Of a stretch of 40,317 nt of DNA, positions 1-40,317 are shown one piece after another. Made by a program: the position numbers and the translations under genes. The number at the start of each line of letters is the position of its first letter. Position 1 is the stretch's first letter. The stretch lies in assembly GCA_025363775.1 (NCBI GenBank), contig JANYLG010000080.1, forward strand, positions 1 to 40,317, written 5' to 3'. The notes below the pieces were generated by a model. That model had not been told where the DNA came from. It ran no database searches and saw only the letters and a list, made by a program, of their open reading frames with translations. The DNA is from Acidobacteriota bacterium. Its GTDB lineage: Bacteria; Acidobacteriota; Vicinamibacteria; Vicinamibacterales; Fen-181.

Positions 1-1
1 G

Positions 2-607
2 CTGAGCGTGACTGGCTACATGATCGGGAAGCCTCTCTCCCTCCCCGTGAGCGGGGAGGCGTCCTTCAGCTACTTCTTCGGGTGGGTGCGGTTCATCCAC
101 TTCGTCGCGGCGTTCGTGTTCTTCTTCAACTTCCTGGGGCGCATCTACTGGGGCTTTGTCGGCAACCAGTTCGCGCGCTGGAACAACTTCCTGCCACTGA
201 CGCCGAAGCTGCTCGCCCGCCAGTGGGCGGAATTCCTGCAGGTGCTCAAGGTCGACATCTTCCAGGCTCAGGTCAAGCCGCTCGAATCGATCGGGCACAA
301 CGCGATGGCCGGCTGGACGTACTTTGCGACGTTCCTCGCGTTCGTGTTCCAGTCGGTCACGGGGTTCGGCCTCTACGCGGCGATGAGCAAGTCATGGTTG
401 CCCGGCCTGTTCAGGTGGATCGTGCCGCTGATGGGCGGGGACTTCGCCGTGCGGCAGTGGCATCACATGGCGATGTGGTTCTTCGTGATCTTCGCGGTGG
501 TCCACACCTACCTGGTCTTCTACCACGACTACGTGGAAGGCCGCGGCGTCATCTCGTCGATGGCCGGGGGGTGGAAGTTCGTCGAGAGACGCGAGAACGT
601 CAAGTAA
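2..607 (+). CDS. hyaC: NiFe-hydrogenase cytochrome b subunit, 5'-truncated
   Basis: Membrane diheme cytochrome b that passes electrons from a group 1 uptake NiFe hydrogenase to the quinone pool. The frame is open to the left edge (L-S-V-T-G-Y precedes the first internal ATG), so the start and probably the first transmembrane helix lie outside; about 201 of the usual 220-250 codons are present. Visible are the TGYxIG motif, hydrophobic helices around residues 25-50, 100-130 and 150-175, and histidines placed as in heme ligands of the HyaC/HupC/HoxZ family (WVRFIH, ESIGHN, QWHHMAMW, VVHTYLVFYHD). The next gene, 10 bp downstream, is the hydrogenase maturation protease, which supports the call. 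The large and small subunit genes should lie immediately left of the window. Confidence 0.93.
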   Translation: MSVTGYMIGKPLSLPVSGEASFSYFFGWVRFIHFVAAFVFFFNFLGRIYWGFVGNQFARWNNFLPLTPKLLARQWAEFLQVLKVDIFQAQVKPLESIGHNAMAGWTYFATFLAFVFQSVTGFGLYAAMSKSWLPGLFRWIVPLMGGDFAVRQWHHMAMWFFVIFAVVHTYLVFYHDYVEGRGVISSMAGGWKFVERRENVK

Positions 608-617
608 CGGGGGGGCC

Positions 618-1097
618 GTGGCCGCGTCGCCGGTGCTGGTACTCGGGGTGGGCAACGTGCTGATGGGCGACGAAGGCGTGGGCGTCCACGCCGTGCGGGA
701 GCTCGAATCTCGCGCGTGGCCCGCCAACGTCACGCTGCTCGACGGCGGCACGGGCGGCTTTCACCTGCTCTCGCATCTCGCGGAATGCGGGCGCGTGCTG
801 ATGATCGACGCGACGCTCGACGGCAGGCCGCCGGGTACCGTGTCGGTCATCGAGCCGCGGTACGCATCGGATTTCCCGCGCGCGCTGTCCGCGCACGACA
901 TCGGCCTCAAGGACCTGATCGAATCCGCGGCGCTCATTGGCAAGCTGCCGAAGGTCACGCTCATCACCATCTCGGTGGCCGAACTGCAGCCGATGCAGAT
1001 GACGCTCTCGCCAGAGATCGCTTCCGCCCTGCCCCGGGTCGTCGCGCTCGCCCACCAACTGGCCACCGAGCTTGCGTCTACGTCCCCGACACCGTGA
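618..1097 (+). CDS. hyaD: hydrogenase maturation endopeptidase (HyaD/HybD family)
   Basis: Cytoplasmic protease that removes the C-terminal extension of the NiFe-hydrogenase large subunit after nickel insertion. 159 aa, the normal size for the family. It starts with GTG behind a G-rich Shine-Dalgarno. The three nickel-sensing positions of HybD are visible: GVGNxLMGDEG with Glu19, Asp64 in LMIDATLDG, and His93 in SAHDIGLKDL. It follows hyaC after 10 bp and is probably its operon partner. It ends inside the 3' end of a short minus-strand reading frame (20-bp overlap). HyaD, HybD and HoxM cannot be told apart from sequence alone. Confidence 0.93.
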   Translation: MAASPVLVLGVGNVLMGDEGVGVHAVRELESRAWPANVTLLDGGTGGFHLLSHLAECGRVLMIDATLDGRPPGTVSVIEPRYASDFPRALSAHDIGLKDLIESAALIGKLPKVTLITISVAELQPMQMTLSPEIASALPRVVALAHQLATELASTSPTP

Positions 1098-1296
1098 TGG
1101 TCAGGCGCTTCGTGTCGTTCCCTCCGAACTTCGACTCCGTCCTGACCTCCACCCAGCCATCGGGCCCCGTGATCTTCACGAGGCCGCGGAACCGCACCGA
1201 GTCGCGGCCGCGCAGCCGGAACTCGGTCGCCGAGCCCCCGGTCCAGATGTCGCCGAGGTCCGGGTGCTTCACACGGTGCGGAAGGCAACTCGCCAT
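1078..1296 (-). CDS. hypothetical 72-aa protein, possible gene remnant
   Basis: I do not recognise this protein. It has plausible protein composition (beta-rich, with VRFRGLVKITGPDGWVEVRT and a Gly-Asn-Asp turn) rather than the Arg/Pro/Ala-rich look of shadow frames here. ATG start, 20 bp downstream of the Gly-rich secreted protein gene on the same strand; a purine-rich stretch (GAAAGAGAG) lies rather far upstream. Its 3' end overlaps hyaD convergently by 20 bp. It could be a short cistron or the tail of a decayed larger gene. Confidence 0.35.
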   Translation of the reverse strand: MASCLPHRVKHPDLGDIWTGGSATEFRLRGRDSVRFRGLVKITGPDGWVEVRTESKFGGNDTKRLTITVSGT

Positions 1297-1316
1297 TGAA
1301 GATCGCGGTCTCTCTT

Positions 1317-2018
1317 TCAGCTCACCTGGAGCGCCTGGTCGTACACCCGCTTGATCTCCATCGGGCCCGGTGTGCGCCCGCCTTCGACCTTCGTGACGAC
1401 AAGCAGTTGCAGCCCTTCAGCGATCTTGGTGAATGTCTGGGTGACCTTCGCCCCGCTGTCCAGCTTCATCGAGATCACCAGCGAGCGGCCGTCCCACCGT
1501 GTGGTCCGCTCGGTCGTCGAGCCGGCCCGCTGTTCCTTGACCTTGGTGCCGTCCGGCTTCAAAGTCAGCACGCGCCCTTCTTCGTCAGTCAGGCTGAGGC
1601 TGGCCTCGTGCTGGACGATCAGGAGAAGCCGAGGCGCCTCGAGCACGCGGCGCATTTCCTCGCGCGCCGCGCTCGACTCCTGGAGCCCGCCTCCGCGACC
1701 GGTGTCGCCACCCATCCCGCCGCGGCCGCCCATCCCACCACCGCCCCGGCCCATTCTGCCGCCCGCGCCTCCACCACCCCGTCCGCCAGACGCCCCGCCG
1801 CCCCGACGCCCCTCATCGCCTTCGCCGGGAGCCCCCATCTCCCCACGGGGAGGATCGCTCGCCTGCACGTTCAACTCCCAACGGCCCGCGAGATTCGGCA
1901 CGGATGAGGGCGGTGCCGGTTCCTGCGCCGCAAGGGCGACCCCGGGAGTCAGCGCGAGCACGAGCAGTGACCCGGCAATCAGCGCTCCCTTCACCCGTTT
2001 ACGTATTCCTCTTCGCAT
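1317..2018 (-). CDS. secreted glycine-rich hypothetical protein
   Basis: About 233 aa. The ATG at 2018 is chosen because GAGGTG lies 5-6 nt upstream and a signal peptide starts right there: a basic n-region (MRRGIRKR), a hydrophobic core (ALIAGSLLVLALTPGVALA) and a likely cleavage after ALA. A longer upstream extension of the frame looks non-coding. The mature protein begins with PNLAGRWELN, followed by a Gly/Arg/Met-rich low-complexity segment (about residues 75-115) and a C-terminal beta-rich domain (residues 125-233) with alternating strands such as LVISMKLDSGAKVTQTF and LLVVTKVEGG. Acidobacterial secreted proteins often open with an NxxGxW strand, but no enzymatic motif is visible and I assign no function. 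Confidence 0.8.
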   Translation of the reverse strand: MRRGIRKRVKGALIAGSLLVLALTPGVALAAQEPAPPSSVPNLAGRWELNVQASDPPRGEMGAPGEGDEGRRGGGASGGRGGGGAGGRMGRGGGGMGGRGGMGGDTGRGGGLQESSAAREEMRRVLEAPRLLLIVQHEASLSLTDEEGRVLTLKPDGTKVKEQRAGSTTERTTRWDGRSLVISMKLDSGAKVTQTFTKIAEGLQLLVVTKVEGGRTPGPMEIKRVYDQALQVS

Positions 2019-2053
2019 CTGTTCACCTCGGTCTCTGTCCAAGAAAGCCGTCG

Positions 2054-2103
2054 GTCGAGAGACACCCGTGCATGATCTGTCGAGAGACGCCCGTGCATGA
2101 TCT
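2054..2103. repeat. 25-bp tandem duplication upstream of the Gly-rich protein gene
   Basis: Two abutting 25-bp units (2054-2078 and 2079-2103) differ at one position (ACACCCG versus ACGCCCG). Each contains GTCGAGAGAC and ends in CATGATCT. They lie 36-85 bp upstream of the start at 2018, in the promoter or leader of that gene. Confidence 0.9.
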
Positions 2104-2125
2104 GACGTCAGTCGCGTCAAAAAGG

Positions 2126-2145
2126 TTGTCACGTCCTCGTGACAA
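2126..2145. promoter_or_regulatory. perfect 8-bp inverted repeat, operator-like
   Basis: TTGTCACG and CGTGACAA are separated by TCCT. The site lies between the DsrE-like gene (stop at 2206) and the tandem duplication, about 110 bp upstream of the Gly-rich protein start. It could be a binding site for a dimeric regulator or a short terminator stem for the DsrE transcript. No T-run follows on the minus strand, so I favour an operator. Confidence 0.5.
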
Positions 2146-2205
2146 GAAGATGACAACAGGATGCCCACATGCCGGGTCTGCCCGCGGGCTTCGATGGCTC
2201 GCGCC

Positions 2206-2541
2206 TCACACAACGATGACCTTCTCCGACGTCGCCATGACAGACATGATCTCCCTCATATCCGAGGCACGCCCAACCACGACCGTGTCGCGAATCTGGA
2301 AGTGGTCGAGGCAGGTGCCGCAGGCCATGAGGTCCACCCCGTCGGCTTCGAGCGTCTTGAATGCATCAACGACAGGCGACGAGGGGGCCAGCAGATTGAC
2401 GCCAGCGTTGTAGAACGCCACTGCGTGCGGCTGTGGTGTCAACGCCGTCAGTTGCTGGACGAACTTCACCATCAGGCGCCGGCCGAGCAAGTCGTCGCCA
2501 CGGCCGAGGCTGTCTCCAGAGATGACGTACATCGTGGACAT
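2206..2541 (-). CDS. DsrE/YedF-like sulfur-carrier family protein
   Basis: 111 aa. It has the DsrE fold as seen in the C-terminal half of YedF: an N-terminal strand MYVISGDSLGRGDDLLGRRL, VAFYNAGVNLL, then a CGTCLDHF motif with Cys74 and Cys77, and VVVGRASDMREIM. In YedF-type proteins this CGTC pair is the conserved redox or persulfide-carrying site. The N-terminal TusA-like domain of two-domain YedF is absent. The gene is 58 bp downstream of the CitT-like transporter on the same strand and may be co-transcribed. A cytoplasmic sulfur or selenium transfer role is inferred from the family only. Confidence 0.85.
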   Translation of the reverse strand: MSTMYVISGDSLGRGDDLLGRRLMVKFVQQLTALTPQPHAVAFYNAGVNLLAPSSPVVDAFKTLEADGVDLMACGTCLDHFQIRDTVVVGRASDMREIMSVMATSEKVIVV

Positions 2542-2599
2542 AGGCAGGATTCGGGATCAGGGACCAGTATAGAACCAATCACCGTGACGATCAGTTTCT

Positions 2600-3997
2600 T
2601 CACACGCCCAGGTACTGCAGGTAAGGAATCCCGATGCCGATCAGCGCGGAGAGGAACAGGAGGCCGAAGACCAGGCCGAGCGTCCAGAACTCCTTGCGCG
2701 AGACGTAGCCGCTTGCGTAGAACACCGGCGCCGGTCCCGTCGCATACGGGGTGATGATGCCCATCAGCCCCAGCGAGTAGCAGAGCAGCAACGCGAACGC
2801 CTTCACTGGCACACCCGGGACAGACGCGCCTGCCGCCAGCACGACCGGCAGCAGGGCGGTCGCATGCGCGGTGATGCTGGCGAACATATAGTGCACGAGG
2901 AAGAAGACGGCGACGAGCGCCGCCATCACCGCGGTGGGCGGCAGGCCGACGAGCCCGGCCGCAGCCCCCTTCGCGAACCAGCCCACGAACCCGACCTTGT
3001 TCAGGCCCTCGGCGAGGCCGAAGAGCGTGGCCAGCAGGACCAGCACGTTCCACGCATCCTTGTGCGCCACCATCTCCTGCCACGACACGAGACGCAGCGC
3101 GAGCATCAGCGAGATGACGACGAGCGCGACGGTGGCCGCCTCCATCACGTGGCCGCCGAAGATCCACAGCAAGATCGCCAGCAGCGCCAGCGACGCCATC
3201 GTCAACTCGTTGCGGGAGACGGGCCCCATCTTCGCGAGCTCTGACGCGGCCCACTGCGGCACGTGCACGCCACCGGTGATCGTCGGCGGATAGATCTTGT
3301 AGATCAGCCAGGGCAGCACCGCGATCAGCAGCAGGCCGATCGGGAGGAAACCCAGCACCCACTCGCCCATCGTGAAGCGATACCCAATCGTTTTCTCCAC
3401 GAGGCCGAGCGCGAGAAGATTCGGGGCCAGGCCGGTCAGGAACATCGAGCTGGTGACGGCGGTCGCGGCAAACTCCGTCCAGATGACGTAGCCGCCAATC
3501 CGCCGCGCCGTCGGCCCCGGGTACGAGTCGTAGAGCGGCGGGATGTTCCGGATGATCGGGAAGATCGTGCCGGCGCTGCGCGCGGTATTGGAAGGCGTGA
3601 AGGGCGCGAGCACCAGGTCGGCCAGCATGATCGCGTAGCCGAGGCCGAGCGTCCGGCCTCCCAGCCTGCGTACCAGCACCAGGGCGATTCGCTTGCCAAG
3701 GCCGGTGTGCTCGTAGCCGAGGGCGAACATGAAGGCCGCAAACACGAGCCAGACGGTGCCGTTGGCAAACCCCGAGAGCGCGAGCGCGAGCGAGGCCGCG
3801 GGATCCGGCGCGGCCAGGCGCGACGCGGCCGCGAGCGCCATGCCGATGAAGCCCACGCCGGCGGCCGGCAACGGCTCGAGCACCAGGCCGAGAACCACCG
3901 CGGCAAATAGCGCGAAGTAGCGCCAGGCCGCCAGCGTCAGGCCGTCAGGCGCTGGGATGAGTGCCAGGCTGACACCCACCGCCACAGGCAGCAGCAC
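2600..3997 (-). CDS. DASS (SLC13) family anion transporter, CitT/TtdT-like
   Basis: 465-aa inner-membrane carrier of the divalent anion:Na+ symporter family, which exchanges or imports di- and tricarboxylates such as citrate, tartrate or succinate. Diagnostic motifs are APFTPSNTAR (near residues 131-140) and its pseudo-repeat ITPYATGPAP (near residue 415), which form the substrate and sodium sites; both match the CitT/TtdT branch closely. Many hydrophobic helices span the whole length. The start is GTG. The frame stays open upstream with family-like residues (WRVLLP), so the true start may be a few codons earlier at a non-canonical codon. Substrate cannot be read from the sequence. It lies 66 bp downstream of the M56 peptidase gene. 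Confidence 0.93.
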   Translation of the reverse strand: MLLPVAVGVSLALIPAPDGLTLAAWRYFALFAAVVLGLVLEPLPAAGVGFIGMALAAASRLAAPDPAASLALALSGFANGTVWLVFAAFMFALGYEHTGLGKRIALVLVRRLGGRTLGLGYAIMLADLVLAPFTPSNTARSAGTIFPIIRNIPPLYDSYPGPTARRIGGYVIWTEFAATAVTSSMFLTGLAPNLLALGLVEKTIGYRFTMGEWVLGFLPIGLLLIAVLPWLIYKIYPPTITGGVHVPQWAASELAKMGPVSRNELTMASLALLAILLWIFGGHVMEAATVALVVISLMLALRLVSWQEMVAHKDAWNVLVLLATLFGLAEGLNKVGFVGWFAKGAAAGLVGLPPTAVMAALVAVFFLVHYMFASITAHATALLPVVLAAGASVPGVPVKAFALLLCYSLGLMGIITPYATGPAPVFYASGYVSRKEFWTLGLVFGLLFLSALIGIGIPYLQYLGV

Positions 3998-4063
3998 GCG
4001 CCACGGAACCCGATGCAGGACAGAGTAATCTTGATGCGTGATCGTCTTTCGGGATGGGCGGTG

Positions 4064-5041
4064 TCAGGGCAGGAACCGGACGAGACCCTCGGTGGCGAGA
4101 TGCACGCCGAACCAGACGGCCTCAGCGGCCAGAACGGCCGCGAGTAGCGTCATGCCGCCCAGGGAGACCGACCAGACCCGCGCCAGTGGCGGCGCCGACA
4201 CGTCGTTCGTCGCGGGCGCCAGCAACCGGTCGATGCGGGCCCAGAGCAGCGTGCCGTCGTAGAACGCGCTGCCGACGGTCGGCAACCCGAGGGCGGGCGC
4301 CAACCGCGCGACCTTGAGGAGGGCGGACGCCAACGACACCGCGCGTTCGTCGCTCCCTCGTACCGCGCGCGCATCGGCCGCAAACTCCACGGCCGCGCGC
4401 CATCTCTGTTCCAGCGCCCGGCCCGAAGACCAGATCCCCAGCAGGTCGGGCGAACAGGCCACGAGCACCCGCTTGAGGTTGTCGCGCGCCGCGTGATGTG
4501 CCAGCTCGTGAGCCAGGCTGAGGTCCAGCTCGTCCTCGGTGAACGCCTCGACCACCGACCGTGCCATGAACACCCGCGGCCGCCGGAGGCCGGCCAGCGA
4601 GATAATCGGGGCGGCATCTGGCAGGAAGTACACGGGCAGCCGGTCGCCGGCTAGGCGCCTGGCTTCAACCGCGCGCGCCATCCAGCCTCGCTCGAGGGTG
4701 CGCGTGACGCGCGCATCGCGAACGGCGCGCCGCATCGCGAGCGCCAGGGTGACGCCGCCAAGCAGCCCGAGCGCGATCAGGCTGTACCCTGCTGACTCGT
4801 CGACGCCCTCCGGCTCGAATCGCCACTGCGCGGGCAGGAAGACGACGAACGTGAAGACGAGCGCGACGACGCCGGGCAACAGCTTCAGCGCGAGCAGCAC
4901 CGCGGGCGCGCTGCGCGCGCGCAGGCGAACCGCCCCGCGTTCGACCAGCCACCAGGTTGCGGCAGCCATGGCCGACAGCCCGAGGTTGACCGCCCCGAAC
5001 CACGCCAGCGCGAGGACGAGCGTGAACAGCACCTCGTTCAC
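4064..5041 (-). CDS. M56-family membrane metallopeptidase (BlaR1/MecR1-type)
   Basis: 325 aa. An integral membrane zinc peptidase of the BlaR1/MecR1 family that cleaves a partner repressor in response to a signal. It has hydrophobic helices at residues 1-35, 45-70 and 85-105, the HELAHH zinc motif at residues 178-183, the third ligand Glu219 in AVEFAADA, and a last helix near residues 292-315. There is no penicillin-binding sensor domain after the last helix, so it is a shortened form. Its GTG start overlaps the BlaI stop by 4 nt (GTGA), so translation is coupled. Signal and target are unknown; the obvious target is the neighbouring BlaI-like repressor. Confidence 0.92.
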   Translation of the reverse strand: MNEVLFTLVLALAWFGAVNLGLSAMAAATWWLVERGAVRLRARSAPAVLLALKLLPGVVALVFTFVVFLPAQWRFEPEGVDESAGYSLIALGLLGGVTLALAMRRAVRDARVTRTLERGWMARAVEARRLAGDRLPVYFLPDAAPIISLAGLRRPRVFMARSVVEAFTEDELDLSLAHELAHHAARDNLKRVLVACSPDLLGIWSSGRALEQRWRAAVEFAADARAVRGSDERAVSLASALLKVARLAPALGLPTVGSAFYDGTLLWARIDRLLAPATNDVSAPPLARVWSVSLGGMTLLAAVLAAEAVWFGVHLATEGLVRFLP

Positions 5042-5550
5042 GGCTCTTCTCGCTCGTTCGTCGCCGGGTCGATCGCGTCCCCCGCCGTCGCGGGCCTGGT
5101 TCCCGTGCGGGCCAACTGCCGCCGCTTCGTTCTCACCAGCCGCTCCAGCTCATCCAGCAGCGCGCGGTCGCGCTCACCCACCGCTTCCACGAGGTTCGAG
5201 AGGAATGGCAGAGGGGCGGCCCATTCGCCCGCCAGGAGTCCCGAGACCACGTCGCTCGCCACGATCTGATCCAGCTGTTCCCTGGTGGCCGACGCCGAGT
5301 ACACGAATGCCCGCGCGCGCTTGGTGCGCGCCAGCAGTCCCTTTCGGAACAGCCGGTCGAGCGTCGTCATGACCGTCGTGTACGCGACCTTGCCATCCAG
5401 CCGCGCGTGCACGTCGCGGACGGTGACCTCGGCGCTGGCCCAGACAATCTCGATGACCCGCTTCTCCAGTGTCCCAAGGCCCGCGCGGAGCAACTCCCGC
5501 GGCGGCCTGAAGCCCCAGAAAAGAAACCCGCCGGCGCGCGGCACCCGCAT
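5038..5550 (-). CDS. BlaI/MecI-family transcriptional repressor
   Basis: 170 aa. A winged-helix repressor of the BlaI/MecI (Penicillinase_R) family: LGTLEKRVIEIVWASAEVTV, RDVHARL, then AYTTVMTTLDRLFRKGLL as the recognition helix and wing, and FVYSA. A C-terminal dimerisation region follows. It has about 25 extra N-terminal residues compared with BlaI. The ATG at 5550 shares its A with the TGA of the upstream PFK gene (TGATG), and the stop overlaps the M56 start, so all three genes are translationally coupled. It probably controls this transcript, with the M56 protease as its inactivator. Confidence 0.92.
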   Translation of the reverse strand: MRVPRAGGFLFWGFRPPRELLRAGLGTLEKRVIEIVWASAEVTVRDVHARLDGKVAYTTVMTTLDRLFRKGLLARTKRARAFVYSASATREQLDQIVASDVVSGLLAGEWAAPLPFLSNLVEAVGERDRALLDELERLVRTKRRQLARTGTRPATAGDAIDPATNEREEP

Positions 5551-6773
5551 CACGCCTGCACCGCAGACTTGACCAGGCGGACCTGGGGCGCGATCAGACG
5601 GTCGAACTGCGGCAGCGGCCCCATGAGGGGACGTGCGTAGTTCTTGAACGACTCGTCGATATCGTTGAGCCCCTTCAGGAACCCCCTCGGCAGCGGCTTG
5701 GTGTTGAGGGCCACCGACTCGAGAGAGGTGAGGAAATAGTCCACCGAGTAGTCGCCCGTCCGCCGGATGGCGACCGACCCGTTCTTCTTGCCGTGCACGG
5801 CGAAGTGCACGGCAGTCTCTCCCACGTCGCGCGCCTCGCTCTTGTCCACCTCCGAGATGACCCCCAGAAACGACCTCTGGAGGTAGCCGAACGTGTCGCA
5901 GCGCACGCGCGTGATCTTCAGGCGCGCCTTGACGGCATCCGACAGCGCGTCGCCCAGCGTACTGCGGCCGGACAGCTGCAGGTTCCCGAACGGGTCCCGC
6001 TCCTCCTCGTCCTTCAGCTTCAGCAGCATCGGCACGCCATCGTCCGCCACGACCCCTTCGCACACAGCGGCGACGCAGCGCCCGCACTTCGTGTAGACGC
6101 GATCCACGTCCTCGATGAACCGGTCGATGCTGAAAGGCGCCTCCGGCACGTAGATCAGGTGCGGGCCATCGTCTGGCCACCGCCGCGCGAAGACGGACGT
6201 CGCGGTCAGGAAGCCGGAACTGCGCCCCATGACGACGCCGACGAAGACGCCCGGTATCGCGTAATTGTCGAGGTCGAGGCCGGCGAAGGCGGACACGACG
6301 AACTTGGCGGCGCTGCCGAATCCCGGGGTATGGTCGGTGACGAGGATGTCGTTGTCGATCGTCTTGGGAACGTGGATGACCCGGAGGTCGTACCCCTTCT
6401 CTTCCGCGAAGTTCGCGACGATGCGGCACGTCTCGGCGGAGTCGTTGCCGCCGATGTAGAAGAAGTACCGGACGTCGTGGCGCTGGAATACCTCGACCAT
6501 CCGCTCGCAGTAGGCCGAGTCCGGCTTGTCGCGGGTGGAGCCGAGCGCCGAGGATGGCGTGATGCCGACCGTCTCGAGGTTGTGGGTGGTCACCTGCGAC
6601 AGGTCGAGGAAGTCCTCGTTCACGATGCCGCGCACGCCGAATCGCGCCCCGTACACCTGCGAGATGAACGGATACTTCCGTGCCTCGAGCACCACGCCGG
6701 CGAGGCTCTGGTTGATGACAGCCGTTGGACCGCCGCCCTGCGCCACCGCCGCCTTGCCTTCGAGTCGCAACAT
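5550..6773 (-). CDS. pfp: 6-phosphofructokinase, probably PPi-dependent
   Basis: 407 aa. Cytoplasmic glycolytic enzyme interconverting fructose 6-phosphate and fructose 1,6-bisphosphate. Motifs: AQGGGPTAVINQS phosphate loop at the N-terminus, GGNDS (residues 108-112) where ATP enzymes have GGDGS, and PKTIDND (residues 136-142) with Lys where ATP enzymes have Gly. Asp in the GGxD position and Lys in PKTIDND are the known determinants of pyrophosphate use. VMGRSSGFL and the C-terminal substrate region are also present. The ATG at 6773 is preceded by AAGGA about 8 nt upstream; a GTG 42 nt further up is less likely. It overlaps the BlaI gene start (TGATG), an unusual partner. Confidence 0.92.
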   Translation of the reverse strand: MLRLEGKAAVAQGGGPTAVINQSLAGVVLEARKYPFISQVYGARFGVRGIVNEDFLDLSQVTTHNLETVGITPSSALGSTRDKPDSAYCERMVEVFQRHDVRYFFYIGGNDSAETCRIVANFAEEKGYDLRVIHVPKTIDNDILVTDHTPGFGSAAKFVVSAFAGLDLDNYAIPGVFVGVVMGRSSGFLTATSVFARRWPDDGPHLIYVPEAPFSIDRFIEDVDRVYTKCGRCVAAVCEGVVADDGVPMLLKLKDEEERDPFGNLQLSGRSTLGDALSDAVKARLKITRVRCDTFGYLQRSFLGVISEVDKSEARDVGETAVHFAVHGKKNGSVAIRRTGDYSVDYFLTSLESVALNTKPLPRGFLKGLNDIDESFKNYARPLMGPLPQFDRLIAPQVRLVKSAVQA

Positions 6774-6918
6774 GATGACATCCTTCAGGGAGATGAGAGG
6801 GGCCGAGTTTACCACCGAATCGCCGCCCGTGACCGGCAGCCATGAAGCGGGCAGCGACGGGGACGACGACCAGACGAGCAGGCCCTCGCTCTCGCCCAGC
6901 GACAGTAGACTGAACCGG

Positions 6919-9900
6919 TTACTTCGTTGGCGGAGCCGGGGTTCCCCCGTCCAGCGTGCCCGCCACCCAGTCGAGCGTGACGCGGGCGACCCGGTAGTCG
7001 CGCTGGGCGCGGGCCAGGTTCGCGCGCGACGCGGCCACGTTCAGTTCCGCGTCCTGCACCTCCAGACGCGTCTTTACCCCCAGCTCGAACCCCTTCTCGG
7101 CCAAGAACAGCAGTCGCTCGGCCTGCGTCACCGTGCCGCCGATCGCCGCGACGATCTCGGACGCCTCGCGCACGGCGTCGAGCGCGGCGCGCACTTCCAG
7201 GGCGATTGCGTCACGCAGCTTCAGCTCGTCGAGGCTGATACGGCTCAAGTCGCTCTGGGCCTGCGCCACCTGCCCCTTGGTGCGCCAGCCGTCGAAGAGC
7301 GGCACGGAGCCGAAGACGCCGGCGTTCCACAGGGAGCCGCTGGAGGAGATCGACCGCAGCCCGACCCGGCCAAGCCCCCATCCCGCGGAGAAGTCCACGC
7401 GTGGCTTGCTGGCGGCCTTCGCGATCGTGACGAGTTCGCCGTAGACCCCGCGGGTGTTCGCAAGCTCACCGAGCTCGGGACGGTTGGCGAGCGCCCTGGC
7501 GAGCACCGACTCGTACGCCGGAACCGAGTCGATCGGCATCCCGAGCGTGCCGGAGACGTCGATCTCACCCGTCTCCGCGAGCAGGTAGCCGAGCTGCATG
7601 CGCGCCACCCGCACCGCGTTCTGGCTGCGGATGACCGCCGGCCTCGCGTTCTCGACCGCCACCTGGGCCGCCAGCACGTCGTATTCGGTGGCCGTGCCCG
7701 CGGACTGGCGCTTGGTCGATTCGTCGAGGTGCCGCTGCTTCTGCGCCAGGTCCTCCGACGCAATCTTCGTGAGCTCCCGCACGGCCAGCACGTCGCAGTA
7801 TGCGGTGGTCACGTCCCTCGCGACCGCTTGGCGGAACCGTCGCAGCTGCTGGTCGGCCACGCCGAAGCCCAGCTTCGCGGCGCGGATGGCTGCGCCCACC
7901 TGGCCCCACGTGAAGATCACCTGCGTCACTTTGAACTGCGCGGTCAGTGCGTCCTGGCGGCCGCTGAATATTTCCCCGATGTCGACGCTGCCACCCCCGC
8001 TGGACGACCCGCCGGACGACCCGCCCGTAGAGAACATCTTGAACAGATCCTGCTGGCGATTATCGAAGTTGCGGACAAACGAGCCGGAGAAGGAGGCGTG
8101 CGGCAGCGCATACGCCCGCTCCTCGAGGTACTTGCCCTGGATCCACTTCTGATACTCGATCGCCTTCTGGATATCGCGGTTCTTCGCCGCCGCGATCGAT
8201 AGCGCCTCGTCCAGCGTCAGGAGCTTGGCCCCGCCCTGGGATGCAGCCTGTTTCGCCGCCTGCCCGATGATCACCGACAGCGAACCAGGGGCGCCTCCCG
8301 CGGCCGGCTGCACCGACTGGGCCGACGCCTGCGCCGCTCCGCCGGCCACCAGCGCCAGGATCACGAGGCTGATGGCCCCGGCCTTCGCGTGTCGTGCGCC
8401 CTTCCTGAACATCCACGCCGAGAGGTCGTCGAGGATCGAATAGACGACGGGCACGACGATGAGCGTCAGCAGCGTCGAGGTGATCAGTCCGCCGACGACG
8501 GCGCGGGCCATCGGGGCGCGCATCTCCGCACCCTCGCCAATCGCAAAAAACAGGGGCAGCATGCCGAAGATCATCGCCGACGTGGTCATCATGATCGGGC
8601 GAAGCCGCGTCCGGCCAGCGGTGATCAGCGCAGTCCGCCGGTCCATTCCCCGCCCTCGCAGCACCTTGGTGTAGTCCACCAGCAGGATCGCGTTCTTCGT
8701 CACGAGGCCCATCAGCATGATGAGTCCTATGAGCGACATGATGTTGATGGTGTCGCCGGTCAGCACGAGCGTGCCGGCCATCCCGACGATCGACAGCGGC
8801 AGCGACAGCATGATCGACAGCGGGTCGATGAACGACTCGAACTGCGCCGCGAGGATCAGGTAGACGAAGAGAATCGCAAGCAGCAGCGCCTCGCCCATGT
8901 AGCCGAACGACTCGATCATCATCTCGGTGTCACCACCCTGCACCAGCTTGTAGCCCGGAGCCAGGTTCAGTGTCTCCCCGGCTTTCATCGCGAGGTTGCT
9001 GGCGGTTCCGAGCGGCAGGTTGTCGAGGTTCGCGCTCACCGTGACCTGCCTCGAGAGGTCCTTTCGGCTGATCTCGGCGGGCGACGTGGCGCGGGTGAAC
9101 GTCACCAGGTCGGCCAGCGGCACGAGCGTCGCGCCCTGCGCCCCCGGGACCGTCACCTTCAGGTCGCGAATCTGCGACACGTCGGCGCGCAGCGCCTGCT
9201 GCAGGCGCACGCGGACGTTGACCGCCTCCCCTTCCTCGTCCTCGTAGGTCGAGACCGCCTGGCCGCCCACGAGCAGGGCGACGGTGTTCGCCACGGCGCC
9301 GCTCCCGAGGCCCGACGCGGCCGCGCGTTCGCGGTTCACCACCAGGCGATACTCCGGCAGGTCCTGCTCCATCGTCGCCTCGATGTCCACGATGCCGGGG
9401 ATCTTGTACATCTCCTCCTTCAGCCGCGCCGCGTACTGCTTCAACGTGGCGATGTCGTCCCCCTGAACGGCCACGGTCAGCGGCCGCTGGAACGAAGAGG
9501 GATCATCGAGGAAGTTGAGCACGACGCCAGGGATCTTCTCGAGCCGGTGCCGCGCGTCGTGCACGAACGCCTTCACGCCGCGCCCGCCCTCTTTCTTCGA
9601 CACCAGCTTCACGAACACCATCCCGTCGCGGACGGTCTCGGCGTCGCCCGAACCGATCGAGGCGTACGTGTACTGCACGTCCTTGAACTTGGACAGCGCC
9701 TTCAGCACCTCCCCCATCCTGCCGCGGGTCTCGGCGATCGACGAGCCGGGCGCGCTCTTGAACTTCAGCGCGAACTCGCCCTGGTCCATCGTCGGCTGGA
9801 ACTCGGTCTGGAGGATGCCGAACACGGCGAGGCCGCCGACGAATGCGGCGATGGCCGCACCCACCACCACCAGGCGATGGTCCAACGCCCACGCGATGAC

Positions 9901-11466
9901 GCCCTTGTATCGCTCGGCCATCCACTCGAACCCGTCGTTGAACCGGTCCAGGGCCCGCTGGATGAGGTTCCGCTTGCCTTTCCGCTCGATGTCCGGGTCG
10001 TGCCAACGCGACGACAGCATCGGGTCGAGCGTGAATGACACGAACAACGACACCAGCACAGCGAAGGCGACCGTCAGGCCGAACTGGTAGAAGAACCGGC
10101 CGATGATGCCCTTCATGAACGCCACCGGCACGAACACCGCGATGATCGACATCGAGGTGGCCAGGACGGCGAGTCCGATCTCGGCCGTCCCCTGGCGGGC
10201 CGCCTCGAAGTGATCCTCACCCCGCTCGAGGTGGCGAACGATATTCTCCCGCACGACGATCGCGTCGTCGATCAGGAGGCCGATGGCGAGCGACAGCGCC
10301 ATCAGCGTCAGCGTATTGATCGTCATGTTCAGGAAGTACATGACGATGAACGACGAGATGACCGAGATGGGCAGTGTGAGCCCGGTGATGACCGTCGATC
10401 GCCAGGAATTGAGGAAGAGGAAGACGATGACGATGGTCAGAAAGCCGCCCAGCAACAGCGTGTTGTACACGTCGGCCACCGACTCCCGGATGAAGCCGGA
10501 CGTGTCGCGGACCACCTGAATCTCGGTGCCAGGCGGCATCTCCTTCTGCAGTGTGCCCACGGCCGCGAGCACCGCGTCCACCACCTCCACGGTGTTCGCC
10601 TTCGTCTGCTTGGTGATGTCGATTGCCACCGCCGGCTTGCCGTTGATCAGCGCCAGCGAACGCTGCTCCTCGACCCCGTCATCGATCGTGGCCACATCGC
10701 CCAGCGTAATCGGCTGCCCGGCCCGGCGGGTGATGACCATCTGGCGGTAGTCCGCGGCATCCCGCGGCTTCCCGCTGATGCGGAGCGGCATCTCGGTGAC
10801 GCCCTGCGTCAGCCGGCCGAGCGGCGTGTTGACGTTCTCGGACGCGAGGCCGCCCACGACCTCGTCGACATCCATGCCGAGTGCCGCCAGGCGCGCGGGG
10901 TCCAGGTTGACGGCGATTTCGCGCTTGGACGACCCGATCAGCTTGGCCTTCGCCACGCCCTGGATGCTCTCCAGGCGGCGCTTGATCTTCCGATCGGCCA
11001 GCGTCGTCAGCTCCCGCGGCGGCATGGTCTTGGACTGCACCGCCAGCGAGATGACCGGCATCGCATTGAAGTCGAACTTCTGGATGACCGGTTCCTTCAT
11101 CCCCTCGGGCAGCTCGCGCCGCACCGCGTTGATCTTCGCCCTCGCCTCCTGCGAGACGTCGTTGACCTTCACCTCGAGGTTGAACTCGACGATGACGGAC
11201 GAGAGCCCTTCACGGGAAATCGAGTTGACGTGCTTCACGCCCGCGATCGGGTTCACCGCCTCCTCGATCTTCTTGCTCACCTCGCGCTCGACCGTCTCGG
11301 GCGACGCGCCGGGATATTCCGTGATGATCGACAGGACCGGGATCTCAACGTCCGGCATCATGTCGATCGGCAGCCGCCGGAACGAGAAGACGCCGAGGGT
11401 CACCAGCGTGAGTATCATCACGGTGGCGACAACCGGACGTTTGATGGAGAGGTTCGAGAGAAACAT
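6919..11466 (-). CDS. RND efflux permease fused to a TolC-like outer-membrane factor
   Basis: 1515 aa in one uninterrupted frame. Residues 1 to about 1020 are a complete HAE1/AcrB-type proton-driven exporter: [17 protein letters not shown] start, [13 protein letters not shown], the porter repeats, TM4 with the proton-relay pair Asp400-Asp401 ([13 protein letters not shown]), and the closing helices with [13 protein letters not shown]. Residues 1023-1049 form a basic stretch, a hydrophobic core ([15 protein letters not shown]) and an A-S-A signal-peptidase-like site. Residues about 1050-1515 are a TolC/OprM-type factor ([13 protein letters not shown], two coiled-coil repeats, [14 protein letters not shown]). 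The pump C-terminus is cytoplasmic, so the extra helix would put the TolC part in the periplasm, either tethered or released by cleavage. It lies 2 nt downstream of the MFP gene. Confidence 0.93.
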
Positions 11467-11468
11467 GG

Positions 11469-12587
11469 CTATGCCCCTTCACCTTTGGACACGACGACGC
11501 GGTCGCCTTCCCGAAGCGCGAAGCCGCCGCGCGTCACCACCTGGTCGCCTGGCTGCACGCCGGACAGCACCTCGACCGACGCCCCGTTGGCCGCGCCCGT
11601 CGTGATGACGCGTTTTTGCGCCTTGTCGCCGCTCACCACGAACACCTCGGCTTTGCCGGTGTCGAGGCTCCAGTTGAGAAGGGCTTCCTTGCGGACCTGC
11701 AGCACGCCGGTGCGCGTGCCGACGATGATGCGCCCCTTCACGAAGGCGCCGCCCCGGAGGACGCCGTCGGGGTTCGACACCTGGGCGATCACTTTCGTCG
11801 ACCGGCTGGCCGGGTCGATCGCCGGGTTGATGAACATCACCTTGCCCGTGAACGCGCGGCCGGGCTGCGTCTCGGTGGAAAACTCCAGCGGCTGGCCGAC
11901 CCGCACCAAGGCGAGGCGCGAAGAGGGCACGGACACCGTCAGGTCGAGCGCCCGGTTGTCGACGATGCGGAACATCGACGCGTTGCCACCCATGTTCTCG
12001 ACGCGATCGCCGACGCTGACGCCCCGGAACGCGACCACGCCGTCCATCGGCGCGGTGATGAACCCCTTGGTCAGGTGCGTCTCGGCCGTCTTGATCTGCG
12101 CGCGGGCCGCCACCATCGCTGCTTCCGCCGCCTCCACCGCCGTCTTCGCATCGTCGAGCGCCTGCGGCGTGATGAGGCCGTACTGCTTCAACTGCAGCGC
12201 GCGCTCGTGCTCGCGACGCGCACGGTTCTCGCCCACCTTGGCCTGCGCCTCGGCGGCTTTCAGCGTCTCGATCCCGGCCTCGGCTTCGCGCGTGTCGAGC
12301 CGCGCCAGACGCGCGCCGCGCTTCACGGGAACCCACTCGGTGACGTAGACGTCGGTGACGACTCCGGTCACCTCGGACTTCACCTCGGCGGAGAACTTCG
12401 CCTCCAGCGTGCCGACCACGTCCACGCTCTCCTGCAGGTCGGTGGGCGTGACTGCGTCGACGGTGACCGCCACCGGGGGCCGCCCGGCTTCCATCGACTG
12501 CGAGTCAGCCTGCTTTGAACATGCGGCCGCCGTCGCGATGGCGATGCCGAGCATGATGATTCCGGTTGGTCGTGCGATGCGTGTCAT
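11469..12587 (-). CDS. RND periplasmic adaptor (membrane fusion protein), lipoprotein
   Basis: 372 aa. HlyD/AcrA-type adaptor joining the RND pump to the outer-membrane channel. The N-terminus is a lipoprotein signal peptide ending in a lipobox (IATAAAC, lipidated Cys near residue 23). Order of parts: barrel-sandwich strands (VVGTLEAKFSAEVKSEVTG), an alpha-helical hairpin rich in Ala, Glu and Arg (TLKAAEAQAKVGENRARRE to AQIKTAETHL), the second lipoyl half (GFITAPMDGVVAFRGVSVGD), a beta-barrel and a membrane-proximal domain. Its ATG overlaps the TetR stop by 4 nt (ATGA), and the pump gene follows after 2 nt, so the three genes form one operon. Substrate unknown; multidrug or solvent export is the family default. 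Confidence 0.93.
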   Translation of the reverse strand: MTRIARPTGIIMLGIAIATAAACSKQADSQSMEAGRPPVAVTVDAVTPTDLQESVDVVGTLEAKFSAEVKSEVTGVVTDVYVTEWVPVKRGARLARLDTREAEAGIETLKAAEAQAKVGENRARREHERALQLKQYGLITPQALDDAKTAVEAAEAAMVAARAQIKTAETHLTKGFITAPMDGVVAFRGVSVGDRVENMGGNASMFRIVDNRALDLTVSVPSSRLALVRVGQPLEFSTETQPGRAFTGKVMFINPAIDPASRSTKVIAQVSNPDGVLRGGAFVKGRIIVGTRTGVLQVRKEALLNWSLDTGKAEVFVVSGDKAQKRVITTGAANGASVEVLSGVQPGDQVVTRGGFALREGDRVVVSKGEGA

Positions 12588-13240
12588 GGCCGTCGTTCTC
12601 CTTGCTGCCCCTGCTCTCGAAGGACGCCATCGAATATCAGTCCGATGACGCGCCGCATGGTATCGAGTCCAATTGGTTCGAAGCCGTAGTGGATCTGCCG
12701 TACCGCAAACACGCCGATGACGCCCATGATCACCAGCGACACGTCGGCCGCCGAGGCAGCCGCGGCGATTTCGCCGGCCGCCTGCCCCTCCTCGACGATT
12801 CGACGGACTGCGGCCTCGAGCCGGCGGTCGAAGAGCGTGAAGTCGAACGGTGGCGCACCTTCGACGGGGCCGAAGAAGGTGGCGTGAGCCACGCGAACCA
12901 CCGGCACGTGCTCCTGGAAGAGGCCGTGGAGGTCCTCGCAGAGGGCTTCCAACCGCTGACGCGCCGTGCCCTTCCGGGCGACCGCTCGTTCCATGGCCGC
13001 CGCGAACTCGCGACAGGCCTCGTCGAGCACCGTCGTCAGCAGCCGCTCCTTGCTGCCAAAATGGTAGTAGAGCGCGGGCTTTGTGACGCCAGCGATCTCG
13101 ACGATTTCCCGGACCGACGCGGCGGCGTAGCCCTTTCGGTCGAAAACACAGACTGCGGCACGGAGCAGGCGGCTGCGCGTCCGTTCGTCCGTTTCTGCCG
13201 GCGCTACGTCTGCCGCCGCGCCTGGTTCGATTGTTCCCAT
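12584..13240 (-). CDS. TetR/AcrR-family repressor of the efflux operon
   Basis: About 218 aa. TetR N-terminal HTH: RSRLLRAAVCVFDRKGYAAASVREI, then EIAGVTKPALYYHFGSKERLL. A helical ligand-binding domain follows. The ATG at 13240 (MGTIEPG) is chosen because AGGA lies 5 nt upstream; an ATG four codons earlier is possible. It overlaps the adaptor gene by ATGA and is therefore the first gene of the TetR-MFP-RND operon. Two matching inverted repeats upstream (13272-13285 and 13359-13372), one overlapping a TATACT -10 element, make autoregulation and repression of the pump the likely mode, relieved by a pump substrate. Confidence 0.92.
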   Translation of the reverse strand: MGTIEPGAAADVAPAETDERTRSRLLRAAVCVFDRKGYAAASVREIVEIAGVTKPALYYHFGSKERLLTTVLDEACREFAAAMERAVARKGTARQRLEALCEDLHGLFQEHVPVVRVAHATFFGPVEGAPPFDFTLFDRRLEAAVRRIVEEGQAAGEIAAAASAADVSLVIMGVIGVFAVRQIHYGFEPIGLDTMRRVIGLIFDGVLREQGQQGERRP

Positions 13241-13271
13241 CAAGTTCCTCATGGACGCCGAATCGGCGTAC

Positions 13272-13285
13272 CTACCGTTCGGTAG
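13272..13285. promoter_or_regulatory. TetR operator 1
   Basis: CTACCG-TT-CGGTAG inverted repeat, 32 bp upstream of the TetR start. TACCG/CGGTA half-sites are typical of AcrR-like TetR regulators. The centre is 87 bp from operator 2. Confidence 0.75.
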
Positions 13286-13358
13286 CACCACAGATCGGGA
13301 TACGGGCGAGGCAGGCGGGAAGTTCCAGTCTGAGGTTTACTGGAACAGGAACGAATAC

Positions 13359-13376
13359 CTACCGGTCGGTAGTATA
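13359..13376 (-). promoter_or_regulatory. TetR operator 2 overlapping a -10 element
   Basis: CTACCG-GT-CGGTAG at 13359-13372. On the minus strand TATACT (13371-13376, 5 of 6 matches to TATAAT) overlaps its edge. No good -35 is visible. Binding of the TetR protein here would block RNA polymerase, giving autoregulation of the efflux operon. Confidence 0.65.
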
Positions 13377-13396
13377 GCAGGGATCGGGGATCTGGG

Positions 13397-13484
13397 GGTC
13401 GGGAAGTCAGGGAAGTCAGGGAAGTCAGGGAAGTCGGGAAGTCAGGAAGTCGGGAGGTCGGGAAGTCAGGAGGTCGGGAGGTCG
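13397..13484. repeat. GGGAAGTCA short tandem repeat
   Basis: Three exact 9-bp GGGAAGTCA units (13401-13427) run into degenerate 8- to 9-bp copies (GGAAGTCG, GGAGGTCG). It is a purine-rich simple repeat between the TetR promoter and the M14 gene end. Copy number could vary between strains. No spacer structure as in CRISPR. Confidence 0.85.
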
Positions 13485-13614
13485 AGGCACGAGACCATCG
13501 CATCACCGAATACTGTGAGCATCTGCCGCCAAGGCAATGGCATGAGTCCCGGAAGACCCACGTTTCGAACGGGTTCCGCCTGCTCGGCCTTCTGCGTGCC
13601 CAGGCCACAGTGAA

Positions 13615-13648
13615 CCGGCCGGCACAGGCCGTCGCCTGCGCCAGCCGG
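13615..13648 (-). terminator. probable terminator hairpin of the M14 peptidase gene
   Basis: Two 15-nt arms (13615-13629 and 13634-13648) with a 4-nt loop. In the minus-strand RNA all 15 positions pair (13 Watson-Crick and 2 G-U); in plus-strand RNA the same two positions would be C-A mismatches. It begins 20 bp after the peptidase stop. No U-run follows, so it may act as a 3' stabiliser or a Rho-assisted end. Confidence 0.5.
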
Positions 13649-13668
13649 AAGCCACCTTTACCTCACCC

Positions 13669-16332
<2,664 letters not shown>

Positions 16333-16690
16333 TCGATCCTCCGTGTAGAAATTCCGCCACACTCGCGATGGGCGGAGTCAATCTCCCGGCGCCGCTGCCA
16401 GGAGCAGCGCCTGAAGGGCCTGGCCGGGTCAGCGACGGCCTGGCCGACGGTGATCATACTCGCGCGCCGCGCAGAAGTCCCGTCGGGGCGGGCTCGTGGG
16501 TGCTCGATGCCCCAAAGTTGCGGCTACCATTCCCTGCCGCTACCAGAAATCCCGAACCTCTGGCAATACCCTGCGTGAACTCTTTCTTGTGCGGTGGCTT
16601 TCGGCACCCAACTGAACCTACCTGGGCGACACGAAGGCGGCCACTCAGCTCGTTGACTCGGCCCAATGGTGTGAACTACATTTCACTTCG
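16333..16690. other. divergent intergenic region, M14 peptidase and TetR promoters
   Basis: No gene is visible. On the minus strand TATGAT (about 16451-16456) could be a -10 for the peptidase, with only a poor -35. The right end holds the TetR promoter described separately. The rest looks like ordinary intergenic DNA. Confidence 0.5.
16653..16690 (+). promoter_or_regulatory. promoter and operator-like palindrome of the NOR-linked TetR gene
   Basis: TTGACT (16653-16658), an 18-bp spacer, then TACATT (16677-16682). The GTG start codon follows only 8 nt after the -10, and no Shine-Dalgarno is present, so the mRNA is probably leaderless. GTGAA (16671-16675) and TTCAC (16682-16686) form an inverted repeat across the -10, a plausible autoregulatory site. 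Confidence 0.5.
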
Positions 16691-17329
16691 GTGGCCACTG
16701 AGAAACTGGATACCCTCGTCCGCCGCGAGCAGATCATTCAGGCGGCACTGAGCCTCATCGGGAGTCATGGCCTGCGGCGATTGAGCGTGGCCAGCCTCGC
16801 CCGGCGGGTCGGCCTCGTGCCCTCCGCGCTGTACCGGCACTTCAAGGGTAAGGAGGACGTGATCGAGGCCGTCCTCCAGCACATCCGTGACAGCCTGCAA
16901 CAGAACGTGCGCGTCGTCCGCGACGAGACGACCGATGCGCTCGAGCGACTGCGACGACTCCTGATGCGGCACCTCGCTCTGGTCCGGGACAACGGCGCGC
17001 TCCCCCGCATCGTCTTTTCGGAGGAGGTCTACGCGGGACGGCGGGATCGCCGGGCGCGGATGTTCGCCGGTATTCGCAAATATCTCGACGAGGTGGCCGC
17101 GATCGTTCAACAGGGACAGGCCGAGGGACAGATACGGTCCGACGTCGATCCGGAGACCGTCGCCACACTCTTCCTCGGGCTCATCCAGCCGGGCGCCATC
17201 CTCTGGCACATGAGTGATGGCGCGTTTGACGTGACCCGCCATGCCGAGCGAGGGTGGCGACTCCTCAGCGAGACACTCCGGACGACACAGCAGCCCGTGC
17301 CGCGCACGCGAACGAAGAAACGGCGATGA
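16691..17329 (+). CDS. TetR-family regulator upstream of qNOR
   Basis: 212 aa, GTG start. N-terminal HTH: RREQIIQAALSLIGSHGLRR, LSVASLARRVGLVPSALYRHFKGKEDVIEAVL. A helical C-terminal domain follows (FSEEVYAGRRDRRARMF and VATLFLGLIQPGAILW), as in the TetR_C families. The basic tail TRTKKRR is unusual. No Shine-Dalgarno precedes the start, while promoter hexamers do (see 16653-16690). It ends 63 bp before the nitric oxide reductase gene on the same strand and is the obvious candidate to control it. The ligand is unknown: TetR proteins do not usually sense NO directly, so the trigger may be indirect. Confidence 0.9.
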   Translation: MATEKLDTLVRREQIIQAALSLIGSHGLRRLSVASLARRVGLVPSALYRHFKGKEDVIEAVLQHIRDSLQQNVRVVRDETTDALERLRRLLMRHLALVRDNGALPRIVFSEEVYAGRRDRRARMFAGIRKYLDEVAAIVQQGQAEGQIRSDVDPETVATLFLGLIQPGAILWHMSDGAFDVTRHAERGWRLLSETLRTTQQPVPRTRTKKRR

Positions 17330-17392
17330 ACCGCCGACGGTGGCCGCCGCGAACGGCCCGCCCCGATCGGCACTTCACGGGAGATCAACATC

Positions 17393-19696
17393 ATGCATCC
17401 GTCTGAAGAGACCACCTTCCTGTCACCCTGGTGGCGGCATTCGGTGATCCTCGTGATGATCGCGGGCTTCGCCGTGCTGTCCTACATCACCGTCCGGACC
17501 TACACCGACGCCCCGCCCATTCCCAACCGTGTCGAGGACACCTCGGGCCGCACGCTGTTCACGTCGGCCGACATCCTGCGCGGGCAGGAGGTGTTCCTGA
17601 AATACGGCCTGATGGAACACGGAACGCTCTGGGGCCATGGGGCGTACCTCGGCCCGGACTACAGCGCCGACACGGTGCACGAGGCGGTCGAGGTGGGGCG
17701 TGACACGCTCGCACAGACGCGGTACGGGCGACCGTACGCCGCCCTCGAGGCTGGAGCCGCCGCCGAGATCGCCGACGCCGTGCGTCGCACGCTGAAGGAG
17801 AATCGGTACGATCCGGCAACCGGGACACTCCGCTTCACGGAGATCGAAGCGGCCGCGTTCGCCGCGTCCCGGCAGCACTGGGGCGACTTCTTCTCGGGTC
17901 CAACGGCGGCCGCCGGTTTACCGCTGAAGTACATCCGCGAGCGCAGCGAGCTCGACGACCTGGCCACGTACTTCACCTGGGCCGCCTGGGCGGCTGTCGC
18001 CAATCGCCCGGGGAAGGACTACTCCTACACCAACAACTGGCCCTACGATCCGGCCGCGGGGAACACGCCCAGCGGCCCGACGTACCTGTGGAGTGCGTTG
18101 AGCCTTATCAGCTTGCTTGCCGGACTCGGCACCGTCCTCTTCTTGTTCGGGCGTTTTGATTTTCTTGGCTGGCACCAGTCGTCCACCACGGCGCACTCGC
18201 ACGACAGTCGCGTGTTGGCGTGGACATGGACCCCGAGTCAACGCGCGACGGCCTGGTACTTCGCCGTCGTCGCGGCACTCTTCCTGGCGCAGACCCTTCT
18301 CGGCGGAGTGATTGCGCATTACCGCGTCGAGCCCGGCGGGTTCTACGGCGTCGACCTGTCGCGCCTGCTTCCCTACACCCTGGCCCGCACGTGGCACCTG
18401 CAGCTCGCGATCTTCTGGATCGCCACTGCCTGGGTCGCGGGCGGACTCCTGCTGGCGCCGCTCGTCGGCGGCGCGGAACCCCGCGGGCAGCGTACTGGCG
18501 TCGTCGTGCTGCTCGTTGCCCTGGCTGTCGTCGTGTTCGGCAGCCTGTTCGGGGAGTATCTGGGCATCAACGGCGCCTTGGGTGAGGCATGGTTCTGGCT
18601 GGGCCACCAGGGATCCGAGTACCTGGACCTGGGCCGGTTCTGGCAGATCCTGCTCGCGGCCAGTCTCGTGTTCTGGCTGGTGCTGTTGTACAGGGCGTTG
18701 CGGCCGGTCATGCGGCGCGGCAACCGGTCGGAGCTTGGCGCGTTGTTCCTGTACGCCGCCGCGGCGATCCCGATCTTCTATCTGCCGGCGCTCTTTTTCG
18801 GCCCGCACACGAACTTCGCCGTCATCGACAACTGGCGTTTCTGGATCATCCATCTGTGGGTCGAGGGCTTCTTCGAACTGTTCGCGACCGTCCTCGTGGC
18901 GGTGATGTTCCATCTCCTGGGGCTCGTGACGGCGAAGACGGCTACCCGCGTCGTGTACCTCGACGCGATTCTCTACCTGGGCGGGGGCATCCTCGGCACC
19001 GGCCACCACTGGTATTTCACGGGTCAGGGGACGCTGAACATGGGCGTGGCCGCCTGCTTCTCGGCCCTGGAGGTCGTGCCCCTCACCCTCCTGACGCTCG
19101 ATGCCTGGGACTTCATCCGCCTGAGAAGCCGTCGGTGCGAGGAGTGCGGGGAGGCACTGTCGAATCGCTACCGCTGGACGGTCAACTTCCTCATGGCTGT
19201 CGGCGTCTGGAACTTCGTCGGAGCTGGGATATTCGGCTTCCTGATCAATCTCCCCATCGTGTCGTATTTCGAGGTCGGCACCGTGTTGACCCCCAACCAC
19301 GGGCACGCCGCGCTGTTCGGCGTATTCGGCATGCTGGCGCTCGCGGTGGTCGTCTTCGGGCTCCGCGCGCTGGCATCGGAGGCCGCGTGGGCTCGCGTGG
19401 AACGCCTCATCACACTCGGCTTCTGGGGGCTCAATGTCGGCCTCGCGCTGATGATCGTCCTGGACCTCTTTCCGGCCGGCGTGCTGCAGCTGTGGGACGC
19501 GATCGAGAACGGATACTGGCACGCCCGGCAACCGGCATTTACGATGAGCGGGTGGTTCCATGCGCTCGAGTGGGTTCGCCTGGTTGGGGACGGCGTGTTC
19601 CTGGTGGCAGGCGTGGTGCCGCTGGTCACCGCGACACTCATGGTGGTCCTCGCGCCGGGCGCGCATCGATCGGAGGAGCGGACACTCCCGTTGTGA
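17393..19696 (+). CDS. norZ: quinol-dependent nitric oxide reductase (qNOR)
   Basis: 767 aa, inner membrane. Single-subunit enzyme reducing 2 NO to N2O with electrons from quinol. It has an N-terminal helix (residues 16-36), a periplasmic cytochrome c-like domain without a CxxCH heme site (about 40-225; RTLFTSADILRGQEVF, WGHGAYLGPDY), then a 12-13 helix heme-copper-oxidase-like core. Metal ligands: His335 (RTWHLQ) and His638 for the hemes, and His487 (HLWVEGFFE), His538 and His539 (GTGHHWY) for the FeB site with Glu491 and Glu495 nearby; His636 lies in NHGH. A CEECG pair (Cys582, Cys585) sits in a loop where I expect none. ATG with GGGAG 9 nt upstream. Role: NO detoxification or denitrification. 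Confidence 0.94.
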   Translation: MHPSEETTFLSPWWRHSVILVMIAGFAVLSYITVRTYTDAPPIPNRVEDTSGRTLFTSADILRGQEVFLKYGLMEHGTLWGHGAYLGPDYSADTVHEAVEVGRDTLAQTRYGRPYAALEAGAAAEIADAVRRTLKENRYDPATGTLRFTEIEAAAFAASRQHWGDFFSGPTAAAGLPLKYIRERSELDDLATYFTWAAWAAVANRPGKDYSYTNNWPYDPAAGNTPSGPTYLWSALSLISLLAGLGTVLFLFGRFDFLGWHQSSTTAHSHDSRVLAWTWTPSQRATAWYFAVVAALFLAQTLLGGVIAHYRVEPGGFYGVDLSRLLPYTLARTWHLQLAIFWIATAWVAGGLLLAPLVGGAEPRGQRTGVVVLLVALAVVVFGSLFGEYLGINGALGEAWFWLGHQGSEYLDLGRFWQILLAASLVFWLVLLYRALRPVMRRGNRSELGALFLYAAAAIPIFYLPALFFGPHTNFAVIDNWRFWIIHLWVEGFFELFATVLVAVMFHLLGLVTAKTATRVVYLDAILYLGGGILGTGHHWYFTGQGTLNMGVAACFSALEVVPLTLLTLDAWDFIRLRSRRCEECGEALSNRYRWTVNFLMAVGVWNFVGAGIFGFLINLPIVSYFEVGTVLTPNHGHAALFGVFGMLALAVVVFGLRALASEAAWARVERLITLGFWGLNVGLALMIVLDLFPAGVLQLWDAIENGYWHARQPAFTMSGWFHALEWVRLVGDGVFLVAGVVPLVTATLMVVLAPGAHRSEERTLPL

Positions 19697-19905
19697 TACT
19701 TGTGGCAGAGGCCTTTCCCCTGGGCGCGCGGTGAGCGACACGTGCGAGGACCTCGGAATCGACAAGGGCCTCGCTCCGGGTTTCAACGACTCGGTCCTTT
19801 GGAATCAATAACTTTTGGCGCGCGGAATGGCACACGTCACCGAGACATGGGCAGCCGGGCACATCGACGGACTTGCCGGGACCCGGCGCCCCGGCGATGA
19901 CCTCG
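19697..19905. other. intergenic between convergent qNOR and DUF1259 genes
   Basis: No gene is visible. GCCGGG (19875-19880) and CCCGGC (19890-19895) flank a 9-nt loop and could be a bidirectional terminator, but no T-run accompanies them on either strand. Confidence 0.4.
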
Positions 19906-20838
19906 CTAGTGCCGCATGCCCGACGGTTTCTTGCCCATAGCGTCGAGACCCGCCTTCAAGCCGGCGGCCACGCGTTCCGGCGTGTCGTGGGCCCAGAAAT
20001 GCATAAAGTACAGGTCCGGACTCCCGTCGATCATGTGGTTGTGAAGGGCGGTCACGTCGATGCCGTGCGCGCGGAGCGCGGAAATCACGGGGTTGACCTC
20101 GTCACCCATCAGCACGAAGTCGCCGGTCGATGCGACCTTTCCGGGCTCCGCCGCCTGGATGTTTACCGACGTGGCCATGCCCATCGCCGGAGGAAGCGTC
20201 ACGCCCATCATCGTGATCGGCTCCGGCCGCGGCTTGGAGAGCCCCAGGACTCCACCCTTCACGGAGCCCTTCAGCCCAAGCGTTTGCTGGATCTGGTCGG
20301 CTCCGGGCAGGTCCTGGTTGGCAACAACCACTGCCGAATCGGTGAGCGGCGTGGCGGTCAGCGCGAGCGCCGCCTCGAGCGATGAGGCCAGGCGGGCTGC
20401 GGGGCCACGGCCCCAGAAATGGACGTACATGAGGCGCGGAGTCTCACCGAGCAGATGGTTGTGGATGGCGGTCACCTCGATGTGTTCCGCCCGCAACTTC
20501 CCGACGACAGGGTTCACCTCGGTCTCGGTGAGCGCCAAGTCCCCGTGGGTGACGGCCTCGGCATCGACCGCTTTGAAGGCCGCCCAGCCGGTCAGCGCCA
20601 GGCCCGGCTTGATCGCGACGCCGTCCACCGTGACGTGGAGGTCTGTTCGCGGGAAAGAGACCTTGTAGACGTCGCCGCTCAACTGGCCTGCCTTGCCGAT
20701 CGCCCGGTCGATCGCCGCGGTGTCGAGTGAAGCCGCCTGCGCGCCGCTGCTCCGGGGTGCCGCGACGACCAACGCCGCGGCGGCCAGCAGCACGGACGCC
20801 GCCGAAAGAGCCATCTGAAGTGGGGGCTTGCCTGTCAT
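19906..20838 (-). CDS. secreted DUF1259 (LppY/LpqO-like) protein, two internal repeats
   Basis: 310 aa. ATG with AAGGA 9 nt upstream and a signal peptide (MALSAASVLLAAAALVVAAP, cleavage near GAQA). The mature part contains two homologous DUF1259 units: one ends in EVTAIHNHLLGETPRLMYVH and FWGRG, the other in DVTALHNHMIDGSPDLYFMH and FWAHD. The paired HNH and HFW motifs suggest a metal or small-ligand site, but no function is established. It starts 3 nt after the chrB stop, with its Shine-Dalgarno inside the chrB end, so it is the second gene of that operon. DUF1259 next to chrB recurs in chromate-type clusters, as far as I know the family context. Confidence 0.88.
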   Translation of the reverse strand: MTGKPPLQMALSAASVLLAAAALVVAAPRSSGAQAASLDTAAIDRAIGKAGQLSGDVYKVSFPRTDLHVTVDGVAIKPGLALTGWAAFKAVDAEAVTHGDLALTETEVNPVVGKLRAEHIEVTAIHNHLLGETPRLMYVHFWGRGPAARLASSLEAALALTATPLTDSAVVVANQDLPGADQIQQTLGLKGSVKGGVLGLSKPRPEPITMMGVTLPPAMGMATSVNIQAAEPGKVASTGDFVLMGDEVNPVISALRAHGIDVTALHNHMIDGSPDLYFMHFWAHDTPERVAAGLKAGLDAMGKKPSGMRH

Positions 20839-20841
20839 ATG

Positions 20842-21948
20842 CTATCGTCCTTTCTGGGTGCGCCTGGCCGGGCGCCGAATCTGTTTTTTCACACCGGCCG
20901 ACGCCAGCACGCTGGCGGATGACCGATAGAGGGCCTCGAAGACGACGATGCCGTGTTCGAGTAGTTCCTCGTCTCGTGGAAACACCTGCCGCATGCCATC
21001 AATCAGCCGACCCACCGTGGCGGTCTCCGGTAGGTTGTACCGGCTCTCCTTGAGATCCAGGTCGTGTACGAGGCGACCGAGTTGGGCGACCGCCTGGTCG
21101 GTGATGCCGAATCGCTCGGACAAGACCTCAAAGGTGCACCGATCGCCGTGGTGGCTGAACTCGACGCCGTACATGTCGAAGGGGACGGCCTTCGACGAGG
21201 CGGGTGGCCTGTCACCAAATAGAAAGCGGGCCGCAGGATCGATGAATCGCCGGATGAGCCAGGCCGATCCCGATCGATCGATCCCGGGGCGTGGGCGAGT
21301 CAGCCAGATCTTTCCGCGATAATTCTCCGACCGAAGGACAGTGCCTGGTCCGGATGGTTCACGGGACTCGGTCACAGGTCCGACAACCAGGCGCTCGAGC
21401 ACGACAATCGCCTCGTGAGCCTCCTCTCGGCCACTCGCTCCGAAGAAGTCGGTCGCAGCCACCTGCGCAAACCTGTCGCGCACCTGCCGCACGGCCCGCT
21501 GCAGGCGACGCAGATCGGTCCCCCTCATGGCGCCCGCCTGGGCCGAGTTCCGCGTCAGAACCCGCACGTCCTCTCCGATGGCCTCGAAGAGACGCTCGCG
21601 GTCCGCGCGAAACGCTGCGACGATGTCGTCGTGCGCGAGCGAGTCGATCGTGTCGGCGGCAAACACGGTGGCCTCACCCCTGTTCGCGAGGATCTCCGCC
21701 TTCATCCACTCGAAGTCCTCGCGCGCCTGCGGTGAGTTGGGCAGGGCGTAGACGGCGTTCCGTATGGCCACCGCCCCGAGCTGCTGGAGCCGGCGCCAGG
21801 TCTGTACGCGCGCCTTCGACGGGCTCGTCGGGAGCTGGTGAACAAGGAGCAACCACTGGCCGGCCTTCCCGGCGCCGCGGGCTGACGACCCGCCGCCTTT
21901 CCCGCTCGAGCTGGAACGACGCCTGGCATGCGATGTATCATCGACCAC
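20842..21948 (-). CDS. chrB: ChrB, chromate-resistance regulator/protein (both domains)
   Basis: 368 aa. Residues 1-30 are a Ser/Gly/Lys-rich tail. The ChrB N-terminal winged-helix region follows (WLLLVHQLPTSPSKARVQTW, RRLQQLGAVAIRNAVYALPN), a typical DNA-binding part of chromate-inducible ChrB. The C-terminal ChrB domain has the IDRSGSAWLIRRFIDPAARF motif, FSHHGDRCTFEVLSERF and DLKESRY. GTG start, placed 5 nt after a predicted -10, so the message may be leaderless. It is divergent from a gene encoding only the C-terminal domain. ChrB usually regulates the chromate exporter ChrA; here no ChrA is present and an MFS protein may take that place. Confidence 0.9.
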   Translation of the reverse strand: MVDDTSHARRRSSSSGKGGGSSARGAGKAGQWLLLVHQLPTSPSKARVQTWRRLQQLGAVAIRNAVYALPNSPQAREDFEWMKAEILANRGEATVFAADTIDSLAHDDIVAAFRADRERLFEAIGEDVRVLTRNSAQAGAMRGTDLRRLQRAVRQVRDRFAQVAATDFFGASGREEAHEAIVVLERLVVGPVTESREPSGPGTVLRSENYRGKIWLTRPRPGIDRSGSAWLIRRFIDPAARFLFGDRPPASSKAVPFDMYGVEFSHHGDRCTFEVLSERFGITDQAVAQLGRLVHDLDLKESRYNLPETATVGRLIDGMRQVFPRDEELLEHGIVVFEALYRSSASVLASAGVKKQIRRPARRTQKGR

Positions 21949-21953
21949 ATACC

Positions 21954-21983
21954 ATTAGTAACAAACATTACGGTGCGCGTCAA
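21954..21983 (-). promoter_or_regulatory. predicted chrB promoter
   Basis: On the minus strand TTGACG (21978-21983), an 18-bp spacer and ACTAAT (21954-21959, 4 of 6). The stretch is the most AT-rich of the 127-bp divergent region. The GTG start lies 5 nt beyond the -10, suggesting a leaderless transcript. Confidence 0.45.
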
Positions 21984-22075
21984 TCGAGAGCGGCCACCGC
22001 CGATCTGGCGCCCCAAGACAGGAGAGGCCGGGCCGGCTGAACGCGGAGGCCGCCAGCACACGTGGAGGCGACACC

Positions 22076-22513
22076 ATGAAGTGGATCACCCGATCGGATG
22101 TGCGCGTGGATCGCGTGGCGTGTCCCTGGCTGATCAGACGATTCATCGATCCGGAGGCGGAGTTCCTCTTCGTCCCCGAATCCGACCTGCTGGCAAGGGC
22201 CCGTGAAACCGGCGCAACACCATTCGATGCGCCCCGGCTCGCTGAGGTCAGGCTGAACCATCGCGGCGACCGGTGCACCTTCGAGGCCTTCCTGGAGGAC
22301 TACCACTTGACCGACCCCGCACTCGAGCGCCTCAGCCTGATTGTCCGGGCGGCCGACATCAAGGGACAGGAGCACGTCGCGCTGGAAGGCCTCGGGCTTC
22401 GGGCGGTCGCCGTGGGGTTCGCGCTGACCGGCGTCACGGACAGCGAGCGGCTTGCCGGCCAGGAGCCCATGTACGACGCGCTCTACGCCTATGCGGCGCG
22501 CAGCGGTTCATGA
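22076..22513 (+). CDS. stand-alone ChrB C-terminal domain protein
   Basis: 145 aa. It corresponds only to the C-terminal half of ChrB: VRVDRVACPWLIRRFIDPEA, then LNHRGDRCTFEAFLEDY and AADIKGQE. It has no winged-helix region, so it cannot be the DNA-binding regulator. Cys16 in the ACPWLIRR motif replaces the Ser of the full-length ChrB encoded divergently (GSAWLIRR), so this copy may be the catalytic or metal-binding version. ATG with GGAGG 7 nt upstream. Its stop overlaps the MFS start by ATGA, so the two proteins are made together. Confidence 0.9.
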   Translation: MKWITRSDVRVDRVACPWLIRRFIDPEAEFLFVPESDLLARARETGATPFDAPRLAEVRLNHRGDRCTFEAFLEDYHLTDPALERLSLIVRAADIKGQEHVALEGLGLRAVAVGFALTGVTDSERLAGQEPMYDALYAYAARSGS

Positions 22514-23778
22514 CCCGGCCCTCGCTTGGACGCACGGCCACGCTGATGTTCGGGGCCGCGTTCCTGCGGTCGCTCGGCGTCGGCCTGACCGGCGTCCTGC
22601 TGGGGCTGTACCTCTCGCACCTCCAGTTCTCGCCCGCAGAGGTCGGGGCGATGGTCGCGACCGGGCTCGCAGGCGTGGTCTGCGCCCAGTCCCTCGTAGC
22701 AATCGCCGGCGATCGCTTCGGCCGGCGCCGATCGCTTGTGACCCTGGCGCTTCTCACGGGAGCAGGCGGATTGGGCCTGGGGCTGGTCCCAACCGGCGCG
22801 ATGGTGTTCGTGGTGGCGTTTGTCGGCATGGTGAACGGGATGGGGCGGGATCGCGGAGCCGCGTCCGCGCTCGAACAGGCCATCCTCCCGGGCACCGTCC
22901 CTGACGACCAGCGCACCTGGCGGCTCGCGCAGTACAACGTGGTCCTCGACACCGGCCACGCGCTTGGTGCGCTGGGCGCGGTCTTGCCTCTGTTGCTCCG
23001 ACGGACCATCGACATCGGCCCGCTCGGCGCGTATCGCGTGACGTTTGTCGTCTACGGTGCACTGGGTTTCGTCGGCGCACTCCTGTACCTGGCCCTTCCA
23101 GCCGACATCGAGGTCGCGCGCGTGCCTTCCCCATCGGCCCCACCCGACGCGAGACTCGCGCCTGAATCGCGAGCGAGGATCACGAAACTCGCCGCCCTGC
23201 TGGGCCTCGACAGCCTTGGCGGGGGCTTCCTGAGTGGCTCCCTGCTCGCCTACTGGTTCTTCCGGAGGTACGGCCTGGCAGAGGACTCGCTGGCGGTCCT
23301 CTTCTTCGTCAGCCGTCTGCTGAACGCGGCGTCACATCTGGCCGCCGCGTGGATGGCGCGCCGAATCGGCCTGCTGAACACCATGGTCTTCACGCACATC
23401 CCGTCGAGCCTCTCGTTGCTGGCCGTTCCCTTCGCCCCGTCCCTGGGCTGGGCGTTGGCGTTGTTCCTGGTGCGCGAATCGCTGGCGGAGATGGACGTCC
23501 CGACGCGACAGTCGTACGTGGCCGCGATGGTGCGGCCCGAGGAACGGACGCGGGCGAGCGGAATCACGAACCTCGCCCGGAACGTCGGGTGGGCCGCCGG
23601 CCCGTCGCTCGCCGGCCTGTCGATGCAGCACGTGCTGCTCGCCTCTCCCCTGTTCCTCGGGGCGGCGATCAAGATTGTCTACGACGTCCTGCTCTACGCG
23701 TCGTTCCGGCACGTCGCGCCGCCCGAGGAACGGGCGGCACCTCTGATCCGCTCGAGGCGAGTCCCGAAGGCGTATTGA
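22510..23778 (+). CDS. MFS transporter of the chromate-type cluster
   Basis: 422 aa, 12 predicted helices. It shows MFS signatures: LQFSPAEVGAMVATGLAG in the first helices, the loop-2 motif GDRFGRRRSL, and a second-half counterpart with AWMARRIGLLN. The ATG start is fixed by the 4-nt overlap with the ChrB-domain gene. Position suggests it exports what the ChrB proteins respond to (chromate or a related oxyanion or oxidised product), in place of ChrA; that is inference. Its stop TGA shares an A with an ATG (TGATG) that opens only an 18-codon frame, which I do not count as a gene. Confidence 0.9.
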   Translation: MTRPSLGRTATLMFGAAFLRSLGVGLTGVLLGLYLSHLQFSPAEVGAMVATGLAGVVCAQSLVAIAGDRFGRRRSLVTLALLTGAGGLGLGLVPTGAMVFVVAFVGMVNGMGRDRGAASALEQAILPGTVPDDQRTWRLAQYNVVLDTGHALGALGAVLPLLLRRTIDIGPLGAYRVTFVVYGALGFVGALLYLALPADIEVARVPSPSAPPDARLAPESRARITKLAALLGLDSLGGGFLSGSLLAYWFFRRYGLAEDSLAVLFFVSRLLNAASHLAAAWMARRIGLLNTMVFTHIPSSLSLLAVPFAPSLGWALALFLVRESLAEMDVPTRQSYVAAMVRPEERTRASGITNLARNVGWAAGPSLAGLSMQHVLLASPLFLGAAIKIVYDVLLYASFRHVAPPEERAAPLIRSRRVPKAY

Positions 23779-23940
23779 TGTCGAACGACACCGGCGACTC
23801 CCGATCGGCCGAGCCGCCGGGTCATCTGTCATAGCAGGTGGCGCCGGGCCTTCACGCGGGCCGGTCGTTGTCGGCGAAGCCACCGTCGAGCGAGACGATT
23901 CTCTCCGTGTGCTGGGGATGGACCCCATGCGCGCGCGCCC
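23779..23940. other. intergenic, no gene seen
   Basis: It separates the MFS gene from a degraded coding stretch. No promoter, terminator or family signature is convincing. Confidence 0.4.
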
Positions 23941-24200
23941 ATGTGGTCACACGCGAGGGACACGGCATCGGATTTCGACGAACAGCCGCAAGACCCCTAC
24001 GCGCCCAGTGAGGAATCGGGCGATTCCCGCTACGATGAGGGGCACCGCTTCGTCGCCAGCGCGTTGTTCAACCTGCCGATCGGGGACGAAGACGACCTGC
24101 CCCCCGGAAGCGCCGCGCCAGGCGCCTTCCATCGACCGCGACCCTGGACCTGCGCCTGCTCAAATACTTCAAGGTGAAACCGCACGGGAAGCTCGATCTG
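23941..24200 (+). pseudogene. TonB-dependent receptor (Oar-like) remnant
   Basis: Two pieces in different frames. Piece 1 (23941 to about 24118) reads MWSHARDTASDFDEQPQDPY, then YDEGHRFVASALFNLPIGDE and DDLPPG, a pattern typical of the last third of acidobacterial carboxypeptidase-regulatory/TonB receptor barrels. Piece 2 (24141-24200) reads TLDLRLLKYFKVKPHGKLDL, the segment that normally precedes the final strands of the same family. Between them a frameshift and a loss of probably more than 100 codons are needed. No plug domain or signal peptide exists here, so it is a dead fragment. Confidence 0.7.
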
Positions 24201-24275
24201 GGGACGATTCTCGTGGTCGAGGACGAGGCCAAGGTGGCTCAGGCTCTGCAGGAAGGGCGGCACGCCAAAGGGTGA
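24201..24275 (+). pseudogene. response-regulator N-terminus fragment
   Basis: Directly in frame with the receptor remnant the sequence reads TILVVEDEAKVAQALQEG and ends 6 codons later. This is the first strand and acidic pocket of an OmpR/CusR-type receiver domain (VVEDE); the rest of the gene is missing. The in-frame join of a barrel fragment to a receiver start marks a deletion junction near 24200. Confidence 0.65.
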
Positions 24276-24342
24276 GACGCGGTTTCGGATCATGCTGCCC
24301 CGCAGCTAGCCCGGAGGCTACGATAAGAGCGGAGGAAGATCG

Positions 24343-25014
24343 ATGAAGCGTGCAATCTCGTTCGTCATCGTATTTGTCGCGACCGCGGTCGTGGGGGCGC
24401 AGACCCAGACGGCCAAGACATTCACGTTCGATCAGGACACGGTCGGCGCGCCGCCGCACGGATTCTCGACAGCGCTCACAGGCCAGGGAAAGCCAGGCGT
24501 GTGGGTCGTCAGGAAGGACGCGCAGTCGCCGGACCGCGGCAACGTCCTCGCGCAAACGGACGCCGACCCGACGGACTCTCGGTTTCCCGTGTGCATCCTC
24601 GACGACCTGTCCGTCAAGGACCTCGACCTCAGCGTCCTGATCAAGCCTGTCACGGGTCGCGGGGACCAGGCGGCCGGCCTCGTCTGGCGGTATCAGGACG
24701 CCAACAACTACTACATCGTCCGCGCCAACGCCCTGGAGCACAATGTCGTGCTCTACAAGGTGCAGAATGGTCGCCGGACCGACTTGCCGCTGAGGGGGGC
24801 GGGCCGCACGTACGGCAAGAAGGTCACGGTGCCGTCCGGACAGTGGAGCACGCTGCGCGTAACAGCCGCCGGACCGCTGTTCACCGTCTATTTCAATGGC
24901 GAGAAGCTGTACGAGGTCGAGGACGCGACATTCCCTGGCGCCGGCAAGGTGGGCGTCTGGACGAAGGCGGACTCGGTCACGTATTTCGACAACCTGAGCA
25001 TCAGTCCCAAGTGA
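24343..25014 (+). CDS. secreted DUF1080/LamG-like protein
   Basis: 223 aa. ATG with GGAGG 7 nt upstream; signal peptide MKRAISFVIVFVATAVVGA. The mature protein is one jelly-roll-like domain: FTFDQDTVGAPPHGF, LSVLIKPVTGRGDQAAGLVW, RYQDANNYYIVRANALEHNV, LFTVYFNGEKLYEVED, and VGVWTKADSVTYFDNLSI. This is the concanavalin-like fold of DUF1080/3-keto-disaccharide-hydrolase-type and LamG proteins; the NYYxVR and GVWTKADSVTYFDNL motifs recur in stand-alone periplasmic members. No catalytic residues can be named. It stands alone between two decayed regions and looks intact. Confidence 0.85.
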   Translation: MKRAISFVIVFVATAVVGAQTQTAKTFTFDQDTVGAPPHGFSTALTGQGKPGVWVVRKDAQSPDRGNVLAQTDADPTDSRFPVCILDDLSVKDLDLSVLIKPVTGRGDQAAGLVWRYQDANNYYIVRANALEHNVVLYKVQNGRRTDLPLRGAGRTYGKKVTVPSGQWSTLRVTAAGPLFTVYFNGEKLYEVEDATFPGAGKVGVWTKADSVTYFDNLSISPK

Positions 25015-25124
25015 TGGATACGTGATGCGGCGCCGCGGCTGTGCCGGCCAGGCCCCAGTATTCAAGGCGCTGCTCGCATTTCTGAGGTCTGGCCCGTGGA
25101 TGGACGTCGTCGGTCGGGTCTTAT

Positions 25125-25259
25125 GTGGTTCCTGGCGCTGTGTCCTGGAATCCGGCCGCGTTGTTCACGCTCAGCCTCTCGGGCGAGCAGAACTTCGGTC
25201 GGCTGAAGGAAGGCGACCTCTCGACCACACTGATCGACACGCGGGTACAGGGGTCGCTG
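25125..25259 (+). pseudogene. outer-membrane barrel fragment, DUF5916-like
   Basis: In one frame the sequence reads VSWNPAALFTLSLSGEQNFG, RLKEGDLSTTLIDTRVQGSL and then turns into non-coding-looking sequence. The pattern SxxxNxGxLxEGDxxTxLxxxR occurs near the C-terminus of DUF5916-type secreted proteins. It has no start and no upstream part. The preceding 110 bp hold nothing I recognise. Confidence 0.5.
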
Positions 25260-25271
25260 CGTGCGGGAACT

Positions 25272-27206
25272 CTACGGCTGGTCCCTTCCCAGGGCCCGCG
25301 ATGTCCGGCGGCGGGTCTCCAACAGCAGCAACCGCGCAGAGTTGAGTACGACGGCGACGGACCCGACGTTGTGCGCGAGCGCGCCAAGAATCGGCGTCAG
25401 GATTCCGACCGACGACAGCCCAAGCATCGCGGCGTTGAAGAGGAGACCGAACAGGAACAGGTTCTGGTTGATGGTGCGGGTCGTCGCCCTGGAGAGACGG
25501 AAGAGAAACGGCAGCCCGGACAGGTCGTTCCCCATGAGGACGACCGCCGCTGTCTCGAGCGCCACCGTGCTGTGGCGCGAACCGAGGCTCACGCCGACCG
25601 TCGCCACCGAGAGGGCAGGGCCGTCATTCGCGCCGTCTCCCACGTAGCACAGGCGCCGACCCTCCCGCTCCAGATTTCGCACTCGTTCGTATTTTTGGTC
25701 GGGGAGCATGTCCGCGGACACCCGATCGGGCTCCAACCCGACGCTCTCGGCCACGGCCAGTGCCACGGACCGAGCGTCACCGGTCAACATCTGAATGTCG
25801 CGGAGTCCCTCGGCCCGGAGCTGCTGAATCACTGCTCGCGCTTCCGGACGTAACTCGTCCTCGATCGAAAAGACGCCCTTCACAACGGTGCCGCACGCCA
25901 CGAACACGATGCAGAGCCCCTGCTGTCGCAACCGCTCGGCTTGCGGCTCGAGCTCACCGAGGCTGACAGCGTGCCGGGTCATGAACCTGGCATTCCCGAT
26001 ACGCCAGGCCTGATTCGCCTGATCGGTCCGCTCGGCGACCCCCAGCCCCGCTTCCCGCTGAATGGCAACGCCTTCGGCAACGGTGACACCCGCCGCTGCC
26101 GCCCGCCGCTGGATCGCCCGCGCCAACGGGTGATCGGCAGCGACCTCGAGGCGCGCTGCGGCGGCGAGCAGTTCGTCGCTCGATACGCCCGCGGCCGGAA
26201 CGACGTCCACCACCCGGCACTCGCCCTTGGTCAGCGTTCCTGTCTTGTCGAAGGCCAGCGCGGTGACAGCCGCACACCCCTCCACGTAGCGGCCCCCCTT
26301 GATCAGCAGCCCCTCTCGGGCTGCCCGACTGAGGGCTGCGACGATGGCGGTCGGCGTGGCAAGGACGAACGCGCAGGGGCACCCGACGATGAGCATCGTC
26401 ACGGCCCGGTATGGATCACCGGTGACGGCCCAGACGGCCCCGGCGAGCAACAGGACGCCAGGAGTGAACCACCGCGCGTACGACCCCGCGGCGCGCAGGA
26501 TGGGCGCGCGATGTCGTTCGGCATCGCGGATGAGCTGCAGCACCTTGCCGTGTGCGGTCTGATCGCCCGTTCGCTCCACCCGGACCTCGAGGGAACCACT
26601 GTGATTGATCGTCCCGCTCGAGACGGCATCTCCGGATGCCTTGTCCACTGGGGCGCTCTCTCCGGTCAGCAGCGATTCGTCGACCTGGCTCTCGCCGACC
26701 TCCACGGTCCCGTCCGCCGCGATGACGTCGCCGGGCCTGACGAGAATCCGCACGCCGACCGCGAGATCGCTCACCAGGACCTGCCGCACGCTTCCGTCGC
26801 CTTCCAGAACGAGCGCATGCCGCGGGCTGGCCGCGAATAGCGCCTCGAGATGCCTCCTCGCACGGGCGCTCACCAACTCCTCGATCAGCGAGCCGAGCAC
26901 CATGATGAACGCCACGATGGCGGCCGATGTCCACTCGCCGAGGACGAGAGACCCGATGATCGCCAGACTGACCAGTTCATCCACGTTCGACTGCAGCCGG
27001 GCGATCCCACGCGCCGCTCTCCAGACGATCGGAACGCCGGTCAGACACAAGGCCGCCAGCGACAGCACGCCAACGGCGGCGGGCGGGAGGCCCGTGTACT
27101 CCCCCACGACGGCCGTCACCACCAGCACTCCGGCCGCTGCCGTCGTGGCCATCTGCCGAAGCCCCATAGCTGCAACGGCCCCGGCGCCTGCGAAACGTCC
27201 GAGCAC
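25272..27206 (-). CDS. P1B-type heavy-metal-transporting ATPase
   Basis: 644 aa. Inner-membrane metal exporter: E1-E2 actuator (LTGES), a CPC metal site at residues 276-278 (VGCPCAFVLATPTAI), the phosphorylation site DKTGT at Asp320, an HP motif (ADHPLARA), and GDGANDGPAL. The last helices read NQNLFLFGLLFNAAM and LAHNVGSVAVVLNSARLL; HNxxS in the last helix differs from the Cu (MxxS) and Zn/Cd (DxG) consensus and resembles the CtpC-like branch, so the metal is uncertain. GTG at 27206 is chosen for the AAGGGGA just upstream; further upstream the frame is not protein-like. No N-terminal HMA or His-rich metal-binding domain is present. Confidence 0.88.
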   Translation of the reverse strand: MLGRFAGAGAVAAMGLRQMATTAAAGVLVVTAVVGEYTGLPPAAVGVLSLAALCLTGVPIVWRAARGIARLQSNVDELVSLAIIGSLVLGEWTSAAIVAFIMVLGSLIEELVSARARRHLEALFAASPRHALVLEGDGSVRQVLVSDLAVGVRILVRPGDVIAADGTVEVGESQVDESLLTGESAPVDKASGDAVSSGTINHSGSLEVRVERTGDQTAHGKVLQLIRDAERHRAPILRAAGSYARWFTPGVLLLAGAVWAVTGDPYRAVTMLIVGCPCAFVLATPTAIVAALSRAAREGLLIKGGRYVEGCAAVTALAFDKTGTLTKGECRVVDVVPAAGVSSDELLAAAARLEVAADHPLARAIQRRAAAAGVTVAEGVAIQREAGLGVAERTDQANQAWRIGNARFMTRHAVSLGELEPQAERLRQQGLCIVFVACGTVVKGVFSIEDELRPEARAVIQQLRAEGLRDIQMLTGDARSVALAVAESVGLEPDRVSADMLPDQKYERVRNLEREGRRLCYVGDGANDGPALSVATVGVSLGSRHSTVALETAAVVLMGNDLSGLPFLFRLSRATTRTINQNLFLFGLLFNAAMLGLSSVGILTPILGALAHNVGSVAVVLNSARLLLLETRRRTSRALGRDQP

Positions 27207-27431
27207 GTGTCCCCTTTCGGACAGCCGTCCTGAATGCGAAGCGTCCGCCCCGACGACGCGGATCAGGCGACCCGCGAGCGTCCCGAACGACGGTTTCCGG
27301 TCCGCTTGGTGTGTACTAAACGTGAGGCGTTCCTGCCGACCGGGGAGGCCCTGGCGCGCCCTGCCGTCCAAGTCGAACCCGTTCTCGCTCCCCGTCGCCA
27401 GAGGAGACTGCCCCGTGTGGATCGTACGCCT

Positions 27432-27881
27432 CGCCGCGCAGCAGCGCATCGCTCAACGCGTCGAGCTGCCGCCCGGCTACTACTTGAGTTGGGGCGGACA
27501 GTTCGAGAACCAGCAACAGGCGATGCGGCGACTCATGATTATTACTCGCGTCGTGGTGGGCTTGATCTTCCTGCTGCTGCTCTTGACCTTCGATTCGGTC
27601 TGGCTGGCGGGCCTCGTGCTCATCAACCTGCCCTTCGCCATGGTCGGCGGCGTCTTCGCGTTGTTCCTCTCCGGCCTCTACCTGTCGGTCCCCGCCTCGG
27701 TGGGCTTCATCGTCCTGTTCGGCGTGGCGGTCTTGAACGGCCTCGTCCTGATCTCGTACATCTCGGATCTTCGAGACAACGGCGCCAGCGTCACTGAGGC
27801 GGTACGGACCGGCTGCGAGGCGCGGCTTCGCCCGGTGCTGATGACCGCCAGCATCTCCATTCTCAGCTTGATACCAGGGTC
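27432..27881 (+). pseudogene. CzcA/CusA heavy-metal RND pump fragment
   Basis: About 150 codons of a roughly 1040-aa protein. It reads RVELPPGYYLSWGGQFENQQ, LLLLLTFDSVWLAGLVLINL, PASVGFIVLFGVAVLNGLVL and LRPVLMTASISILSLIP, the C-terminal-half helices of CzcA/CusA pumps. Upstream of 27430 the homology stops abruptly; downstream it is cut after LSLIP, where the family continues with a GPGSE-type loop, and the frame ends in unrelated residues. Both breakpoints lie next to the P1B ATPase and to the left tRNA-derived repeat, so a metal-resistance locus was probably cut by rearrangement here. Confidence 0.8.
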
Positions 27882-27947
27882 GAGGGCCCATCTAGGTCGA
27901 AGTGCGGCCCCGAATTAGGCACGCTGGGCGTTCGCTGCTGCGCAATT

Positions 27948-27971
27948 CGCGAAAACGCGCCTGTTTTCGCG
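27948..27971. promoter_or_regulatory. perfect 9-bp inverted repeat left of attachment repeat A
   Basis: CGCGAAAAC and GTTTTCGCG with a 6-nt loop. It includes TTCGCGAA, also present as ATTTCGCGAAAT (33667-33678) left of repeat C. It could be a recombination-accessory site or a terminator stem without a T-run. Confidence 0.45.
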
Positions 27972-27984
27972 CTCGCGGGTGCCT

Positions 27985-27997
27985 ATGGCGGAGAGAA
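27985..27997. repeat. partial attachment repeat A (13 bp)
   Basis: ATGGCGGAGAGAA, identical to 38249-38261. It shares TGGCGGAGAGA with the 3' end of tRNA-Ser. It lies 66 bp left of the full 17-bp copy B, just as copy D lies 63-64 bp left of the tRNA copy. Confidence 0.6.
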
Positions 27998-28051
27998 TTG
28001 CGCTCTCGAAAAAATGCCAGCTAAGTGGTTGGAAAGAATGGACTTGTTAAG

Positions 28052-28068
28052 TGGCGGAGAGAGAGGGA
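28052..28068. other. attachment-site repeat B (tRNA-Ser 3' end, 17 bp)
   Basis: TGGCGGAGAGAGAGGGA, identical in sequence and orientation to 38313-38329, the terminal 17 bp of the tRNA-Ser(GGA) gene including encoded CCA. It is the left boundary of cassette 1. Confidence 0.8.
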
Positions 28069-28230
28069 GACGCGAAATCGCGATCCGGCAAGTTGTTGAA
28101 GGATCCACAGTTACACTGTAAGCCGAGAAGGCACAGTCATTTGCGATATTTCGCCGAGTTGCGTCTGCCGGCCGCGGCTTTCCGGAATTTACGTTGTCTC
28201 CCACAGCTTGGGCACACGTTTGGGCACACG
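28069..28230. repeat. cassette right-end repeat, copy 1
   Basis: About 162 bp following core B. It aligns without gaps to 33736-33897 at roughly 80% identity by eye. It ends in two GGGCACACG copies (28210-28218, 28222-28230), 12 bp apart and 142 bp from the core. The differences are spread over all three codon positions, so I treat it as non-coding end DNA with possible integrase arm sites. Confidence 0.75.
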
Positions 28231-28310
28231 GGGTCCGTTCGTCACAAGGAACCCCGGTCTCCCGCTTCAGGGCGTCGAGCGAGCGAAGGGGTCCTCTTCT
28301 CGCGACGTGG
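28231..28310. other. short spacer, no gene seen
   Basis: It lies between the repeat and the 3' end of the LolA-like gene. Nothing is recognised. Confidence 0.3.
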
Positions 28311-29147
28311 TCAACGGCTCGGTTTTGCGAAGTCGCGTAACCCAAGGGGCGGGTTGACCCGAACGCTGTTGATCCGCGTGATGGCATGCCGGCCGGGAGC
28401 CTGCTCATCCAGTCGGAATGGAAACAGCAGCGCACCCACCCTTCGGTAGTCTTCGAGCCTCTTCACAACGTTTACGACGCGTTCACCACCGGTCGCCTCG
28501 TACCTGCGGGACGTCGTGACCACCGCCAGGGGCATGTACCGGACGGCGTCGAACAGCACCTTGGGGCCATGGTCGGAGGGTCCAGCGAATTCGATCGTTG
28601 GCCCTTCGATGCCATCGATCTTCGTCACACCACGGTATTTCGGCTGCCAGCGAAGCCACGGTGGCGTTCTCAATAGGAAGGCCAGCGTGAGATACGCCGA
28701 ATTGAGCTCAGTGCTCCGGCGAGCCGTTGCATCAATATCCGGAGTGTCCGGCACGGGCGGACCACCGGTCTGCTGCTTCCAGAACGCGCGGCCATCCAGT
28801 GTGTGAATGAACCACTTGCGAGTGAATTGAAAGCGATCGGGCCAGCGCATCTTGAAGCCGAACGGCTCGGGAGCAGCGTCGTAGACGATGGCTCCTTTCG
28901 GCGCCGCGCCGGAGGATCCGCGTTCCTCTACACCCAGAATCTCGAGGGTGGTGACCGCGTCGAGAGCCTTGGAGCCACCCAGACTCGCACGCCCCAACTC
29001 GAGGACTCGTTCGGCGTCGCCCTCCGCGCTTCGCGCCTGGCGGGGCGATGAGGCGTCTGCCGACAGTGGTCGCGTCCACTCGACAGGCGAGAGCGCAGAA
29101 AGAGCCATCAGGGCAGTCGCCATAAGCAGACGATGGTGGAGTCGCAT
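28311..29147 (-). CDS. secreted LolA-like / outer-membrane lipoprotein-sorting-like protein
   Basis: 278 aa. ATG at 29147, 4 nt after the ADOP permease stop, opening a signal peptide (MRLHHRLLMATALMALSALS). The body is beta-rich with a pattern seen in LolA/LolB-fold periplasmic proteins: ILGVEERGS, PFGFKMRWPDRFQFTRKWFI, DGRAFWKQQ, IDGIEGPTIEF, and a closing LLFPFRLDEQAPGRHAITRI, NSVRVNPPL and DFAKPS. Such proteins carry hydrophobic ligands in a half-barrel. It is the third gene of the PadR-ADOP transcript, so it may be the periplasmic partner of that permease. Sequence is too divergent for a firm family name. Confidence 0.75.
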   Translation of the reverse strand: MRLHHRLLMATALMALSALSPVEWTRPLSADASSPRQARSAEGDAERVLELGRASLGGSKALDAVTTLEILGVEERGSSGAAPKGAIVYDAAPEPFGFKMRWPDRFQFTRKWFIHTLDGRAFWKQQTGGPPVPDTPDIDATARRSTELNSAYLTLAFLLRTPPWLRWQPKYRGVTKIDGIEGPTIEFAGPSDHGPKVLFDAVRYMPLAVVTTSRRYEATGGERVVNVVKRLEDYRRVGALLFPFRLDEQAPGRHAITRINSVRVNPPLGLRDFAKPSR

Positions 29148-29151
29148 GGGC

Positions 29152-31701
29152 CTACTCTTGACGCAGGGCCTGAGCCGGCTGGATGCGACCCGCCCGACGG
29201 GCTGGAAGCGCCGCAGCGCCGAGCGCAACGACTGCTGCAATCGCCGCAACGGAACTGGCCGTGACCCAATCTATGGTCTGCACGTTGAACAGGAGCTCGG
29301 GCATCAAGCGGGCGAAGACGCTGCCGGCGGCGAGGCCTGTCGCCACACCAGCGATCACGACCTTGAGGCTCAAGGCCGCGATACTGCGCTGGATGCCCTC
29401 AGGCGCTGCACCCAGCGCCATTCGGATCGCGTACTCGCGGGTTCGCTGACGAACCACAAACATCACACCGCCGTACAGCCCAACCGTCGCCAGGAGGATG
29501 CCCGTGGCCGCCAGGACGACGAGCAATTGCATCCGCATGCGGTAGGGAGCCGCAGCCCGTTCCGCGTCTGATGTCACATCCACCACATCAGGCGGCCGCG
29601 TGGTCCAAAATCGTCCAACGGTGTGGCGAACACGGCCCAGAAGGGCGCCGTCGGTTGCGTCAAGGCGCACGAGGAGCCAGGAAGGGGCGATCCACTGCGC
29701 GCTGGGGCAATAGACCAGCGGCTTTGGTGGCTCGTCGGGCCGCACCATTCTCATGTCGCCCGCAATGCCGACAACGGCGTACGGAAGCCCGTCGACCAGG
29801 ATCTCGCGACCGAGTAGCGAACCATCGGTGTCGAAGAGACGCGCCGCTGTCTCGTTCAGAATCGCCACGAGGCCAGCGCCCCGCGAGTCGCGGTCGTCGA
29901 ATTCACGGCCGGCGACGAGGCGGCCGCCCACGGTGGCGACGAACCCGGGAGACACGAAGGCCCGCGTGACGGCGACTGCGTCTTCCAGGCGCACGTCACG
30001 TCGCGAGGCCCGCGAGAGCACGGCCCCACGCGCGAAGGGTCGAAACATCGTTCCGGACGCAGAGCGCACTCCGGGCAGATCGCGGACGGCGGCCACCGTC
30101 TCTCGAAAGCGCTGGGAGATCGCGTCGGGCGACTCGTCCGTTCCTCGCGGGAGTGATACCGCCATCAGGCCTTCGGGGCGGAAACCCAGGTCGACACGAT
30201 CCACCTCCTGGTAGCTGCGGAAGGTCAGCCCCCCGAGATAGACGAGGGCACAGCTGACTGTCACTTGAGCAACCAGTAGCGTATTTCGCAGCCGAGCCGG
30301 GCTCGGCTGGGACCCGGTTCCACCCGGTCCCCTCAATGCTGCAACCGGGAAGGTCCGCCGAAGGACGTGCGCGGGTACCAGGGTGAATGCCAGGACGCCC
30401 AGGAGAGCGGCGGCGGACGCAAAAACGAGAACCCGCAGGTCGGCGGCCACGTGTTGTCCCCGGACCATCTCTATCGGCAGATAGCTCAGAACGGCCGTCA
30501 CCAGGGCAGGTGTTGCAAGCCAGGCGCAGAGTAGCGCCGCAGTCGCCAAGACCGCACCCTCGACCGCGCACTGCGCCAGCACCTGGCGACGCGACGCGCC
30601 CAGCGCCAAGCGGATGCCCAACTCCACATGCATGGAGGCCGCCCGGGTCAACTGCAGGAAAGCCACCTCAACCCATGTGAGAAACAGGACGAACGCCGCG
30701 CCGGCGGCGAACAGCGCGAGCGCGCGGGCAGAGTGTGGGCGCACCCAGTCGCGGAGCCGCATCGCGCGAACGTCGAAGCCGACCGTCTTCGTCAGCTCAC
30801 GTTCGGCCTCCAGAAGCGGGAGCCCTGGACGGAGACGTCCAACGGCCTGTAAGTAGCGGTAGGTCTCGTAGTCGGGCTTGGGAACCAGGACGGCGGCCGC
30901 CCAGACATTCGTGCCCGACGGGAAGTCGACGCCTCGCTTCATGACACCGACGACAAGGAGTCGCCGGGTGCCGATCGTGACACCGCGGCCGATGATGGTG
31001 ACGTCGCCGCCGAACCGCGACTGCCAGAGGTCGTACCCGATGACCACGTTTCGAGGCTCAGCAGGTGTCGAGTCTGCATCGGTCAGCGTCCGGCCCAGGA
31101 CAGGGGCCTCGCGCAGCACATCGAACAAACTCGGCGTGACATCCGTGCCGACCAATCCGGTCTCGTCGGGGCTTTCCGACGTGGACCATGGGGACATGAC
31201 CGCTACCGCAGCGAGGGCGTGGTTATCGCGCACATCGAAGTACTGGCGCGGCGAGACCGGCAGAAGTGGGACCTCCGATCGCGTCGGTCGTCCGCCGAAG
31301 GCGATCAGCTCATCCGACTTCGAAAACGGCAGTGGCTTGAAGACCACAGCGTCAAGGACTGAGAAGACTGCGGCGGTGACCGCAACGCCGAGCGCGACCA
31401 GGAAGATGATGCACGTTGAGATGGCCGGCTGCCGCCGGACCCGTCGGACGGCCAGGTGGACATCGCGAGACAGGGTGTCGAGCCACAACGTCCGGACTCC
31501 GCGGACTGACTCCGTGGTCTGCGTCATCCCCCCCAAGTCCCGCAACGCCACACGCCGAGCCTCGGCGGGCGACATCCCGGCGGCGGTGTTTGCACGAGTC
31601 TCCATGTCAACGTGGAAACGTAATTCTTCGACGAGTTCGCGCTCGGCGCGATGGCGAGTGACTAAGCCTCGAAGTGTGGCCAAGAACCGGCCGAACATCA
31701 T
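29152..31701 (-). CDS. ADOP-type ABC permease (MacB-PCD/FtsX duplicated) 1
   Basis: 849 aa, inner membrane. Acidobacterial duplicated orphan permease: a cytoplasmic N-terminal segment (residues 1-80) with ELRFHVDMETRANTAAGMSP, AEARRVALRDLGG and TESVRG, then two copies of TM-periplasmic MacB-PCD domain-FtsX helices. LGIRLALGASRRQV and YAIRMALGAAPEG close the first and second FtsX halves; the end is PARRAGRIQPAQALRQE. No ATPase gene is adjacent, as usual for ADOPs; the function is unknown. ATG at 31701 has GGAG 5 nt upstream; a GTG at 31725 overlapping padR is the alternative. It lies between PadR and a LolA-like protein in one operon and inside a cassette bounded by tRNA-Ser repeats. Confidence 0.9.
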   Translation of the reverse strand: MMFGRFLATLRGLVTRHRAERELVEELRFHVDMETRANTAAGMSPAEARRVALRDLGGMTQTTESVRGVRTLWLDTLSRDVHLAVRRVRRQPAISTCIIFLVALGVAVTAAVFSVLDAVVFKPLPFSKSDELIAFGGRPTRSEVPLLPVSPRQYFDVRDNHALAAVAVMSPWSTSESPDETGLVGTDVTPSLFDVLREAPVLGRTLTDADSTPAEPRNVVIGYDLWQSRFGGDVTIIGRGVTIGTRRLLVVGVMKRGVDFPSGTNVWAAAVLVPKPDYETYRYLQAVGRLRPGLPLLEAERELTKTVGFDVRAMRLRDWVRPHSARALALFAAGAAFVLFLTWVEVAFLQLTRAASMHVELGIRLALGASRRQVLAQCAVEGAVLATAALLCAWLATPALVTAVLSYLPIEMVRGQHVAADLRVLVFASAAALLGVLAFTLVPAHVLRRTFPVAALRGPGGTGSQPSPARLRNTLLVAQVTVSCALVYLGGLTFRSYQEVDRVDLGFRPEGLMAVSLPRGTDESPDAISQRFRETVAAVRDLPGVRSASGTMFRPFARGAVLSRASRRDVRLEDAVAVTRAFVSPGFVATVGGRLVAGREFDDRDSRGAGLVAILNETAARLFDTDGSLLGREILVDGLPYAVVGIAGDMRMVRPDEPPKPLVYCPSAQWIAPSWLLVRLDATDGALLGRVRHTVGRFWTTRPPDVVDVTSDAERAAAPYRMRMQLLVVLAATGILLATVGLYGGVMFVVRQRTREYAIRMALGAAPEGIQRSIAALSLKVVIAGVATGLAAGSVFARLMPELLFNVQTIDWVTASSVAAIAAVVALGAAALPARRAGRIQPAQALRQE

Positions 31702-31717
31702 GTATCTCCGACGGTAG

Positions 31718-32044
31718 TCAGGCACCTTGCAGGATGCGTTTCATCGACACGACGAACTGTTCCCAGTTCTCCGTTTCTGCTTCCAGATGGCGTCGGCCCG
31801 CGGCAGTGAGCTTGTACACCCGGGCCTTTCGGTTGTTCTCGGACGGCGTCATCTCCGAGACCACGTATCCGCCCAGTTCAAGTCGGTGGAGGGACGGGTA
31901 GAGCGACCCCTGGCTGGCGGTCAAGCCGTCCTTCGACATCTGACGAATGCGGTTGGAGATCCCCCAGCCGTGGTTCGGGCCGAGCGCGAGAATTCGCAAG
32001 ACGAGGAGGTCGAGCGTGCCTTGGAGGAGATCAGTCTTAGCCAT
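31718..32044 (-). CDS. PadR-family transcriptional regulator 1
   Basis: 108 aa. Winged-helix PadR: MAKTDLLQGTLDLLVLRILA, LGPNHGWGISNRI, SQGSLYPSLHRLE as the recognition helix, and SENNRKARVYKLTAAGRRHL as the wing. It lacks a long C-terminal domain, as PadR proteins paired with ADOPs usually do. ATG at 32044, since a 32-codon upstream extension lies in promoter DNA. Start context AGAGGACTGC gives a Shine-Dalgarno inside a palindrome that is the presumed operator. It is roughly 70% identical to the second PadR at 37381-37707. Likely autorepressor of the PadR-ADOP-LolA-like operon. Confidence 0.93.
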   Translation of the reverse strand: MAKTDLLQGTLDLLVLRILALGPNHGWGISNRIRQMSKDGLTASQGSLYPSLHRLELGGYVVSEMTPSENNRKARVYKLTAAGRRHLEAETENWEQFVVSMKRILQGA

Positions 32045-32046
32045 GC

Positions 32047-32098
32047 AGTCCTCTCGAATGACGAGAGGACTATACGCGTGAGGCGAGTGGGTCGTCAA
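32047..32098 (-). promoter_or_regulatory. padR1 promoter with 10-bp palindromic operator
   Basis: On the minus strand TTGACG (32093-32098), an 18-bp spacer and TATAGT (32069-32074). Immediately downstream AGTCCTCTCG and CGAGAGGACT (32047-32056, 32062-32071; loop of 5) form a perfect inverted repeat overlapping both the -10 end and the Shine-Dalgarno. The same arrangement, less symmetric, precedes padR2. Confidence 0.75.
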
Positions 32099-32177
32099 GG
32101 CCGCCGAAATGCCCTGCGCGGCTAGTCTTCCGCCGCTCAATCAGCAGACGGTGGTGGGAGATCAGCAGCGCGCCTGG

Positions 32178-33530
32178 TCACTCCGAACCATAGTAGCGCC
32201 GCCTCGGGTCTTGCGGACCCGTTCCAATCTCCCGGACCAGCCCTCGGTCTACCAGTCGGGCGAGTCGCGTGCGCGTGGCGCGTGAACTCAGGCCAATCGC
32301 TCTCGCAATCTCGCTTGTGAGCAGCCCGGCGGCGCCAGAGATACAGGCGAGGATGGCCTCGTCGGTCTTGTCACGAACAGGCCGAACGCCACGCTCGGTC
32401 GAGATGGTGACGCGGAATCTGGTCGCCAGTTCCTCGAAAACCGGCGCCGCCAGTCCGGCGTCACGACAGGCGGCGGCCATACGCTGGATGCCGCTGCCCC
32501 ACTGCTCGATCAGGCCGAGTGCGTGGAAGACCCGGCCGATGACCCGGTTGCGCAACTTCGAGACGCCCTGCGGCAGGTCTTCAATCGTGAGGCCGAACGG
32601 CAGAAGCCCCGGATTCTCGACTTCGAGCCGGTTGTCGAACATGGCGACGCGAATGGGTGCACCTCGCTGAGCGTAGTCGGCATGAACGACCGCGTTGATG
32701 ACCGCTTCGCGCACCGCGGCCGGTGGAACGCTCCATCGTTCGACCCGACGCACGGCGCCGATCTCGGCGCCGTGCACGGAGTGCTTGGTGACGAAGGCTA
32801 TCGCCTCCTCGACCGCGCGCACCGGCAGCGCGTGAATCTCGACGTGGTCGATGATCCGGCTCTTGTTCTCGCCCGCGAATCGACCGGCTTGTATCCACGC
32901 GTCTGGAAAATCCCGTTCACGGTTCTTGCCGAAGAGGAGGACACCACCGATCGTCGGCACCAACCGGCTCTGGTGGACGGTGAGCAACCGAAGCGTCTCG
33001 AGGTCACGGCGGGACAGCGTGCGGACCGGTGCGAAGCACTCGGAAGCGGCTCGGAAGTCCAGGGCTTCTGAGTCGAGTCCGGGCATTGGCTGTTCGTCGA
33101 ACGCCTCGCCACGGGTGAATCGACGAAGCTCGTCAATTAGGTCAGCATCCGCGCGCCGGTTGGTAGAACCGACCCGGACATAGACGCCTGACGTCTCTCC
33201 CTCCCGCTTCAGGTAGTGCGGCCGGCTTGCGCTCGGAAACACGTTCACAGCAACAACTTGGGTGCGGCGCCAGGGGAGAATCTCAATCTCCGGCACCAAG
33301 CGTGGGGCAATCAAGTCGCTGATCAAGTTCGCGAGCCGCTCTTCGAGGTCAAGCGGCTCCCTGACGCCGCGAACATGGTGAGTCCGGTCTTCCACGCCGA
33401 CGAGGAGGATCCCGCCGGCGGTGTTGGCAAACGCCACGATGGTCTTCAGCACGCCGTCCGGCGCGGACAGTTCGCGCTTGAACTCGAGAGTCTTGCCCTC
33501 GGGGCGCCTCAGGATCTCGACGAGGTCCAT
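32178..33530 (-). CDS. AlbA_2 / RecG-like HATPase_c_4 domain protein with C-terminal wHTH
   Basis: 450 aa. N-terminal AlbA_2 (Schlafen-like) domain at about residues 1-130 (EGKTLEFKREL, KTIVAFANTAGGILLVGVED, LIAPRLVPEIE, YVRVGSTNRRAD). In the C-terminal half it has the HATPase_c_4-type block: VPPAAVREAVINAVVHADYA, NRLEVENPGLLPFGLT, then KLRNRVIGRVFHALGLIEQW and GSGIQRM. A winged helix closes the protein (LTSEIARAIGLSSRATRTRL). The family is annotated as a transcriptional regulator or putative DNA-binding protein; some relatives sit in defence islands. ATG at 33530 is chosen because the AlbA_2 domain begins there; a TTG 13 codons earlier is possible. It is transcribed alone inside cassette 1. 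Confidence 0.88.
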   Translation of the reverse strand: MDLVEILRRPEGKTLEFKRELSAPDGVLKTIVAFANTAGGILLVGVEDRTHHVRGVREPLDLEERLANLISDLIAPRLVPEIEILPWRRTQVVAVNVFPSASRPHYLKREGETSGVYVRVGSTNRRADADLIDELRRFTRGEAFDEQPMPGLDSEALDFRAASECFAPVRTLSRRDLETLRLLTVHQSRLVPTIGGVLLFGKNRERDFPDAWIQAGRFAGENKSRIIDHVEIHALPVRAVEEAIAFVTKHSVHGAEIGAVRRVERWSVPPAAVREAVINAVVHADYAQRGAPIRVAMFDNRLEVENPGLLPFGLTIEDLPQGVSKLRNRVIGRVFHALGLIEQWGSGIQRMAAACRDAGLAAPVFEELATRFRVTISTERGVRPVRDKTDEAILACISGAAGLLTSEIARAIGLSSRATRTRLARLVDRGLVREIGTGPQDPRRRYYGSE

Positions 33531-33639
33531 TTGCTCGGAAGTGTACTCAGAAGCGCTCGGGTGCGTCAACGTTCAGAGTTGCCCACCGCACCGCGGGACG
33601 ACGACGGGAACTCGTCCGAGGTGGCTGCGAGACGCGTCA

Positions 33640-33678
33640 GGGCACACGCCTGGGCACACGGGCGAGATTTCGCGAAAT
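33640..33678. repeat. left-end element of cassette 1: GGGCACACG pair and palindrome
   Basis: GGGCACACG at 33640-33648 and 33652-33660 (12-bp period), then the perfect palindrome ATTTCGCGAAAT (33667-33678). The pair ends 58 bp left of core C. A matching repeat triplet lies about 60 bp left of partial core D. Confidence 0.6.
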
Positions 33679-33718
33679 TAGCACTTTAGAATCAGTGATT
33701 TAGCTGAGCGTTCGTGAA

Positions 33719-33735
33719 TGGCGGAGAGAGAGGGA
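33719..33735. other. attachment-site repeat C (tRNA-Ser 3' end, 17 bp)
   Basis: TGGCGGAGAGAGAGGGA, identical to cores B and E. It is the junction between cassette 1 (left) and cassette 2 (right). Confidence 0.8.
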
Positions 33736-33897
33736 GACGCGAGAGGGCGTTCCGGCAACTTGTTGAAGGACCAGAAGTTACGCTGTAAGCCCAGAGGGCG
33801 CAGCCATTTGCGGTGTTTCGCCCAGTTGCGTCTGGCGGCTGCTACTTTCCGGAACTTGCGTTGTCTCCCACGGCCAAGACACACGGATGGGCACACG
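33736..33897. repeat. cassette right-end repeat, copy 2
   Basis: Ungapped homolog of 28069-28230. It ends in AGACACACG (33877-33885) and GGGCACACG (33889-33897), again 12 bp apart and starting 142 bp from the core. No gene is supported between 33531 and 33992. Confidence 0.75.
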
Positions 33898-33960
33898 CCG
33901 ACGGTGATCAGGACAATCGGCGTCACGAGGGGATGGTTCTTGATCTTCACCCGCGCGCAT

Positions 33961-33978
33961 GGTTAACTGAAGTTAACC
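33961..33978. promoter_or_regulatory. toxin-antitoxin operator palindrome
   Basis: GGTTAACT-GA-AGTTAACC, a perfect 8-bp inverted repeat ending 14 bp before the antitoxin ATG. It is placed as expected for autorepression by the antitoxin or toxin-antitoxin complex. Confidence 0.65.
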
Positions 33979-33992
33979 TTCGGTACCATCTT

Positions 33993-34241
33993 ATGAGCAT
34001 TTCGATCAACGCCAAGCGCCTGCGAGCGTCGCTGCCAGACGTGGTGGAGCGCGTGCGGAAAGGTGCGCGCTTCACCGTGATCTATCGAAGCCGCCCGGCG
34101 TTCGAGATCATCCCGGTGAGCGAGCCAGGCGAACCGGCGCTTCCTCTGGCTGACGACCCGCTGTATCGCGCCGAATCGGTGGGCCGTTCCCGTGACGGGC
34201 GGACTGCCGCTGACCACGACACCCTGCTCTACGACCGATGA
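33993..34241 (+). CDS. Phd/YefM-type antitoxin
   Basis: 82 aa. It resembles Phd/YefM antitoxins: ISINAKRLRASLPDVVERVR, KGARFTVIYRSRPAFEIIPV as the DNA-binding beta/alpha part, followed by an acidic, flexible C-terminal tail that would wrap the toxin. The ATG at 33993 is chosen because the family fold starts there and the operator palindrome lies directly upstream; no clear Shine-Dalgarno is seen. The stop overlaps the toxin ATG by 4 nt (ATGA), the classic antitoxin-first order. It probably stabilises cassette 2. Confidence 0.85.
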   Translation: MSISINAKRLRASLPDVVERVRKGARFTVIYRSRPAFEIIPVSEPGEPALPLADDPLYRAESVGRSRDGRTAADHDTLLYDR

Positions 34242-34690
34242 AGGTCCTCTTTGTCGACACGGCCGGCTGGGTCGCGTGCGCCGATGGCGCGGACCCAGCA
34301 CATGAGGCGTCGCGCGCGGCCAGGGACGCGGCGCTCGAAGCCGGCCAGACGCTGGTCACCACGGACTACGTCGTCGATGAGACGCTGACGCTGATCCGGT
34401 TCCGACTCGGCCTCGACGCTGCCCGCAAATGGTGGGAACAGGTCGACCGCAGCCCTCGGCTGCGCTGGGAGCAAATCGACGGCGGGCGCTTCGACAAGGC
34501 GCGGGAGCTCTTCTTCGAGTACCGCGACAAGGACTTCTCGTTCACCGACTGCACGAGTTTCGTCGTAATGCGCGAGCTCCGGCTGACCGACGCGCTTTCA
34601 ACAGACCGACACTTCCGCCAGATGGGTTTTCAGATCCTACCGGGCGCACGTCGTCGGGTCTCCCGCGGGGCACGGAGTCATCTGCTCTGA
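34238..34690 (+). CDS. vapC: PIN-domain toxin (VapC-like ribonuclease)
   Basis: 150 aa. PIN-domain RNase with the four acidic metal-binding positions visible: Asp7 (LFVDTAGW), Glu48 (TTDYVVDETLTLI), Asp104 (DFSFTDCTSF) and Asp123 (ALSTDRHF). VapC toxins usually cleave tRNA or rRNA when free of antitoxin. It is translationally coupled to the Phd-like antitoxin (ATGA). The C-terminus is about 15 residues longer than the PIN core and basic. It is convergent with the second ADOP permease gene, 43 bp away. Confidence 0.92.
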   Translation: MKVLFVDTAGWVACADGADPAHEASRAARDAALEAGQTLVTTDYVVDETLTLIRFRLGLDAARKWWEQVDRSPRLRWEQIDGGRFDKARELFFEYRDKDFSFTDCTSFVVMRELRLTDALSTDRHFRQMGFQILPGARRRVSRGARSHLL

Positions 34691-34733
34691 AGGGCTGGAC
34701 GTGTCAGGTGGCCGCAGGGGACCTCCAATCCTA

Positions 34734-37355
34734 TTACTCGGACCGCAGCGTCTCGACAGGATCGATTCTCAGCGCTTGCCATGCCGGAACGAGACTCGCG
34801 GCAAGTGCGGCGAGCGCGAGCACGCCCAGGGCCGCCGCAAAGGTCGGCGCATCGACCGGCTGGATCTCCACGAGGAACCCGGACAGCAGTCGCGTCGTCA
34901 GGCTCGCTCCCACGACACCAAGGGCGAGGCCGACGAAGGCCGGCGAGATCGCCTCTCGGATTGCGACTCGGACAATGTCGCGCCGGCCTGCACCGAGCGC
35001 CACTCGTACCGCGATCTCCCGCTGCCTCCGACAGACGGTGTAGGTGACGAGCCCGAAGACCCCCACGAGTGCGAGGAAGACGGCGCCGCCGGCAAACATC
35101 AGGAGCACAACGGCTCGAAACCGCTCGGCGGCCAACTGCTTCCATCTCACCTCTGCCATCGTCGAAACCCTGACGAACAGATCCTTCTCGAGACCGGTCA
35201 GAACCGATTTCACGGCGGCCGCCGCCTGCGTGTTCCCGGGCGCCGCCCGGAACATCACGACCGACGTGCCCGCCACGTTCAGTTCCTGAAGATACGAGGC
35301 GTAGGCTTGCGGCCTGGCGTCGGCATTCAGCCGGGAATGCCTGAACGTGGAGATCAAGCCGACAACGGTCTTCGGGTTGCGACCGAGTCGCAGCAGTCGT
35401 TTGCCGATCGGGTCCTGCCCCGGCCAGAGTCCGGCCGCTGCCAGCTCGTTGATCACGACGACGCCCTCGGCCCCAGCGGAGTCGGATTCCAGAATCGGTC
35501 GGCCCTTCAAGAGCGGCATACCGACCGTGCTGAAGTAGCCGTCGCTGACGCGTCGTACGCTCATCGTCAGGCCGTCGCGAGCCGGTCCTGTGTCGCCTTC
35601 GGGCACGACGCCGCCGTGGCTGATGTCCGTCCCAGAGAGGGGCTCCGCTGTATTCACCGATACGGCAGCCGACCGCACCCCCGGCACCTTTCTGACGTGC
35701 TCCAGCGCGGACGTCCAGAACGCTGCCTGCGCGGCATCGTCGCGATAGCGTGACGGCAAGGCGGCCGTCACGGCCCAGAGGCCGTCCTCCCGCATGCCGG
35801 CGTCTCGGGTGACGAGCCGGTAGAAGCTGTTCCCGAGCAGCGCCGCCCCAATCAACAGGACGAGGGCAGCAGCTGTTTCGAGGGCGATGAGCATCCGTTG
35901 CAGCCGGCTCCGGCGGGCGCTGAGTGTGGCGCTGCGAGCCCCCTCCTTCAGCCGCGTCGCCAGATCACCGCGCGATGCTTGCCACGCTGGGACGCTGCCG
36001 ACGACGATACCGACGGCGAGCGAAACCGCACACGCGAACAGTGCAACCCCGATGTCGACGCCGACTTGATCGGTTCGCGGGAATCGCGGCGGCAACGCAG
36101 TCACGATCAATCGGATGGCCGGCCAGACGAGACCGAGGCCCAAGGCTCCCCCGACCGTGCACAGCAGCGTCGATTCGACGACGAGCTGGCGCACGATCTG
36201 GAAGCGGCTGGCACCGAGCGCCGCGCGCATCCTGATCTCGTGCTCTCGGGCGCCATTTCGCGCCAACTGCAGGCTCAGGAGGTTCGCCACACCGATCAAC
36301 AGCACGCAGGAGACGGCGCCAAAGAAGATCCACAGGACGCGTTTGAAATCCCCGACGATCTCGTCGAGCAGGAGAGTCGCATTGACGGTCCGCCCCCGGT
36401 GGGTGTCCAGATGTTCCGCCTGCAGCCGCTCCGCCAGTAGGGTCAGGTCAGCCCTGCCGCGCGCAAGCGACACACCCGACCGCAGCCGGGCGATGGTCGT
36501 GAACATAGACGTCGAGTCCGCGGTTTCCCGAGCCGGACGCCAGAGGATCGGATCGGAGAGGAAGTTCATTGGTACGTCCGCACCCGGCCTCGTCACGCCA
36601 ACCACGGTGTAGGCGCGCCTTGCAGTCCGTACTGTCCTTCCCACCACGCTGGGCGCCCCGGCAAAGAGCGTCTGCCACAGCTCGTAGCCGATGACGGCCA
36701 CGTCGGACGAGCCGGCTGCCGTGTCTGCCGGAAGCAACGGCCGGCCGGCCGCCATCTCGATCCCGAGCATCGGAAAGAGGTCGGGCGTCACGCACATATC
36801 CTGAACGGACAGAGGCTCCTTCTGCGCGTCGAGCACGTCCATGCCGTGGCCAAGGCGATACAGTCCCCACAGATCGAAACTCCGGCTGTTTCTGCGGAAC
36901 GCCAGAGCGTCGCCCAGTGTCATGGTCCCGAAGCTCGTCGGCTGGATGGATTCCACGAAGACCAGCCGATCGGCGTCCGGGTACGGCAGAGGGCGAAGGA
37001 GAACGGCGTGGACGAGCGTAAAGATCGTGGTAATCCCGCCGACCATCAGCACGATCGTCACCAACGCGACCAGCGTGAACCGGGGGCTGCCGGCCAGCGC
37101 ACGCAGACCGTAGCGAACATCCCGCCCGAGAGCGCCAAGTCCAATCGTCCGGACCGCCCTGATCCGCTCGGTCGTCTGGGTCAGTCCTCCTAGGTCGAGC
37201 AGCGCCGTACGCCTGGCGTCGGCGTACGACATGCCCCGCGCGAGGTTCGCGTCGATCTCACGATCGAGGTGAAACTGGAGCTCTTCGTCGGCCTCGGCGT
37301 CGATTTCGTGACGACGAGCCAGCCCGCGCAGGTAGGCCATCACCCTGTCTAGCAT
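34734..37355 (-). CDS. ADOP-type ABC permease (MacB-PCD/FtsX duplicated) 2
   Basis: 873 aa, inner membrane. Same architecture as the permease at 29152-31701: N-terminal cytoplasmic segment (ADEELQFHLDREIDANLARG, MSYADARRTALLDLGG, TERIRAVRT), RDVRYGLRALAGSPRFT, then two TM-MacB-PCD-FtsX units with HEIRMRAALGASRFQIVRQL and REIAVRVALGAGRRDIVR; the end is VPAWQALRIDPVETLRSE. ATG at 37355 has GGGAG 8 nt upstream; 21 upstream codons of open frame are ignored. It is 25 bp downstream of padR2 and co-transcribed with it. The two ADOPs share the layout but differ much in the periplasmic domains, so they are paralogs, not recent copies. Confidence 0.92.
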   Translation of the reverse strand: MLDRVMAYLRGLARRHEIDAEADEELQFHLDREIDANLARGMSYADARRTALLDLGGLTQTTERIRAVRTIGLGALGRDVRYGLRALAGSPRFTLVALVTIVLMVGGITTIFTLVHAVLLRPLPYPDADRLVFVESIQPTSFGTMTLGDALAFRRNSRSFDLWGLYRLGHGMDVLDAQKEPLSVQDMCVTPDLFPMLGIEMAAGRPLLPADTAAGSSDVAVIGYELWQTLFAGAPSVVGRTVRTARRAYTVVGVTRPGADVPMNFLSDPILWRPARETADSTSMFTTIARLRSGVSLARGRADLTLLAERLQAEHLDTHRGRTVNATLLLDEIVGDFKRVLWIFFGAVSCVLLIGVANLLSLQLARNGAREHEIRMRAALGASRFQIVRQLVVESTLLCTVGGALGLGLVWPAIRLIVTALPPRFPRTDQVGVDIGVALFACAVSLAVGIVVGSVPAWQASRGDLATRLKEGARSATLSARRSRLQRMLIALETAAALVLLIGAALLGNSFYRLVTRDAGMREDGLWAVTAALPSRYRDDAAQAAFWTSALEHVRKVPGVRSAAVSVNTAEPLSGTDISHGGVVPEGDTGPARDGLTMSVRRVSDGYFSTVGMPLLKGRPILESDSAGAEGVVVINELAAAGLWPGQDPIGKRLLRLGRNPKTVVGLISTFRHSRLNADARPQAYASYLQELNVAGTSVVMFRAAPGNTQAAAAVKSVLTGLEKDLFVRVSTMAEVRWKQLAAERFRAVVLLMFAGGAVFLALVGVFGLVTYTVCRRQREIAVRVALGAGRRDIVRVAIREAISPAFVGLALGVVGASLTTRLLSGFLVEIQPVDAPTFAAALGVLALAALAASLVPAWQALRIDPVETLRSE

Positions 37356-37380
37356 CGGTGATCTCCCTGAACGACGCCGT

Positions 37381-37707
37381 TCATTCAGCCGTGAGGATGC
37401 GCCGCATCGACAGGGCAAACTGCTCCCAGCTCGCCGCTTCGGTCTGCAACCGTCGCCGGCCGGCCGGCGTCAGGCGGTAGACCCGCGCGCGGCGATTGTT
37501 CTCGGACGGCACCATTTCCGAGAGCATGTCTCCGCGGAGCTCCAATCGGTGCAGCGCGGGATACAGCGAGCCCTGGCTCGCCTGCAAGCCGTCGCGGGAG
37601 ATCTGCGTGATGCGGTTGGCGATGCCCCACCCATGATTGGGTCCGAGCGTCAGGATCTTGAGGATCAGCAGGTCGAGGGTTCCTTGCAGAAGGTCGGTCT
37701 TGGGCAC
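37381..37707 (-). CDS. PadR-family transcriptional regulator 2
   Basis: 108 aa, GTG start with GGAG upstream. PadR winged helix: KTDLLQGTLDLLILKILTLG, PNHGWGIANRI, SQGSLYPALHRLEL, SENNRRARVYRLTPAGRRRL. Same length as PadR 1 with about 70% identity. It leads the PadR-ADOP pair of cassette 2 and carries a promoter-operator region homologous to that of padR1, so autoregulation is likely and cross-regulation between the two cassettes possible. Confidence 0.92.
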   Translation of the reverse strand: MPKTDLLQGTLDLLILKILTLGPNHGWGIANRITQISRDGLQASQGSLYPALHRLELRGDMLSEMVPSENNRRARVYRLTPAGRRRLQTEAASWEQFALSMRRILTAE

Positions 37708-37713
37708 AGGCGC

Positions 37714-37763
37714 TCCTCTCGCAGGACGAGGGAAACGATACGCCTCGACCTCTCGGAGGTCAA
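37714..37763 (-). promoter_or_regulatory. padR2 promoter and operator
   Basis: On the minus strand TTGACC (37758-37763), a 17-bp spacer and TATCGT (37735-37740). Downstream, plus-strand TCCTCTCG (37714-37721), 5 nt and CGAGGGA (37727-37733) form a degenerate version of the padR1 operator at the same position. Confidence 0.65.
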
Positions 37764-37996
37764 GGGGTGTTGAGAGAAGTGTCGCACCGCGGAAGGCCGG
37801 TCACCCACGTCGCCGTCAACGGCCGCCGCGCCCACCACAGGTGCAAGGTGCTCGGGTGCCCGTGCCGAATGAACCTCTGTCGCGCCGAAGTCGGGTTGAT
37901 GGCGTCGAGGGGCAGAGCGCCTTCGATGAGCGTCTTCGTCACATGTTCTCGGTCTTGCTGGGGCCCGGGCAAAGGGATCTCAGGCTGTTCCCCGTT
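37764..37996. other. intergenic, no gene seen
   Basis: Frames here look like shadow sequence, with no domain signature. It precedes the direct-repeat array at the left end of cassette 2. Confidence 0.4.
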
Positions 37997-38083
37997 GGTC
38001 GATTCCGGAGAATCGTCGGTCGATTGTCGGTCGATTGCGTCTCAGTCGATCCCTCGGTCATCTCGGTCGATTGCCGGTCGATT
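37997..38083. repeat. GGTCGATT direct-repeat (iteron-like) array
   Basis: Five exact GGTCGATT copies start at 37997, 38018, 38029, 38065 and 38076 (spacing 21, 11, 36 and 11 bp), with near-matches between (AGTCGATC, GGTCATCT). The regular 11-bp steps put copies on one face of the helix, as in iterons or arrays of protein-binding sites. It lies 230-320 bp from the tRNA end. Confidence 0.7.
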
Positions 38084-38155
38084 CGGGCGGGGTTCCCGGG
38101 ACGTCACGCACGGCGCTTGCACAGCTCGTGGGGACTGGCCCAGGAGGCCTCTCCA

Positions 38156-38188
38156 GGGCACACGATTGGGCACACACCTGGGCACGCA
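38156..38188. repeat. left-end GGGCACACG triplet of cassette 2
   Basis: GGGCACACG, GGGCACACA and GGGCACGCA at 38156, 38168 and 38180 (12-bp period). They end 60 bp left of partial core D, matching the pair left of core C. Confidence 0.65.
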
Positions 38189-38248
38189 GGAGTAGGAGCC
38201 TTGCGCGTTTCGAAGAAATCAACGGTATTTTCGGCAAGAGACGGCCAA

Positions 38249-38261
38249 ATGGCGGAGAGAA
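38249..38261. repeat. partial attachment repeat D (13 bp)
   Basis: ATGGCGGAGAGAA, identical to repeat A. AGAGA and TCTCT flank a 5-nt loop immediately after it, so on the tRNA strand it reads as a small hairpin ending in CCGCCA. Confidence 0.6.
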
Positions 38262-38289
38262 AACGTCTCTTTGGAAATCCGCTGAATTC

Positions 38290-39603
38290 CTAATGTTTCG
38301 TGGGATTTAGGCTGGCGGAGAGAGAGGGATTCGAACCCTCGGTAGAGTTTCCCCTACACACGCTTTCCAAGCGTGCGCCTTCAACCACTCGGCCATCTCT
38401 CCGTTCGAGTGGAATCAACAGTTTACCGGAGGGCGGCGAGCCCTGCAAAAGTAAAATGTGACGTGACTGTGACGTGAGGTCTTCGGCGACCTCCACGATC
38501 GTTTCGATTTCGGCCTCATTTGCCGGTTTGCCGTTGCCGTCTTCGTCGGCGCTGCTTCGGCGCAGGTTGTCGAGTGCATCGAGCGCCTGGCGCTTCGCGT
38601 CGATCCGGATGTGCGAGTAGTGTTCCAGCATCCGTCGCGACAGGTGACCGCTGATCGATTCGAGCACGTGGTCGGCCACGCCCATCTCGGCCAGCTCGGT
38701 GATGACCGTGTTCCGCAGGTCGTGGAACCGCAGCCCCTGCAGCCCCGCCTCGTCACGCAACGCGCGCCAGGCCGTGTCCCACTTCAACATCGGCTTAGTA
38801 GCGTCGTAGCGGCCCCACTGGCAGGCGGGCCAGAGATAGTGTTCGGGCTCCGTGTGCCCAAGCAGATCCGCGCGCTCGAACATTCGTGCCGCAGCCTCGA
38901 TAGCGGATGCGTTGAGCGGGATGACCCGGTGGCTGGTCTCGTTCTTGCTCCGCCGGACGTGCAGGAGCTTCTTGACGAGATCGACGTCGCATCGCCGAAG
39001 GTGCTTCACCTCCACAGGCCGCATCGACGTGTTGGCGGCGACGATCGCGGCGCAGTAGACGTGCTCCCATTCCGGATTCGACGCGGCTGCATAGAAGAGC
39101 CGCTTCCGTTCCTCTGCTGTCAAGGCGCGTCCGACTGGATGCTGTCGTTCCGGGAGATTGTGGACGTGGTCTGCGAGCGCCCGCCACCGGCCGCAAGACT
39201 TGAGCACGCGCGACAGCACACCGACGTCCATGTTGATCGTGCGGTTCGCGATGCCGGCCTCGTGACGCGTGCGCTGGAACGCCGCAATCTCCGTCGCCGT
39301 GATCGCCGAGAGTGGCACGTCACCGAAGTGCTTCTTGACGAGGCTCAGCCGTTCTTCTTCGAGCTCGATCGTCCGAGGTGAGCACCGGATCTGTTTGGCA
39401 GCCAAATAGGCGTCGATCGCATCCGAGAGTCGCTTCGGCCCTTGCTCGTCGGCAGCCAGCCGGCCGTGTCCAGCTTCTTCTACGAGCTCGCGTTCTCGTC
39501 GCGTCGCCGTTCGCAGGTTCGTCGTGCCCAGCCGCTTCCGGTATCGACGGCCAGCAACGGTGAAGTCTGTCCAGTACTGACGACCGCGTTTCCAGAGACT
39601 CAT
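38290..39603 (-). CDS. int: tyrosine recombinase / site-specific integrase
   Basis: 437 aa. N-terminal AP2-like and SAM-like domains ([40 protein letters not shown]), then a catalytic domain with the complete set Arg195 (MRPVEV), Lys220, His294 and Arg297 (FHDLRNT), His320 (ISGHLS) and nucleophile Tyr329 (LEHYSHI). From about residue 401 the frame runs through the entire tRNA-Ser(GGA) gene (tail ends [14 protein letters not shown]), so the last 37 residues are tRNA-encoded. The ATG overlaps the stop of the upstream HTH gene (ATGA); GGGAG lies 8 nt upstream. It is the only integrase in the window and lies on the 5' side of the tRNA, outside both cassettes. Confidence 0.93.
38313..38402 (-). 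tRNA. tRNA-Ser (anticodon GGA)
   Basis: 90 nt with encoded CCA. Acceptor stem GGAGAGA pairs with TCTCTCC, discriminator G, then CCA at 38313-38315. Anticodon stem CACGC/GCGTG with loop TTGGAAA gives GGA. The long class II variable arm and GGTTCGAATCC T-arm are present. Its terminal 17 bp (38313-38329, core E) recur at 28052 and 33719. The gene lies wholly within the 3' part of the integrase frame on the same strand. Confidence 0.96.
38457..38478. repeat. 11-bp tandem direct repeat inside int, next to the tRNA
   Basis: TGTGACGTGAC followed by TGTGACGTGAG, 55 bp upstream of the tRNA 5' end. One-turn spacing near an attachment site fits paired binding sites for an integrase or excisionase; it lies within the int coding tail. 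Confidence 0.5.
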
Positions 39604-39872
39604 AGCTGCGACTCCCGGAGCTCCAATTCACCATCAGACGAGGAAACTGCCCTCGTGTCAACTGCACTCGCCCGAACGAAGTCAGCCACGTCGGCTGGCA
39701 GGTACCGGACGGAACGCCCGAGCCGCAGGAAACGCGGGCCCTTCCCTCTGTGCCTCCACGCGCGCAGCGTGGCAACTGACAGCACCAGCAACTCGGCGAC
39801 CTCGCGTTCAGTCAGCGCGCGCGTCATCTCTGACATCTGACCACGTTCCGTCGTCGTCGGCCGCGGGTTCAT
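39600..39872 (-). CDS. excisionase-like helix-turn-helix protein 2
   Basis: 90 aa. MerR/AlpA-like HTH (helix_turn_helix family 17 type): ALTEREVAELLVLSVATLRA, then WRHRGKGPRFLRLGRSVRYL as the wing and PADVADFVRAS. Such small proteins act as excisionases or directionality factors next to integrases. ATG at 39872 overlaps the stop of HTH protein 1 (ATGA), and its own stop overlaps the integrase ATG (ATGA). An internal ATG at 39836 would remove a 12-residue non-conserved lead; the coupled ATG is preferred. Confidence 0.85.
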   Translation of the reverse strand: MNPRPTTTERGQMSEMTRALTEREVAELLVLSVATLRAWRHRGKGPRFLRLGRSVRYLPADVADFVRASAVDTRAVSSSDGELELRESQL

Positions 39873-40093
39873 GACGCCGCTCCGTTCCGCGTGTCGCCGA
39901 TGTTCCGGCGGTCTTGAACGTCTGGCGCGTGTCGTTCCAGCCAGGCATCGATCCATGCCGGCCGAAGCCGAATGGCGCGTCTTCCGCTGATGCGCGCGCT
40001 TCGCAGCTCGCCCCGCTCGCACGCGGTGTAGATCGTGTCCCGGCTCACGTTCGCGTATTCGGCGCCTTCACCCACCGTCAACCAAGGCTTCAT
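39869..40093 (-). CDS. excisionase-like helix-turn-helix protein 1
   Basis: 74 aa. Excisionase-family DNA-binding domain: KPWLTVGEGAEYANVSRDTI, YTACERGELRSARISGRRAI, RLRPAWIDAWLERH. ATG at 40093 with GAGGTG upstream. It is first of three overlapping genes (HTH1-HTH2-int, both junctions ATGA), which should be made in fixed proportion. Two directionality-factor-like proteins in tandem is more than the usual single Xis; one may bind the attachment arms and the other the promoter. Confidence 0.87.
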   Translation of the reverse strand: MKPWLTVGEGAEYANVSRDTIYTACERGELRSARISGRRAIRLRPAWIDAWLERHAPDVQDRRNIGDTRNGAAS

Positions 40094-40229
40094 GGTGCAC
40101 CTCGCTCGACGCGTACCCGCGTCTTCGCAGCTGTTGCCGAACGTCCATGGAGTGGCGCGCTCGGCCGCGCTGACCTATGGCCAGCGCGCCGGGAACAGTG
40201 GCGCGAGATGCGGGCGAATCCGCCGACAT

Positions 40230-40262
40230 CGACGACCGCGGCGCTGAGCGCCGCGGTCGTCG
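40230..40262. terminator. perfect 15-bp hairpin upstream of the HTH-int operon
   Basis: Arms 40230-40244 and 40248-40262 (core GACGACCGCGGCGC) with a 3-nt TGA loop. It could terminate a gene entering from the right, act as a leader hairpin for the integrase operon, or be a protein-binding palindrome. No T-run is adjacent on either strand. Nothing else is recognised in 40094-40317. Confidence 0.45.
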
Positions 40263-40317
40263 CACGACACGTGGTCATGCGGTCAGAAGCGGTGGGTCGC
40301 GCTGGCCGCGCTGTTCT

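Follow-up and report, generated by a model that had tools for sequence, protein, structure and literature searches.

The cluster at positions 19,906 to 23,778 of the window (the whole stretch of 40,317 nucleotides that was analysed), with probably one more gene downstream, is, with about even chances, a variant chr determinant for chromate-type oxyanion stress, which is controlled by ChrB, lacks ChrA and has a ChrP-type MFS exporter. Resistance to chromate is commonly associated with ChrA. In the mechanism proposed here, in which we infer the ligand as well as parts for ChrF, ChrL and Cep, ChrB would combine a PaaX-like DNA-binding domain with an anion-sensing ChrB_C domain and act at the inverted repeat between the two divergent units. 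On binding chromate or a similar oxyanion by its conserved Arg, Arg and His, it would drive both units, chrB-chrL and, in the opposite direction, chrF-chrP(-cep). The exporter-type MFS protein ChrP would then remove this oxyanion or something formed from it, while ChrF, which has the sensor fold with Cys-Pro in place of Ser-Ala, would bind or process the ligand on its way to the pump.

Layout of the cluster and its known counterparts

The minus strand carries the gene for a full-length ChrB regulator (20,842 to 21,948; 368 aa, GTG start), with both ChrB_N (PF20229, 3.5e-10, 40.4 bits at a cut-off of 23) and ChrB_C (PF09828, 2.7e-40, 138.2 bits at a cut-off of 25), and, 3 nt after its stop, the gene for an exported, chrL/chrY-like DUF1259 protein of the LppY/LpqO family (19,906 to 20,838; 310 aa), which PF07485 matches in two stretches (7.1e-85, 281 bits). 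On the plus strand, across a gap of 127 nt, a ChrF-like stand-alone ChrB_C protein (22,076 to 22,513; 145 aa, PF09828 6.9e-43) is encoded by a gene that overlaps by the 4 nt ATGA with that of a ChrP-like MFS transporter (22,510 to 23,778; 422 aa, MFS_1 9.1e-34), the ATG of which lies at 22,510. Open reading frames and Pfam matches confirm in this way the tight divergent arrangement described in the earlier note, and its two motifs are also there, ACPWLIRR in the lone ChrB_C protein and GSAWLIRR in the full-length ChrB. Its term 'split ChrB' is wrong, since ChrB is complete and is accompanied by a paralogue, ChrF, which is a known accessory gene.

When the own genome is searched with the PF09828 profile, there are two matches, both in this cluster. 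That the cluster is not a product of chance follows from the high significance of each domain match and from the recurrence of the pairing elsewhere. NCBIfam gave zero matches for three of the four cluster proteins and matched the MFS protein only below cut-offs, and the DUF1259 protein matched PDB sequences at chance level only.

Two elements are missing from the earlier note. One is a gene at 24,343 to 25,014 (plus strand) for an exported ConA-like, 'cep'-like protein (223 aa, PF06439 1.5e-7, signal sequence assigned by eye), which probably belongs to the cluster; chr clusters annotated in Sphingopyxis, Pedobacter and Methylobacterium contain homologues. The other is an operator-like inverted repeat, GTAACAAACATTAC / GTAATGTTTGTTAC, at 21,958 to 21,971. 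It lies in a promoter block between the divergent units (21,932 to 21,983), which overlaps the 5' end of chrB and was delimited by a two-sequence alignment with a genome of the same genus (G004).

The chr operon on pMOL28 of Cupriavidus metallidurans CH34 has, like the window cluster, ChrB, a lone ChrB_C protein (chrF1), an MFS protein (chrP) and a DUF1259 protein (chrY), where chrF1 and chrP were identified by gene order. Unlike the divergent window cluster, it also has chrA, SOD and rhodanese genes, and all its genes run in one direction. The chrF product shares 46.8% identity with the ChrB-domain protein whose gene follows chrE on pMOL28, the DUF1259 protein is 29% identical to its pMOL28 counterpart, and the MFS protein is 39.2% identical to the pMOL28 MFS protein (chrP by gene order) over 87% of the query (3e-29). 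The accessible text of the CH34 paper names chrP without data, reports chrP and chrY as chromate-induced with the words 'no data given', and describes chrP as absent from several chr loci.

In Arthrobacter sp. FB24, stand-alone ChrB C-terminal proteins and chrL (LppY/LpqO) occur as in the window, all of them chromate-induced, and deletion of chrL, chrK and chrJ reduces chromate resistance; unlike the window, FB24 possesses both chrA and a CHR gene of the single-domain kind. Its chrK is ruled out as an MFS gene, the product being described as a WD40-repeat protein. The Cupriavidus neocaledonicus cluster chrB2A2CF-cep-chrL, so far as its description is accessible, shares with the window the exported ConA-like 'cep' and chrL, but has chrA2 and lacks chrP. 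The joint presence of ChrB, lone ChrB_C, MFS and DUF1259 in the CH34 operon and the effect of the FB24 deletions both argue for a variant chr determinant. The literature otherwise links DUF1259 with chromate by a table entry, and the accessible accounts of chrF call its product a protein of uncertain function in one case and a putative repressor in another.

ChrA and the MFS transporter

The window cluster has no chrA, as the earlier note had said, and in this it departs from the definition of a chr operon; across the own genome PF02417 (ChrA) has one match, a single-domain one on another contig. It could nevertheless be an ordinary chr operon, where chrA lies elsewhere, in the unassembled part of the genome, or was recently deleted, and where the MFS protein is a mere accessory. 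The own genome is 83.5% complete, in CH34 a single operon contains both chrA and chrP, and chrP is absent from several other chr loci. Furthermore, the nearest ChrF, 77% identical, is encoded in an Acidobacteria MAG locus (L011) in the order ChrA-ChrF-MFS, with chrA directly upstream of chrF and with an MFS protein 50% identical to that of the window over the part present. All the same, we regard a lost or separated chrA as unlikely. Of seven genomes in the own family, five have a sole CHR match, which is single-domain or truncated, and the other two lack one, and in the three loci read the CHR gene adjoins the same neighbour, presumably citrate synthase. Among six ChrB_C genomes of the same order, 92-100% complete, five are without a CHR match and one has a partial match, and so are 8 of the 17 genomes picked for their ChrF-MFS pair (mostly MAGs) without one. 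In Frankia, according to the accessible part of the source, the presence of ChrA is uncorrelated with resistance.

The pair of ChrF and MFS genes recurs in several phyla. The genome scan found the two genes no more than 3 kb apart at 13 of its 41 loci, and at four more where a contig end truncates the MFS gene; the phylum sample has the pair at 2 of 42 loci and the Chloroflexota sample at 8 of 40. For the latter, neighbourhoods were taken from 40 of the 86 positive genomes, namely those that come first after G011 when sorted by handle. In 23 of 27 MFS-adjacent loci there is no ChrA in the fetched DNA, where four of these have the MFS gene cut by a contig end (L016 with 24 bits and L031 with 30 bits, and generic MFS proteins score as high), L139 lies below the 50-bit limit, and L045 is counted as lacking ChrA with a ChrA fragment (59 bits; 41 bits in another search) under the 80-bit limit. 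The earlier proposal that the MFS protein replaces ChrA stands to the extent that the pair is recurrent and usually has no ChrA nearby; as a rule it fails on L011 and on CH34. The recurrence, the ATGA overlap and the scarcity of CHR in the order argue for the variant determinant, and the lack of a window-type MFS near any other ChrB locus of the same order argues against it.

A different possibility is that the MFS protein is a NorA-like drug or metabolite pump for an organic compound, that ChrB and ChrF sense a signal other than chromate, and that the chr names are misleading. NorA exports organic drugs, not oxyanions. The solved sequences closest to the window MFS are those of NorA (3e-10), which bears both on this possibility and, NorA being an exporter, on the variant determinant, and the NCBIfam families that match the window MFS are generic efflux ones, each with a score far below its cut-off. 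In 17 of 20 inspected neighbourhoods of the window MFS family, hand-picked from 60 positive genomes with known chr-linked ones left out, there are zero of the chr genes searched for, and gene calls at 10 of the 20 loci revealed by eye no common theme among the neighbours of solitary members. Similarly, 27 of the 40 Chloroflexota ChrB_C loci have neither ChrA nor a window-type MFS close.

That this pump for organic compounds is nonetheless improbable is suggested by the MFS tree, on which the label of chr linkage needs ten changes, nine of them forced by well-supported branches; from this follows that the linkage arose or was lost repeatedly, which also favours the variant determinant. Against the latter, the clustering of the label hardly exceeds that of shuffled labels, 36 of 500 shuffles giving as low a count. 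In the same tree the CH34 protein groups with MFS proteins of Sinorhizobium and Rhizobium (100/99) and the window protein belongs to another branch of 11 rows (100/100), with weak deep forks. The reported chromate induction of CH34 chrP also speaks against it, as does an Arg that all 17 aligned rows share within the first hydrophobic segment and that would be in keeping with an anion.

Putative ligand residues and the operator-like repeat

The Cys form occurs in 46 of 52 stand-alone ChrB_C proteins vs 8 of 42 full-length ChrB proteins, when identical domains are merged, five ChrB_C matches without a readable motif are skipped, and L096 (the same DNA as L011) and the Chloroflexota sample are left out. 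Among the lone 'Ser' rows, of which there are three, two are open to doubt, since L050 is cut by a contig end and L118 has ChrB_N in another frame. The correlation of this position with domain architecture, which the earlier note made its check, is therefore real but not exclusive, and its assignment of Cys to an enzyme and Ser to the sensor is too strong, since those eight full-length regulators and ChrB1 of CH34 (ACAW) carry Cys.

The chromate response of Ochrobactrum tritici ChrB needs R180, R187 and H229. When these are mapped by spacing to the published numbering, in an alignment without the O. tritici protein itself, Arg, Arg and His are invariant in 10 of 10 rows. ChrF, mapped likewise, retains the same positions, and may for this reason simply bind the same ligand as ChrB.

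The repeat at 21,958 to 21,971 shares a 14-bp layout with part of the O. tritici repeat and is a possible ChrB site. Its pattern GTAAYN4RTTAC, picked after inspection of the sequences, occurs upstream of 6 of 43 ChrB genes (two of the six, L109 and L115, from one genus), while shuffles give a mean of 0.01 and at most 1, and this sharing of the repeat with other ChrB genes favours the variant determinant. According to the accessible part of the O. tritici study, however, ChrB still bound a mutated repeat in EMSA, and therefore the repeat may not be the actual binding site. A search of the genome for a second operator, covering the 15-base pattern AGTAACAANCATTAC with at most two mismatches, found it once; weak matches to it mean nothing, because the reversed-pattern control gave five in G000.

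Predicted fold of ChrB_C

The predicted ChrB folds have a Cas2/PaaX-like N-domain and a C-domain that resembles DHH phosphoesterases in one aligner, VIA. For ChrB_C the best VIA match is 6mtz_A (Z 11.2, 139 residues, 3.4 Å), with 8a8k, 7d62, NrN, RecJ and Cdc45 among the further ones, and the Ser form matches 8a8k (Z 8.0, 125 residues). The likeness of both forms to DHH proteins in this aligner is a lead for a possible anion pocket. Foldseek with the predicted ChrB_C fold gave other folds, at best E 0.2, and no DHH; hhalign against 11 NrnA-like proteins gave E 0.57, and control profiles score alike (DUF1259 0.72, Cep 0.33). PDB sequence searches with ChrB_C as single sequence or profile had zero matches up to E 1. 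No DHH motif is conserved among the invariant columns of the ChrB_C alignment A6, and WITRERPKVDRIAC, which by eye looks like DHH motif I, was rejected as such, since motif I is not singled out by an ungapped profile test.

A conserved rhodanese domain was reported for ChrB_C from BLAST in the accessible text of Branco and Morais, and the ChrB paper of 2013 could draw on no structure. There is no rhodanese among the 50 VIA matches listed, a result with which a rhodanese fold is still compatible. The literature searched, mostly outside subscription papers, held nothing joining ChrB, chromate and DHH.

A bolder and rather doubtful extension is that ChrB_C has a DHH-type phosphoesterase fold, which has degenerated and now serves to bind oxyanions, and that ChrF-ChrP exports oxyanions as a module independent of ChrA and distributed across archaea and several bacterial phyla, in which ChrF would deliver or modify the anion for the MFS pump. 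A fold for ChrB_C would suggest in structural terms how chromate is sensed by ChrB, and a two-gene ChrF-ChrP system would make the functions of chrF and chrP testable. If ChrF-ChrP works without ChrA, searches for chrA would miss resistance of this kind in Chloroflexota, Acidobacteriota and some archaea.

Gene content and divergent region of the cluster

The four-gene layout placed by the earlier note holds in its coordinates, and all four genes are confirmed by Pfam. On the minus strand, 3 nt separate the regulator gene chrB (21948..20842, GTG start) from the gene behind it, which encodes a DUF1259 protein (20838..19906). Across a divergent gap of 127 bp, the plus strand carries a gene for a lone ChrB_C protein of 145 residues (22076..22513), which overlaps in ATGA with an MFS gene (22510..23778). 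Further along the plus strand lies a gene for a ConA-like protein with a signal-like start (24343..25014; PF06439). Sphingopyxis, Pedobacter and Methylobacterium have homologues of this protein, 57, 44 and 43% identical, each encoded in an annotated chr cluster.

To identify the set, consider the chr operon of Cupriavidus metallidurans pMOL28, with the order chrB, chrA, SOD, chrE, a 140-residue ChrB_C gene, two small genes, MFS, DUF1259 and YncE. As far as the consulted part of the CH34 genome paper goes, the last five are named chrO, chrN, chrP (the MFS), chrY and chrZ, and are stated to be chromate-induced, with data not given (PMC2864759). The position of the lone ChrB_C protein in the pMOL28 gene order identifies it as chrF1. 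The ConA-like gene fits the description of cep in the C. neocaledonicus chr operon, in the portion available of that source (PMC7060636). The window set thus consists of chrB, chrL/chrY and chrF, together with relatives of chrP and cep. ChrB, lone ChrB_C, MFS and DUF1259 are thus found both in pMOL28 and in the window, whereas chrA is present only in the former. The cluster had been described as carrying a split ChrB; instead ChrB is whole, and the lone domain is the counterpart of chrF, as in pMOL28. For the Arthrobacter FB24 determinant, the excerpt consulted reports that all eight genes are chromate-responsive and that resistance drops noticeably when chrJ, chrK and chrL are deleted (PMC2751784).

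Several chr clusters also include an ABC transporter with a solute-binding protein (loci L006, L007, L020, L029, L041, L051, L105, L109, L115, L118 and L123); L118 and L123 are same-order ChrB loci that lack ChrA. Around the window cluster, a nitric oxide reductase subunit B-like gene (17393-19696; NorB cytochrome c-like and COX1 domains) is convergent with the DUF1259 gene, and a minus-strand P-type ATPase gene (25272-27449) with the cep-like gene. Between the MFS and cep-like genes, at 24190-24260, a piece resembling a response-regulator start, ILVVEDEAKVAQALQEG, was recognized by eye. A phage-type integrase ORF (38290-39603) and a tRNA-Ser (gga; 38313-38402) overlap at the 3' end, a usual mark of a genomic island.

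In the divergent gap, the inverted repeat GTAACAAACATTAC occupies 21958-21971, 9 bp upstream of the chrB start codon. The pattern GTAAY-N4-RTTAC, chosen after inspection of these sequences, is present in the 200 bp preceding the start of the ChrB_N domain in six of 43 ChrB genes (two of the six from one genus), and in approximate dinucleotide shuffles its mean count is 0.01 and at most 1. The Ochrobactrum tritici repeat contains GTAGTAACATCTAC and has the GTA-N8-TAC layout in common with the window repeat; in the part of that report consulted, altering the repeat spoiled regulation, and ChrB still bound the altered promoter (PMC3817168). Since binding persisted there, the O. tritici repeat may not be the ChrB binding site itself.

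A block of about 50 bp at the divergent region is common to the window and the same-genus genome G004. On one side of the block in G004 a degenerate chrF relic, with a deletion and a frame change, was recognized by eye (the search found only the first 22 profile positions), with a Cep homologue beyond; on the other side is an MFS that belongs to another branch and is truncated where the contig stops. A regulator-kinase fragment lies between relic and Cep. A search of the window's own genome for the 15-base core, allowing up to two mismatches, gave a single occurrence.

The ChrB_C domain

The earlier note contrasted the Cys (ACPW) of the lone domain with the Ser (GSAW) of full-length ChrB. With the Chloroflexota sample left out, lone ChrB_C proteins have Cys in 46, Ser in 3 and Thr in 3 cases (n = 52), whereas full-length ChrB has Ser in 32, Cys in 8 and Thr in 2 (n = 42). 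Pro follows this position in 46/52 lone and 0/42 full-length proteins. The position therefore tracks architecture, but does not define it. Cys marks the lone form well without being exclusive to it, and Cys-Pro comes close to being exclusive but is not wholly so, because some full-length proteins have Cys, ChrB1 of CH34 is of the Cys form, and in Chloroflexota a ChrB_C beside or overlapping a ChrB_N frame also has Cys, with Pro too in L219, L228 and L238. A truly split ChrB does exist in Chloroflexota, because ChrB_N and ChrB_C are there often in separate neighbouring or overlapping frames (L199, L212, L214, L225, L237). In a Pedobacter plasmid protein (L007:4594-5454) the ChrB_C domain carries ACPW, and the C-terminal part behind it was judged AraC-like by eye.

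In O. tritici ChrB, R180, R187 and H229 are given as required for induction in the material seen of that study, and C213 as without effect. Mapped by spacing, the three required residues correspond to Arg6, Arg13 and His62 in the lone protein, all invariant in the ChrB_C alignment, and by the same spacing C213 is a cysteine other than the one at the Cys/Ser position.

The lone ChrB_C prediction has a mean pLDDT of 96.7, and Foldseek with this model gave a best E of 0.2. A second look at the Foldseek candidates with the structure aligner VIA placed 6mtz_A, titled 'uncharacterized', first (Z 11.2, 139/145 residues), followed by PAP phosphatase (7.4), PggH (6.8), NrN (6.8), RecJ and Cdc45 entries (5-6) and, lower, family II pyrophosphatases. 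The named families belong to one DHH superfamily. In a separate model of the Ser-form regulator (mean pLDDT 81), the C-domain matches PAP phosphatase (Z 8.0, 125 residues) and the N-domain Cas2-like structures and PaaX (Z 7.8). For the two models, several of these Z values are within the range that the tool calls common. Sequence tests of ChrB_C for DHH were negative. The predicted DHH resemblance is a fold-level lead; a phosphoesterase-like pocket with Arg in place of metal ligands would suit chromate binding.

ChrA and the ChrF-MFS pair

The absence of chrA from the cluster was borne out: in the window's own genome (3.79 Mb, 83.5% complete) PF02417 (CHR) matches a single protein, which is single-domain and encoded outside the cluster, and both ChrB_C genes of the genome are inside the window. 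The neighbour of the CHR gene is by recognition presumably a citrate synthase, and the same pair occurs in G002 and G004; exactly one CHR match is found in five of seven family genomes and none in two. In the phylum sample, ChrB_C is present in 40/396 genomes; of these, 39 are other than the window's own, and 29 of the 39 have a CHR match. Among the six same-order ChrB_C genomes, five have no CHR match and one a partial match; in one of the six (G138) the ChrB_C match is itself partial. The other five contain seven ChrB loci, with DUF1259 near four and a chrP-type MFS near none.

Scanning genome_contigs with the lone ChrB_C domain gave 41 loci, 13 of which have a full MFS of the window family within 3 kb; in four more the MFS start is cut by the contig end, two being too short for family placement. 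ChrA lies within the fetched stretch in two of these 17 pair loci (L011, L050) and a ChrA fragment in L045. The pair is found also in 2/42 phylum-sample loci, one with ChrA (L130), and in 8/40 Chloroflexota-sample loci, one with ChrA (L219). Many stretches are short, so that a gene missing nearby is weak evidence. No CHR match was found in eight of the 17 pair-bearing genomes, mostly MAGs with loci chosen for the pair, nor in 15/41 Chloroflexota genomes with ChrB_C. That the MFS replaces ChrA, as had been proposed, therefore agrees with a pair mostly lacking ChrA nearby, but strict replacement is disfavoured, because the nearest relative, L011 (ChrF identity 77%), has ChrA, ChrF and MFS in one row.

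By record names, the pair-bearing taxa are Acidobacteriota, Chloroflexota, Nitrospirota (Manganitrophaceae), Zixibacteria, Armatimonadota, Planctomycetota, Rokubacteria and a thaumarchaeote (L042). Archaeal MAGs with ChrB_C proteins are L030, L038, L042 and L046; in L042 a full window-family MFS follows ChrB_C, and in L038 an MFS cut at the contig end. In Chloroflexota loci L202, L231 and L236, lone ChrB_C genes adjoin other membrane proteins, two weakly MFS-like (26 and 38 bits) and the third so judged by eye, so that the transporters paired with ChrB_C may extend beyond a single family.

Members of the window MFS family (E ≤ 1e-40) occur in 60/396 phylum-sample genomes. Among 20 neighbourhoods fetched for members outside the known chr-linked set, one adjoins ChrA, one has SOD and one has weak ABC-permease matches; in 17 none of the sought chr genes was found. 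A tree of 39 members has weak deep forks, and its sampling favours loci reached by way of ChrB_C; on it the chr label changes at least 10 times, nine of these changes being forced by well-supported branches, against 12.9 when shuffled (36/500 shuffles as low as observed). Pumps of this family have thus repeatedly become linked to chr genes or separated from them. Among solved structures, the closest in sequence are those of NorA (3e-10), which exports organic drugs. The first hydrophobic segment contains an Arg that is invariant in 17/17 rows, which is compatible with an anion, no more.

Judged by its genes, the window cluster reads as a real variant of a known resistance operon, coherent and without ChrA, and with a putative oxyanion substrate. 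Within the searches made, the recurrence of a chrF-chrP type pair apart from chrA in several phyla appears to be new, and so does the ChrB_C fold lead from the predicted models.
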